From positions 1 to 57,609 of the forward strand of contig JAILIP010000016.1 in assembly GCA_024695235.1 (NCBI GenBank): a DNA stretch of 57,609 nt. Direction: 5' to 3'. Numbering within the stretch: the first letter of the stretch is position 1; the number at the start of each line of letters is the position of its first letter. This document shows positions 1 through 57,609 of this stretch, piece by piece. This DNA comes from Bacilli bacterium. GTDB taxonomy: Bacteria > Bacillota_I > Bacilli_A > RFN20 > CAG-826. The translations under genes were made by a program, and so were the position numbers. The notes beneath the pieces are model-generated. The model worked only from the letters and a program-made list of their open reading frames with translations, did not search any database and was not told where the DNA came from.

Positions 1-251
1 GCTTTTTTGCCGTTATCATCAATGATGATATGGTTTTGTTTGATATATTCAATACGAGCAATCTTTTCTTCGATTTCAGCTTGTTGTTTCTTAGCGGAAT
101 CGTAGTCAGCGTTTTCACTTAAGTCACCTTGAGCACGTGCAGCAGCAAGATCTGCTAAAATGCGTGGGCGTTCAACGTTAACAAGATTTTCGTATTCTTC
201 AAGTAACTTTTGATATCCTTCTTTGGTTAATTCAATTTTTTCATTTGCCAT
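1..251 (-). CDS. greA: Transcription elongation factor GreA (partial, N-terminal part)
   Basis: Reverse strand reads MANEKIELTKEGYQKLLEEYENLVNVERPRILADLAAARAQGDLSENADYDSAKKQQAEIEEKIARIEY, typical GreA N-terminus; runs off the window edge. Confidence 0.93.
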   Translation of the reverse strand, partial: MANEKIELTKEGYQKLLEEYENLVNVERPRILADLAAARAQGDLSENADYDSAKKQQAEIEEKIARIEYIKQNHIIIDDNGKK

Positions 252-310
252 AAGTATTCTCCTCAAAGATTAGCAATTAGTTTATACCAGTTTTGTAATT
301 GATACAAACT

Positions 311-589
311 TTATTTTTTGGCTTCGGCGATTTTTGGATCATCTAAAAAGGCGTTGAAGACTTCTTCGACTTCGTCATATTCTTCATCGTCTTCAATTTC
401 ACTTAATGAATGACTTTGTTCATCATATGCAAAAGGAAGGACATTTTCTTCATCGTTTTTCTCATAGAGAAAGACATATGATTTACCTCTTTCTTCATTT
501 TCATAAGTAAACAAGATATTCATTACTTTTTCATTACCGTTTTCGTCGGTGATGATCATTTCTTCATCGTTTAATAAATCAATAGCCAT
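311..589 (-). CDS. DUF1292 family protein
   Basis: Short acidic protein (ITDENGNEKVMNILFTYENEERGKSYVFLYE), position upstream of greA and downstream of ruvX. Confidence 0.8.
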   Translation of the reverse strand: MAIDLLNDEEMIITDENGNEKVMNILFTYENEERGKSYVFLYEKNDEENVLPFAYDEQSHSLSEIEDDEEYDEVEEVFNAFLDDPKIAEAKK

Positions 590-590
590 A

Positions 591-1019
591 TTAGTATCCT
601 TTCCTTGTTTGCATGTATGTTTCTAAAATCACAACTGCACTCATCTCATCGATGACGTCTTTTCTTTTCTTGCGAGATAAGTCAGCTTCCATCAAACGCT
701 TATGAGCGATGACGGTAGTAAGTCTTTCATCAACAAGTGTGATTTTTAAATTTGGGTTTTCTTTTTCAAGGTCTTCTTTGAAGCGTTTGGATGATTCTGC
801 TCTAGGTGATACTTCGCCAGACATATGAAGAGGATATCCTAAGGCAATCTCATCAACATTCTCTTTTTGACAAATTTCAAGTACTCTTTCACGAGCCTTT
901 TTGTAATTACCAAATTCAAAAGTAAAGTTTTCATAGCCATGTGCAGCGATTCCTAAGGAATCGGACAAGGCAATGCCGAGTGTTTTTGTACCTAAATCAA
1001 GACCTAGAATTTTCTTCAT
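591..1019 (-). CDS. ruvX: Putative pre-16S rRNA nuclease / Holliday junction resolvase-like RuvX (YqgF)
   Basis: MKKILGLDLGTKTLGIALSD and VDERLTT motifs. Confidence 0.93.
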   Translation of the reverse strand: MKKILGLDLGTKTLGIALSDSLGIAAHGYENFTFEFGNYKKARERVLEICQKENVDEIALGYPLHMSGEVSPRAESSKRFKEDLEKENPNLKITLVDERLTTVIAHKRLMEADLSRKKRKDVIDEMSAVVILETYMQTRKGY

Positions 1020-3622
1020 TTAATGAGCCCTTTAACTTTGGATAGACCACTTTCAATTTTGCTCTTTTCTTTGCCGCGGCCATTTGCCATATTTGGACGT
1101 CCACCGCCAGAGCCACCTAGTTCAGTGGCAAGAGCTTTGAGTAAATCACCAGCTTTGTTGTTTTCAAGTGGTTTACCGCTGATAAAGACTGCAAGTGGTA
1201 AATCACCTTGGTCACCACCAATAAGGGCGATAATTGAGTCTTTGTGTTTATTCTTTAGAATATCACCAATCTTATTAAGACTTTCAAGGTTCATTCCTTG
1301 GACATATTTGGTGATTAATTTATATCCATTAACTTCTTCATATGAATCCATTAGGCTTTCAGCAACTAGTTGAGCCATCTTATCAAGAAGTTGTTCGTTA
1401 GCTTTCTTAAGGTTTGCTTTCTCAGAAAGTGTTGCTTGTAAGCGATCGCTAACTTCTGCAACTGATTTAGCACCTAATGCATCACGTGTATGCTTAAGCA
1501 TTTCTTCTTTTTCTTTTAATAATTCATATGCGCCTATGGATGTGCGACCTTGAATTCTTCTAACACCAGAAGCAATAGATTCTTCACTTTCAATAACGAA
1601 TAAACCTATATCTTTGGTATTTTCTACGTGACATCCACCACAAAATTCGATTGATTCATCGCCAAAGGCGACAACACGAACACTATCACCATATTTTTCA
1701 GAGAAGAATGCTTTAGCACCAAGCTTATTAGCTTCTTCAATTGGCAAAACACGAATATTTGATGGAATTGCTTCAGCAATCATTCTATTAACTTCATTTT
1801 CAATTTGATCTAATTGAATCTCAGAGATTCTTTCAGTTTGAGTGAAGTCAAAGCGCATATATTCACTTGAGACAAACGAGCCCATTTGCTTAATGTGATC
1901 ACCGAGCACTCTAACAAGAGCACTTTGGAGTAAGTGAGTTGCGGAGTGATTGCGTTTAACGAATTCTCTTTCTTCATGATCAACTTCTAAAAGTAGTTCA
2001 TCTCCAACTTTTAAAGTACCTTTAGCAATTTTCACAAAGTGAAGATTTTGCTTGTTAGGTGCTTTTTGGACGTCAACAACAGTGGCAACGATATCTTTAG
2101 AAGTAACTTTACCATGGTCAGCAACTTCACCGCCGCTTTCAGCATAGAAATTAGTTTTATCAAAGACAACTTCACCTTCATCCTCTAAAGACGATACTTT
2201 TTCACCATCTTTGAATAGACCGATGACTTTTGCTTTTAATGGAGCATCATCATAGGTGAATTCACTCTTAGATGTGAAATCGAGAAGATCTTTTGATTGC
2301 TTATGCATGCTTTGTTCGCCACTTCTTGCGTTTCTAGCTCTTTCTTTTTGAAGGAGCATTTCTTTTTCAAAGCCCTCTTCATCGACTTTGACTCCGTTTT
2401 CTTCACAGATTTCTTTAGTGAGATCAAGTGGGAAACCGAATGTATCATATAGTTTGAAGGCATCTTTACCAGAAAGTTGTTTCTTGCTCTCGATCATTTC
2501 ACGAAGCAAAGCTTCGCCTGATGTAAGTGTCTTGATGAATTTCTCTTCTTCGTTTTTAAGAAGGGATGTGATGACATTAACTCTAGAACTGAGTTCTGGG
2601 TAGAAGTCTTTATATTTCTCAACAACTGTTGGGATAAGTGTGTACATAAATGGACGATTAATGCCAATTTTCTTAGCAAATCTCATCGCTCTTCTAACAA
2701 GTCTACGTAAAACGTAGCCTCTTCCTTCATTGGAGAAGACTTCGCCATCACTTAAAGCGAATGTTACTGCACGAATGTGATCAGCAATAACTCTATATGA
2801 AGTGAGATATGGAGCTTCGTATTTAACGTTCGCGAGTTTTTCAACTTCTTTGATAATAGGCATGAATAAGTCTGTCTCAAAGTTAGACGGAGTTTCTTGA
2901 AGAACAGATGCGATTCTTTCTAAACCAGCACCAGTATCGATATTTTTGCTTGGGAGTTCTTTGTATTCACTACGTGGTGTTCCTGGAACGGCATTATATT
3001 GAGAGAAGACAATGCCCCAGATTTCAATATAACGGTCATTTTCAATCTCCTCTTTGAGGAGTTTGATACCTAAGTGCTCTGGATCATACTTTTCTCCTCT
3101 ATCGAAGAAGACTTCGGTATTTGGTCCGGCTGGACCTTCACCGATTTCCCAATAGTTACCTTCAAGGGGAATTAAATGATCTTCAGCGACACCTTGTTCT
3201 TTCCAAAGGTCATGTGTTTCTTTATCGCTTGGATTATATGTGAAATAGAGCTTATCAACTGGCATAGCAAAGTATTTCTCGCTAGTGAGAATTTCAAATG
3301 CCCATGGAATAACTTCTTTTCTGAAGTAGTCTCCGATGGAGAAGTTTCCGAGCATTTCAAAGAATGTATGGTGGCGAGAAGTATAACCAACATTATCCAT
3401 ATCGTTAGTACGAATGGATTTTTGGACATTGGTGATTCTTCTTGATGGAGGTACTTCACTTCCATCCATATATTTCTTCAAGGCTGCAACACCTGAGTTA
3501 ATCCAAAGCAATGATGGATCTTTATATGGAATTAATGATGCGCCTTTTTCAACATGGTGACCTTTGCTCTTAAAAAAGTCTAACCACATCACTCTAATTT
3601 CATTACCAGTTAATTTCTTCAT
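1016..3622 (-). CDS. alaS: Alanyl-tRNA synthetase
   Basis: Full-length AlaS, editing-domain HSATHLL and CGGCH motifs. Confidence 0.98.
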   Translation of the reverse strand: MKKLTGNEIRVMWLDFFKSKGHHVEKGASLIPYKDPSLLWINSGVAALKKYMDGSEVPPSRRITNVQKSIRTNDMDNVGYTSRHHTFFEMLGNFSIGDYFRKEVIPWAFEILTSEKYFAMPVDKLYFTYNPSDKETHDLWKEQGVAEDHLIPLEGNYWEIGEGPAGPNTEVFFDRGEKYDPEHLGIKLLKEEIENDRYIEIWGIVFSQYNAVPGTPRSEYKELPSKNIDTGAGLERIASVLQETPSNFETDLFMPIIKEVEKLANVKYEAPYLTSYRVIADHIRAVTFALSDGEVFSNEGRGYVLRRLVRRAMRFAKKIGINRPFMYTLIPTVVEKYKDFYPELSSRVNVITSLLKNEEEKFIKTLTSGEALLREMIESKKQLSGKDAFKLYDTFGFPLDLTKEICEENGVKVDEEGFEKEMLLQKERARNARSGEQSMHKQSKDLLDFTSKSEFTYDDAPLKAKVIGLFKDGEKVSSLEDEGEVVFDKTNFYAESGGEVADHGKVTSKDIVATVVDVQKAPNKQNLHFVKIAKGTLKVGDELLLEVDHEEREFVKRNHSATHLLQSALVRVLGDHIKQMGSFVSSEYMRFDFTQTERISEIQLDQIENEVNRMIAEAIPSNIRVLPIEEANKLGAKAFFSEKYGDSVRVVAFGDESIEFCGGCHVENTKDIGLFVIESEESIASGVRRIQGRTSIGAYELLKEKEEMLKHTRDALGAKSVAEVSDRLQATLSEKANLKKANEQLLDKMAQLVAESLMDSYEEVNGYKLITKYVQGMNLESLNKIGDILKNKHKDSIIALIGGDQGDLPLAVFISGKPLENNKAGDLLKALATELGGSGGGRPNMANGRGKEKSKIESGLSKVKGLIK

Positions 3623-3644
3623 TTTCTATCCTCCAAAGCATAAA

Positions 3645-3830
3645 AAAATCGCTCCTAAGGAACGACTGTGCGCGGTACCATCCTTATTCATTAGATATAT
3701 CTAATGCTCTTAATTAAATCTTTAACGCAGATTAACGATGACTTTCATCATCTCCAAAGGAGTGGCATAGGTTCCTTTATGGGAGTAATAACAATATATC
3801 ACAAACATATGTTTAATAAAACATTTTTTA
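3645..3830 (-). promoter_or_regulatory. T-box leader of alaS (compact)
   Basis: Minus strand AAGGATGGTACCGCGCACAGTCGTTCCTTAGGAGCGATTTTTTT: canonical T-box bulge UGGUACC, antiterminator AAGGA/UCCUU + GCG/CGU, and overlapping terminator CGUUCCU/AGGAGCG followed by a U-run. Confidence 0.85.
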
Positions 3831-3928
3831 TATATAAAGTCATGAAAAGATACAACTTTTTTCGGTGTACCACATATACCATGTTAATTGATATCGGCTA
3901 TAATATACTCAACTAGGAAGTCCATGTT

Positions 3929-4009
3929 ATGAAAAACTCTTCTATTACAACTAATAATCGTGGCTTCTATTTTAGCTATTTTTACTTTTTTAGGCATTGT
4001 GTTTCCTAA
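3929..4009 (+). CDS. Putative aromatic-rich leader peptide MKNSSITTNNRGFYFSYFYFFRHCVS
   Basis: AGGAAG SD at 3915-3920, 26 codons with 5 Phe + 3 Tyr in a 9-codon window, followed by terminator; TATAAT at about 3900. Confidence 0.5.
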   Translation: MKNSSITTNNRGFYFSYFYFFRHCVS

Positions 4010-4107
4010 CTAAGAGATAGCATTTCATCAAGTGAGGGAAACAAAGTGATTGTTGAACCTCCTTGAAAGTGATAAACTTGGGTGGTTCCTCCCTCCCAAG
4101 TTTTTAT
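4000..4107 (+). promoter_or_regulatory. Attenuator: alternative hairpins and intrinsic terminator before the trpX-like gene
   Basis: Terminator AACTTGGG(4075-4082)/CCCAAGTT(4095-4102)+T-run; competing GAACCTCC(4055-4062)/GGTGGTTC(4081-4088); GAGG(4034-4037)/CCTC(4058-4061); TGTTTCC(4000-4006)/GGAAACA(4037-4043). Confidence 0.55.
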
Positions 4108-4126
4108 TTAATAAAGGAGTATTAAA

Positions 4127-5107
4127 ATGAAAAAACTTACAGTAGTTATGTTAGCTGCTTCTATCTTAGCAGCCGGACTTGCTTCTTCTTGTGAGAAGAA
4201 GATCAAAATTGGTATCCTTCAACCAGTCGAACACGAGGCTCTTGACGTAGCTCGTAAAGGATTCATGGAAGGATTAGCCGAAAAAGGCTATGACACAAGC
4301 AAAGTTAAATTCGTATACCGTAATGGTGGCGGAAAAGAAGCTGATATCTCTTCATATGCAAAGAGCTTAGTTTCACGTTGCGATATGTCTTTAGGCATTG
4401 GTACAGGCGCATCTGTTTCTTTAAAGAGTGCTGCGACTGATAAAGGTTTAACAAAACCATTATTATTCACCGCTGTTACAGATCCAGTCGATGCTAAACT
4501 CGTTTCTAGCTTAGATAATGGTGAAGGTTTCGTCACTGGTTCAAGTGATATGCAACCAATCGCAGACCAAATTTTACTTATTAAAGAATGTATTCCTTCA
4601 GTAGATAAAGTTGGTATTCTTTACACATCAAGCGAATCTAACTCTGAAGCCCAAGCTAAAGTTGCTGAAGCTGCTTTAACTCTTAGTGGCATCACCACAG
4701 TTAGAAAAACATGCACTGGTCCAAGTGATGTTAGTTCCACTTCTCTTGCTTTAGCAAGTGAAGAAGGAATTGACGCTATTTACATCCCAACCGATAACAA
4801 TATTGCCGCCAATACAGACGCTGTCAAGACAGCTGTTGCTGGCAAGAATGTTTTAGTTGTTGCTGGTGAAGAAAGCATGATGAAAGGCTGCGGCCACGTC
4901 ACATTATCAGTCGACTACAAAGCTTTAGGTAAAGTTACTGGTCATATGGCTGCGGAAATTCTTTCAAAAGGAATTAAAGCTGGTGAATTGCCAGTCAAAA
5001 CAATGACAAAAGAAGAATGCAACTATGTTATGAGTGCAGCAAACTGCGCTTCTAGCGGTGTTACTCTTCCAGATGAAGTCATTGCAAAATGCACAAACGT
5101 TGATTAA
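4127..5107 (+). CDS. ABC transporter substrate-binding lipoprotein, TrpX-like (ABC_sub_bind family)
   Basis: Lipobox LASSC; KIGILQPVEHEALDVARKGFMEGLAEKGYD; operon with permease and ATPase. Confidence 0.88.
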   Translation: MKKLTVVMLAASILAAGLASSCEKKIKIGILQPVEHEALDVARKGFMEGLAEKGYDTSKVKFVYRNGGGKEADISSYAKSLVSRCDMSLGIGTGASVSLKSAATDKGLTKPLLFTAVTDPVDAKLVSSLDNGEGFVTGSSDMQPIADQILLIKECIPSVDKVGILYTSSESNSEAQAKVAEAALTLSGITTVRKTCTGPSDVSSTSLALASEEGIDAIYIPTDNNIAANTDAVKTAVAGKNVLVVAGEESMMKGCGHVTLSVDYKALGKVTGHMAAEILSKGIKAGELPVKTMTKEECNYVMSAANCASSGVTLPDEVIAKCTNVD

Positions 5108-5115
5108 GGATTTAA

Positions 5116-6153
5116 ATGGAAGTATTAGATATAATTCTTAATATTCTTTCAAGCGGACTACCATGCTGTCTACTTGCTTTAGGTATCTTTTTAACCTACC
5201 GCATCTTAGACTTTGCTGATCTTACAGCCGAAGGTAGTTTCCTCCTTGGAGCATGTACCGCTGGGGTTATGATCTTTAATGGTGTCAATCCATTCTTAGC
5301 CACTTTAGCTAGTATTGGGGTTGGCGCGATATGCGGAACAATTACAGGTGTTTTAAATAGATATTTAAAGATACCGAAATTATTAAGTGGTATTATCACT
5401 TTAACTGCTTCTGCATCAATCGCTTTACTCATCATGGGTATGGCAAGTGGAAATGCTGGATTATTCAAATCCCAAATCTCCTTCAATGTTGAAAAAGGCG
5501 GAGCGTCTCAAACAATCTACTCTTTATTCACTCCATATGTTTATGATGAGGCATTTGGTATTTGGAGAGTATTATCTCCATGGGGCGAGATTATTAAAAT
5601 TGCCATCATGGCCGCTGTAGTTGCTTTAGCAATGCTTGCCATATACTTCTTCTTTGGAACTGAATATGGTATGGCTATTCGTGCTACAGGTATGAGTGAA
5701 AAGATGGCGAAAGCTCAAGGCATTAATACCGATGTTGCCACAATCATATGTGTTGCAATATCTAACGCCATTATTGCTTTAGCAGGTGCACTATATGTGC
5801 AAGAAGCTAAATCAGCTTCTGCTATCACCGCTACTGGATACTTAGTTATCGGACTTGCATCCATCATTGTAGGAGAAGCTGTGTTTGGTAAACGTTCATT
5901 CAAGAACTGGATTATATCAGTATCATTAGGAAGTATTTTATACTTCATTATCGTCACAATCGCGATTAGACTCGGTTTGCCAACCGAATTTAAGTCATTG
6001 CTTTATGCAATACTTATCACTATTGCTTTATGCATTCCATTTATTAAAAATGGAGTGAATTCGATTCACTTAGCTCGTAAAAGAAAAAGTGAAATCAATA
6101 AATTGAGTGAGAAAGGAGATACTAAAGATGTTGGAACTCAAGAATGTAAGTAA
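5116..6153 (+). CDS. ABC transporter permease (BPD_transp_2 type, TrpY-like)
   Basis: Hydrophobic protein, GIFLTYRILDFADLTAEGSFLLGA typical of this family. Confidence 0.88.
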   Translation: MEVLDIILNILSSGLPCCLLALGIFLTYRILDFADLTAEGSFLLGACTAGVMIFNGVNPFLATLASIGVGAICGTITGVLNRYLKIPKLLSGIITLTASASIALLIMGMASGNAGLFKSQISFNVEKGGASQTIYSLFTPYVYDEAFGIWRVLSPWGEIIKIAIMAAVVALAMLAIYFFFGTEYGMAIRATGMSEKMAKAQGINTDVATIICVAISNAIIALAGALYVQEAKSASAITATGYLVIGLASIIVGEAVFGKRSFKNWIISVSLGSILYFIIVTIAIRLGLPTEFKSLLYAILITIALCIPFIKNGVNSIHLARKRKSEINKLSEKGDTKDVGTQECK

Positions 6154-7141
6154 AATCTTTAACTTAACTGGTTCCGTCGAAGATGAACGTATCGCCTTAG
6201 ATAATGTCTCACTTCAAATCAAACCAGGTGAATTTGTCACTATTATCGGTGGTAACGGAAGCGGAAAGTCTACGACTTTAAATATCGTTTCAGGTTCTTT
6301 AATACCAGATTCTGGTAAGGTTATCCTTAACGATGTTGATATCACTAAGATGCCTGAGCATAGACGCGCTGCATATTTTGGAAGAGTGTTCCAAGATCCT
6401 CTTATTGGTACAGCTGCTGATATGTCAGTTCTAGAAAATCTAGAAATAGCCTATCAAAGAGGAAGAATTCATTCCCCTATTACATGGGGCTTTAAGAAAG
6501 CGGATAAGGAATATTTCATTGAAGAGCTAAAACGCTTTGATTTGGGTCTTGAAAACCGTTTAGGACAAAAAGTAGGAGTTATGTCAGGCGGTCAAAGACA
6601 AGCTTTGACTCTCCTTATGGCGACAATTCGTCATCGTCCTACTATCAAGATGATGAGAAGAGACTATATTCTTTTCTCTCAAAAGGATAAGGTTCAAGCT
6701 GCAAATGAGTTTGATGCCGAGCTTGAAACAAACAAAATTATCTTGAAAGATAAATTAGACGCTTTGAAGAATTCTAATCTTTCTAGAAAAGAACGTAGAA
6801 TCAAAGCAAAAGAAGCTATGTTTGAGTTTGATCAAGCTATGCTTGCTAAGTTCGACTTAACAAAGCAAATTCTTTTGTTGGATGAACACACTGCTGCTCT
6901 TGATCCTAAGACCGCTAGAAAAGTCCTTGAACTCACTAATAAAATCGTATGTGAGAACCAAATGACTACATTAATGGTCACACATAACATGAAAGATGCT
7001 CTTACATATGGTAATCGTCTTATCATGTTCCATTCTGGTCACATCATTTTAGATGTTTCTGGAAAAGAAAAACAAAAACTAAAAGTAGATGATTTGCTCA
7101 AGATGTTTGAAGAAGCAGATGAGAAACTAATTAATGAATAA
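6128..7141 (+). CDS. ABC transporter ATP-binding protein (TrpZ-like) with insertion between signature and Walker B
   Basis: GGNGSGKST, MSGGQRQAL, ILLLDEHTAALD; start placed at MLELKNVSKIF. Confidence 0.85.
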   Translation: MLELKNVSKIFNLTGSVEDERIALDNVSLQIKPGEFVTIIGGNGSGKSTTLNIVSGSLIPDSGKVILNDVDITKMPEHRRAAYFGRVFQDPLIGTAADMSVLENLEIAYQRGRIHSPITWGFKKADKEYFIEELKRFDLGLENRLGQKVGVMSGGQRQALTLLMATIRHRPTIKMMRRDYILFSQKDKVQAANEFDAELETNKIILKDKLDALKNSNLSRKERRIKAKEAMFEFDQAMLAKFDLTKQILLLDEHTAALDPKTARKVLELTNKIVCENQMTTLMVTHNMKDALTYGNRLIMFHSGHIILDVSGKEKQKLKVDDLLKMFEEADEKLINE

Positions 7142-7166
7142 TAGGCCTTTAGCCTATTTTCTTTAT
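7142..7166 (+). terminator. Intrinsic terminator after the ABC operon
   Basis: ATAGGCCTTTAGCCTATTTTCTTT. Confidence 0.7.
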
Positions 7167-7192
7167 ATTATTGCATATGGTTATGCAGATGT

Positions 7193-7262
7193 TATAATGT
7201 TGACAGAAAGAATCGACCCTTTGGGACTTTACTGTTGATACCCTATTGGGCGATTTTCTTTT
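7193..7262 (+). ncRNA. Antisense sRNA 1 of type I TA-like cassette 1
   Basis: TATAAT at 7193-7198; RNA from about 7204; stem AATCGACCC...GGGCGATT then TTCTTTTT, ending at the stop codon of the opposed peptide gene. Confidence 0.65.
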
Positions 7263-7342
7263 TATCTGCCGGAGCCAATAAGAAGAAAGATGATGACATC
7301 CACCGTGAATAGAACAATCTCTAGTTCACTCAATTGCTTCAT
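7262..7342 (-). CDS. Putative type I toxin peptide 1: MKQLSELEIVLFTVDVIIFLLIGSGR
   Basis: 26-aa ORF, SD GAAAGGAGG upstream of ATG, single hydrophobic segment. Confidence 0.7.
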   Translation of the reverse strand: MKQLSELEIVLFTVDVIIFLLIGSGR

Positions 7343-7431
7343 GCTCGCTACCTCCTTTCATTAAGATTGTTTAATGTCCCAGAGGTAATCGATTCTGAGT
7401 TTTAACGTCTTTAACTTTGGCATGATTATGT

Positions 7432-7502
7432 TATAATGTAGACAAGAAGAATAGAGTCCTCATAACACCTTTGTCTAGAGAGTTGTTGGAGACTCTTTTT
7501 TT
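7432..7502 (+). ncRNA. Antisense sRNA 2 of cassette 2
   Basis: TGTTATAAT extended -10 at 7432-7437; RNA GACAAGAAGAATAGAGTCC...; AGAGTC/GACTCT + T-run. Confidence 0.65.
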
Positions 7503-7578
7503 ATGTCAACTTCATGAGTAGGCATAACAAGAGTATTACTATAAGAAGAGTCAGAATTTGCTCAATTCTTTTCTTCAT
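7501..7578 (-). CDS. Putative type I toxin peptide 2: MKKRIEQILTLLIVILLLCLLMKLT
   Basis: 25-aa hydrophobic ORF, GAGGTGAT SD, same cassette architecture. Confidence 0.65.
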   Translation of the reverse strand: MKKRIEQILTLLIVILLLCLLMKLT

Positions 7579-7713
7579 ATAATCGATCACCTCATTTCTG
7601 GTGTTCAGATTTGAGGTCTCTATTCTGAGTTTTAACGTCTTTAGCTTTGACAAAACTAATATACACGATAATTTTTGCAATTAGTCTCAAATCGAACAAA
7701 TCTGTTTTTCAAA

Positions 7714-7745
7714 AGAAAAAGGAAGCTTTGCTTCCTTATTTTTTA
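7714..7745 (-). terminator. Terminator of mnmA (bidirectional-looking)
   Basis: AAGGAAGCTTTGCTTCCTT with T-runs on both strands. Confidence 0.7.
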
Positions 7746-7778
7746 TATTGTTTTAATAAATATAACTATTTTGTTGCT

Positions 7779-8906
7779 TTAGAGATCAATTCTAGCATCA
7801 TCACGATAGACTTCATCGATTGTTCCACTAGCTATAAGACGACCATCTTCACTATAGAAAACTGCTTCTTGGCCAGTAGTAACTGCCTTGTAGTAATCGT
7901 ATGTGCAAATAATCTCATCCCCCACTTTATCTATTGAGGCAGGATGATCTTTTTGACGATATCTAAACTTTGCTCCGACTTTTTGAGGGAAGACCTCATC
8001 TGGATTAATAATATTGAGTTTCCTAACAACGCACTTATTGGACATCAAGTATTTTTGAGTGTCTCCACGTGTAACATATAAAACATTCTTCTTAGCATCT
8101 TTTTTAACAATGAACCAACCGGTGGCAGTTTCTCCTGAGATTCCACCGATACCAAGACCTTTGTGTTGACCAATTGTATAGTAATATACTCCTTTATGTC
8201 TTCCGATGATTTTGCCAGTATCAATATCTATGATATTGCCTTTCTGAGCAGGAATATAATTCTTTAAGAATTCACGGAAGTTACGTTCACCAATAAAGCA
8301 CACTCCAGTAGAGTCTTTTTTATCAGCGACTGCTAAGCCTAACTTGTTAGCAATTTCTCTTACTTTTGTTTTATCAATATCACCTAATGGGAAGATGCAA
8401 TCTTTGATTTGTTCTTCATTTATTTGAGATAAGAAGTATGTTTGGTCCTTATTTTGATCAAAGCATTTGCATAGGTAATAATGGCCATCATGGAATACTT
8501 TCTTTGCATAATGACCCATGGCAATTAACTCACAACCATTTTTCTTAGCAAATTCTCTAAAAGCATCAAACTTGATGTACTTATTGCATAAGATATCTGG
8601 GTTTGGGGTTCTTCCTTTTTCATATTCTTCAATAAAGAATGAGAACACATGATCCCAATATTCTTTAATGAAATCGATGCGCATTAAAGGGATACCAAGT
8701 TGTTTTGCAACTTTCTCAGCATCTTGATAGTCCTTTTCTTGTGGGCATTGATCATCATTAACTGTTGGATTTCCTAAAAAATCATTGTTGGCAAAAGCAT
8801 CCCAGTTGCGCATAAAGCAACCGATGACTTCATAGCCTTCTTCTTTAAGAAGATATGCCGCGACAGCACTATCAACACCACCACTAAGACCAAGCATTAC
8901 TTTCAT
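7779..8906 (-). CDS. mnmA: tRNA-specific 2-thiouridylase MnmA
   Basis: GLSGGVDSAVAAYLL, NPDILCNKYIKF, DSTGVCFIGERNFREFL motifs. Confidence 0.97.
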   Translation of the reverse strand: MKVMLGLSGGVDSAVAAYLLKEEGYEVIGCFMRNWDAFANNDFLGNPTVNDDQCPQEKDYQDAEKVAKQLGIPLMRIDFIKEYWDHVFSFFIEEYEKGRTPNPDILCNKYIKFDAFREFAKKNGCELIAMGHYAKKVFHDGHYYLCKCFDQNKDQTYFLSQINEEQIKDCIFPLGDIDKTKVREIANKLGLAVADKKDSTGVCFIGERNFREFLKNYIPAQKGNIIDIDTGKIIGRHKGVYYYTIGQHKGLGIGGISGETATGWFIVKKDAKKNVLYVTRGDTQKYLMSNKCVVRKLNIINPDEVFPQKVGAKFRYRQKDHPASIDKVGDEIICTYDYYKAVTTGQEAVFYSEDGRLIASGTIDEVYRDDARIDL

Positions 8907-9355
8907 TTAAATAGCTCCTTAGAGTCAAGCATGATGGTGAATGGGCCGTCATTGGTGAGAGTTACTTTCATATCCGCACCAAAGACACCAGTTTGTATAT
9001 TAAATTCGCTTTCACGAAGTTTCTCATTGAAATAGTCATATAGCTTAGTGGCTTCATCAGGCCTCATCGCGTCAATAAATGCTGGTCTTCTTCCATCTTT
9101 AAGTGATCCATATAATGTGAATTGAGAAATAGACAAGATCTCTCCACCTATATCTTTCAAAGAAAGATTTGTTTTACCATTTTCATCGTTAAATAGTCTT
9201 AAAGATAGTAGCTTATTGACCATCTTATCAACCATTTCTTTGTCATCACTATGAGTAAATCCGACAAATAGACAAAAACCGCGGGAAATTTTTCCCACGA
9301 TTTTATTATCAATGCTCACTTTTGCATCTATGACGTTTTGAATGAGTATGCGCAT
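8903..9355 (-). CDS. dtd: D-aminoacyl-tRNA deacylase
   Basis: MRILIQNV...GGEILSISQFTLYG, NDGPFTIML. Confidence 0.96.
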   Translation of the reverse strand: MRILIQNVIDAKVSIDNKIVGKISRGFCLFVGFTHSDDKEMVDKMVNKLLSLRLFNDENGKTNLSLKDIGGEILSISQFTLYGSLKDGRRPAFIDAMRPDEATKLYDYFNEKLRESEFNIQTGVFGADMKVTLTNDGPFTIMLDSKELFK

Positions 9356-10656
9356 TAATGAATGTATGCGTGAACGGTTGGTGGAACTTCGACGAATTCA
9401 TCAACGATAACAAAGGAGTTTTCAATATCCTTAAGGATTTGAGAGAATTCTTCCTTGTTAGTGTGAACTGTACAAAGTGTTTCACCTTTCTTCACTTTGT
9501 CTCCAACTTTCTTGTTTAAAACGATACCTGCAGACATATCGATAACATCATCAAATGTTTCTCTACCTGCACCAAGTCTCATCGCAGATTCACCGATTTC
9601 AAGTGCAACGATACGTTTTACGTATCCATCTTTTGCAGCTTTAACATCGACGATATGTTTTGAGAGTTCGAATTTTTCTGGGTGTTCAATATATGAGACG
9701 TCTCCGCCTTGTTCGCGGACCATGTCTTTGAGTTTGCCTAAAGCAGAGCCATCAGCGATGACGCGTTTAAGCATTTCAATACCTTCTTCTTCACTCTTAG
9801 CAATCTTAGCTTGTTCAAGCATAATTGCACCACTTCTTAAGCAAAGATCTGTGAAATCCTTTGGACCTTTGCCATTTAAAGTAGCAATGGCTTCTTTAAT
9901 TTCAAGAGCGTTACCGACTGCTAAGCCTAAAGGTTGTTCCATATCGGTTAAGACAGCACGTGTATCTCTTCCAAGGGAGTTACCAATCGCACACATGATT
10001 TTAGCGAGTTCTTCGGCTGATTTAGCATTCTTCATGAATGCACCATTGCCGAACTTGACGTCTAAGAGGATGCAATCAGATCCACTTGCGAGTTTCTTTG
10101 ACATAACTGAAGAGGCGATAAGAGGTGTGCTTTCAACGGTGCCTGTGACATCGCGCAAAGCATATAATTTCTTATCAGCAGGAACCAATGTTCCTGTTTG
10201 GCCAATAATAGCTAAGCCAATTTTATTAACTTGATTAATGAAATGTTCTTCACTAACGAATACTTGCATACCGGGGATAGATTCAAGTTTATCAAGTGTT
10301 CCACCAGTATGACCTAAGCCGCGACCGGACATCTTAGCGAGTTTAGCACCACAAGCAGCAACCATTGGTCCAAGAGCGATACTTGTCTTATCACCAACAC
10401 CACCGGTTGAGTGTTTATCAACTTTAACACCTTCGATGCATTTAAGATCCATGACATCACCACTATGTTCCATTAAGTCTGTTAATGTAACGATTTCTTC
10501 GTTGGTCATGCCTTTGAATAAAATAGCCATGAGTAAAGCACTGACTTGATAGTCAGGAATTTTGCCATCAACATAGCCTTTAACAAAGAAAGCGATTTCT
10601 TCGTTTGTTAAAACGCCACCATCGCGTTTTTTTGTAATAATATCTACCATTCTCAT
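9355..10656 (-). CDS. pdp: Pyrimidine-nucleoside/thymidine phosphorylase
   Basis: KHSTGGVGDKTSIALGPMVAACG signature; start likely MRMVDIITKKRDG. Confidence 0.95.
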   Translation of the reverse strand: MRMVDIITKKRDGGVLTNEEIAFFVKGYVDGKIPDYQVSALLMAILFKGMTNEEIVTLTDLMEHSGDVMDLKCIEGVKVDKHSTGGVGDKTSIALGPMVAACGAKLAKMSGRGLGHTGGTLDKLESIPGMQVFVSEEHFINQVNKIGLAIIGQTGTLVPADKKLYALRDVTGTVESTPLIASSVMSKKLASGSDCILLDVKFGNGAFMKNAKSAEELAKIMCAIGNSLGRDTRAVLTDMEQPLGLAVGNALEIKEAIATLNGKGPKDFTDLCLRSGAIMLEQAKIAKSEEEGIEMLKRVIADGSALGKLKDMVREQGGDVSYIEHPEKFELSKHIVDVKAAKDGYVKRIVALEIGESAMRLGAGRETFDDVIDMSAGIVLNKKVGDKVKKGETLCTVHTNKEEFSQILKDIENSFVIVDEFVEVPPTVHAYIH

Positions 10657-10749
10657 ATAAAAATTACCTCGATAGTATAATAGCACATAAAAGAGATTGA
10701 TAAAATCTATTTTATATTTGCAAAAGTATTGATATATACTTTATAAAGT

Positions 10750-11997
10750 ATGGATTTTAATAAGCATCTTAAAAAGTATCTAAATGATAAAGAAATTAAT
10801 TCTTTAATAGAATCTTTTAATGAAGAAGAACATAAAGGTTTGATTCTAAATCCGTCAAAGATGTCCGATGAAAGATTCATTGAGCTATTTCCTAAGGTAG
10901 AAAAGCATCCATTTGTAGAGCATGCTTTCTTATACAAGAAAGAAGACTATGAATTTGGCAAGATGATTTATCATGACTTAGGTTGCTATTACATCCAAGA
11001 TCCAAGCGCTTCCTTAGTCTCCTATTTTTTATCTCCAAAGGAAAATGAACACGTACTAGATATGTGCGCTGCCCCAGGTGGTAAAAGCGTGCAGGCATCC
11101 ATGCTCATGAACGGAAAAGGCGTTCTTTACTCCAATGATTTATCGTTTTCTCGTGCGATGACTCTACTTGGCAATGTTGAAAGAATGGGATTAGGTAATG
11201 TCGTTGTTTTATCACATGATTTATCTAAGATAAAAGGACTTGAAAATAGTTTTGATAAAGTAATATTGGACGCTCCATGTTCTGGATCAGGAATGTTCCG
11301 CAAGGATACAAAGATGAAGGATGACTGGACATATGAAAAAGTTATTAAACAATCCTTTATTCAAAAAGAACTTATCCTTCTTGCATATTCTTTCTTAAAA
11401 GAGGGTGGAACACTCGTATATTCCACATGCTCATATTCATTTGAAGAGGATGAAGGAGTCGTAAAATATCTTCTAGATAACAGCGATGCCATATTACTTC
11501 CACTACCAAAAAGTGATATGTTTTATGTTTCTAAGGAAAACATCGGAATCCATTTGTTCCCACACCGCTTCAAAGGTGAAGGACATTATATTTGTCTAAT
11601 TAAAAAGCCTGGAACATTAACAAATAACAAAGTTATTCAGTTTGAAATGATGAAGAAATCATCTAAAAAAGGCGTCAATGAAGTGAATAATTATTACACC
11701 TTGCCAATGACTCCTATTAAAAAGCTTGTTGATATCGCTATTAGACCAGGTCTATTAACATACATTGAAGATAAAAATAGAAAGAATATCTCATATCATT
11801 ATTCTCATTATTTAGATGCTTCTAATTCCTATGAATTAAATGATGAGGAACTTCGTAAATATATTCACGGAGAAACTATCGCTTTAAAGGACGATAAAAA
11901 ATATTCCCTTGTGTCTTATGAAGGGAATAACATTGGGCCGGTATATACGGCTAATAAAGTGCTTAAAAACTTATATCCAAAAGGACTTAGGAGATAG
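10750..11997 (+). CDS. 16S rRNA (cytosine-C5)-methyltransferase, RsmF/NOL1-NOP2-Sun family
   Basis: DMCAAPGGKSVQ, DAPCSGSGMFRKD, YSTCSYSFEEDEGVV. Confidence 0.92.
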   Translation: MDFNKHLKKYLNDKEINSLIESFNEEEHKGLILNPSKMSDERFIELFPKVEKHPFVEHAFLYKKEDYEFGKMIYHDLGCYYIQDPSASLVSYFLSPKENEHVLDMCAAPGGKSVQASMLMNGKGVLYSNDLSFSRAMTLLGNVERMGLGNVVVLSHDLSKIKGLENSFDKVILDAPCSGSGMFRKDTKMKDDWTYEKVIKQSFIQKELILLAYSFLKEGGTLVYSTCSYSFEEDEGVVKYLLDNSDAILLPLPKSDMFYVSKENIGIHLFPHRFKGEGHYICLIKKPGTLTNNKVIQFEMMKKSSKKGVNEVNNYYTLPMTPIKKLVDIAIRPGLLTYIEDKNRKNISYHYSHYLDASNSYELNDEELRKYIHGETIALKDDKKYSLVSYEGNNIGPVYTANKVLKNLYPKGLRR

Positions 11998-12805
11998 TAT
12001 CCATCCAAGTCTCTTTTTCTTTACGCTTATTAGATAGCTTTTGGGCGTATACTTTTTCTTTATCGAGTGCTCTAAGACAATCGACATTTTCATCGATTTG
12101 ATGTTGAAGTTTGGTTGCGAGAGTAACAGTAGGAATATCTTTATATTCTTCAGGAGTAATTGGCTTATCAAATTGGATAAATAGAGGGTAACTCTTTAGA
12201 TAATGTTTCTTCGAAAGTGCTCTAAAAGAACCATATGTCGAAACAGGAAGAATTGGGACTTTAGCCATATAGGCTAATTTCATCGAGCCACCCTTAAATT
12301 CAAGGCAATGTTTCTCAGGTTCTTTGTTTCTTGTGCCTTCTGGGAAAACACCCATTATTGGCATACTTTCATCTTTGATTTGATTGACGATTTGCTTAAT
12401 CTCAGCAAGTTGATTCATGACATTTTTACGATCAAGAGCAATACCATTTAGCATGCGGAAGATTCTTCCAACAAACGGCATCTTTAAAGTCTCTTCTTTA
12501 GCAGCAAAAATGATTGGCTTCTCGCTTACATAAATATAGGCTAGAATTTCATACATTGAAAGGTGGTTAGATACCCATAGGTATCTTTGTCCATCAAGTT
12601 CATCCCAATAATGCTTGTTGATGATGACAATATCGGTACGGAAAGCACGAACAACTTTAGAAATGAGTTTTCTAGCTTTTGCATATCTAACTTCTAAAGG
12701 ATATTTCTCAGGATGTCTGCTATATTTGCCTAAATAGATAGGCGAAAAGATAATTGGTAGACCAACTGTAAGAATGATTCTTAAATATTGAAGAATCTTA
12801 CGCAT
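11987..12805 (-). CDS. plsC: 1-acyl-sn-glycerol-3-phosphate acyltransferase
   Basis: NHLSMYEILA and FPEGTRNKEP motifs. Confidence 0.93.
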   Translation of the reverse strand: MRKILQYLRIILTVGLPIIFSPIYLGKYSRHPEKYPLEVRYAKARKLISKVVRAFRTDIVIINKHYWDELDGQRYLWVSNHLSMYEILAYIYVSEKPIIFAAKEETLKMPFVGRIFRMLNGIALDRKNVMNQLAEIKQIVNQIKDESMPIMGVFPEGTRNKEPEKHCLEFKGGSMKLAYMAKVPILPVSTYGSFRALSKKHYLKSYPLFIQFDKPITPEEYKDIPTVTLATKLQHQIDENVDCLRALDKEKVYAQKLSNKRKEKETWMDTIS

Positions 12806-14898
12806 TACCTATTATCCTCCACTTCAATGAAGATACATGCTTGGTTTGGAGTGACATCTACATCATAAAGGATATGCTTTTCAGTCGATTTACGATATCC
12901 AAATGGAGCGTAAAAATCTACAGGAGAATCCAAATGGATTCTTTGGCCAACACTGGTTGGGTTAACAAAGATATGATAGGTTGGCTCATTTTCCTTAATA
13001 TCTCTAATGACAATATGAAGGATATCGTCCTCTTCGATGAGCTCTACTCTATCTTTAACTAATTCGATATCATCCACTGAGAATAGCTTGATTGCTTTTC
13101 TAGCACGTACAAATGCTTTAAAAGAATTTGATAAAGCGATCCTTTCGTCTAAGACGTCATATCTGAACTTGTTGAACTTGTCGCCTTCATTATATGTATT
13201 CGAGTGATTGTATTTTGATAATCCGATTTCTTGACCAGCATGGAAGAAAGGAATACCAAAGGAGAACAAAAGGACTTTGTTAACTTTCTTAATTAATCTA
13301 GTGGCATCTTCGATATCTGTTGAACGTTTAATGACATCATATAATGTTGCATTATCGTGACACTCAACATAGTTGAGAGATTGACTTAATGTATCAAAGA
13401 TTGGAGGATATGTGACATCATTTACTCCTCCAAAATAGGCGAACTTAAAGCCTGAAAGATAATCTATATTACCTAAAATATAACCAGTCTCTTCAAGTTT
13501 TGCACCATGACCTGGTCCTCTAACGATATTGCGATATCTATCATTGAAAAAAGCATATGTTGGAAGCATCTCAGAGTTATTCATATTGGCTAACGGGGTA
13601 TCATCACTTGTTTCAGCGCACATATCCCAGCCTTCGCCATAAAGCATGACATCTTTTTTGATGTTTCTAGCAACGCGCTCAATTTCTTGCATTGTCGCAA
13701 CGTCCATTAAACCCATTAAATCGAATCTAAAGCCATCAACATGATACTCTTCCATTAAATATTTAATGGAATCAACGATTAGTTTTCTCACCATTGCCCT
13801 TTCAGAAGCAACTTCGTTACCGCAGAAGGAATGGTTCATAAAATTGCCATCTTCATCTCTTCTAAAGAAATAGTTAGGAACTATCTTTTGGAAATTGGAT
13901 AATTTGGCTTCATATACGTGATTATAGACGACATCTAAGTTAACCCTTATTCCGTAACGATGGAACTCTCTTACGAGACGTTTAAACTCTTTTATACGAG
14001 AATATGGGTCGTCTGGATTAGTAGCATAGCTACCTTCAAGTGTGAAATATTGTTGAGGATCATATCCCCAGTTATATTTTTTACCCGGATTTGATTCATC
14101 AACAGTGACGAAATCAAGAACTGGCATGAGTTGGATATGAGTGATTCCTAAAGAGGTAATATAATCAAATCCAGCCGGATTACCACCTTTGGTGGTTCTA
14201 CCTTTTTCAATAAGACCAAGGAATTTACCTTTATGCTCAATATTTGCATGTTCATCAATGGTCATATCTCTAACATTAAGTTCATAGATAATTGCATCAA
14301 GATATGAGTTCATCTCTGGGAGATTTTCCTCATACATATCCATCTCGATTTTTGCTCTATCTATAACGAAAGAATATTGACCGTTAGAAGATGACGCTTT
14401 TGCATATGGATCAATAGTTTCAATGCGTTCTCCGTTTTGGTATATCGCAAAGCGATATTTTTCACCTTCAAAGTTACCATCAAGAGATAAGGCAAACACT
14501 CCGTTTTCAATTCGTAGCATTTCGTATTCATTGCCTTTAATAAGTAAGCCAACATGATACGCTAATGGAGCCCAAAGTTTAAATTCACTATGTTGAGGTG
14601 AATAGGTTAGACCTAAATCATTACCGTCATAGTAATAACGGTGATCAAAATCATAAAAGTCGATCGCTTTATTAACATTTAGATGTTTTTCACCAAACTC
14701 AAATGTTTTGACGATACATTCATGACCTAATACTTCAACTTCCTCTTCAATATGGAAGAGCATTCTACATCCATCATTTTCAATGATGCGAATAGCTTTT
14801 AAATTTCCATCAACAAAAAAATCAACATGGATATTGCTTGGTTCACTTAGCAATACCTCAAAACTATCCCAAGATACTAAATTGATTTCTTTGATCAT
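12805..14898 (-). CDS. pulA: Type I pullulanase / glycogen debranching GH13
   Basis: YELNVRDMT, YNWGYDPQQYF, DVVYNH, GFRFDLMGL, YGEGWD. Confidence 0.95.
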   Translation of the reverse strand: MIKEINLVSWDSFEVLLSEPSNIHVDFFVDGNLKAIRIIENDGCRMLFHIEEEVEVLGHECIVKTFEFGEKHLNVNKAIDFYDFDHRYYYDGNDLGLTYSPQHSEFKLWAPLAYHVGLLIKGNEYEMLRIENGVFALSLDGNFEGEKYRFAIYQNGERIETIDPYAKASSSNGQYSFVIDRAKIEMDMYEENLPEMNSYLDAIIYELNVRDMTIDEHANIEHKGKFLGLIEKGRTTKGGNPAGFDYITSLGITHIQLMPVLDFVTVDESNPGKKYNWGYDPQQYFTLEGSYATNPDDPYSRIKEFKRLVREFHRYGIRVNLDVVYNHVYEAKLSNFQKIVPNYFFRRDEDGNFMNHSFCGNEVASERAMVRKLIVDSIKYLMEEYHVDGFRFDLMGLMDVATMQEIERVARNIKKDVMLYGEGWDMCAETSDDTPLANMNNSEMLPTYAFFNDRYRNIVRGPGHGAKLEETGYILGNIDYLSGFKFAYFGGVNDVTYPPIFDTLSQSLNYVECHDNATLYDVIKRSTDIEDATRLIKKVNKVLLFSFGIPFFHAGQEIGLSKYNHSNTYNEGDKFNKFRYDVLDERIALSNSFKAFVRARKAIKLFSVDDIELVKDRVELIEEDDILHIVIRDIKENEPTYHIFVNPTSVGQRIHLDSPVDFYAPFGYRKSTEKHILYDVDVTPNQACIFIEVEDNR

Positions 14899-15209
14899 TA
14901 AAATTTCACCACTGCTATTGCATAGTCTTTATCATGAGAGATAGAAACTTCATATGTTTTCTCTTCAAAAAGGATATAAGGTGCTCCGCTATCTTTATAC
15001 AAGACTTCAATCTTTTTAAATGGGATGGCGAGACCTTTTTCCATTGCTTTCATAAATGCTTCTTTAGCGGCAAATCTGCCAGCTAAGAATTCTTCTTTTT
15101 TGTTACGTTTAGAATAGAATTCTAATTCTTTATCTGAAAGCACACTTTTCGCGAGCTTATCAGCATCTTTAATACGAGGAATATAAACGATATCAATACC
15201 CAGCGCCAT
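14898..15209 (-). CDS. acpS: Holo-[acyl-carrier-protein] synthase
   Basis: MALGIDIVYIPRI, GRFAAKEAFMKA. Confidence 0.95.
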   Translation of the reverse strand: MALGIDIVYIPRIKDADKLAKSVLSDKELEFYSKRNKKEEFLAGRFAAKEAFMKAMEKGLAIPFKKIEVLYKDSGAPYILFEEKTYEVSISHDKDYAIAVVKF

Positions 15210-17892
15210 AGTCGTTATCCTCTTTTACTTCAGCTGGAGAATCGTCTAAGTTGGTCTCATTATCTTCATAGATATGAGATTCATCAATAGATGTAACTCC
15301 TTCGCTTTGTTCTAAATCATGCACTAAAACCTTGCTACCTTTAGCATCACCTGTTGGAGCGACGATTCCATCTTTAACTAAGCGGGCAAACATTCTACCG
15401 GCTTTAGGGAATCCTACACCGTAGGTTCTTTGGATAAATGAGATAGAACAATATTCTTTATGGACTAAATCGGATTTGATTTGAACGTATAGTTGATCTT
15501 CACTAGCTTCTTTTAAAGCAGCAGTATCAACAACGATTTCTTCACTTGTGAAGGCATCTTTACTATGATCTTCTAAATCGAGGAATGCTGGGTCAAATTG
15601 TGGACCGCTTTGTCCTCTAATATAATCGGTTACACGATTGATTTCTGGAGAATCGACGAAACATCCTTGAACACGTGGCTTATTAGAACGAGAAATAGCA
15701 GCGCATTCGATGATCATATCGCCATTACCAAGGAGGGCTTCTGCACCACCTTCACCGATAATAACCGATGAGTCAAAGGCATTGGACACCATTAAGGCGA
15801 CGTGAGTTGGTAAGTTAGCTTTAATAACACCATCAATGACGTTAACAGATGGTCTTTGCGTAGCAATAACTAAATGGATGCCAGCACTTCTAGCCTTTTG
15901 AGCAATTCTAACTACCGGGGTGCGAATATCTTTACAAGCCTCGCTTAAATCAGCGTATTCATCAATAAATACAGCGATTGTTGGAAGAGGTTGAATACCG
16001 TTTTCTTTAGCAAAACGATTGAATTCTTTGATGTCACGAACTCTATTATCTTCGAAAAGGTTATAACGTCTTTCCATTTCGTCAACTAACTTATCCATTG
16101 CGACCTTAGCTTTGTTAGGATCGGAAATATTTGGACATAGTAGATGAGGAATATCTTTGTAATAATTCATTTCAACCTTCTTAGGGTCAATCAAAAGAAG
16201 TTTGAGTTGTTCTGGAGTGTTTCTCATAAGAAGAGCAACAATAGTTGAATGCATGAAAATGGATTTACCACTACCAGTAGCACCAGCTACAAGCATATGT
16301 GGGAAATCTTTTAGATTTGCATGAACTAATTCACCAGAAATATTCTTACCAAATGGAATATTGCAAAGGAATTTCTCTCCTTCGGGAAGTTTTTCAATAG
16401 ATTCACGTAGACCGACATTTGTGCGGATTTCATTTTGCATTTCTAAGCCAGATGTATCTTTACCTAAAACGATTGGCACAAAACGAACTGGAACACCACC
16501 AAGTCTAACGGAGATATCTTGTTCGATACGTTTAACTGAAGCAACGGAAACATTGCTTTTTGTTTTGACATCATAACGAGTGACCGAAGGTCCTATTGTA
16601 TGACCGACAACTTCTGCTCCAACACCCATGTCTGAGAAAACTTGGTTCAAGAGATTTGTACGAGATTCGCAAGAAGCATCGTTTTTGGTCAAATCATCGA
16701 GATTTTCATGATAATCGAGTAAATCTAAAGGTGGGAGATGATAAGGCGGCTTAATCGTCGCTTTTGGTTGAGGTCTATGGAGTGGATCTCCACTATAGAC
16801 TTCTTCTTGTTTAACTTCAGGAGCTGGTTGAGCGATTTCTTCGCGCGGTTCATTAACTGGCTCAGAAGCATAAACCGGCTCACTAATAATTGTAGTTGGT
16901 GTAGGTGCTACTTCAACCTGTGGTTGAGCAGGAGCAGCAACTTCTGGCTGTTTAAAGAACATATCAGTGCTATCAGCTTTTGGAGTGATGTTGGCACTTT
17001 GGCCATCTTCCATGACGAATGTTGGTCTTTGTAAGCCATGAGTATTGTTATAGTTTCTCATTGATAAATCAGCGAGAGCACTTTGATTGAAACTATCTTG
17101 ATATGGAGCTTCAACTGGTTGAACAGGTTCTTCACTTCTAGGAGTCATGTCATTATAAATGACATTGTTTGTGGTTTCGACTCTTTCTTCACCATAAACA
17201 TCGCTTCTAGCAGCTTGTCTTTGTTTACCACTTTTAATGTAATTGAATAACTTCTTGATATAGCGATGGAAGACAAGGCAAAGTCCAGCGATGATAGCAA
17301 GCCAAAAGATAATGGTTGTACCAATTGGAGTGATCAAACTATTAAGTGAACCGCATAAAACGAAACCAACAAAACCACCACCTAAATGGGAATCGATAAT
17401 CTTTAAACCCTTATACCATTTGCTTGGATCAGTTTGACTTTTAGCGGCAATAGCTTGGAAATAGTTTATGCAGTTATTGAATTTTAAATATTCAGTTGTA
17501 TAGGTGACATCGTCTTTAATGACTTCTTGTCCACTTTTATACATCGAAATGAGGATGTTATTACCTTCATAAGAGATATATGCTCCATTACTTCCCCAGG
17601 CTGATACCATAACTAGCAAAGCTAAGATGATGATATATATGCCCCATAAGGATATATCAAAGCGAATCTTTTTAAGTTGCTTACGAATTAATAGATAAAA
17701 TCCAAAAACGAAAATGGCAGGAATTAACATCCAAAAGCCAATAAAACCAAAGACTATTAATATCGAATCAGATAGAAAACCAAAAATAGTGTTTCTTGAA
17801 AGGATAATTAATAGCGAAAAAAGGCAGATGGCTATGCCAAGTGTGCCGATTAACGTATCCTTGCCAATTTTTAACTTTTTCATTCTTTTCAA
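15193..17892 (-). CDS. ftsK: DNA translocase FtsK/SpoIIIE
   Basis: N-terminal TM segments, VAGATGSGKSIFMH, FtsK gamma domain at the C-terminus. Confidence 0.96.
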   Translation of the reverse strand: MKRMKKLKIGKDTLIGTLGIAICLFSLLIILSRNTIFGFLSDSILIVFGFIGFWMLIPAIFVFGFYLLIRKQLKKIRFDISLWGIYIIILALLVMVSAWGSNGAYISYEGNNILISMYKSGQEVIKDDVTYTTEYLKFNNCINYFQAIAAKSQTDPSKWYKGLKIIDSHLGGGFVGFVLCGSLNSLITPIGTTIIFWLAIIAGLCLVFHRYIKKLFNYIKSGKQRQAARSDVYGEERVETTNNVIYNDMTPRSEEPVQPVEAPYQDSFNQSALADLSMRNYNNTHGLQRPTFVMEDGQSANITPKADSTDMFFKQPEVAAPAQPQVEVAPTPTTIISEPVYASEPVNEPREEIAQPAPEVKQEEVYSGDPLHRPQPKATIKPPYHLPPLDLLDYHENLDDLTKNDASCESRTNLLNQVFSDMGVGAEVVGHTIGPSVTRYDVKTKSNVSVASVKRIEQDISVRLGGVPVRFVPIVLGKDTSGLEMQNEIRTNVGLRESIEKLPEGEKFLCNIPFGKNISGELVHANLKDFPHMLVAGATGSGKSIFMHSTIVALLMRNTPEQLKLLLIDPKKVEMNYYKDIPHLLCPNISDPNKAKVAMDKLVDEMERRYNLFEDNRVRDIKEFNRFAKENGIQPLPTIAVFIDEYADLSEACKDIRTPVVRIAQKARSAGIHLVIATQRPSVNVIDGVIKANLPTHVALMVSNAFDSSVIIGEGGAEALLGNGDMIIECAAISRSNKPRVQGCFVDSPEINRVTDYIRGQSGPQFDPAFLDLEDHSKDAFTSEEIVVDTAALKEASEDQLYVQIKSDLVHKEYCSISFIQRTYGVGFPKAGRMFARLVKDGIVAPTGDAKGSKVLVHDLEQSEGVTSIDESHIYEDNETNLDDSPAEVKEDNDYGAGY

Positions 17893-17946
17893 ATTATACT
17901 TCTATGATTAATAAAATTAAATATTAAATTGCGATTTAAGTTATAC

Positions 17947-19623
17947 TTACTTATCTATTTCATCGATAATTGGAATAATCATCGGTGATTTAAGCGTATG
18001 TCTTCTAACGCATTTAAAGACCAATTCTTTTATGGTAACTTCGAGGCCTTTTAGTGATGGTTCTTCTTTAAAGAGCTCATCATTTATTGCTTGAACAAAT
18101 ATCTTTGATATTTCTTTTAGTAAAGAATCACTTTCTTTAACGTATACAAGACCGCGTGTTTGAATGTCTGGTCCAGTAACGATACGTTTTTGCTTGAGAC
18201 TTACTCCAGCGCCTAAGATAACAACCCCATCATCAGAGAGAGCTTTTCTCTCAGAAACGATTTGACTATCTTGATTTCCTAGATCTTGTCCATCAACAAG
18301 TAGATCACCGGCTAGGACTTTTTCTTGAGAGATATGTGCTCCATTATCATTGATTTCAAGCACCATGCCATTATCAAGAATAAAGACATTTGTATGATTT
18401 AGTCCAACGCCCATTTCTAAAGCTGTTTTAGCATTAGCTAAAAGTTGCTTGAATGTTCCATTGATTGGTGCGTAATATTTTGGTCTATAAGTCAAAAGTC
18501 TTAGCTTGATATCTTCCTGAGATGGATGCATCTTTAAGAATTCATGTTTATTAAAGTACATGATATGGCAATCCGTATGATAAAGTTCATCGATTGTATC
18601 AGTTGAAATTGTTTCAAACATCGTTGCATAAGGAACCGCCATAATAAACGTATCACTCGAATTGAGTTTTAAACGTTTATCGTGATATTTTCCAGAGGCA
18701 AATAGTTGAATCTTATGGAACAAGCGATCACCAAATCCAGTGATCAATACCATGACATTTTGCGGTCTAAGTCTTATGACATCTTCTAAAGAAGCTATGT
18801 CGTTTTTACTTATTTGGAAACGGTGTTCTTTGCTAACATTCCTAAATGTTTCAATAACTGATTCATCAAACGGAATGATTTTGCGGTTTGTCTTTTTAGC
18901 AAGTTCAGCGACACGTTCAATGTTGAACATATCGTAGTTTTCCATCGCAACGAATATTCTTCCAGGGGCATCTTTAAATACTTGCTCCACTAAAGGTACA
19001 AGATTGTATTTTGGAGAAGTATATCCGCTTCGCTCGGCGTATACAGAATCATACATCGCTAGAAGCGTTTTCTCTTGGGCGATAGATCCGACCATTGTGT
19101 TATTAGAAACATAGCCGGGATTAAAGTTATTGTCTACGACAAAGGATGTGGAAATAATAATATTTCCGCCATCAGTTGAAATGGCAATTGCACAACTGTC
19201 AGCCATATTAGATGCCGTTTGAATAAAACGAATTCTTCGACCATTAACACGTATATCATCATTTGGATCAATAATATGGAAATCCATATCCATCTTAATG
19301 CGGTTATGAGCCATAAATGAATCGATGAATACTTTTGTAACAGCTGTACAAAAAACAGGAGCAGGAACACGTTTATAAACATAAGGAAGTCCGCCTAAGA
19401 CAATATCGTGTCCTCTAGAGATAAAATAACCTCTAACTTTATCTTTATGTTCGATCAAATAATCGAAACGGGAGATGATGTAGTCAATGCCGTGCATTGT
19501 TTTATCTGGCCATTTTAGACCACATTCAACAACGAAAATATCATCATTGATTTCTACAACGATGAGATTCTTACCATGTTCATCATTTCCACCTAAAGGT
19601 ATAATGCGGACTTTATCTAACAT
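17947..19623 (-). CDS. RNase J-family (beta-CASP) protein, probably catalytically inactive
   Basis: RNase J layout (IIPLGGNDEHGKNL...; AERSGYTSPKYNL; PGRIFVAMENYDM) but HxHxDH replaced by SRGHDIV and other metal ligands lost. Confidence 0.85.
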   Translation of the reverse strand: MLDKVRIIPLGGNDEHGKNLIVVEINDDIFVVECGLKWPDKTMHGIDYIISRFDYLIEHKDKVRGYFISRGHDIVLGGLPYVYKRVPAPVFCTAVTKVFIDSFMAHNRIKMDMDFHIIDPNDDIRVNGRRIRFIQTASNMADSCAIAISTDGGNIIISTSFVVDNNFNPGYVSNNTMVGSIAQEKTLLAMYDSVYAERSGYTSPKYNLVPLVEQVFKDAPGRIFVAMENYDMFNIERVAELAKKTNRKIIPFDESVIETFRNVSKEHRFQISKNDIASLEDVIRLRPQNVMVLITGFGDRLFHKIQLFASGKYHDKRLKLNSSDTFIMAVPYATMFETISTDTIDELYHTDCHIMYFNKHEFLKMHPSQEDIKLRLLTYRPKYYAPINGTFKQLLANAKTALEMGVGLNHTNVFILDNGMVLEINDNGAHISQEKVLAGDLLVDGQDLGNQDSQIVSERKALSDDGVVILGAGVSLKQKRIVTGPDIQTRGLVYVKESDSLLKEISKIFVQAINDELFKEEPSLKGLEVTIKELVFKCVRRHTLKSPMIIPIIDEIDK

Positions 19624-19632
19624 ATACGCTCC

Positions 19633-19977
19633 TTATTTAGAGATGTTTTTAGTGGCGACAATATCCACTCCTGTACCACAAATATTAGCAATTACAATAT
19701 CACCAATATGAACAGGAAGTGACAAAGTCACTTTGTTAATCTCTTCCATAGCTTTAAAAATAGTTTCTTTTGGAAGAGGATCTTTACTTTTAACTGGGCA
19801 GCGAGGAGATTCTTTAGAATCAACTTTCACTGTTGAGGTTAAGGTGCGGACAGGGTGAGTCAGTTCACTGACCGCATATTTAGCGCCTCTTGGGCAGAAG
19901 TTTCCAGTGACATTCATGTTGTCATCAACTTTTAAATGGCAACCACGTGGACAAGTAATACAAATGAGTTCTTTCAT
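19633..19977 (-). CDS. DUF1667 domain protein
   Basis: ICITCPRGCHLKV...NFCPRGAKYAVSELTHPVRTLTSTV. Confidence 0.92.
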   Translation of the reverse strand: MKELICITCPRGCHLKVDDNMNVTGNFCPRGAKYAVSELTHPVRTLTSTVKVDSKESPRCPVKSKDPLPKETIFKAMEEINKVTLSLPVHIGDIVIANICGTGVDIVATKNISK

Positions 19978-21236
19978 TATTTTCTTTCCTCCACATACAC
20001 TGAAATTTCTTTGGCCTCGCCTTTAAAGAGGGCTTTATCAACACGCACAATTTCCATTTCACTTGGAATAATGGCAGGTTTGAATAGTTTCTTTACGACG
20101 TTATCGCCTTCCTTGATAAAGATATTAATATCTTTAAATGGATGGGCAACACGGAATTTGAAGACGAGCTTATCGTTAGCGTCTTCAAGATAAATCTTTT
20201 GAGGGACAACATATCCGATACCATTACCTGGTTTAACATCATAGATGTGACCTTTATGAGATAACTTACCGTTAAGATACTTAACAGCCCCATTAGCGGC
20301 TTCTCTAGCTTCTTCGACGACATAGTCAACTAAATCATGAACATGTAAAACGTTTCCGGCTGAGAACAATCCTTCGATCTCTGTTTCCATATCTTGAGAG
20401 ACGACTGGTCCTCTAGTTTTAGAGAAAGATAGAGGTAAGTTGTTAAGTAAATCACAGTTAGGAATGAGTCCTACTGATAAAAGTAAGGTATCAACATCAA
20501 ATTCCACTTCAGTGCCTGGAATAAAGGCGAATTTTTCATCGACCTTAGCGATGACCACCTTTTCAAGGTGTCCTTCTTTACCTTTCACTTCTTTAACAGT
20601 GTGAGAGAGGTATAAAGGAATATTGAAGTCTTGTAGACATTGAACGATATTTCTATTTAAACCAGCTGAATATGGGTTGAGTTCAGCAACACCTAAGACT
20701 TTGGCACCTTCAAGGGTCATACGTCTTGCCATAATTAGGCCAATATCGCCGCTTCCAAGGATGAAAACCTTTTTACCGACTAAATAGCCGTAGCAGTTTA
20801 AATATAGCTGTGCTTGGCCGGCTGTATAAACGCCACTTGGTCTATCACCAGCGATTTGAATAGCACCAGCATTTCTTTCATAGCATCCAGTTGTGAGAAT
20901 GATTGCTTCAGCTTTCACTTCCACTAAACCTTCGTATGAATTCGAATAGGTGACAACTTTGTCTTTTGAAATGCCTAAAACATTTGATTGAAGACGATAT
21001 GAAATGTGGTTATCATTCACCGCTTTAGAAAAGCGAGACATGAATTCTGGACCGGTGAGTTCTTCATTGAATTCATGAAGTCCAAAGCCATTATGAATGC
21101 ATTGATTTAAGATACCACCAAGATAATCATTCTTTTCAAGAATGAGAATATCAGTAACACCTTGTTTATATGCTTCAAGAGCAGAGGCCATACCAGCGGA
21201 TCCACCACCGATAATGACTAGTTTTTTGTTAATCAT
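19977..21236 (-). CDS. NAD(P)/FAD-dependent oxidoreductase
   Basis: VIIGGGSAGMASALEA, GSGDIGLIMARR, FSAGNVLHVHDLVDYV. Confidence 0.9.
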   Translation of the reverse strand: MINKKLVIIGGGSAGMASALEAYKQGVTDILILEKNDYLGGILNQCIHNGFGLHEFNEELTGPEFMSRFSKAVNDNHISYRLQSNVLGISKDKVVTYSNSYEGLVEVKAEAIILTTGCYERNAGAIQIAGDRPSGVYTAGQAQLYLNCYGYLVGKKVFILGSGDIGLIMARRMTLEGAKVLGVAELNPYSAGLNRNIVQCLQDFNIPLYLSHTVKEVKGKEGHLEKVVIAKVDEKFAFIPGTEVEFDVDTLLLSVGLIPNCDLLNNLPLSFSKTRGPVVSQDMETEIEGLFSAGNVLHVHDLVDYVVEEAREAANGAVKYLNGKLSHKGHIYDVKPGNGIGYVVPQKIYLEDANDKLVFKFRVAHPFKDINIFIKEGDNVVKKLFKPAIIPSEMEIVRVDKALFKGEAKEISVYVEERK

Positions 21237-22675
21237 TATTTAGCCTCCTTTGTTAAGTATTTACAAATCTCAGAACCATCTTTATCGAGTTTGATTTTGC
21301 TCATATCGACATTAAAGTGTTCGGCAAGAATCTTGATGACTAAAGGTTGGCAGAAACCACCTTGGCATTTACCAAATCCTGCTCTTGTTCTCTTCTTAAG
21401 AGCTTTAACACTCATTGGAGGAACACTACGTGATAGTTCATCTTTGATTTCGCCTAAAGTGACTTTTTCACAGTTACAGATGATTTCTCCATAATCTGGA
21501 TCCTTCTTAATAAGAGCGTTTCTTTCGTTAACACTAAGTTTGGAAGGATTAATTCTTTTTCTTAAGGCTGGTTTATAGTCTTTTTTCTCTTTGAGAGAAA
21601 GAACTTTGCTAACAAATTCATTTACAACATATTCTGCAATGGCAGGAGAACTGGCTAAACCAGGAGACTCAATACCACTGACATTAATAAAATGATTATC
21701 TTTTTTAGCAAAGCCGATGACAAAGTCATGGGTTGATGGAGTTGGTCTATTGCCTGAGAATGTACGGATGACTTGATTAAACGGAATAGAAGGCACCATT
21801 TCGGTAGCAGCTTTTCTAACCGCATCTAATGTTGGCTTATCAGTTGATAAGTCTTCTTTATCATCACTCCATTCACTCGATGGACCAACAATATAGTTTC
21901 CGCTGGTAGTCTTAGAGACAAGAATACCTTTACCCTTTTCACTTGGAAGAGGGAAGATGACATGGTTAACTAAACCTTCTTTATAGTGATCTAATACAAA
22001 GTATTCACCCTTACGAGCAGTTACTTTATAATCGACAGGCTCAATCATGGAGTGAATCTTATCTGAATACACTCCAGCGGCATTAATTACTACTTTAGCT
22101 TGATATTCATCCTTGGTGGTTTTAACGACATAAACATCGCCATCTTTCTTAATAGAAAGAACTTCTTCACCAAGATGAAGGGTAACACCATTATCAACCG
22201 CTGATTCCATTGCATGGACTGTTAATGTGAAAGGATTAACGATTCCAGCACTAGGTGCTAAAAGTCCACCCTTAACATTTGGGTTGATATTTGGTTCTAA
22301 TTTCTTTACTTCTTCCGCGCTTAGAAGTTTTACTTCTACACCATTCTCTTTTGAACGAATAGCTAAATCAGAGAGAAGTTTGATTTGATCATCGTAAATA
22401 GCAACGGTTAATGATCCAATTTGTTCAAAGTGAACATCTAAATCTTCACAAAGTTTAGGGAACATCTTGTTACCTTGAACATTGAGTTTGGCTTTTAGAG
22501 TTCCTGGTACTGGATCATAGCCAGAGTGAACGATAGCGGAGTTTGCCATCGAAGTGACATTCCCCGCATCGTTCTCCTTATCAATTACGATGGTCTTAAG
22601 GTCGTAGCTGGAAAGTTTACGTGCGATCAAAGAACCGCTAACCCCAGCGCCAACAATAAGAACATCAAAAATCAT
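21236..22675 (-). CDS. GlpA-like glycerol-3-phosphate dehydrogenase / FAD oxidoreductase with BFD-type Fe-S domain
   Basis: VLIVGAGVSGSLIARKLS; ICNCEKVTLGEI...GFGKCQGGFC. Confidence 0.9.
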   Translation of the reverse strand: MIFDVLIVGAGVSGSLIARKLSSYDLKTIVIDKENDAGNVTSMANSAIVHSGYDPVPGTLKAKLNVQGNKMFPKLCEDLDVHFEQIGSLTVAIYDDQIKLLSDLAIRSKENGVEVKLLSAEEVKKLEPNINPNVKGGLLAPSAGIVNPFTLTVHAMESAVDNGVTLHLGEEVLSIKKDGDVYVVKTTKDEYQAKVVINAAGVYSDKIHSMIEPVDYKVTARKGEYFVLDHYKEGLVNHVIFPLPSEKGKGILVSKTTSGNYIVGPSSEWSDDKEDLSTDKPTLDAVRKAATEMVPSIPFNQVIRTFSGNRPTPSTHDFVIGFAKKDNHFINVSGIESPGLASSPAIAEYVVNEFVSKVLSLKEKKDYKPALRKRINPSKLSVNERNALIKKDPDYGEIICNCEKVTLGEIKDELSRSVPPMSVKALKKRTRAGFGKCQGGFCQPLVIKILAEHFNVDMSKIKLDKDGSEICKYLTKEAK

Positions 22676-24828
22676 TTTTTGTGACCTTTAAATGGTTTCT
22701 TTTCTGGTTTTTCGACATAACCAGCAGGCTTTTCAACGAATTCTCTATGAGAAACTTTGACTTTGCCCTTGTCATCGATTTCGCAAACACGAACTTTTAA
22801 GATATCGCCGACTTTGACGACTTCTTGTGCGCGATCGATGTAGCCCCAGCCGAGTCTTGAGACGTGGCAGAGACCTTCGCAGTTACCAAAGAGTTTGACA
22901 AATGCGCCATAATCTTCAACACGGGTGACTTCACCTTCGTAAACTTCACCAATCTTCGCTTCGCGAACGATGTCTTCAATCATCTTCTTGGCTTTGTTGA
23001 TCATTTCTCTATTCATGTGGTAAATGACGACATGGCCATCATCATCGATGTCGATTTGGACGTTATCACATTGAGCGATGATGTCATTGATGACCTTACC
23101 GCCTGTACCGATAACTTCACGAATCTTATCAACATCGATTTGCATCTTGTCGAGTTTAGGTGCGAATTCACTGACATCTGGACGAGGTTCAGCAATAGCT
23201 TTGCTCATGACATCGCGAATTTCTTTTCTAGCTTTGTGAGCTTGTTCAAGAGCTTGACGTAACACTTCACGTGTAACACCAGCAATCTTGATATCCATTT
23301 GAAGGGCTGTAATACCAACTTCGGTACCAGCAACCTTAAAGTCCATATCACCAAAGTGGTCTTCTAGACCTTGGATATCGGTGAGGATTGTATATGGGTT
23401 TGTATCTAATGAACCAGTTGAGATAAGTCCCATAGCAATACCAGAGACCATTCTCTTAATTGGGACACCAGCAGCCATAAGTGACATACAACCGGCACAG
23501 ATGGATGCTTGTGAGGATGAACCGTTTGATTCAACGACTTCAGATACTGTTCTAATAGTATATGGGAAATCTTCTTCACTTGGGATGACGTATGAAAGTG
23601 CTCTTTCACCTAAGGCACCGTGACCGATTTCACGACGTGCGAGAACACCGATCTTACCTGTACCACCGACACACCATTGTGGGAAGTTATAGTGATGCAT
23701 GAAGCGTTTCTTTTCAATTGGTGTTAAATCATCAATGATTTGAGCATCACTTAATGGTCCAAGTGTTGTTGTAGAGATAACTTGTGTTTGACCTCTTGTA
23801 AACATAGCGGAACCATGGACTCTACGGCCAAGGATGTCAACTTGGGCATCAAGTGGACGTAATTCATCTGGACGACGACCATCTGGTCTAATCTTATCTT
23901 CAGCAATGAGTCTACGGACTTCGTTATGAACGATATCTTCTTGAATTTCGTGGACTTGTTGAACTGTCTTAGCATCAGCACCAGCTTCTGCATAAGCAGC
24001 TTCTGTTTCTTTTTCGATTGCTTCGATCTTTTCTTCTCTTTCGAGTTTATCTTTAGTTGAGACAGCTTTGCGAAGCTTTTCATCAACTTTAGCAGTAACT
24101 TCTGCTCTTAATTCTTCTGGGACAACCTTGAATTGGATGTCTTTGTTCTTTTCGACACCGATTTCTTTAATGATTTCTTTTTCAAAGCGGCATAATTTCT
24201 TAACTGCTTCATGTCCGAACATTAAAGCGTCGAGCATATCTTCTTCACTGACTTCGTTAGCACCGGCTTCAACCATGTTAATGGCTTCTTCAGTACCAGC
24301 GACGCAAAGATCGATATCAGATTTTGCTCTTTGTTCAACTGTTGGGTTGATAACTAACTTACCATCAACTCTACCGACATAAACACCAGCGATAGGACCA
24401 TTGAATGGTACATCAGAAATGCAAACGCAAAGTGAGCTTGCGAGCATAGCAGTGATTTCTGGTGAGTTATCATAATCAACTGCCATAACTTGTGAAACGA
24501 CTTGAACTTCGTTTCTGAATCCTTCAGGGAAGAGTGGACGCATTGTTCTATCGGTAATTCTGCTTGCTAAGATAGCATGAGAACTTGGACGGGATTCACG
24601 TCTGAGGAATCCACCTGGAATTTTTCCAGCTGCGTACATTCTTTCTTGGTATTCAACACTGAGTGGGAAGAAATCCCAATCAACGGTATGCTTTGACATT
24701 GTGACGTTACTTAAAACGACTGTATCGCCATAGCGTACCAACACCGCAGCCTTTGTTTGCTTAGCGATTTCGCCAGCTTCAACAACGATCTTACGGCCAT
24801 CGAACTCTAATTCGAATGTTTTTTTCAT
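22672..24828 (-). CDS. pnp: Polyribonucleotide nucleotidyltransferase
   Basis: Two RNase PH domains, KH (IGTGGKVINDII) and S1 domains. Confidence 0.98.
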   Translation of the reverse strand: MKKTFELEFDGRKIVVEAGEIAKQTKAAVLVRYGDTVVLSNVTMSKHTVDWDFFPLSVEYQERMYAAGKIPGGFLRRESRPSSHAILASRITDRTMRPLFPEGFRNEVQVVSQVMAVDYDNSPEITAMLASSLCVCISDVPFNGPIAGVYVGRVDGKLVINPTVEQRAKSDIDLCVAGTEEAINMVEAGANEVSEEDMLDALMFGHEAVKKLCRFEKEIIKEIGVEKNKDIQFKVVPEELRAEVTAKVDEKLRKAVSTKDKLEREEKIEAIEKETEAAYAEAGADAKTVQQVHEIQEDIVHNEVRRLIAEDKIRPDGRRPDELRPLDAQVDILGRRVHGSAMFTRGQTQVISTTTLGPLSDAQIIDDLTPIEKKRFMHHYNFPQWCVGGTGKIGVLARREIGHGALGERALSYVIPSEEDFPYTIRTVSEVVESNGSSSQASICAGCMSLMAAGVPIKRMVSGIAMGLISTGSLDTNPYTILTDIQGLEDHFGDMDFKVAGTEVGITALQMDIKIAGVTREVLRQALEQAHKARKEIRDVMSKAIAEPRPDVSEFAPKLDKMQIDVDKIREVIGTGGKVINDIIAQCDNVQIDIDDDGHVVIYHMNREMINKAKKMIEDIVREAKIGEVYEGEVTRVEDYGAFVKLFGNCEGLCHVSRLGWGYIDRAQEVVKVGDILKVRVCEIDDKGKVKVSHREFVEKPAGYVEKPEKKPFKGHKK

Positions 24829-24906
24829 CTACTTTTTTCTCCTTTTATAACTATTAAAATTCTAACATAAATGTTACTTATGTAATAGAACAAAAATTTC
24901 AAAAAG

Positions 24907-24930
24907 AAAAGACCACATAGTGGTCTATTT
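24907..24930 (-). terminator. Terminator of rpsO
   Basis: Minus strand AGACCACTATGTGGTCTTTTCTTTTT. Confidence 0.75.
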
Positions 24931-24945
24931 CATTTCTAGGCTCAA

Positions 24946-25215
24946 TTACTTACGGATTTTGAGTTCGCTGATGAGTTTTGCATAAGCATCACGATCTTCA
25001 CGAGCTAAGTAGTCGAGAAGTCCACGACGTTTACCAACAAGTACGAACAATCCACGACGACCTGAAGCATCCTTTTTGTTTGCTTTGAGGTGTGCAGTAA
25101 GATCATTGATTTGAGCGGTCAATAAGGCGATTTGGACTTGGACTGAACCAGTGTCTTTTTCGTCTCTACCGTACTTTTTGACGATTTCAGCAGTTCTTTC
25201 TTTAGATAATGCCAT
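24946..25215 (-). CDS. rpsO: 30S ribosomal protein S15
   Basis: VQIALLTAQINDLTAHLKANKKDASGRRGLFVLVGKRRGLLDYL. Confidence 0.98.
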   Translation of the reverse strand: MALSKERTAEIVKKYGRDEKDTGSVQVQIALLTAQINDLTAHLKANKKDASGRRGLFVLVGKRRGLLDYLAREDRDAYAKLISELKIRK

Positions 25216-25240
25216 CGTTTTAATCCTCCTATAAGTCTTG

Positions 25241-25288
25241 ACTTAACCCACGGGAAGCGTCGGATTATTCGCTAGACGTAGACTAAGT
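25241..25288 (-). promoter_or_regulatory. Candidate structured rpsO 5' leader (S15 autoregulation?)
   Basis: Minus strand ACTTA-gt-CTACG ... CGTGG-g-TTAAGT long stem enclosing AGCG/CGCT hairpin, immediately upstream of the rpsO SD. Confidence 0.4.
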
Positions 25289-25330
25289 TGCGTTATTAAA
25301 TATACAATATAAACATTGTATTTTCAACCA

Positions 25331-27097
25331 TTAATTGTTGTTGAGTTGTAGTTGATACAGTTTGAAATAGTATCCTTTGTTTTTAAGAAGTTGCTGATGA
25401 GTTCCTTCTTCGACGATTTTACCGTTTTGCAAACAGATGATTTTGTCAGCATTTTGGATGGTTGAAAGGCGGTGTGCGACAACGAGCATTGTGCCGATTG
25501 ATTTCATTCTTTGGAGTGACTCTTGAATCAAAGATTCAGTTTCAGTGTCGATGTTCGCAGTTGCCTCATCAAGAATGAGTATTTGAGGGTCATGAATAAC
25601 AGTTCTAGCAAACGAGAGTAATTGTCTTTGTCCTTGGGAGAAGTTTTCACCTCTTTCGATGACTTCGCTATCGAGGCCTTTTTCAAGACGATAGATGAAC
25701 TTGTCAGCGTTCACATACTTACATACTTCATTCACTCGATCATCATCGATATTCTCATCATTCAAGGTGATGTTGTTTTTGATATTTCCAGAGAATAGGA
25801 ATACATCTTGGAGCATTTGTCCAATTGCTCTTCTAAGTGATTCAATCTTGATGTCTTTAATATCGATATCATCAACGAGGATTTGGCCTTTTTGTATCTC
25901 GTAATTCCTTACAAGTAAGGAAAGTATTGTAGTTTTACCTGCACCTGTTGCACCTACAAAGGCACATGTTTCTTTTGGATTAATAACAAAGGAGACATCC
26001 TTTAAAATCCAGTTTTCTTTTTCATAAGCAAACCAAACGTTTCTAAATTCAATCTTGCCTTCAAAATGATCAATTTCTTTTGCGTCTTCTTTATCGAGTA
26101 CTTGCGGTTCAACATCTAGGAGGCTGAATAATCTTTCGGCAGCTGTTTTAGCCTGTTGAATATGATTGAGTTCATCAGCGAGAGATTGGATTGGTTGGAA
26201 GAACTTGGAAAGATACATGTAGAATGCAACTATCTCTCCTGCTGTAAGGGAGAATTTAACGCCAAGTATGAATGTGATTGCTAAAGCAACATATTGCATA
26301 AAGTTCACAAATGGACGGTACATTGAATAAGATATGACAATCTTGAAGTTCTCTTTGAGGAGGCGCTTATTTTTCTCTTCAAAGTCATCCGCTTTCTTCT
26401 TTTGCTTGTTAAATAGCTGGATGAGTCTCATACCCGAGAGGTTCTCAGAAATATAGGCGTTCAAATCGGAGATGTACGCTCTTTGTTGACGATATTGTTT
26501 TCCGACAATGTATCTAAAGATAAATGTTGCGATAAATATGATAACAACCATGGCAAGTTGAATAAGAGCAAGCCTCCAAGAGTAATAAACCATAATGGAA
26601 TATACAATGAGGGTTGTGAGGATATTTCTTGCAATATTCACCAAAGTGTTCGTGAAGAAATTACTCATTGCAGTCGTATAGTTTGCAACACGTGTGACAA
26701 GTGCACCAACAGGCATCTCATTAAACTGATTTAAGGACATCTTTTCGATGTGGTTAAAGACCTCTACTCTAAGGTTATAAATGATGATCTGCCCTGCTCT
26801 TTGTAGAATCATTGATTCAACATACAAGAAGACTTGGTTTATCAAAGATAAAGTGAAGTATCCAACCGCGACAAAGATGATGATTTTGAGTAGCTCACTT
26901 GTTGGAGAATTAAAGTTATCAACTAGCCGCGATAACATGATTGGAAGAATCGAATCACAAATGACATTTAAGATGATGAAGATAAACGCTAAAAGGAATC
27001 TCCACCAATGTGGTTTGACGTATTTTCCAATTCTCTTGAATAGCTCACGAGATGAGAGGGTCTTATCACCACGAAGCATCATAAGTTCTTCGTTCAT
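25331..27097 (-). CDS. ABC transporter ATP-binding/permease protein (exporter half 2)
   Basis: TM domain + GATGAGKTT, FSQGQRQLL, ILDEATANID. Confidence 0.93.
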   Translation of the reverse strand: MNEELMMLRGDKTLSSRELFKRIGKYVKPHWWRFLLAFIFIILNVICDSILPIMLSRLVDNFNSPTSELLKIIIFVAVGYFTLSLINQVFLYVESMILQRAGQIIIYNLRVEVFNHIEKMSLNQFNEMPVGALVTRVANYTTAMSNFFTNTLVNIARNILTTLIVYSIMVYYSWRLALIQLAMVVIIFIATFIFRYIVGKQYRQQRAYISDLNAYISENLSGMRLIQLFNKQKKKADDFEEKNKRLLKENFKIVISYSMYRPFVNFMQYVALAITFILGVKFSLTAGEIVAFYMYLSKFFQPIQSLADELNHIQQAKTAAERLFSLLDVEPQVLDKEDAKEIDHFEGKIEFRNVWFAYEKENWILKDVSFVINPKETCAFVGATGAGKTTILSLLVRNYEIQKGQILVDDIDIKDIKIESLRRAIGQMLQDVFLFSGNIKNNITLNDENIDDDRVNEVCKYVNADKFIYRLEKGLDSEVIERGENFSQGQRQLLSFARTVIHDPQILILDEATANIDTETESLIQESLQRMKSIGTMLVVAHRLSTIQNADKIICLQNGKIVEEGTHQQLLKNKGYYFKLYQLQLNNN

Positions 27098-28905
27098 TAT
27101 TCGCCCTCCTTTAACTCTTGCTCAAGTTTTTGAGACATAACCATTTTTTGATAGGTTGGAGATATCTTCATCAAATTCTTTGGGGTGTCAAAAGCCTCCA
27201 CTGCTCCATCGTTTAAAACGATGATCTTGTCTAGATGAGATACAGTGGACACTCTTGAAGCTATTACTAGTAATGTCTGTTTGTTTGGAAGATTCTTTAG
27301 ATTGTTTAACATCTCTTCTTCAGTTGATAAATCAACTGCAGAGAACGAATCATCCAAAATCATGATTGGAGAATGCTTAAGATATGCTCTTGCTAAAGCG
27401 ATACGTTGCTTTTGGCCACCTGAAAGGGTAACACCTCTTTCTCCTGAGACTGTCTCATATTTCTTTTCGAAATGTTCAATATCAGTATCGATCGCAGCAA
27501 ATCTAGCGGCATCTTTTACATCATCCATTCCTAACTCTTCATTTGAGAAAGCAATGTTGTTTTTGATTGTATCTGAGAAAAGGAAATTATCTTGTGGAGC
27601 ATAGGCGATATTCTCTCTAAGTGAGTCGATATCTACATCCATTAAATCAACATCATCGATATATATCGATTTTGGCGCGAAGTTATATAGTCTTGTGAGC
27701 AATGATGCGATCGTTGTTTTTCCCGAGCCGATACGGCCGATTATGCCTATTTTATCGCCGGGATTAATGACAAGTGAAACGTTCTTGAGCGAATCATAGT
27801 TACCAGATGGGTATTTAAAGGATAATTCTTTGAATTCAATCTTTCCTTGAACATTAGTGAGCTTCACCGCATCTTCTTTAGACTTAACATCCTCTTCAGC
27901 ATCGAGGAAGTTAGATATTCTACCAAGTGAGGCTTTTGCTCTTGCACGCATAGCGATGACTTGTCCTAGAGCAATCATTGGCCAAATCAATGTATCAAGA
28001 TATCCGATGAAGGTAACTAGATTACCGACTTTTAGTTCTGCAACATAGTTGTAGTTAAATATTGTGAATGATAATGGGTTATCGTATATGCTTAGATATA
28101 CAAGATATCCTCCGAAGCCCACGACTAAGACGATCATCAATGCAATTAGGATAGAAATAATAGCTTCAAAGATAACATCGACTCTTACGAACTTGATGTT
28201 AATATCTTTGTTTTCCTTTGCTATTTTAGCAAAGCGATGCATTTCTTGACGTTCTTTAACAAAGGCTTTAATGACTCTAATGCCAGTGAAGTTTTCGTTA
28301 GCAAAGTCATATATCTTATCGTTAGCCTCTTGTCTTTTAGTCCACATCTTGGACATGAACTTTTCAACAAGTGCACCCCAAATGATAATTAAGACAAGAG
28401 GGATAAAAGATAAAAGGGATAACAAGACATTGAGTCTCACCATCTTGATGATGGAGAAAATCGATAGGAATATAGCGTCCACCATCATGAGTGTTCCCCA
28501 TGAGAAGTATTCCTCTATTGTTTCAGTATCACTGGTGAACCACGATAAAATCGTGCCGACCTTATTATCTTGATAATATTGACGAGATAACTTCTCGGCT
28601 TTTTCAAACATCTTTCGTCTTATATCAGCTTCGATTCTTTTAGAGGCTGAAAATAATGTGAGTCTCCAAAGAATTCTTCCAAGCATTAAGCCAAACGATA
28701 TAACAAGTATCTTTAAGGAGATATCTAATACAGTTTTGTATATTTCATTAGCAACATAATCAACAGTGAATAGATCCACTATTTGACCAAGATATTCAGG
28801 AATGTATAATTGGATCCAATCAATCGCGATCAATGTTAAAATACCTATTATAAATAGGTAGGAGTAACGAAGATAATAACGGTTGATATGTTTTCCAAAT
28901 ATCAT
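27097..28905 (-). CDS. ABC transporter ATP-binding/permease protein (exporter half 1; Walker B DD variant)
   Basis: GRIGSGKTT, LSGGQKQR, MILDDSFSAVD. Confidence 0.93.
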   Translation of the reverse strand: MIFGKHINRYYLRYSYLFIIGILTLIAIDWIQLYIPEYLGQIVDLFTVDYVANEIYKTVLDISLKILVISFGLMLGRILWRLTLFSASKRIEADIRRKMFEKAEKLSRQYYQDNKVGTILSWFTSDTETIEEYFSWGTLMMVDAIFLSIFSIIKMVRLNVLLSLLSFIPLVLIIIWGALVEKFMSKMWTKRQEANDKIYDFANENFTGIRVIKAFVKERQEMHRFAKIAKENKDINIKFVRVDVIFEAIISILIALMIVLVVGFGGYLVYLSIYDNPLSFTIFNYNYVAELKVGNLVTFIGYLDTLIWPMIALGQVIAMRARAKASLGRISNFLDAEEDVKSKEDAVKLTNVQGKIEFKELSFKYPSGNYDSLKNVSLVINPGDKIGIIGRIGSGKTTIASLLTRLYNFAPKSIYIDDVDLMDVDIDSLRENIAYAPQDNFLFSDTIKNNIAFSNEELGMDDVKDAARFAAIDTDIEHFEKKYETVSGERGVTLSGGQKQRIALARAYLKHSPIMILDDSFSAVDLSTEEEMLNNLKNLPNKQTLLVIASRVSTVSHLDKIIVLNDGAVEAFDTPKNLMKISPTYQKMVMSQKLEQELKEGE

Positions 28906-28906
28906 A

Positions 28907-29800
28907 TTAGCCTAACCTAGCGATATCCTTTTTGATTTGAGCAATTAGCTCTTCAGTGTTAGAAAAAACTTTCTCATCACGCATGAATTCTAAAAACTCA
29001 ACATTTATATTTTTCTCATAATCAACGGAATTATAATCAGGGATATGGACTTCTAGGATAGGAAAATCTTCTTTATCAATAGTTGGATGTACTCCAACAT
29101 TAGCAATGGCTAAATGAGGCATGCCTTCAATATAGGCAATGACTTTATATACACCTAGTTTAGGAATGACATAGTTTGTGGATAGTTTTACATTTGCTGT
29201 GCGAATACCAAACTTTTCACCATTATGGTGACCTTCGACAACAATGCCATTCATTAAATAATTATGACCTAGTAGTTTGTTCGCAAGAGGAACATTGCCT
29301 TCTTTTAGAAGGGATATGATCTTTTGAGTGGATACTTTCTCTCCGTTATAGGTATATGTATCCACCACATGAACATCAAAACTCTTCTTAAGCATATCGA
29401 TTGTTCCAGCAGCATTCTTGCCAAAGCGATAGTCTTCTCCAACAAATACTTCTTTGACTTTGAGTTCTTTGAGATAATCGATGAACTGAGAGGCACTCAT
29501 ATCAAGGAATTCTCTATCGATGTGTTGGACTAAGTAATAGTCGACATATAATCGAGATAATAATCTAAATCTATCATTTAAAGAAGTTAAAACTTCTTTT
29601 GCTTTATAGTTATCAAGTAAAGAGGAGGCTGGTTGATCAAAAGTAAGCAAGGCTAAAGGAAATTGATGATGCTCATTAGCAAATTCAATCAACTTCTTAT
29701 GGCCAAGATGAATACCATCAAAATATCCTAGACAGACAGATATCTTTTCTGGGATTGTTTCACTATTCACTTTGCGTTCATATAGTTGAATCGTTTTCAT
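28907..29800 (-). CDS. ribF: Bifunctional riboflavin kinase/FAD synthetase
   Basis: LGYFDGIHLGHKKLI; GIRTANVKL; GVYKVIAYI. Confidence 0.95.
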   Translation of the reverse strand: MKTIQLYERKVNSETIPEKISVCLGYFDGIHLGHKKLIEFANEHHQFPLALLTFDQPASSLLDNYKAKEVLTSLNDRFRLLSRLYVDYYLVQHIDREFLDMSASQFIDYLKELKVKEVFVGEDYRFGKNAAGTIDMLKKSFDVHVVDTYTYNGEKVSTQKIISLLKEGNVPLANKLLGHNYLMNGIVVEGHHNGEKFGIRTANVKLSTNYVIPKLGVYKVIAYIEGMPHLAIANVGVHPTIDKEDFPILEVHIPDYNSVDYEKNINVEFLEFMRDEKVFSNTEELIAQIKKDIARLG

Positions 29801-30648
29801 CTTAATCCTCTAAGGCAAGTATATTTACTATTCTCGTTACGCTTATACATAGCTATGATACCATCTTCATCTTTGATGAGCACCTCTTCATTATCGCATT
29901 TAAGGAAAAGAGGTACACCATTTTTAACTTTTGAGGCTATTTCACCACTCACATTAATGGATGGAAAATCCTTTAGCATCTTTTCGATTGATAGGAGTTT
30001 ACTAGATGAAACATCCTCTGCCTTTATTGCGTCTTTCACATTAAAGTTATCAATCATCGTGCGTTCAAGTTCGCTTAGATGACCAACTGTTCCTAACTTC
30101 TCAGCAATATCTTCTCCAAGAGTTCTAACGTATGTGCCTTTGGATACTTTTGCGACGAAAGTGATAGATGCATCACTATAAGTGATAAGTTTGATGTCGT
30201 AAATAGTTATCTTTCTAGGTTTGCGTTCGACTTCTTCGCCTTTTCTAGCATATGCATAAAGGGGTTTACCATCTTTTTTGATAGCAGAATACATTGGAGG
30301 AATTTGTTCACTTTCTCCAAGGAAAGATTGAAGAACTTCGCTTATCTTTTCTATAGTGAGCTTTGGAACAGGTTTTTCTTCAATGATATTACCGGTAAGA
30401 TCACCGCTATCGGTTTTCTTGCCTAAGGCAATTGTTGCGATATATGTCTTGTTATGTCTTTCAAGGAATGGTGAGATTTTTGTCGCACTTCCAACAAGTA
30501 CTATGAGTAAACCAGTTGCAAAGGGATCTAAAGTGCCGATATGGCCAACTTTCTTCGTGCCTAAAATCTTTGATACTTCATTGACTTCGGCTCTAGAAGT
30601 AACACCAGCTTTTTTATTGATGAGTAAGCAACCAGATAATTGATTCAT
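29797..30648 (-). CDS. truB: tRNA pseudouridine synthase B
   Basis: KVGHIGTLDPFATGLLIV. Confidence 0.97.
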   Translation of the reverse strand: MNQLSGCLLINKKAGVTSRAEVNEVSKILGTKKVGHIGTLDPFATGLLIVLVGSATKISPFLERHNKTYIATIALGKKTDSGDLTGNIIEEKPVPKLTIEKISEVLQSFLGESEQIPPMYSAIKKDGKPLYAYARKGEEVERKPRKITIYDIKLITYSDASITFVAKVSKGTYVRTLGEDIAEKLGTVGHLSELERTMIDNFNVKDAIKAEDVSSSKLLSIEKMLKDFPSINVSGEIASKVKNGVPLFLKCDNEEVLIKDEDGIIAMYKRNENSKYTCLRGLR

Positions 30649-30675
30649 AATGTAAAACCATTATAATATATTTCA

Positions 30676-31797
30676 ATGAAATCTATTAAGACTATTTTAG
30701 GTGGAATTAGACAAGCTGATCAAAAATATTCATTATTTAATGAAAAAGATCGCATTGTCATAGGCTTGAGTGGAGGCAAAGACTCCATGGCTTTACTGTA
30801 CACTCTTAACATGTATCGTAAGTTCGATTTCGTGAACTTTGAGATATTCCCAGTTACCCTTGATTTAGGCTTCCCTGGATTTGATGCTGAACCAATTAAA
30901 AATTATGTTGAATCACTTGGCTTAAAACTCACAGTTGTTGATTCAAAAGAAGTATATCAAGTGCTAAAAGCGCATCAAAAAGATGCCAAGCATCTTCCTT
31001 GCTCAATTTGTTCCAGAATGAAAAAGGCCGCAATCAATAAAGCCGCTAAAGATTTAAGATGCAATAAAGTTGCCTTTGCTCATCACGCAGATGATGCAAT
31101 TGAGACATACTTTATGAATACAATTCACGGGGGAAGAGTTGCTACTTTCCAACCGAAGATGTATCTAGAAAGAAGCGAGATTGAATTCATCCGTCCATTC
31201 ATCCATGTTCGCGAAGATGATATTAAGGCACTTGTAAAAGAAGAAAATATACCATTCTTTTCATCACATTGCCCAAATGATGGATTCACAATGAGAACTG
31301 AGATGAAAGAAATGCTTGATAAGATATACGAAAAATACCCTCAAGCAAAGCATAATTATCTCGTCATGATGTCCAATTACGAAAAAGAGATTCTCTTCAA
31401 TGATGATATAAATATCAAAATAGAAAGAAAAGACATCTATTTTAGACCGGTAATCAACGCGAATGATAGTTTAATCGAAACTAAAATTAGACTCGCTAAA
31501 AACGTCATTCGTTATGAAACCGACTTAAAGCGTTACGTAATCTTTAAAAAGAATAAACCAGTAGGCATATTCGCCTATCGCGATTTAGGCGATCACAAGA
31601 TTGAAATTGTGGATTTATTCCTCCTTAGAAGAAATATCGCTGATTTTAAATCAATTCTAAGATTCATTGAAATCCAACTATCACGAAAGATCATTCCTTT
31701 AGAATTACATATTCTAGATAAGGAATATAAAGATATATATTTAGAATCCGGATATGGAAAAACCCATATTAACGGGTTTATCAAGAAATTCAATTAG
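30676..31797 (+). CDS. TtcA-family PP-loop tRNA thiolase with GNAT-like C-terminal extension
   Basis: GLSGGKDSMALLY, CSICSRMKKAAI, AFAHHADDAIETYFMN; C-terminus IFKKNKPVGIFAYRDLGDHKIEIVDLFLLRRN...LHILDKEYKDIYLESGYGKT is GNAT-like. Confidence 0.85.
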   Translation: MKSIKTILGGIRQADQKYSLFNEKDRIVIGLSGGKDSMALLYTLNMYRKFDFVNFEIFPVTLDLGFPGFDAEPIKNYVESLGLKLTVVDSKEVYQVLKAHQKDAKHLPCSICSRMKKAAINKAAKDLRCNKVAFAHHADDAIETYFMNTIHGGRVATFQPKMYLERSEIEFIRPFIHVREDDIKALVKEENIPFFSSHCPNDGFTMRTEMKEMLDKIYEKYPQAKHNYLVMMSNYEKEILFNDDINIKIERKDIYFRPVINANDSLIETKIRLAKNVIRYETDLKRYVIFKKNKPVGIFAYRDLGDHKIEIVDLFLLRRNIADFKSILRFIEIQLSRKIIPLELHILDKEYKDIYLESGYGKTHINGFIKKFN

Positions 31798-32168
31798 TCT
31801 TTAATATTGTTTTTCTTTTTCATCTCTTCGATTTGTTTAGCTTCACGAGCTAACACTTCTTCAAGATGTTCAGCTTGTTTATATGTTTCATCAAGTAGGA
31901 AGATGATTTCTGGAGTTTTTCTGATATCAATCTTTCTTGCTAAGGATGAACGAACATATCCTTTAACTTTGTTAAGCTCCTCTAGATTTTGATTTGGATA
32001 TTTTGCACCTAAAAAGGAAACATATACTTTTGCATATGAGAAGTCTTTAGAAACTTCTACTTCTGAGACTGTGCAAAAACCAATGCGAGGATTTTTAACT
32101 TCGAATTGAATGATTTCAGAAATATTCTTTCCAATGATAGATTGAATTCTTTGAGTTCTATCTGCCAT
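31794..32168 (-). CDS. rbfA: Ribosome-binding factor A
   Basis: RTQRIQSIIGKNISEIIQFEVKNPRIGFCTVSEVEVSKDFSYAKVYVS. Confidence 0.95.
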   Translation of the reverse strand: MADRTQRIQSIIGKNISEIIQFEVKNPRIGFCTVSEVEVSKDFSYAKVYVSFLGAKYPNQNLEELNKVKGYVRSSLARKIDIRKTPEIIFLLDETYKQAEHLEEVLAREAKQIEEMKKKNNIKD

Positions 32169-34003
32169 TAGTCTTTCTCCACCATTTCATATCCTTCGAT
32201 GATGTCGGCTTCTTTTAAGTCATTGAAGTTTTCAATGTTAATACCACATTCAAATCCTTCTTTAACTTCTTTAGCGTCATCTTTAAATCTCTTTAGAGAT
32301 TTGATTTTGCCTTCATAGACAACAACACCATCACGGATAAGTCTAATTAATGAGTTAGCCTTAATTGATCCAGATGTAACATAACATCCAGCAATTGTAC
32401 CAATCTTAGAAATCTTAACAAGCTGACGAACTTCTGCTTGACCAGTGATTTGCTCAACTTTTTCTTTTTTGAGCATACCTTTCATAGCGGCTTCCATTTC
32501 ATTTAAGAGATCATAGATAATTCTATGGAGTCTAATTTCAACTTTCTCAGCTTCAGCTTTTTGAGTAATAGCTGCGCTTGGTCTAACGTTAAATCCATAT
32601 ATAATTGCGCCTGAAGCACTTGCAAGCATGATATCACTATCAGAGATAGCACCTGCTGCAGCATGGATAACGTTAAGTTTAACTTGATCGTTATTAAGTT
32701 TAATTAATGAAGACTTAATAGCTTCGGCGGATCCTGTTGTATCAGCTTTGATGATAATATTAACAGTTTGGACCTCACCTTCATGGATTCTGTTGTATAG
32801 ATCATCAAGGGATGCTCCACCACTAGCATTTTGTTCTTCTTGCTTTTTAAGTAAGGAACGTTTAAATGCAATATCTTTGGCTTGCTTTTCAGTTGGGAAG
32901 GCCATGAAGTGATCACCGGCATTTGGAACTTCACTTAAACCGATGACACTGACAGGTGTTCCTGGAACAGCACTTTTAACGATTTTCTTATATTCGTTCG
33001 TCATACGACGAATTTTTCCATAAGCGGTACCGACAACAACATAGTCTTGGAATGTTAATGTACCATTTTGGACTAAAAGTGTTGCCTTAGGACCTTCACC
33101 CTTATCAAGGTTAGCTTCGATAACTGTACCAATCGCGTAACGATTTGGGTTAGCTTTAAGTTCAAGCATTTCACTTACAACAACAATAGCTTCAAGTAAT
33201 TCTTTGATACCAATGTTTTTCTTAGCTGAAATCTCACAGCAAATGTTTTCACCACCATATTCTTCTGGGATGATGTCATAGTTCATGAGTTCAGTTTTAA
33301 TTTTTTCAGGATTTGCGCCTTCCTTATCAATTTTATTGATAGCAACGATAATTGGGACGCCTGCTGCTTTAGCGTGGCTAATAGCTTCTTCTGTTTGAGG
33401 CATAACACCATCATCAGCAGCGACAACTAAAACAACGATATCTGTAACAGCAGCACCACGGCTACGCATAGCGGTAAAGGCTTCGTGCCCTGGAGTGTCT
33501 AAGAAGGTAATCTTTGTACCATTGATTTCTTTTTGATAAGCACCAATGGCTTGGGAAATACCACCGACTTCGCTTTCAACAAGCTTAGAATTACGGATAG
33601 CGTCGATTAATGTTGTTTTACCATGGTCAACGTGACCCATGATTGTAACAATTGGGGCACGAGGAAGTAGATCCTCTGGTTTATCGACAATTTCCATCTC
33701 TTCGAAATTTTCTTCGGCAACGATTTTTTCTTTCTTGAAGTCATAGCCGAATTCAAGGCATACTAAACCGATTGTCTCATCATCGAGAGTTTGATTGATT
33801 GTCACCATCTTCTTGTTCATAAACAAGAACTTGATGATATCAGAGGCATTTAAATTTAATTCTTTAGCGAGTTCTCCGACACTCATATTGCGAGTGTAGA
33901 CGAACACACCATTATTGACTTTTGAGTCAAATCCACCCTTTTTGGAAGTGTTATTTTGAGGAATATTACTTCGGCGGGAATCGTTTTTATGTTTATTTGA
34001 CAT
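32168..34003 (-). CDS. infB: Translation initiation factor IF-2
   Basis: [40 protein letters not shown]. Confidence 0.98.
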
Positions 34004-34018
34004 ATTATCTTTTCCTTT

Positions 34019-34273
34019 CTAATTAATTTCCTTTAAAAGTTCATCATATATAGATTCGTCAACTTTGACTTGGAATGCTTTATCTAGCACATGTTTTCTT
34101 TTGGCTAGAGCAATAGCATCTTTACTTTTAAGGATATAGGCTCCTCTTCCAGGAGCTTTGTCGGTAGGATCATAGAAGATCTCACCGGCTTTATTTTTGC
34201 AAACACGAAGAAGAGTATCCTTCGGATACATTTGGTTAGTTGCTAAGCATTTACGAAGTATAGTCTTCTTCAT
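34019..34273 (-). CDS. YlxR family (DUF448) RNA-binding protein
   Basis: RKCLATNQMYPKDTLLRV...DPTDKAPGRGAYI. Confidence 0.93.
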   Translation of the reverse strand: MKKTILRKCLATNQMYPKDTLLRVCKNKAGEIFYDPTDKAPGRGAYILKSKDAIALAKRKHVLDKAFQVKVDESIYDELLKEIN

Positions 34274-34281
34274 AGTTATCC

Positions 34282-35925
34282 TTATTTATCGTCATCATCG
34301 TAATATTGATCGTATTCATCGTAGTCGATGTCTTCATCATCAATATTATTGATGTCCTCATCCATATATTCGTTTTCAAAGTCTTCAAGTTCTTCTTGAG
34401 TGTAAATGTCCATCTTAGGAGTGACTTTCTTCTCTTCAACTGGCTTTTCTTCCTCTTTGTGAGGTTGTTCTTCGTCAGTGATATTATGTGGACGTTTGGA
34501 AGTCTTTTGAGTTGCTTTGAATGATTCTTTCTTCTTATCGCTAGAAAGGAGAGCTTCTAAGCTTTCAAGAGTTGTAGTTGTCTTAACAGTCTTAGTTTCT
34601 TCAACTGGTTTAACTTCTTCTTCAACCTTCTTTTCAGCGACTTTAGCTTCTTCTTTAGCAGGTTTGACATCTTTGATGTCTTCATCAAGGATTTGTTGAG
34701 GTTTGCTCTTTTCAACACCTGCAGAAAGAGTGACTTCTGGTTTAACTTCTTCTTTTGCTGAAGCTTTAACTTGAGCGAGATATCTTTCGTATGTTTCTTT
34801 CTTCACACGTTCTTTGTCTTCTTCTCTAATTTCTTCAACAGATTTGAATTCAACACCTTCAAAGTTAGCCATTTCACGTTCTTCGTGAACATCTATGGAC
34901 CAACCTGTTAAACGGCAGGCAACGCGAACGTTGGCGCCTTTTTTACCAATTGCAAGAGATAATTGATCATCTTGAACGATAACGATTGCTTTCTTTTTGC
35001 CATCTTCAGCAACTGGATCCATATGGATATAGGTCACAGTAGCTGGGCGAATAGCGTCAATGATATATAACGCTTCATTAGGAGTATATTGAATGATATC
35101 GATCTTTTCTTTATCGCGAGAATTACCTAATTGTTCGACGATTCTTTTAATAGCTGTACCATTGACACCGATACATGCTCCAACGCAGTCAACGTTTGGA
35201 TCATTGCTGTAAACAGCAAGTTTACTTCTAACACCTGCTTCACGAGCAAGGGCTTTAATGATAACTGTGCCGTCATAGATTTCATGAACTTCTTCTTCAA
35301 AAAGTCTACGTAAGAATCCAGCATCACTACGAGTAACTTTGATCATTGAACCTTTTTCATTATTTGAGACATTTGCAACAAACATTCTGATTGATTCACC
35401 TGGTTCAAAAGTTTCATCACCAATTAAATCTCTACGAGAAAGATAAACGGATGTTCTTCCGACATTAACATAGACACCGCGGTCATCACATCTATCAACG
35501 ACACCAGTGATCATTTCGTTAATCTTATCTTTGTTTGCTTCGTATAAAGATTGTTTTTCTGCTTCAGCGAGTTTTTGACGGAGAATGGATTTGACAACCA
35601 TAGCAGTAATTCTCTTTAGAGAATTCACATCAACTTCAATGTCAATTTTATCTCCAACTTTAGCAGTCTTTTTGTACTTTTTGGCATCAGCAAGAGAGAT
35701 ATCAAGGTAGTCTAAATCAACTTCATCAACAACTGTTTTGGTGATGAACATCTTGATTTCACTTTCGGTGATTTCCACAGTTACTTCTGCGTCATCTTCG
35801 GCTTCGATTTCACGAATGTAAGCTTTTCTAATTGCAACTTTTAAGGCATCAATGATCGATTGTTTTGATATACCTTTTTCAGCTTCAATTTGATCCAAAG
35901 CTTCTAAAAATGCTTTTCCATCCAT
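34282..35925 (-). CDS. nusA: Transcription termination/antitermination factor NusA with long acidic C-terminal tail
   Basis: NusA N-term, S1, KH domains; DDDDK-rich tail. Confidence 0.97.
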   Translation of the reverse strand: MDGKAFLEALDQIEAEKGISKQSIIDALKVAIRKAYIREIEAEDDAEVTVEITESEIKMFITKTVVDEVDLDYLDISLADAKKYKKTAKVGDKIDIEVDVNSLKRITAMVVKSILRQKLAEAEKQSLYEANKDKINEMITGVVDRCDDRGVYVNVGRTSVYLSRRDLIGDETFEPGESIRMFVANVSNNEKGSMIKVTRSDAGFLRRLFEEEVHEIYDGTVIIKALAREAGVRSKLAVYSNDPNVDCVGACIGVNGTAIKRIVEQLGNSRDKEKIDIIQYTPNEALYIIDAIRPATVTYIHMDPVAEDGKKKAIVIVQDDQLSLAIGKKGANVRVACRLTGWSIDVHEEREMANFEGVEFKSVEEIREEDKERVKKETYERYLAQVKASAKEEVKPEVTLSAGVEKSKPQQILDEDIKDVKPAKEEAKVAEKKVEEEVKPVEETKTVKTTTTLESLEALLSSDKKKESFKATQKTSKRPHNITDEEQPHKEEEKPVEEKKVTPKMDIYTQEELEDFENEYMDEDINNIDDEDIDYDEYDQYYDDDDK

Positions 35926-35942
35926 TTAAATATTCCTCCTAA

Positions 35943-36404
35943 TTAGAATTTGATGGCTAATCTAGCTTTATCAATATCTTTACGATTGATAATCGCGTTT
36001 GTAACGCGAGTTTTAACTTTGTATGAGAGGGTGACACTGTCTTTTGTTACTTCAATGAGGTCACCTTCTAAATAGTTCTCTCCTTTGTATGGATTAGAAA
36101 GATGGATGTTAACGTATTTACCTACATATTTTTCAAGGTTATTAACATCGATTTTCTTTTCCGCTCCATATGAGGAAACATCTAAGACATATGCTCCAGG
36201 TATTAAATCTGCCTTATCTAGCATAGGTGAAATTAGATCATTCACTGCGATGATATCATCAAGTGAGATAACTTCATCCTTATCAATTAAGACTCTTAGA
36301 TATGATGTACCACTTTCTCTAACAAAAGAGACTGATACATTTATGTATCCAAGTTCATTAATTGGCTTTTCAATTAGTTCTAATACTTGTTTTTCAATGC
36401 CCAT
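35943..36404 (-). CDS. rimP: Ribosome maturation factor RimP
   Basis: Family layout, position upstream of nusA. Confidence 0.93.
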   Translation of the reverse strand: MGIEKQVLELIEKPINELGYINVSVSFVRESGTSYLRVLIDKDEVISLDDIIAVNDLISPMLDKADLIPGAYVLDVSSYGAEKKIDVNNLEKYVGKYVNIHLSNPYKGENYLEGDLIEVTKDSVTLSYKVKTRVTNAIINRKDIDKARLAIKF

Positions 36405-36427
36405 AAATGCTCCTTAGAAAGACAAAG

Positions 36428-36484
36428 AGTGGCGCCTGGCCACTCTTTTTCAGAGAGTTCCTAAGTTTTACCTTAGGTAATGTA
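36428..36484 (-). promoter_or_regulatory. Candidate attenuator hairpins in the rimP-nusA-infB operon leader
   Basis: Minus strand CCTAAGgtaaaaCTTAGG then AAAAAGAGTGGCcaggcGCCACTCTTTGTCTTTCT just before the rimP SD. Confidence 0.45.
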
Positions 36485-36610
36485 AATATAACATTTTGAA
36501 TGATAAATGCAAAGAAAATTTTTATCTCTATCATAAAAATAGAGATTTATTCTTGCAAAAATGCCATACGATATATATAATTTATCGTGCTTTATAAAAG
36601 GAGCTAAACC

Positions 36611-37051
36611 ATGAAGAAAATCTTATCACCAATTATTAACCTAATCTCCCTTATCTTAGTGGGAGTTGCATTTGGCCTTGGCGGATTAAGCGCCGCTCAT
36701 ATTGCTTCTGCAAGTCATACTTCTACAGAAGGCAACTTGGGTACTTACTATCAATTAGTGTGGTCAGTTGAACATAAATCAGTCCTCGCAATTGTCGGAT
36801 TCTTCCTTCTTTGCGTCGGAGCATTCCTTCTCTTAGTCGTGTTCCTTCCAAAGATTAGAAAATTCGTTGCCCCTCTTGCTGGTGGCATGCTAATCGCAGC
36901 TGGAGTTATCGCTCTTCTTATGCCTGCTCGCATTCAACCAAATCTTACAGTTGAAAATCAACCAGGCTTAATCGCAATGGCAGTATTACTCTTCGTTGCT
37001 GGAGGATTCTCACTCATCGTATGTGCTCTTGAATTCCTCTCCAAGGAATAA
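36611..37051 (+). CDS. Hypothetical integral membrane protein
   Basis: Four hydrophobic segments; promoter TTGCAA-17-TATAAT at about 36555-36583; GGAG SD. Confidence 0.75.
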   Translation: MKKILSPIINLISLILVGVAFGLGGLSAAHIASASHTSTEGNLGTYYQLVWSVEHKSVLAIVGFFLLCVGAFLLLVVFLPKIRKFVAPLAGGMLIAAGVIALLMPARIQPNLTVENQPGLIAMAVLLFVAGGFSLIVCALEFLSKE

Positions 37052-37066
37052 GAGTTAACTAAAAGA

Positions 37067-37096
37067 AATACCCAATCAAATGATTGGGTTTTTTCA
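37067..37096 (+). terminator. Intrinsic terminator
   Basis: ACCCAATCAAATGATTGGGTTTTTT. Confidence 0.85.
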
Positions 37097-37150
37097 TGCC
37101 TGCATGAGCGTTATTCTATTCTTAATATAAATATTCTTATTGGATATAGA

Positions 37151-37178
37151 AAAGGCCGTCATTTGACAGCCTTTACTA
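37151..37178 (-). terminator. Intrinsic terminator of the downstream minus-strand gene
   Basis: AAAGGCcGTCatttGACaGCCTTT. Confidence 0.65.
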
Positions 37179-37192
37179 TTTTATAGTAAGAA

Positions 37193-37708
37193 TTACTTTT
37201 CTTCTTTTTTCTTCTTCTCAACGAGTTCTGGGCAGAAGAAATCACAACGGAGATTTGGAAGCATCATGAATGCTGCGCCACCAACGAAGATGAGTCCGAG
37301 GACCATATTGATGATCCAGAAGGCACGGTTTTCAGTTCTCTTATCAATGATGACTAGAACGCCAAGAACGATTAAGACGAGCATGAAGACAGCTTGAGCA
37401 ACTAAGACATAGCCAAGGGTTCTATTTGGAACGCCTTTTTCTTTTGGCATGATGTATGGAAGTGCTAATGCAATAACAGCGATTCCAAGGATAACAGCAA
37501 CGATCGCGGAGATGAAGAAGATCATTCCGAGGATTTCCTTATCTGGGAATGCGTTAGTAATTACTGATTTATCAACTTGTTCAAAGTGACATGTTGTTTG
37601 ATAGGACACGAAGAATAAGATTGTGACAAGTGCTCCGAATAAAGCAATTGCAGCAAAAATTAAACTTGTGAGACGGAAGTTATTCAATTTTTTAAGTAAT
37701 TGTTTCAT
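37193..37708 (-). CDS. Hypothetical membrane protein
   Basis: 171 aa, four hydrophobic segments. Confidence 0.75.
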   Translation of the reverse strand: MKQLLKKLNNFRLTSLIFAAIALFGALVTILFFVSYQTTCHFEQVDKSVITNAFPDKEILGMIFFISAIVAVILGIAVIALALPYIMPKEKGVPNRTLGYVLVAQAVFMLVLIVLGVLVIIDKRTENRAFWIINMVLGLIFVGGAAFMMLPNLRCDFFCPELVEKKKKEEK

Positions 37709-37786
37709 TGTTTTACCTCAATGTATTAATACATTTTAATTATAAGTTATAAAGAGAAAATGACAATATAAAATATTTCATTTCAC

Positions 37787-38206
37787 TTAGAATTTGAATA
37801 GATTAAGTCCGGTAGTTTCGTCATTATGACGACCTATTTTTCCATTATCGATACTAATCTTGCATTCAAATGTCGCAGAAATATAGCATTCGTTTAAGTG
37901 TCCGCCTTTGACATTATTCTTATCATCAGCACAGGCAATATGGACATGAATGTATGGCTTATCATCTTTAGTTGTGATGTTACCTAAAAATGAGACGATT
38001 TCAAACTCACCTTCATAGGTAGTTTTGAAATATTGTTTCTTTGAAACAGAATACAAACCAACAGTGAATTTATCACATGCTCCGATAGCCTCGATTGTGC
38101 CTAAAGAAATGTGTTCTTTTTCTACTACTTCAAGGATCTTAGAGAGGACTTCTTCCCCCCTATCCACTCTTAGATAGATGACATCACCAAAACGCTTGTA
38201 TTCCAT
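37787..38206 (-). CDS. PPC/PCC domain (DUF296) protein
   Basis: YLRVDRGEEVLSKILEVVEKEHISLGTIEAIGACDKFTVGLY; HIHVACADD-like HVHIACADD. Confidence 0.88.
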   Translation of the reverse strand: MEYKRFGDVIYLRVDRGEEVLSKILEVVEKEHISLGTIEAIGACDKFTVGLYSVSKKQYFKTTYEGEFEIVSFLGNITTKDDKPYIHVHIACADDKNNVKGGHLNECYISATFECKISIDNGKIGRHNDETTGLNLFKF

Positions 38207-38207
38207 T

Positions 38208-38795
38208 TTAGTCAACCTCACGATAATACTTACGATCAATGACTTGATAGATGTAATAGATTGTCGGAGATAGCAAAGAATTCACTCCAAATTCGATCAA
38301 GAAATTAAAACCAATGACTCCTAAAAATAAGAATGTAACTATATTCATATTACTTGCTTCAGCATAACCGATAAAAGTAGGATTATTTCTAAAGAAAAGA
38401 ATAAATCCAAGAGCAAATAATCCTGTATTAATAATAGGAACAAGAATAGATGCTAAAATAACAGCAAATTTCTTATGAAATTTAAATATCTTTGGAATGA
38501 AGCCTGCTACTAATCCAGCAATACCAGTTTTTAATAAGCATAGAAATACAGTTGCTAAAGGAGAGTATCCTAAAAATAATTGAGTAGATGGAGCGGTTAA
38601 AACAATTGCTCCCATCACTAAGCCAAGGAACGCTCCTGCTAAAGGACCATACAAAACTGCTCCTAAAACAATTGGGATAAGAGCAAGAGTAATGCTCACA
38701 GGTCCAATAGCAACATAGTTGGATAATATTTGAAGAATGACGACAATAGCGGTAAGCGCTCCGACGCCAGTGATTGTTTTTACTTTTTCATTCAT
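38208..38795 (-). CDS. ECF transporter S component
   Basis: Hydrophobic, ALIPIVLGAVLYGPLAGAFLGLVMGAI typical of S components. Confidence 0.82.
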   Translation of the reverse strand: MNEKVKTITGVGALTAIVVILQILSNYVAIGPVSITLALIPIVLGAVLYGPLAGAFLGLVMGAIVLTAPSTQLFLGYSPLATVFLCLLKTGIAGLVAGFIPKIFKFHKKFAVILASILVPIINTGLFALGFILFFRNNPTFIGYAEASNMNIVTFLFLGVIGFNFLIEFGVNSLLSPTIYYIYQVIDRKYYREVD

Positions 38796-38797
38796 AA

Positions 38798-40279
38798 CTA
38801 CTTATTATATAACTTCTTTTGATAATTAATTGGTTCTTGTGTAACGTCAATTCCTAGTCTTTTTAGTGTAACTAAATCTACTTGAGATAATGTTGTTGAG
38901 GCGTGCATTTGGCTACCTTTTAATTTAGGTAGTTGCTTAAGAGCAAGTTCAGCAAGAGGATTACTCAAGGCTTGGATTGATAAGGCAAGAAGAATTTCTT
39001 CTGCTCTAAGACGAGTAGCCTTCTTATGAAGGTAATTCTCTTTTAAATCCTTCATTGGGTTAATTACATAAGGTGAGAGTAAATATAAGCTCTTATCAAT
39101 TTTTGCTAGCATCTTTAAGGCATTTAATAATGCAGCAGCAGATGCCCCTAATAAAGACGATCTATGACCAGTTATCATCTTTCCATTAGGAAGCTCGATG
39201 GCGACACTTGGTTCACCTTCTTTTTCTTGGGTGTCTAAAGCCGCTTTAACGCACTTTCTTTGATCAGGTGATATATTTGCCTTATTGAGCAACATTTCCA
39301 TCTTCTCAAGGGATTCGTTTTCTAACTTGCCTTGGAAGATTTTTAAACGTGTCTCGTAATATCTACGAAGAATCTCATCTTTACTAGCCTTGATGACTTT
39401 TTCTTCATCATCTATAGCGAGTCCAACCATATTAACTCCCATATCTGTTGGAGAATTATATGGGGTTTCACCATAAATCCTTTCAAATATCGTTTTTAAT
39501 AGAGGAAATACTTCTACATCACGGTTATAATTAACCGTGGTCTTACCATATGCTTCTAAATGGAATGGGTCAATCATATTAACATCATTTAGATCAATTG
39601 TGGCGGCTTCATAGGCTAGATTAACTGGATGATTTAATGGTAGATTCCAAACAGGGAATGTTTCATATTTAGCATATCCAGCACGAATACCATTTTTGTT
39701 ATCTAAATATATTTGAGATAGACACGTTGCCATCTTTCCACTTCCAGGGCCAGGTGCTGTAACGACTACAAGAGGTCTAGTGGTTTTAACATATTCATTC
39801 TTACCAAGTCCTTCATCAGAGACGATAAGAGAAATGTTTTGAGGATAGCCATTGATCTTAAATGACTTATAGAAAGCAATATGATTGTTTTTTAAACGTC
39901 TTTCAAATTCTTTGACGTTTGGTAAATCTTGATAGAAAGAAATAACAACGCTTGAGACAAATAGACCGACATCTTTATAAGCATCGATAAGTCTAAAGAC
40001 TTCTTCTTGATATGTTAATCCCGAATCACCTCTAACTTTGTTAGAGTTAATGTCATTAGCGTTAACAACAATGATCATCTCAGCTTTATCTTTGATGCCT
40101 AAAAGCATTTGGAGTTTTAAATCTGGTTCAAATCCAGGAAGGACTCTTGAGGCATGATAGTCATCAAAAAGCTTACCACCAAATTCAAGATAGAGCTTAT
40201 CTCCGAACTTAGTAATTCTTTTGAGAATGTTTTCTCTTTGTATTGTTAGATATTTCTTTGAATCAAATGGCGTTTTCAC
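38798..40279 (-). CDS. DUF1846 domain protein
   Basis: FDSKKYLTIQRENILKRITKFGDKLYLEFGGKLFDDYHASRVLPGFEPDLK. Confidence 0.92.
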   Translation of the reverse strand: MKTPFDSKKYLTIQRENILKRITKFGDKLYLEFGGKLFDDYHASRVLPGFEPDLKLQMLLGIKDKAEMIIVVNANDINSNKVRGDSGLTYQEEVFRLIDAYKDVGLFVSSVVISFYQDLPNVKEFERRLKNNHIAFYKSFKINGYPQNISLIVSDEGLGKNEYVKTTRPLVVVTAPGPGSGKMATCLSQIYLDNKNGIRAGYAKYETFPVWNLPLNHPVNLAYEAATIDLNDVNMIDPFHLEAYGKTTVNYNRDVEVFPLLKTIFERIYGETPYNSPTDMGVNMVGLAIDDEEKVIKASKDEILRRYYETRLKIFQGKLENESLEKMEMLLNKANISPDQRKCVKAALDTQEKEGEPSVAIELPNGKMITGHRSSLLGASAAALLNALKMLAKIDKSLYLLSPYVINPMKDLKENYLHKKATRLRAEEILLALSIQALSNPLAELALKQLPKLKGSQMHASTTLSQVDLVTLKRLGIDVTQEPINYQKKLYNK

Positions 40280-40386
40280 AGTGAATATAATATCTCAATT
40301 ATTATTAATAATAAACTCTAAATTAACTTTTTCTTTAACTTTCCAGCATTTGTGATAGATTATCTATAGAAAACGAGGATAATCCT

Positions 40387-40710
40387 ATGGCAAAGAAAGA
40401 ATGGAAACAATTCGGTAAAAATACCGGTAATGCATTTAAGAATTTTGGTAAAGCTATCGCTACTACTGCTAAGGTAGCAGTTGGCAAAGAAGAGAATACC
40501 AAAGATGAAAATGGTAAAAGCAAACTAAAATCAGCATGGTCAAATACTGGCAAAGGATTCGGAGATGCAGGTAAGTCTCTTGGAAGTGCCACTAAAGATA
40601 CATTTAAATCTGATGAAAAAGTAGAAGAAGAGAAAGCTAAAAAGGAAGCTAATACAAAAGGCGAGAAAAAAGAAGAAATCGTCGATGTCGAAAGCAAAGA
40701 CAAAGAATAA
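40387..40710 (+). CDS. Small basic hypothetical protein with internal repeat
   Basis: WKQFGKNTGNAFKNFGKAIATTAK repeated as WSNTGKGFGDAGKSLGSATKD; followed by terminator. Confidence 0.7.
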   Translation: MAKKEWKQFGKNTGNAFKNFGKAIATTAKVAVGKEENTKDENGKSKLKSAWSNTGKGFGDAGKSLGSATKDTFKSDEKVEEEKAKKEANTKGEKKEEIVDVESKDKE

Positions 40711-40730
40711 CTAAATATCTCGTTATAATT

Positions 40731-40757
40731 GATTCAACAAAGTTGAATCTTTTTTTA
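40731..40757 (+). terminator. Intrinsic terminator
   Basis: GATTCAACAAAGTTGAATCTTTTTTT. Confidence 0.88.
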
Positions 40758-40801
40758 TAAGTTGCATTTATATAAATTAGGACAATAATTATTTCTCGAC
40801 T

Positions 40802-42100
40802 ATGATTGCTACTATCATTATTGCCTCACTAACTTTTCTTGGGATAAGTGTAACTATGATAGTATTCCCAAACTTTAAGATTAAAAATGTTCAAATAGAT
40901 ACCTACTGGATTATTGCCTTATTAGGAGCAGTTATCCTTTTAGCGTTCTCCCTTGCTCCTATTAAAGATGTCTTTCATGAGTTAACAGCATCTACAAGCG
41001 TTAATCCTATAAAGATACTAGTCTTATTCTTTTCAATGACTGTGATATCGATCTATCTAGATGAAGTTGGATTCTTTAGATACTTAGCAAAAGTCGCTAC
41101 TAGCAAAGCTAAAGGCAATCAATATGTTCTATTCTTTATCCTATATGGATTAACTGCAGTTCTTACTGTATTTACATCTAATGACATAGTCATCCTTACC
41201 TTAACTCCATTTATATGCTTCTTTTGCAAGAATACAAAGATTAATCCTCTTCCATATCTAATTGGAGAATTTGCCGCGGCCAATACGTGGTCGATGATGC
41301 TCATCATTGGAAATCCAACAAATATATATTTAGCAAGTTCACTAGATATCAATTTTATTGAATATCTAAAAGTGATGTGGCTACCAACATTAGTGACTGG
41401 ATTATTTGAGATGGGGCTTATATTCCTCATTTTCTTTAGAAAACTTAATCAAAAGATGGAATATGTGGAAGATGACTTTGTCATCAATAGCAAACTAGAC
41501 TTAATCATTGGATTAGTCGCGTTATTCCTTTGTTTGGTATTCCTTATCATTTCTGATTACATTCATTTAGAGATGTGGCTAATAGCAGCATCATTTGCGG
41601 TTCTTCTTATAGTGACAGTGATTATCATTAGACTCATAACCAAAAAGAACTGGAACTATGTCACATCATCATTAAAAAGACTTCCATATCAACTCATTCC
41701 ATTTGTTTTATCAATGTTTGTGATAGTCGTTGCATTAAATAAACAAGGCATATCACTTAAGATAGGCGAATTCTTAAATAAGATGAATCCTATATTCTCT
41801 TATGGAATAGCATCTTTTATTTCTTCAAATGTTATCAATAACATTCCTACAAGTGTTTTATTCTCAAATATCATTCTTTCAAGTGAGACTATACTTCCTA
41901 TGAAAGCAACATTTGCCGCGATAGCAGGCACGAATATCGGAGCGTTTTTCACTCCATTTGGTGCACTTGCCGGAATCATGTTCACATCTTTGATCAAAAA
42001 TCAAAACATCAAATTCACATTCTTAGATTTTGTTAAATATGGATCAATAATTGCTATCCCTACATTCGGGGTGTGTTTATTGATGTTATATATAATATAA
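40802..42100 (+). CDS. ArsB/NhaD/SLC13-type ion transporter
   Basis: About 11 TM segments, TSNDIVILTLTPFI, GNPTNIYLA, NVINNIPTSVLFSN. Confidence 0.83.
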   Translation: MIATIIIASLTFLGISVTMIVFPNFKIKNVQIDTYWIIALLGAVILLAFSLAPIKDVFHELTASTSVNPIKILVLFFSMTVISIYLDEVGFFRYLAKVATSKAKGNQYVLFFILYGLTAVLTVFTSNDIVILTLTPFICFFCKNTKINPLPYLIGEFAAANTWSMMLIIGNPTNIYLASSLDINFIEYLKVMWLPTLVTGLFEMGLIFLIFFRKLNQKMEYVEDDFVINSKLDLIIGLVALFLCLVFLIISDYIHLEMWLIAASFAVLLIVTVIIIRLITKKNWNYVTSSLKRLPYQLIPFVLSMFVIVVALNKQGISLKIGEFLNKMNPIFSYGIASFISSNVINNIPTSVLFSNIILSSETILPMKATFAAIAGTNIGAFFTPFGALAGIMFTSLIKNQNIKFTFLDFVKYGSIIAIPTFGVCLLMLYII

Positions 42101-42133
42101 AAAAGGTGTTACCTTTCGATAACACCTTTATAA
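42100..42133. terminator. Bidirectional intrinsic terminator between convergent genes
   Basis: AAAAAGGTGTTACCTTTCGATAACACCTTTATA. Confidence 0.75.
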
Positions 42134-42144
42134 ATCAGTTGTTT

Positions 42145-43419
42145 TTATTCGGCTGGAACGTAAAGTTCAGCGTGAGCAACAACATTAGTGAATGATGCGC
42201 CTTCGGCGGTAGCTTCTAAGTCAAATTCAAGCATGATATTGACTGGAGCTTTACCCATTGATAATTTGCCATCAGCTAGGCTGAGACCAGAGTTACCAGC
42301 AACGAGTGTACCAACTGGAACTTCGGCATCGATTGCTACTGGATCGTCTTTAGCATTGCTAATTGAATTACCAGTGAGTTTGACTTTGAGTGTTGCAACT
42401 TCTTCTTCGGCAATCTTAGCTGGAACTTGACTGATTTTGTAAGCGTAGTGATATTTTCCAAAGCTGAGTCGCTTTCTGTCGACTTTTGCAAATGCTGCTT
42501 CGGTGAGTTCAGTGCCGTCTGCTTTTAAGGCAACGCCTTTAACAGTTGGGTCGATAGTTAATTGTGATTCATTAACAGCAAGACGATATCCGTCTTTAGC
42601 TTCTGCTCTAACACCTGCTAATTTGCTTGAGCCATCTGATCTTTCTCCATAGGAGAACTTGTATTCCCAATAAGATCTTTGATTTTCTTTGAGTTTTTTA
42701 GAGAATTCTTTGGTGTCAGGATCTTTGTTTGTCTTGATAAGTTCGAACTGTGAGAGCGACTTAACAGAAAGGTCTTCGTTTAATAATGCTATTTCCTCTT
42801 GCTTTACAGCAGTATGTTTGACCTTTTTATAGTGTCCGTAATCTTCTGTTTCATATGTTTCATTTTCAGTATTGTTTGCGAAGAAAATATTACCTTTTTT
42901 ATCTTCATATGCATCCATTACTTGTAAAGCTTCAACGACTTCACATATTTCATTCATGAAAATAATTGATGTATCGCCTTCATCATAAATATATTCATTA
43001 TAGGTATATACACCAGTTAAACCATTTTCTAATACTGATGCATATTTACGATTTTCTTCATCAAAGCAAGCGAAGTATCTCTTATTGACATATTCTTGTT
43101 TAGATTCTTTTTCGGCTTGTTTTGAATAATACTTGTTTGACATTTCATAAGTATATTCGTCATTTTTATAGACTTCATATACTTGTTTTTGCTCTGTTGT
43201 TGAGTGTTTAAGAGCGGTTGTTCTTTCAAAGTTATAATTCCATTCAACCTTGTTTAATTTGCTAAATGTAGCAACTACAACTTTTTCTACAAGAACATCT
43301 CTTTCATCAACGCTTAAGACACGCTTATAGTTATATTCTTTCCATGCGCCTTTTCCACCACAGCTTGCTAATAATGAGGCTGTTGTAAGGGCAACTAATA
43401 GAGTTTTAATCTTTTTCAT
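42145..43419 (-). CDS. Lipoprotein, tandem paralogue A
   Basis: MKKIKTLLVALTTASLLASCGG lipobox; shares KYHYAY, YGxRxDGSxKL and SNxKxDPVAID motifs with next ORF. Confidence 0.82.
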   Translation of the reverse strand: MKKIKTLLVALTTASLLASCGGKGAWKEYNYKRVLSVDERDVLVEKVVVATFSKLNKVEWNYNFERTTALKHSTTEQKQVYEVYKNDEYTYEMSNKYYSKQAEKESKQEYVNKRYFACFDEENRKYASVLENGLTGVYTYNEYIYDEGDTSIIFMNEICEVVEALQVMDAYEDKKGNIFFANNTENETYETEDYGHYKKVKHTAVKQEEIALLNEDLSVKSLSQFELIKTNKDPDTKEFSKKLKENQRSYWEYKFSYGERSDGSSKLAGVRAEAKDGYRLAVNESQLTIDPTVKGVALKADGTELTEAAFAKVDRKRLSFGKYHYAYKISQVPAKIAEEEVATLKVKLTGNSISNAKDDPVAIDAEVPVGTLVAGNSGLSLADGKLSMGKAPVNIMLEFDLEATAEGASFTNVVAHAELYVPAE

Positions 43420-43437
43420 TTTAAATTCCTCCTAGCA

Positions 43438-44700
43438 TTACCAATCAACATATGGGTACACAGCTGCACTTACATTACTAAGTGATGCACCTTCGGCTGT
43501 GGCTTCAACATCCAATTCAAAAGTGAGATTTAAATCGTGTTTATTCACTTTGATTGCGCCATCAGCGTAACTATTAGCTGGATCAGCAGTACTATAGTTA
43601 GCGATTTCAACTGGCATATCGATAGCTACTGGATCTTCTTTAGAATTGCTTCTTGACGAACCTGTGAGTTTAAGTTTGATTGAAGCGATTTCATCGGTCA
43701 AATATGTATGTGGCATTTCTTCAACTTGGTATGCATAATGATATTTACCAAATGCTGTTTGTTTACTATACACAGGATCAAGAGGTGTGGAAACAAGTTC
43801 TGTTCCATCTTCTTTGTATGCAGTTAAATGAAGTTTTGGAGCACCTGCTAATTGATATTTGTCTTTTGCGTCTGCTCTTAAACCAGATAATTTAGCTGAA
43901 CCATCAGCTCTATCACCGTATGTGAATTTTATTTCGGATTTGGATTCAAGGACAACTTTATTTCTCTTATAGAAGCCAAATGTTCCGTTTCCATATTCGT
44001 CTTTGTCGAAGTTTTGTTCAATCGACATGTAAGAAGTCATTGATTTAAGAGAGTTGTCTTCGTTGAGATAAACTGCATATTGATTTCTTACGCGACGATA
44101 TTGAAGTTTGGTAGCGTGTTCCCATTCAACTGGTGTATAAGTTTCAGTTTCTGTTGAAAAAATGAAGAATTGATTACCTTTCTTATCTTCGACAGCTGTT
44201 GCTTGTGTTGAAAGTTGGGTAAACAATGGGGCTAGCATCATAGATGCTGCAGCACCTTCGTAGCCTTCTGGAAGTTCCATTTCTTCATAGTCGTAAGAAC
44301 CATCAATGCTCTCTTCTGCTAGTTGAGCATATTTGTGGTTTTCTTCATCAAATAGAGCGAATTGAGTTTTGATTGTGTTCTCGCTTTTTTGAATAAGACC
44401 ATCTTCCTCGCTAGTTTCTTTTACGACTTGCTCTGAATAGCCTTCGCCCTTAGCGTAGAGTTCTGCTACAGATTTGATTTCGCGGTTCAAACTGCGAAGC
44501 TCATATTTTTCTAAGTATGTCTCCTTAGATTCCATTTTGGAAATCTTATTCAAAGTAGCTGCTTCTGCTTTTAAAATAAGGGCAGCTTTTTCTTCAGCAC
44601 TAAAAGAACGCTTATAGGAATAAGTTTTCCATTTTGCTCCACCACAGCTCGCTAATAAAGATGCTGCGGACAAAGCAACTAAAAGTGTTTTGATTTTCAT
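43438..44700 (-). CDS. Lipoprotein, tandem paralogue B
   Basis: MKIKTLLVALSAASLLASCGG lipobox; similar to paralogue A throughout. Confidence 0.82.
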   Translation of the reverse strand: MKIKTLLVALSAASLLASCGGAKWKTYSYKRSFSAEEKAALILKAEAATLNKISKMESKETYLEKYELRSLNREIKSVAELYAKGEGYSEQVVKETSEEDGLIQKSENTIKTQFALFDEENHKYAQLAEESIDGSYDYEEMELPEGYEGAAASMMLAPLFTQLSTQATAVEDKKGNQFFIFSTETETYTPVEWEHATKLQYRRVRNQYAVYLNEDNSLKSMTSYMSIEQNFDKDEYGNGTFGFYKRNKVVLESKSEIKFTYGDRADGSAKLSGLRADAKDKYQLAGAPKLHLTAYKEDGTELVSTPLDPVYSKQTAFGKYHYAYQVEEMPHTYLTDEIASIKLKLTGSSRSNSKEDPVAIDMPVEIANYSTADPANSYADGAIKVNKHDLNLTFELDVEATAEGASLSNVSAAVYPYVDW

Positions 44701-44792
44701 TTATTAAAATCTCTCCTTGTGATTTCATTATAATCTATTAATAGATTGCTGAGAAAGAAATTTTATCTAACAATAAATTGTTAAAAGGCATG

Positions 44793-44829
44793 AAAAAAGC
44801 ACGGCGTATATGTGTCCGTGCATTTTTTC
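44793..44829 (-). terminator. Intrinsic terminator
   Basis: GCACGGcgtatatgtgtCCGTGC flanked by T/A runs. Confidence 0.7.
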
Positions 44830-44831
44830 TA

Positions 44832-45569
44832 TTATCTATGAGCGAGTAATTGAACTGAAGTTGCTTTGGTCTCTTTTTCGAGTGCAGAGACATATTCACT
44901 TACACGATCTTCTTGTGAATTGAAGATGGCTTGGAAGGTAAGTTCTAAGCACTTGCTGTCCCCTTCTCCAATGATTTCACTATGAAGACCACTGACAGTG
45001 CAATCAAATTGTTTTGAGATAGTGAGAATCTTTTCAATAACTGGTTCATTTCCTGGAACACACATCGTGATTGTTGGATTCTTCTTGTTAAGTTTAATTT
45101 CAACTTTTCTAAAGACTGTTAAGACGATGATGATTAGAAGAGTACCGGCAACAGCAAGAACGAAGTTGAATGAACCACAGGCAATACCAATAGCCATAAC
45201 TGTCCAAATAGTAGCGGCTGTTGTTAAGCCTTTGATACCTGTTCCACGATGCATGATAACACCTGCACCTAAGAAGCCAACGCCAGTGATAATTTGAGCG
45301 GCTAATCTAGCAACGTCTCTTTTGCCATCAAATAAGGCTGGGAAACCATAGATGGAGATGATCATGATGATACATGAACCAACTCCAACAAGAAGGTGAG
45401 TTCTAAGACCAGCACTTCTTCCTTTGATTTCTCTTTCGATACCTACGGCACCACAAAGAATGACTGATAAAACTAACGCAATCAAACAAAGACATAGATT
45501 GCCAACAGGCCAACCATTGATGGTCCAATTATTAAGTAATTCTGCAATTTTTTGATCGATTGTAATCAT
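44832..45569 (-). CDS. MgtC/SapB family protein
   Basis: GIEREIKGRSAGLRTHLLVGVGSCIIMIIS; GVGFLGAGVIMHRG. Confidence 0.94.
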   Translation of the reverse strand: MITIDQKIAELLNNWTINGWPVGNLCLCLIALVLSVILCGAVGIEREIKGRSAGLRTHLLVGVGSCIIMIISIYGFPALFDGKRDVARLAAQIITGVGFLGAGVIMHRGTGIKGLTTAATIWTVMAIGIACGSFNFVLAVAGTLLIIIVLTVFRKVEIKLNKKNPTITMCVPGNEPVIEKILTISKQFDCTVSGLHSEIIGEGDSKCLELTFQAIFNSQEDRVSEYVSALEKETKATSVQLLAHR

Positions 45570-45631
45570 AGTTTTATCCTCTAATTTATTAATTATAGAC
45601 TAAAATATATTATTTTTCAATTGAAAAATAT

Positions 45632-47020
45632 TTACTCCTCTTTGCTAATTTCTTCCTTTGGCTCTTTTGGTTTACGTTTGATATTTACGAATGCATTCAT
45701 AACAATGCCAATCACTAATGCACATGCAATTGGGGAAAATTGGACATAGTAGAAGTTGACAACAAGTCCGCCAATACCTGCTACGAGAATAGTAGCAACA
45801 ACGAAGATGTTCCTGTGATCGCCCATATCAACACCTTTTAGCATTTGGAAACCACTTGCAGCAATAAATCCGTATAATGCAAAGCATAACCCACCCATTA
45901 CACAGTCAGGAATAGTGGCAAAAAACGTCATTAGCGGGCCAATGAAGGCTGAAGCTATACAAATAAGGGCAGCTACTAAAACAGTCCAAATTGAGGCGTT
46001 TCTTGATAAGGCTGTGCAAGAAATAGATTCACCATAGGTGGTGTTTGGACATCCACCAAAGATAGCGCCTATCATAGAACCGCATCCATCACCGAGTAAT
46101 GTGCGACTTAGACCAGGCTCTTTTAAGAGATCTTCATTTATAATGAATGATAAATTCTTATGATCTGCAATATGTTCAGTAAAGCAAACAAAGGCAAGTG
46201 GAACATATGAGACTGCTATAAGACCAAAGTATTTAAAGAATTGTGATGTACTTTCAAATTCCTTGATACCTTTAATAGCGCGAACAAAGGCAAAATCCGG
46301 TATCCATTCAATATGTTTGAAAAGGCTATAGTCAATTATCTTTAAGGCATCGATATTAGCGCATATTCCAATAATAGAGAATATACTTGCTAAAGCATAA
46401 CCAGAAAGAATGCCAATAATGAACGGAATAAGTTTAAGTGTCTTATGAGCGTATACGGACACTCCAACTGAAACAAATAAGGCTACTAAGCCACATAGCA
46501 AGCATAGATATTGATTTGCTACTGGCGCACCAATGCCATTAAGGACATTTCCTTTAAAGAGATTGCTAATTGCGTTTGGAGCAAGAGTTAATCCAATGGT
46601 GACCACAGTTGGACCAATGACTACTCTAGGAGCGACTTTATCAATCCATTTTGTTCCAGCAAATTTAACAATCAAGGAAAGGATAAGATATACGCTTCCT
46701 GCTAATATAGCACCGATAATGATACCAACATATCCTATGGATATAGTAGCTGCTCCAGCAAAGGCTGCTAGCATAGATCCAACAAACGAAAATGATGAGC
46801 CTAAAAACACTGGGCTTTTAAAGCGAGTGATAAGCATATAGATGATCGTTCCAACACCAGCACCTAGTAAAGCAGCTGATTGGCTTAGACCATTTCCAAC
46901 TACTAATGGCACGGCGATAGTACCTGCCATAACTGCTAAGACTTGTTGAATAGCAGCTAGGATGAGTTTCCTAACAGGTGGACGATCGTGGATTTTATAT
47001 ACCATTTCCATAGGAAACAA
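45632..47020 (-). CDS. Uracil/xanthine permease (NCS2 family)
   Basis: NGLSQSAALLGAGVGTIIY; FGGCPNTTYGESISCTALSRNAS. Confidence 0.93.
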   Translation of the reverse strand: MFPMEMVYKIHDRPPVRKLILAAIQQVLAVMAGTIAVPLVVGNGLSQSAALLGAGVGTIIYMLITRFKSPVFLGSSFSFVGSMLAAFAGAATISIGYVGIIIGAILAGSVYLILSLIVKFAGTKWIDKVAPRVVIGPTVVTIGLTLAPNAISNLFKGNVLNGIGAPVANQYLCLLCGLVALFVSVGVSVYAHKTLKLIPFIIGILSGYALASIFSIIGICANIDALKIIDYSLFKHIEWIPDFAFVRAIKGIKEFESTSQFFKYFGLIAVSYVPLAFVCFTEHIADHKNLSFIINEDLLKEPGLSRTLLGDGCGSMIGAIFGGCPNTTYGESISCTALSRNASIWTVLVAALICIASAFIGPLMTFFATIPDCVMGGLCFALYGFIAASGFQMLKGVDMGDHRNIFVVATILVAGIGGLVVNFYYVQFSPIACALVIGIVMNAFVNIKRKPKEPKEEISKEE

Positions 47021-47050
47021 CTATATCGCATATATGCATTTATATCAACA

Positions 47051-47081
47051 AAAAAGAAAAAGCGCTCTTTTGAGCGCAATC
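47051..47081 (-). terminator. Intrinsic terminator
   Basis: GCGCTCttttGAGCGC + T-run on minus strand. Confidence 0.8.
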
Positions 47082-47083
47082 CC

Positions 47084-48034
47084 TTATTTTATTGAGAGAA
47101 TGATATCTCCAGTATCTGTTTTAACTTTGCAGATACCGCCTGTAGTCTCTGGAACTCTAACTTTACCTGTATCAGTGAAGCATTGGAATGTCTTTCCGGT
47201 GAGGAGTGTTCCTCTAACATCACCTGTATCTGTTTCAATATCAAGTGTTTCGGCATCGCTATCATTGAATGTGATATCGCCTGTTGATGCTTTGGCTTTG
47301 ATATTTTCAGTAATGAGTGTATTTGTGTAGATTTGTTTACCAGTTGATGTTTTGATATCTAAATTCTTTGCTTTGACTTCATTAAGGGTGATGTCTCCTG
47401 TAGAAAGGTTTGCAACGATATTTTCTTCAACATTAACTACGTTAAGTTTAATTTTACCAGTTGAAGCTTTAACATCAACACCCTTGGTTTCCATCTCAGA
47501 GATTTCGATGTTTCCAGTTGATGCTTCTATCTTGGTTTGATCAGCATTAACAGTTGAAAACTTGGCATCACCTGTTGATGATTTGACATCAATACTTTCA
47601 AAGGAGTATCCATCTACCATTGAGATATCGCCTGTATCGTTTTTAATGGTGAGTGATACAAATTCTTGAACTGGGAGGTAGACATCAATGTTTGTCTTTG
47701 AGTTAAAGAAAATGTACTTCCACCACCTGATGTTATCTTCTTTTTGAGTAATCTTAAGCGATGAATCTTCAATGTTTACATCTGTAGTAACTTTTTCATT
47801 TACTTCATAGACAACTTTCTTTGTACCGTCTTCAGTCTTATGGAAAGATAGATTTGATGTATTGATATCAATATCGAATTTAGTGAAATCCTCTTCGATA
47901 ACAAATTCTTTTGTTTCGTTATTTGTTTTACGATCTTTTACACCTTTATAGATGGCGTAACCCATGAGGGCACTACCAGCGAGGAACAATAATGTTCCTG
48001 ATATAACGATTGGAATAATAATTAACTTCTTCAT
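47084..48034 (-). CDS. DUF4097 family beta-solenoid protein
   Basis: About ten repeats of (S/T)(S/D)TG(D/K/N)I... spaced about 18-21 aa. Confidence 0.88.
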   Translation of the reverse strand: MKKLIIIPIVISGTLLFLAGSALMGYAIYKGVKDRKTNNETKEFVIEEDFTKFDIDINTSNLSFHKTEDGTKKVVYEVNEKVTTDVNIEDSSLKITQKEDNIRWWKYIFFNSKTNIDVYLPVQEFVSLTIKNDTGDISMVDGYSFESIDVKSSTGDAKFSTVNADQTKIEASTGNIEISEMETKGVDVKASTGKIKLNVVNVEENIVANLSTGDITLNEVKAKNLDIKTSTGKQIYTNTLITENIKAKASTGDITFNDSDAETLDIETDTGDVRGTLLTGKTFQCFTDTGKVRVPETTGGICKVKTDTGDIILSIK

Positions 48035-48035
48035 A

Positions 48036-48629
48036 TTAGTTTCTTCCTTTTCTAATGATTGAGTATTTGATGCCGTTTATCATCTTTTTTGAGAGATAGA
48101 CAGATAACTTGGTTGCCCCATAGCACCCAAATGACAGGAGCATTGATCCTCCTAAGGCTGTTAATGACATGCCTAGATATAGCATTGAGAAGTCGCCATG
48201 GAATAGTTCGATGAAGAACAAAGCGATTCCTCCAATGGCTGCGACAATGAGGGCTAGTTCAGTAACATAGCTAACAATGACAAGTACCCAGAGCAAGATA
48301 TACGCGACAAGCATGAGAATGAACGCTGTTAGGAGTAATGGGAACCATAGTGGGAAACCTAAAACGATAAGTACGATTTCCCACGCTCTAAGTGAGCGTT
48401 TCGGTTTAACTTTCTCTTTAACTAACTTTGTTAGAGGTGTATCTTTAGCAATCTCATTGACTACTTCATCGACAGTGCCGATTTCAGTGATAGCCTCTTC
48501 TTCACTTTTACCCTCATCCATCCTGTCGTTGATCATTTCTTCATAGAAGCTAACACGGTTATCAACGTCTTCAGGTGGTAAGCCTTTTAGTTTATTTCTT
48601 AATTCACCTAAGAATTCTTGTTTATTCAT
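48036..48629 (-). CDS. DUF1700 (HAAS-type) membrane protein
   Basis: MNKQEFLGELRNKLKGLPPEDVDNRVSFYEEMINDRMDEGKSEEEAITEIG. Confidence 0.92.
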   Translation of the reverse strand: MNKQEFLGELRNKLKGLPPEDVDNRVSFYEEMINDRMDEGKSEEEAITEIGTVDEVVNEIAKDTPLTKLVKEKVKPKRSLRAWEIVLIVLGFPLWFPLLLTAFILMLVAYILLWVLVIVSYVTELALIVAAIGGIALFFIELFHGDFSMLYLGMSLTALGGSMLLSFGCYGATKLSVYLSKKMINGIKYSIIRKGRN

Positions 48630-48939
48630 ATCTATTTTCCTCCACGATGAAGGAGTATATCCCCATCATCTCTTTCCACTCACTCTTGAAATCTTCAATT
48701 CTTTTATGACCTAAGTCAGTGATGTGATAATACTTTCTTAGTCGTCCTTCGAATTCGACGGACCTCACTATGAGCATCTTCCCTTCTTCAAGCCTTTTAA
48801 GAATTGTGTAGAGAGTAGATTCAGATAATTCTAGGATTGGTTTTAGGTCTTTGATGATCTTATAGCCGTATGAATCTTCATTCTTAATCGCGGCTAGAAC
48901 GCATACATCGAGAACCCCTCTTCTTAATTGAGCATCCAT
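48622..48939 (-). CDS. PadR family transcriptional regulator
   Basis: AQLRRGVLDVCVLAAIKNEDSYGYKIIKDL; winged helix. Confidence 0.95.
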   Translation of the reverse strand: MDAQLRRGVLDVCVLAAIKNEDSYGYKIIKDLKPILELSESTLYTILKRLEEGKMLIVRSVEFEGRLRKYYHITDLGHKRIEDFKSEWKEMMGIYSFIVEENRYE

Positions 48940-49090
48940 ATCATACCTCTTCTTCCGGAATACATCATATCACGAGGTATCAAGATTTTACAAGAAAAAT
49001 TTTAAATATACATAGTATATATTTTGAAAATTCATCATTGACAACAAAAAGAAAAGGAGGATTTCTCCCCCTAATTAGTGTCCAAGATTT

Positions 49091-52000
49091 TTAGATTGCA
49101 ATCCACACGGCATGCAATGTTAAATCATCTTCATATAACCATGTACCACCATAGTATTGGTTATCATCATCATCAAACCATCCAACAAGTTCATACACTG
49201 TAGTTCCATCAATCATAACACCATAGGAACAAAGTACATATTCAGCACCATATTGTACAGTTATCGAATAATCACTACTATAAGTTGTTCCATCAATATA
49301 GCATTCGCCGGTGTTTGAAATTGTAATGATTGCATCCCCAATCGTGGATAGCATATTACCTTTGACAGCTAAGTAATATACTTTTCCAGCTTGAAGATTA
49401 TATGTCAAAAAGAAATCAAGATCCGTATCACTGATATCATCAGAAGAAATTAGCACATTGTGATTTTCATCATACAAAGTTCCAAATAAATCTAAATCAG
49501 AAATAGATGTAAATGTAATCGAACGATTTGCCAATGGAACAAAAGCAATAATTTGTTCATTTGTTCCGTTAATTGAAATATTGTATTCTGGTGTAGATTC
49601 AATATATATTGAATCATTATCACACTCTAACCATTTAGCATACAAAGTTAAATCATGTGTAACACTTCCACTAAAATTAAACAATTCAGTTAATTCTTGG
49701 TCAATATACCAACCAGCAAATATAAACCCTTCTTTTGGTGTTGGAGCATAATAACAATGTTCACTTATTGTTAGTTCATAAGTTTCAAGCACATCATCGC
49801 CATCCATAAATGTAACAACTGGAGATATATCTCCGCCGTTTGGGGATAACGTCAATGTGTATTCGTTTGGTGTAAATTTCGCATAGACATCTACATCACC
49901 TACAGAATTAGCGCTTATACCGGTTATTTGGCTCTGAGTAGTAAATTCTGGTGAGGTATACCATCCATCGAATGTATAACCTGTTTTAGATGCTGACAGG
50001 AAAGTAAACGAATCTTCCGTCGTGTATGTTAGCGGATTATTCTCATCATTCGTTCCACCATCAAGATGATAATTTATCTGATAATTAGACAATTGCCATC
50101 TTGCTATCAAATCTTTATCAGAATCAAAGTTATAGTAATCTTCTAATCTGTTATCGTTGCTATCATACCAACCCAAGAAATCATACCCTCGTTTTTCAAC
50201 AGCTGGCGCATTGCTTAATGCGTCATATACAACTTCTGCACTTCTATTATTGCTAGAAAGAACTCTATTTGTTGATTTGCTATTTACCGAGATAGTGCAA
50301 TTTTCAGTTGAGCCTTGATTCCATGTGCCTGAAACACCAATTATTTCACCTGGCTGAACATTCACGGTCCCGGTTTTTGTTCCATCATCACTAATCTGAA
50401 CAAGCATTTCGTTTCTAGTAATGCTGAATAAGTAGAAAACTGTTGCAACACTACCGCTATTAGAAGGGATGTAGATTTCATATGCTATTGATGTTACATC
50501 TCCGGGTATATAACAAGTGTGCTTATAATTGCTTGTATAGCCAATCGACGAGCGATTAGGGGTTCTTAAAGTTACTTCGTTTGATAAATACTTTGTAGTT
50601 GATGGTTGAATAACATCCCATTTAGCATACAATGTAACATTTTCTTCTATGGTCGTAGTGCCAGAAAATTTGTTCGTGCAACCACTATTCAAATACCAAC
50701 CGGCAAAGGCTGAAGTCGAATTATAAGTAGTGAGTTTCCATGATGCATATGGATCGAAATAACTGTTTTGATTAACGCTAAATGTTTTTGTGCCTAAATC
50801 GCCATTTCTGCTATCAAGTGTCACAGTCAATTTTTGTTGATAAGTGCCACCGTTTGAGTTAAAGGTCACATTGTATGTATTAGCAGTGAATTTGGCATAC
50901 AAATCTAAATCACCTGTTCTGTTAGTAATACTTGAAATAGAAGAAGCATATCCTGAGTCTAAATACCATCCATTAAATGTATAACCTGTCTTTGATGGAT
51001 TCTTTAATTCTATGGTGTCAAGAATAGTATAACTATCAGGATTTTTTATATGATTGGTTCCACCATCAACATGATATGTAATTGAAAATTGAGTTGGATC
51101 CCATTTAGCTTCAAGGCTGATATTAGATGTGATGCCTGTTAAAGTGTTAATTGGATCTGTTTCGCCATCTAGATACCATCCATTAAATGTATACCCGCTT
51201 CTCGAAGGATCTAGCAAATCGATACTCTCATCTTCATATATGGATATAGGATTATCATCATTGTTGGTTCCGTTATTCAAAATATATGTAATGTAATAAA
51301 TACCTCTATAGTTTGGGTTTTCATGATATGTATAATCTCCATCGAAAACCCATGAATAAGATGTCTCATTATTACCAGAAATGCTTGTTGAGGTATTTTC
51401 AGGCATCATGGATGCGATGCTACTATTCTCAGGAACCGTTACCGTTGTAGATGTTTCATCTATAAATGTGAATGTGTAATTATCAAAAACGTTATATTCA
51501 GCATAGACATCCATATTAGATGTAACCGAAGATATATCTTTATCCCAAGATTTAAACGTGTAGCTCTTGTGATTTTGATGATCCCTTGTCGGGGTAGCAC
51601 CAGTATATGTGACACTTGTTCCGTAATCGACACTCTTTTCCTGTAAAAGAGAGCCATCATAGTTTAAAAAGCGAACTTGGTATTTATTAACGACACTATT
51701 AAATTGGGCGACATATTCAACATCACCACTAACATTCGATAACGCTGGAGACCAATTACTAAAAGTATATGTGTATTGTGCATCGCTAGGTTTTGATGGT
51801 TGATTACCATCGAAATGTGGATATGTTCCATATGGAACATCTGTATCCGTTTCTAAAACCTGTCCATCCCAGTTTTTCCATGTGACAGTATATTTATTCA
51901 CAGTGGAAGTAAACTGTGCATAGTAAGATGTATTCGCGGTTACTGGTTTGATTTCAGGAGACCAATTCTTAAATGTATATGAATACTGAGCATCTCCTGC

Positions 52001-52909
52001 TTTTTGAGGGGTTTCACCTTTGTAAGTTGGTGTATCTCCATAGTTATATGTTTCGCTAGCTAATTCAGATGTACCATTCATCCATTTGACTGTGTATGTA
52101 TTAATAATCCAATGAGCGAATAGAGCTTCGGATTTTGCATCAATATTCCATACACCAGTGCTAGGTATTTTGGTTCCACCATATAATTTTGTATACCATC
52201 CATCAAATGTGTGGCCTTCTTTGGTTGGCTCAGGTAATGTGTATTCAAGATCATACTTTAGGTATATAGTTTTGGGTTCGGTTGAGCCGTTGAAAGAACC
52301 ACCGTTTGGATACAAAGCTGTCACACAAACACGGCCATCGGCTCTTAGACCAATTGTCAAATCTCTAGTTACAACTTGTTTAAAATCATAATTCCAACCA
52401 GCTACTTCATAACCTGTGATAACAGGAAGTTCAGGAATGTCTTCTTCTCTAATTAGAGAATCTTCTTCAACTTTCATTGTTTTCACTGTTTTATGGCTGA
52501 TTTGATTTAGAAATGTAACATTAAAATTGAAATGTCTATGAATTAACACAGCATAAGATTTTGTTTCTTTACCTGCTGTTACGTGCACACAAGCAAAATT
52601 GCTTAAAGTTTGACCCTCATCAAGAACTATAGTTTTAGATGGGATTGTGTCGTTGCCTTCAACATCTCTAGAAACGAACCATTCTGCTTTTTCACTGGTA
52701 ACAATGTGATCCGCAAAATTAAACGTTAGTACATCATTTTTAACAGTAATAACATATCCGCCTACGTCGCCCAGAGTGTTATCTTCTTTATAGCTGTAGA
52801 CATCCTTAATGGCAATATCTGCGCCTTTAACTTTTTGAGAATTATTGCCACAACCTGATAAAAAACCACAAAAAAGAAGCATTGCTATAAGTTTTTTCAA
52901 TAATTTCAT
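49091..52909 (-). CDS. Large surface lipoprotein with Listeria-Bacteroides (InlB B / Flg_new-type) repeats
   Basis: MKLLKKLIAMLLFCGFLSGCGNN lipobox; many GYTFxGWY and YTFKNWSPxI repeats. Confidence 0.9.
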   Translation of the reverse strand: MKLLKKLIAMLLFCGFLSGCGNNSQKVKGADIAIKDVYSYKEDNTLGDVGGYVITVKNDVLTFNFADHIVTSEKAEWFVSRDVEGNDTIPSKTIVLDEGQTLSNFACVHVTAGKETKSYAVLIHRHFNFNVTFLNQISHKTVKTMKVEEDSLIREEDIPELPVITGYEVAGWNYDFKQVVTRDLTIGLRADGRVCVTALYPNGGSFNGSTEPKTIYLKYDLEYTLPEPTKEGHTFDGWYTKLYGGTKIPSTGVWNIDAKSEALFAHWIINTYTVKWMNGTSELASETYNYGDTPTYKGETPQKAGDAQYSYTFKNWSPEIKPVTANTSYYAQFTSTVNKYTVTWKNWDGQVLETDTDVPYGTYPHFDGNQPSKPSDAQYTYTFSNWSPALSNVSGDVEYVAQFNSVVNKYQVRFLNYDGSLLQEKSVDYGTSVTYTGATPTRDHQNHKSYTFKSWDKDISSVTSNMDVYAEYNVFDNYTFTFIDETSTTVTVPENSSIASMMPENTSTSISGNNETSYSWVFDGDYTYHENPNYRGIYYITYILNNGTNNDDNPISIYEDESIDLLDPSRSGYTFNGWYLDGETDPINTLTGITSNISLEAKWDPTQFSITYHVDGGTNHIKNPDSYTILDTIELKNPSKTGYTFNGWYLDSGYASSISSITNRTGDLDLYAKFTANTYNVTFNSNGGTYQQKLTVTLDSRNGDLGTKTFSVNQNSYFDPYASWKLTTYNSTSAFAGWYLNSGCTNKFSGTTTIEENVTLYAKWDVIQPSTTKYLSNEVTLRTPNRSSIGYTSNYKHTCYIPGDVTSIAYEIYIPSNSGSVATVFYLFSITRNEMLVQISDDGTKTGTVNVQPGEIIGVSGTWNQGSTENCTISVNSKSTNRVLSSNNRSAEVVYDALSNAPAVEKRGYDFLGWYDSNDNRLEDYYNFDSDKDLIARWQLSNYQINYHLDGGTNDENNPLTYTTEDSFTFLSASKTGYTFDGWYTSPEFTTQSQITGISANSVGDVDVYAKFTPNEYTLTLSPNGGDISPVVTFMDGDDVLETYELTISEHCYYAPTPKEGFIFAGWYIDQELTELFNFSGSVTHDLTLYAKWLECDNDSIYIESTPEYNISINGTNEQIIAFVPLANRSITFTSISDLDLFGTLYDENHNVLISSDDISDTDLDFFLTYNLQAGKVYYLAVKGNMLSTIGDAIITISNTGECYIDGTTYSSDYSITVQYGAEYVLCSYGVMIDGTTVYELVGWFDDDDNQYYGGTWLYEDDLTLHAVWIAI

Positions 52910-53174
52910 CCCAATACCTCTTTTTTAACAAATAAGGCGATCTATAGGAACACCTATTTTAAATATACAAAGACTAAGATTGAGAAGCAAGCACCTAAGT
53001 GCTGCAAATGTTAAAGTAAATCGCAAGATACTATCTAAGGCTTTTGAATCTTTCTTTAGATTTTTGATCAAAACGATATGAATCACAAATCTTAGACATT
53101 GTCTTTCTTTTGAGAATGATGTCCTCTAATTCTTTTAGAAAAGTCATTGTATTTTATAAAAATATATGATTTTA

Positions 53175-53228
53175 TAATTATAGAATTCACCCGTGGTAGC
53201 TAATGACTACCGCCTAGTGGGAATTCTT
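53175..53228. terminator. Long near-palindromic hairpin overlapping the end of the next CDS
   Basis: AGAATTCACCC-GTGGTAGctaatGACTACCGC-ctaGTGGGAATTCTTTTTATT. Confidence 0.55.
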
Positions 53229-53558
53229 TTTATTTATAATTGCCCAAATCTTCTCAATATCTTCAGGACATAACTTGTAATCTTTTAATACTTCACTCAG
53301 ATATTCTTTTGAATCGATTCTTAAATCATCTCTTAAGTAAGATTCTTTTGACCAATCTTGTGGATCGTGAATTTTTATATTTTTATGATGCCCTCTTTTT
53401 GGGCTATGAGTTAAACCAATATTGACATATGAACCACCATCTTCGGATTCTCCTACAATTAGTGATGGGTGTGATCCGATTTTCTGATCATTCTTTTTTC
53501 TTTTTTTATTTCTTCTAAAATGCCATTCTGTGCTTTTTAATCGTTTGATTTTTTTCAT
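53214..53558 (-). CDS. Hypothetical small basic protein, possibly PemK/MazF-like
   Basis: SHPSLIVGESEDGGSYVNIGLTHSPKRGHHKNIKIHDPQD; assignment by resemblance only. Confidence 0.55.
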   Translation of the reverse strand: MKKIKRLKSTEWHFRRNKKRKKNDQKIGSHPSLIVGESEDGGSYVNIGLTHSPKRGHHKNIKIHDPQDWSKESYLRDDLRIDSKEYLSEVLKDYKLCPEDIEKIWAIINKKNSH

Positions 53559-53598
53559 AACAAAACTCCTTAAAATTGATTAGGGAGCTTTTGATGTG

Positions 53599-53668
53599 TA
53601 TAATGTAGACAAGAAGAATGGATCCCCCAGGTGATTTGTCAAGTCTCCCTGACTGGGTCTATTTTTTA
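53599..53668 (+). ncRNA. Antisense sRNA 3 of cassette 3
   Basis: TATAAT at 53599-53604, GACAAGAAGAATGGATCCCCCAGG..., GGGTCTATTTTTT tail. Confidence 0.6.
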
Positions 53669-53749
53669 TTTCATTACTACAAGGAGAAATATAATGAATA
53701 AATCGAAGGCTAATAGAAGCAGAAGTTTTTCTAGTTCTTTTAGTTTCAT
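53666..53749 (-). CDS. Putative type I toxin peptide 3: MKLKELEKLLLLLAFDLFIIFLLVVMK
   Basis: 27-aa hydrophobic ORF, SD GAGAAAGGAGGACG. Confidence 0.68.
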   Translation of the reverse strand: MKLKELEKLLLLLAFDLFIIFLLVVMK

Positions 53750-53819
53750 AAGACGTCCTCCTTTCTCCTGGAGGCATCCATTCCGAGTTTTAACGTCTTT
53801 ATCTTTGACGTGATTATGT

Positions 53820-53888
53820 TATAATGTTGACTGAAGAACTGATCCTCAGGGACTTTAGTCACTGACCCGTCGGGGTCGTTTTTCTTTT
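53820..53888 (+). ncRNA. Antisense sRNA 4 of cassette 4
   Basis: TGTTATAAT extended -10 at 53820-53825; terminator GACCCgtcGGGGTCGTTTTTC. Confidence 0.68.
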
Positions 53889-53967
53889 AACGTTTTGCAA
53901 CGATGAAGAGAAACACAATGAAGGCAAAGAAGACTATCGCTATCACTAGCTCACTTATTTGTTTCAT
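53887..53967 (-). CDS. Putative type I toxin peptide 4: MKQISELVIAIVFFAFIVFLFIVAKR
   Basis: 26-aa hydrophobic ORF sharing MKQxSEL start with peptide 1; SD GGAAAGGAGG. Confidence 0.72.
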   Translation of the reverse strand: MKQISELVIAIVFFAFIVFLFIVAKR

Positions 53968-54188
53968 AAACCATACCTCCTTTCCTTTAAACCAATAAAG
54001 TCCAAGAGGCAATCAGTTCCGAGTTTTAACGTCTTTAACTTTGACGCGTACATAATACACAATTCATATATAAAAATCAGTAGTTCCAAACAAAGTTTGA
54101 GACTACGTGAGACTAATTTTTTGAGAAATTAAAAAAGGAAGCATTGCTTCCTTAATTTTTGTCTCGTGAGACTAATTTGAAAACTTTT

Positions 54189-54491
54189 TTATTTGATGTC
54201 TTTTAGAATCTTTAATACTATCTCTTTAATTTCTTCAGGATCTTCTATGTCCACTACTAACATCGGTTTAGCGCTTGGATATGGAATAGCCTCGTTAAAG
54301 TCATATTTTAAAACTGAATTAGTTTTCTTAATGAGGAACCTATTATCATATATTCCTCCAAAGATAACTCCATCCTTGTAAAGGATATATTCACTCATCA
54401 TGTATTTATAAGATATGCCTTTAACCTCTCTAAGAAGGTCAAGAACATATGTTAGATATTCTTTAGAACTAGCCATGTTTTTATTATACAA
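54189..54491 (-). CDS. TfoX N-terminal domain-like protein
   Basis: MSEYILYKDGVIFGGIYDNRFLIKKTNS...EAIPYPSAKPML. Confidence 0.82.
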   Translation of the reverse strand: MYNKNMASSKEYLTYVLDLLREVKGISYKYMMSEYILYKDGVIFGGIYDNRFLIKKTNSVLKYDFNEAIPYPSAKPMLVVDIEDPEEIKEIVLKILKDIK

Positions 54492-54659
54492 GATATCAAT
54501 AAAATAAAAAATAAGATATTATATATCTTATTATCAATGGAATGGTTTACCTTATTTGATACAATGCTAGTTTTTGTATACCCTAGTTTTTTTTCATACC
54601 CTTATGGTTTAGAGGCAATTTAATTAGGTGATTATTGAAGGTTTAATAGCAAATATTAC

Positions 54660-55745
54660 TTATTTAATCTTTTTGTCAATCTCTTTTGCCACATTTTCAT
54701 CTATTGAAACAGGTCCTCTTATAAGAGATATTCCAAGGGTTTTTAGATATTTAAAATTAATGTCGTTATTATCTACTTTTTGAAGGAGTTTTATTTTCAT
54801 TAATTTACTCATGGATACTTCTTTAGATTTGTATTCAAAAGGAATATCAGTTTCCACTACTTCGCACTTAAATTTAATCGCGCCAATAGGATTAGCGACA
54901 TACATATAGCAAATGTCACCGATATTAACTTTTCGAGATTGTTTCCAACCAGTCACGCCATTATCTCTTATAAAAGCGGCTTCTAAATCATAGAATTTAG
55001 GATTGCAAGGCTGGATAAAATATAATCGTTCATTGTTCCTTCTTGTGGTTTTGCCAATAATAAAGTTTCTTGAATAATCGATATATTCCATGACTTCATT
55101 ATCAGAATGTGTATCATCAAGTATGATCGATACCCATTTTTGCTTATTCATATGATAGGAAGGATAAATGTTTTTGTTCTTTAATATTTCTTCTCTTTTT
55201 TCTTCATCGATTCTGACATTGATAACATCAACATATTCTTCTTTATTGAAATGACCAAAAACCGATTTGCTAACATTCATGATTAAGCCATACCATTTTT
55301 GATTGCCGTGATAACGGAAAACACCATAATTTACGATATGTGGATCCGCGAAAGGAAAATCTGGTAGTTCGTGATATTTTTCCTCTATTAGCTCAGCTAA
55401 TCTATTCGCTTGATTGGAAACGAATCTTTCCTTTTTGAAGCATTTATCTCTTATGTCAATGAGTATTTCTTGATAGTCTTCTCTAATCGAAGCGATAAAA
55501 GCGCCTTTATAAGAGTCATTATGAATTTGCGTATATTCTTCGTTGAATGTCTTTTCGATAACTTTTCCTGATAAAACACCATGTTCATCTATGGTGATCA
55601 AAGCTTTAAATTCATCATTATGTAAATCTTTGCTATAAGTATAGATATCTTTAAAACAATCAAACCCATAAGCGATGAGTTTGTCATTTATTGGACGATA
55701 ACTCGCAAATATTTCACGTTCTATATTCATACCTACAATTATCAA
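54660..55745 (-). CDS. MmcQ/YjbR domain protein with C-terminal EVE/ASCH-like domain
   Basis: KWYGLIMNVSKSVFG...VDVINVRIDEEKR...IYPSYHMNKQKWVSIILDD (YjbR); YFIQPCNPKFYDLEAAFIRDNGVTGWKQSRKVNIGDICYMYVANPIGAIKFKCEVVETDI (EVE-like). Confidence 0.75.
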   Translation of the reverse strand: MIIVGMNIEREIFASYRPINDKLIAYGFDCFKDIYTYSKDLHNDEFKALITIDEHGVLSGKVIEKTFNEEYTQIHNDSYKGAFIASIREDYQEILIDIRDKCFKKERFVSNQANRLAELIEEKYHELPDFPFADPHIVNYGVFRYHGNQKWYGLIMNVSKSVFGHFNKEEYVDVINVRIDEEKREEILKNKNIYPSYHMNKQKWVSIILDDTHSDNEVMEYIDYSRNFIIGKTTRRNNERLYFIQPCNPKFYDLEAAFIRDNGVTGWKQSRKVNIGDICYMYVANPIGAIKFKCEVVETDIPFEYKSKEVSMSKLMKIKLLQKVDNNDINFKYLKTLGISLIRGPVSIDENVAKEIDKKIK

Positions 55746-55877
55746 TTATTTTTTTCTTAAAGCCCACGACGAAAAAACTATATCATGGATAAAGTTTTAA
55801 AATATTCACTGATTCAAGCACTGATCAGAGATAGATTGACTATAGTTTTGCCCAGTTTTCAATAAAGCCCAAACAAT

Positions 55878-56066
55878 TCAAAGTATCTTTCTTGCTGCAT
55901 GAGTTAAGGCACAAATTGGATGTTTTCCTTCGCCTTTTTTTCTTTGGTTTGAATAGAATTCTGCAATCTCAGAACAACGAATACGAACTTTCTCCGCTAC
56001 TTGAAATGAACCATACCTAAGTAAAGACGATCCTCTTTTTCTAAAGAGCAACTTAATCAATAAGCT
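55878..56066 (-). pseudogene. IS110-family transposase C-terminal remnant
   Basis: FRKRGSSLLRYGSFQVAEKVRIRCSEIAEFYSNQRKKGEGKHPICALTHAARKIL resembles the IS110 Transposase_20 C-terminus; upstream stop, N-terminal half absent. Confidence 0.75.
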
Positions 56067-56199
56067 CTAAAAACAGAGCATAGCGAACAAAAAGTAGTCT
56101 ACAAATAAGAAAAAATGAGCTTTTCAGCTCACTTTTGCGTTTTTCGCATATTCCACTTTGTGTCAAAGCATGTATATGAATGTGCTGCTGTAACGGAGT

Positions 56200-56451
56200 T
56201 TATAGCCAAATGTCAATTTGTGACGGAGTTAACAAAAGGAATAGAAACACCACCAGAAGAATGAACGGAATCGAGCGACCGACATCGATGACTCGATTCA
56301 AGACGAAATTGGCGATTTTGTTTCTGAATAATCCTCCTGGTCGGGTTTCGCTCACCAGCGTTCCCAGAGGAAAAGCGAAGATCCAGGAAATCATCAAAGA
56401 GACAAATAACATGTATAAGGTTTCTAATGTGGCATCAAACATCTCATTCAT
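56200..56451 (-). pseudogene. Truncated methionine ABC transporter permease (MetI-like N-terminal fragment)
   Basis: FDATLETLYMLFVSLMISWIFAFPLGTLVSETRPGGLFRNKIANFVLNRVIDVGRSIPFILLVVFLFLLLTPSQIDIWL*; ends before the conserved permease core. Confidence 0.72.
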
Positions 56452-56506
56452 CTCCTTTGCAAGAAAAAAGCACCCTAGTTGGATGCCCTTCATTAAGACT
56501 TTGTCT

Positions 56507-57022
56507 TTATTTCATTATTTTTTGGAACCTAAACATGCCATCCATTCCATCGGGCATGTCTTTGTCTTTTAGGAATTTGCCGAAGAACTCGACAATGTGG
56601 AATCCTAGCTTATTCACGTAAAAGTGGATGTTCCTTTGTTCGAAATAAGGCGTAACAGTTTCCCAGACCTTTATTTCTGGATGAAGCCTCTCCATTTCCT
56701 TCCATGCGGATTGCCCTACCCCTCTGGATTCGGAATTGGGTATAACAAATAATAGTTCCAGTTCTCCAAAATCATCTTTTAAGTTTACTACCGCGCCACC
56801 GATTTTCTTATCGCCATCAACGATTCTATAGGCGATCGAGCCTTCTTTATGGATGACTTCGACGACATCTGCTTTTGCGATGATTTGGCCGTCTTCCTCA
56901 TACATCTCTTTTAATTCATCCTCGTTAAAGCGGCCTTTGACGCCATAATTAAAAGCTTCTTGCGCATCTTTGACGAATTGTTCTTCGTCTTGTGGATTTA
57001 ACAATTCCAACCTTGTGTTCAT
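56507..57022 (-). CDS. GNAT family N-acetyltransferase
   Basis: LELLFVIPNSESRGVGQSAWKEMERLHPEIKVWETVTPYFEQRNIHFYVNKLGFHIVEFF; start at MNTRLELLN after AGGAGG. Confidence 0.85.
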   Translation of the reverse strand: MNTRLELLNPQDEEQFVKDAQEAFNYGVKGRFNEDELKEMYEEDGQIIAKADVVEVIHKEGSIAYRIVDGDKKIGGAVVNLKDDFGELELLFVIPNSESRGVGQSAWKEMERLHPEIKVWETVTPYFEQRNIHFYVNKLGFHIVEFFGKFLKDKDMPDGMDGMFRFQKIMK

Positions 57023-57403
57023 GACAGTTCCTCCTGGGGCATAAAAGAAAAGCCCATTAATCACGAGCTCACTCGACATCTTATCCAACAGGCGGCCGAC
57101 TAATTAGTCTCCCCTCCACTACGGTGGACTGTCCTCCGATGTAACTTGATTATATCAAATTATTTCAAATCAAATACGCATTTTGGTAAGTAAGCCGTGT
57201 AGCGAGGATAATCGCTGCCTTCGCTTTCGATGAGGATTCCGTAATCAAACCATCTGCTACCACATGGATAATAGGTAAAAGGCACCCTAAATGCGACTCG
57301 AGTTGGTTTGGAGTCGCGTTGAGATCTAATTGACCGACTGTTCGAATTCTGCCCATTTTGATAAATTAGGCTTTTCTTTTGCTCATTGATTATTTCCATA
57401 TAA

Positions 57404-57432
57404 ACAAAAAAGTACTACTAAGTAGTACTGTT
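57404..57432 (-). terminator. Terminator of the tRNA gene
   Basis: Minus strand CAGTACTACTTAGTAGTACTTTTTTG. Confidence 0.75.
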
Positions 57433-57470
57433 CTGTATTCTCACAAGTTATTAACTTGGAAAATTTGGAA

Positions 57471-57547
57471 TGGCGCGCTCGAGGCGACTCGAACGCCTGA
57501 CCCACAGCTTAGAAGGCTGTTGCTCTATCCAACTGAGCTACGAGCGC
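57471..57547 (-). tRNA. tRNA-Arg(TCT), CCA encoded
   Basis: GCGCTCGTAGCTCAGTTGGATAGAGCAACAGCCTTCTAAGCTGTGGGTCAGGCGTTCGAGTCGCCTCGAGCGCGCCA: cloverleaf with CTTCTAA anticodon loop. Confidence 0.97.
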
Positions 57548-57609
57548 GTGCCGAGACATTATAATACACCAAAGGTGATTTGGGGCAACCTTTTTATAGA
57601 GTTTTGAGT

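Follow-up and report, generated by a model that had tools for sequence, protein, structure and literature searches.

Four small cassettes (C1 to C4) in the window, the whole 57,609-nt stretch of DNA analyzed here, appear to belong to a multi-copy type I toxin-antitoxin family, and on balance the conserved pairing in these and related copies favors a reading of the putative toxin mRNA as a two-state RNA switch. Each cassette comprises a predicted minus-strand mRNA encoding a membrane-type peptide of 25–29 aa and a predicted convergent antisense RNA of ∼55–60 nt that lies over the mRNA 3′ end. The 5′ and 3′ ends of the mRNA are complementary to each other in a copy-specific manner, and a short anti-Shine-Dalgarno (anti-SD) segment in the leader is matched both to the Shine-Dalgarno sequence (SD) and to an SD mimic at the 3′ end.

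Organization and distribution of the cassettes

As read from the sequence, the order of elements along the mRNA is a small hairpin, a copy-specific tag, the anti-SD, the SD, a hydrophobic open reading frame, and a 3′ arm complementary to the tag and anti-SD (Table 1). A sequence check confirmed the positions and strands of all eight tag sequences quoted in a preliminary description of this DNA.

Table 1. Features of the four cassettes and of associated motifs; positions are those of the window unless otherwise given.
Cassette	Feature	Position	Strand	Basis or remark
C1	5′-terminal hairpin region, stem and loop AAAGNNAAA	7405-7424	-	Alignment A1 columns 2-5/15-18; imperfect here (GCC/GAC)
C1	mRNA 5′ tag and anti-SD GAATCGATTACCTCTGGGAC	7376-7395	-	Sequence and covariation
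C1	SD GGAGGT	7350-7355	-	Complementary to leader TACCTC
C1	ORF, 26 aa MKQLSELEIVLFTVDVIIFLLIGSGR	7262-7342	-	No Pfam, NCBIfam or PHROGs family
C1	mRNA 3′ arm	7208-7227	-	Complementary to 5′ tag; reverse complement of sRNA 5′ tag
C1	Antitoxin sRNA (inferred), ending in TTTTCTTTTT	7205-7263	+	Sequence; -10 TATAAT at 7193-7198
C2	5′-terminal hairpin region	7635-7654	-	
C2	mRNA 5′ tag and anti-SD GAATAGAGACCTC	7613-7625	-	
C2	SD TGAGGT	7589-7594	-	Complementary to leader ACCTCA
C2	ORF, 25 aa MKKRIEQILTLLIVILLLCLLMKLT	7501-7578	-	
C2	mRNA 3′ arm with SD mimic GAGG	7447-7461	-	
C2	Antitoxin sRNA (inferred)	7444-7502	+	Sequence; -10 at 7432-7437
C3	5′-terminal hairpin ACGTC-AAAGATAAA-GACGT	53793-53812	-	
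C3	mRNA 5′ tag and anti-SD GAATGGATGCCTCCAGG	53767-53783	-	
C3	SD GGAGGA	53756-53761	-	
C3	ORF, 27 aa MKLKELEKLLLLLAFDLFIIFLLVVMK	53666-53749	-	
C3	mRNA 3′ arm	53614-53631	-	Complementary to 5′ tag
C3	Antitoxin sRNA (inferred)	53611-53668	+	Sequence; -10 at 53599-53604
C4	5′-terminal hairpin GCGTC-AAAGTTAAA-GACGT	54029-54048	-	
C4	mRNA 5′ tag and anti-SD GAACTGATTGCCTCTTGGACTTTA	53996-54019	-	
C4	SD GGAGGT	53975-53980	-	
C4	ORF, 26 aa MKQISELVIAIVFFAFIVFLFIVAKR	53887-53967	-	Sequence
C4	mRNA 3′ arm with SD mimic GAGG	53834-53857	-	
C4	Antitoxin sRNA (inferred), GC-rich hairpin GACCCGTCGGGGTC then GTTTTTCTTTT	53832-53889	+	Sequence; -10 at 53820-53825
	UUAAAACUC stretch	7397-7403, 7627-7633, 53785-53791, 54021-54027		Alignment A1 columns 19-27
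	TTTGAGACTAATT/TTAGTCTCA motif sites	7673-7689, 54100-54185; G000 C11:56748, C13:16930, C24:32020		

The peptides have a charged N-terminus followed by a hydrophobic stretch, are preceded by a perfect SD, and matched no family in Pfam, NCBIfam, or PHROGs. Differences among copies fell on the three codon positions in the proportions 321/157/443, with the third position most variable and the second least, as in coding sequence. In one copy (L088), codon 3 is an in-frame stop while the RNA parts are intact, and a few copies are without a normal start codon. On the plus strand, nearly every complete copy has a TATAAT-like -10 hexamer about 6–7 nt before the predicted start of the antisense RNA, which precedes the tag, and a terminator-like T-run about 55 nt after the start of the tag; the resulting small RNA (sRNA) would be perfectly antisense to the mRNA 3′ region over about 60 nt.

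The source genome, a 994-kb assembly estimated at about 70% complete and of which the window is one contig, contains eight cassettes at five places: four in the window as two tandem pairs, two in tandem on contig C13, and one each on contigs C11 and C24; in other genomes of the genus, tandem arrays reach six cassettes (L010). A pattern scan of named genomes recovered further copies from metagenome-assembled genomes of uncultured Bacilli, Bacillales, and Erysipelotrichaceae, mostly from rumen or gut. In total, 59 cassettes were extracted, 52 of them non-redundant and nearly all from one family. The search anchor was a conserved block just upstream of the tag (the dyad and TTAAAACTC), and neither the tags nor the 3′ ends were used for finding; because the block served as anchor, its own conservation is partly ascertainment. 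A covariance model built on the leader alone, which never saw the 3′ end (R1), located cassettes in 55 of the 196 genomes of the family, spanning 14 of 35 genera. When extended to the order (279 genomes in all), the same search gave a single weak match outside the family, which was unrelated in sequence (L155); weak R1 matches (E > 1e-5), this one included, lay mostly in unrelated sequence on inspection and were set aside. Pattern matches in Leuconostoc, Synechococcus, Bacteroidales, and viral contigs were likewise rejected as cassettes, as those inspected had no leader, open reading frame, or 3′ tag. Two loci (L143 and L070) have the leader and open reading frame with neither a matching 3′ arm nor an sRNA promoter, and are possible orphan toxins or decayed copies.

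Covariation in the mRNA and its antisense RNA

Among the 52 non-redundant cassettes, the tag of each mRNA is complementary to the 3′ end of that same mRNA, and the tags differ among copies and match within each, as the preliminary description had claimed from four copies; the match is far from chance. The mean energy of the duplex between 5′ and 3′ arms was −26.3 kcal/mol for cognate versus −17.8 kcal/mol for non-cognate arms, and none of 100,000 permutations was as good; with one representative per sequence cluster, z-scores were −13.3, −9.3, and −4.5 for 32, 18, and 7 clusters, respectively. Unguided RNAalifold, with the alignment as sole input, recovered this fold-back helix with compensatory changes in 13 of its 20 pairs, together with the anti-SD:SD helix and a hairpin at the 5′ end. 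The fold-back cells were 88.5% paired with 104 double changes, versus 77.8% and 34 in shuffles (cells being counts of sequences and not independent events); the changes ran from C-G to U-A, U-G, or G-C and from G-C to C-G, A-U, or U-A, with G-C to A-U in 16 copies, and the signal was gone once the partner was shifted by one column. The tag also held in hold-out cassettes located with R1, among which new tags, GAACAGAG in L140 and GAGCAGA in L152, were each matched by their own 3′ end, and the few outer-tag differences among hold-outs (L118, L136, L158) were mostly G.U pairs. In the outer helix, G.U cells outnumbered C.A cells 7 to 1 with an ambiguous bulge column left out, and 3 to 0 in the hold-outs, an excess expected of pairs in the sense RNA rather than in DNA or the antisense strand. 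We regard fold-back pairing in a type I-like cassette as very probable on these grounds, and the earlier attribution of the covariation to RNA pairing is upheld; from the covariation alone we infer that the mRNA reads through to the tag. In two of the eight copies of the source genome (C1 and L007), tag pairing was lost in silico once the 5′ hairpin region was included. Pairing between the arm after the stop codon and the 3′ tag, a shared terminator stem, was not copy-specific (z = −0.7) and was not used.

Directly after the tag, nearly every leader carries CCTC or a close variant, complementary both to the SD (91% of cells paired) and to GAGG in the 3′ arm. Double-change cells in the anti-SD:SD helix numbered 27 versus 11.8 in shuffles, and the anti-SD was copy-matched to both of its partners (z = −10.5 for the SD, −11.4 for the 3′ end); a single segment matched to two mutually exclusive partners has the anatomy of a switch. 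By folding, the probability of SD:leader pairing was 0.86 in the 3′-truncated mRNA, 0.38 in the full-length mRNA, and 0.68 with a foreign 3′ end, and the probability that the SD is unpaired was 0.044 in truncated versus 0.159 in full-length molecules, being higher in the latter in 47 of 52 copies; because accessibility rises yet stays modest, an “open” SD is a relative term. In full-length folds, the SD was often re-paired inside the open reading frame (0.385), and the leader kept the SD in 20 of 52 copies. The two states were near equal in energy: their mean difference was −0.9 kcal/mol, and in 27 of 52 copies they lay no more than 3 kcal/mol apart. Folding with pair penalties valued the fold-back at about 8 kcal/mol over no fold-back. 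Blocking the 3′ end was predicted to lower the probability of an unpaired SD from 0.16 to 0.05.

Upstream of the tag is a 4-bp stem with the loop AAAGNNAA(A), the arms of which change jointly (GTC/GAC, GAC/GTC, GAG/CTC, GGC/GCC), even among copies of one genome, giving 34 double-change cells versus 13.3 in shuffles. The concerted change of the two arms, seen among copies of a single genome (L010), led us to drop a reading of this conserved dyad as an operator in favor of an RNA hairpin at the start of the mRNA, which is the best reading. A position-resolved count of -10-like hexamers peaked 5 nt before the hairpin, although a shuffle test for an upstream -10 over the whole set showed little difference (4.25 versus 4.02 matches), and plain -10-like hexamers are present in several relatives (TATAATAATAGTGAC in L107, TATAATAATTAGGAC in L132, TATAATATTATTGAC in L140). 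Given the covarying hairpin before the tag and the -10-like peak before the hairpin, the mRNA would likely begin ∼25 nt upstream of the start of the tag, and the tag would not form the extreme 5′ end as previously proposed. The single strand between hairpin and tag, UUAAAACUC, is nearly invariant in the 52 copies, although it belongs to the search anchor and is thus partly ascertained; no pairing partner for it was found in the 52-copy alignment. A further motif, TTTGAGACTAATT or repeated TTAGTCTCA units, lies just upstream of the first mRNA promoter at all five cassette places of the source genome and could represent either a site for a regulator or a short repeat dispersed in the genome; five of its eight exact matches genome-wide are at cassette places, and the others are at recA/cinA and cysS/rlmB.

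Because of the inverted repeat, the predicted sRNA repeats the mRNA 5′ arm at its own 5′ end, in agreement with its earlier portrayal as a same-sense mimic of that arm. Within the source genome, the energies of cognate sRNA:mRNA duplexes ran from −114 to −127 kcal/mol, and no non-cognate duplex was better than −73 kcal/mol. The covariation had also been taken as a sign of copy-specific cognate recognition by the sRNA, a claim that was not sustained: copy-specificity of the tag already follows from pairing inside one mRNA and does not by itself show such recognition, although specificity of the sRNA would follow anyway from its 60 nt of perfect antisense. Pairing of the sRNA 5′ end with the leader was weakly copy-specific (z = −2.8).

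A candidate switch and its alternatives

Since the 3′ end carries an SD mimic and not an anti-SD, fold-back is expected to free the SD and not to lock it away, and the covariation and folding models, with bsrG/SR4 as a precedent, incline us to this direction, in which fold-back opens the SD. If the finished 3′ end is free, its tag and SD mimic would pair along the 5′ arm and draw the anti-SD off the SD, turning translation on. The sRNA, which mimics the 5′ arm and is perfectly complementary to the 3′ end, would capture that end, whereupon the anti-SD would pair with the SD again and translation would be turned off; the long sRNA:mRNA duplex would presumably be cut by RNase III.

A different outcome of the same fold-back is a storage form like that of hok or AapA, in which the outer tag helix and the anti-SD:SD helix together lock the mRNA inert until its 3′ end is trimmed or it slowly refolds, with the sRNA serving to remove it. 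The RNAalifold consensus, which holds the fold-back tag and the SD hairpin together, the low SD accessibility of full-length folds (unpaired 16% on average), and the precedent of AapA3, with its fold-back and transient SD hairpins (PMC6733600), all point this way; however, the 3′ end is an SD-like GAGG rather than an anti-SD, the inner pairing of anti-SD with 3′ end is as copy-specific as that of anti-SD with SD, and removal of the 3′ end closes the SD further (pairing with the leader 0.86 versus 0.38), so that trimming would not activate the mRNA, and we consider a storage form unlikely. Less likely again is an antitoxin that acts by decay only, as in txpA/RatA, with a long 3′ duplex cut by RNase III and a 5′-3′ pairing that protects from exonucleases with no switch. 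Such an antitoxin would agree with the perfect antisense of about 60 nt at the mRNA 3′ end and with the mode of action of RatA (PMC6562991), and the 5′ hairpin and fold-back are both plausible stabilizers, but it leaves unaccounted for the copy-matching of the anti-SD segment to the 3′ end and the greater displacement of the leader from the SD by native than by swapped 3′ ends.

The inverted repeats might, with very low probability, involve no RNA pairing at all, being the ends of a mobile element or kept alike by gene conversion or a DNA-binding protein. The multi-copy nature of the cassettes, both dispersed and in tandem, would suit mobile-element ends, yet the tags differ among copies while matching within each, their identity, interrupted by regular bulges (ACCTC versus CCTC), begins inside the transcripts and extends for about 20 nt, and G.U outnumbers antisense-type C.A in the outer helix. 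The same features bear out the earlier view that the repeats are not fixed transposon terminal inverted repeats.

Relation to known type I systems

By the features tested, which are those of sequence and predicted structure, the cassettes would represent a new type I variant and belong to none of the systems compared. No description of it was found in the literature searched, of which coverage was incomplete, and no related DNA was found in the plasmid and phage records searched. Rfam covariance models gave no match at gathering threshold for the window cassettes and none at E ≤ 1 for C1 and C2. On the sRNA strand of another locus (L141, 280-374, +), a sub-threshold match to the Listeria rli56 was observed (27 bits versus a gathering threshold of 47), which none of ten other loci reproduced and which is probably due to chance.

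The nearest analogue is bsrG/SR4 of the Bacillus subtilis SPbeta prophage, which also pairs a short hydrophobic peptide with an antisense RNA over the mRNA 3′ end. Binding of SR4 at the bsrG 3′ end lengthens the SD-masking stem from 4 to 8 bp (PMC6562991), so that in both systems, by prediction in the cassettes, an antitoxin at the 3′ end alters SD pairing. In the SPbeta bsrG, a perfect inverted repeat of 10 nt links the leader to the stretch just past the stop codon (L159, 358-367 and 522-531), so that SR4, too, would carry part of the leader in the same sense and be a partial leader mimic; this suggests from sequence that classical bsrG/SR4 may also use a 5′-3′ fold-back mimicked by the antitoxin. 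SR4 differs in being about 180 nt long with several loops, whereas the cassette sRNA is about 55–60 nt and carries the mimic at its extreme 5′ end, and the cassettes differ further in that their pairing is copy-specific in tandem arrays and includes the CCTC anti-SD and GAGG SD mimic. No sequence similarity to bsrG/SR4 was found, and the peptides showed no homology to BsrG or TxpA and no family match. The par/fst system of pAD1 (Fst/Ldr) shares convergent promoters, a short sRNA, an SD-masking 5′ stem-loop, a 5′ stabilizing helix, and a small membrane peptide (PMC7472228). In Fst, however, direct repeats (DRa/DRb) make the 5′ regions of the two RNAs mutually complementary (PMC7472228), whereas the cassette repeat is inverted, such that both RNAs share the same sense sequence at their 5′ ends and the mRNA pairs with itself; in addition, the cassette peptides have no PXXXG motif of Fst/Ldr and no Pfam match.

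Long-distance 5′-3′ pairing in a small-toxin mRNA combined with a co-transcriptional SD-masking hairpin is shared with aapA/IsoA of Helicobacter pylori and hok/Sok (PMC6733600), and the preliminary description had likened the fold-back to hok or AapA. That likeness did not extend to the predicted logic, which is reversed: in AapA3, the SD is masked by an anti-SD at the 3′ end, and trimming activates the mRNA (PMC6733600), whereas the cassette 3′ end is an SD mimic that would bind the leader anti-SD, and truncation is predicted to close the SD by raising its pairing with the leader. In timP/TimR of Salmonella, activation occurs without processing, through a slow conformational change that is reversed by the sRNA (PMC11295053). 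The cassettes would resemble it in having an unprocessed toxin mRNA activated and an sRNA that reverses the conformational change, but timP activation involves a pseudoknot inside the 5′ UTR rather than simple release of the SD. In a commentary on timP, processing-free activation of Gram-positive type I toxin mRNAs is named as open for fst and txpA (PMC11295053).

We suggest tentatively that translation in this family may be licensed by the joining of the mRNA’s own ends, with the antitoxin acting in trans as a replica of the 5′ arm that outcompetes it for the 3′ end, a logic the reverse of hok/AapA and deployed as many orthogonal tag variants in tandem in one genome. With three covarying helices, two of them mutually exclusive, the switch mechanism would be readable from evolution and testable by tag swaps, and the dozens of natural variants, with up to six differently tagged cassettes in tandem per genome, would constitute a natural test of orthogonal RNA control.
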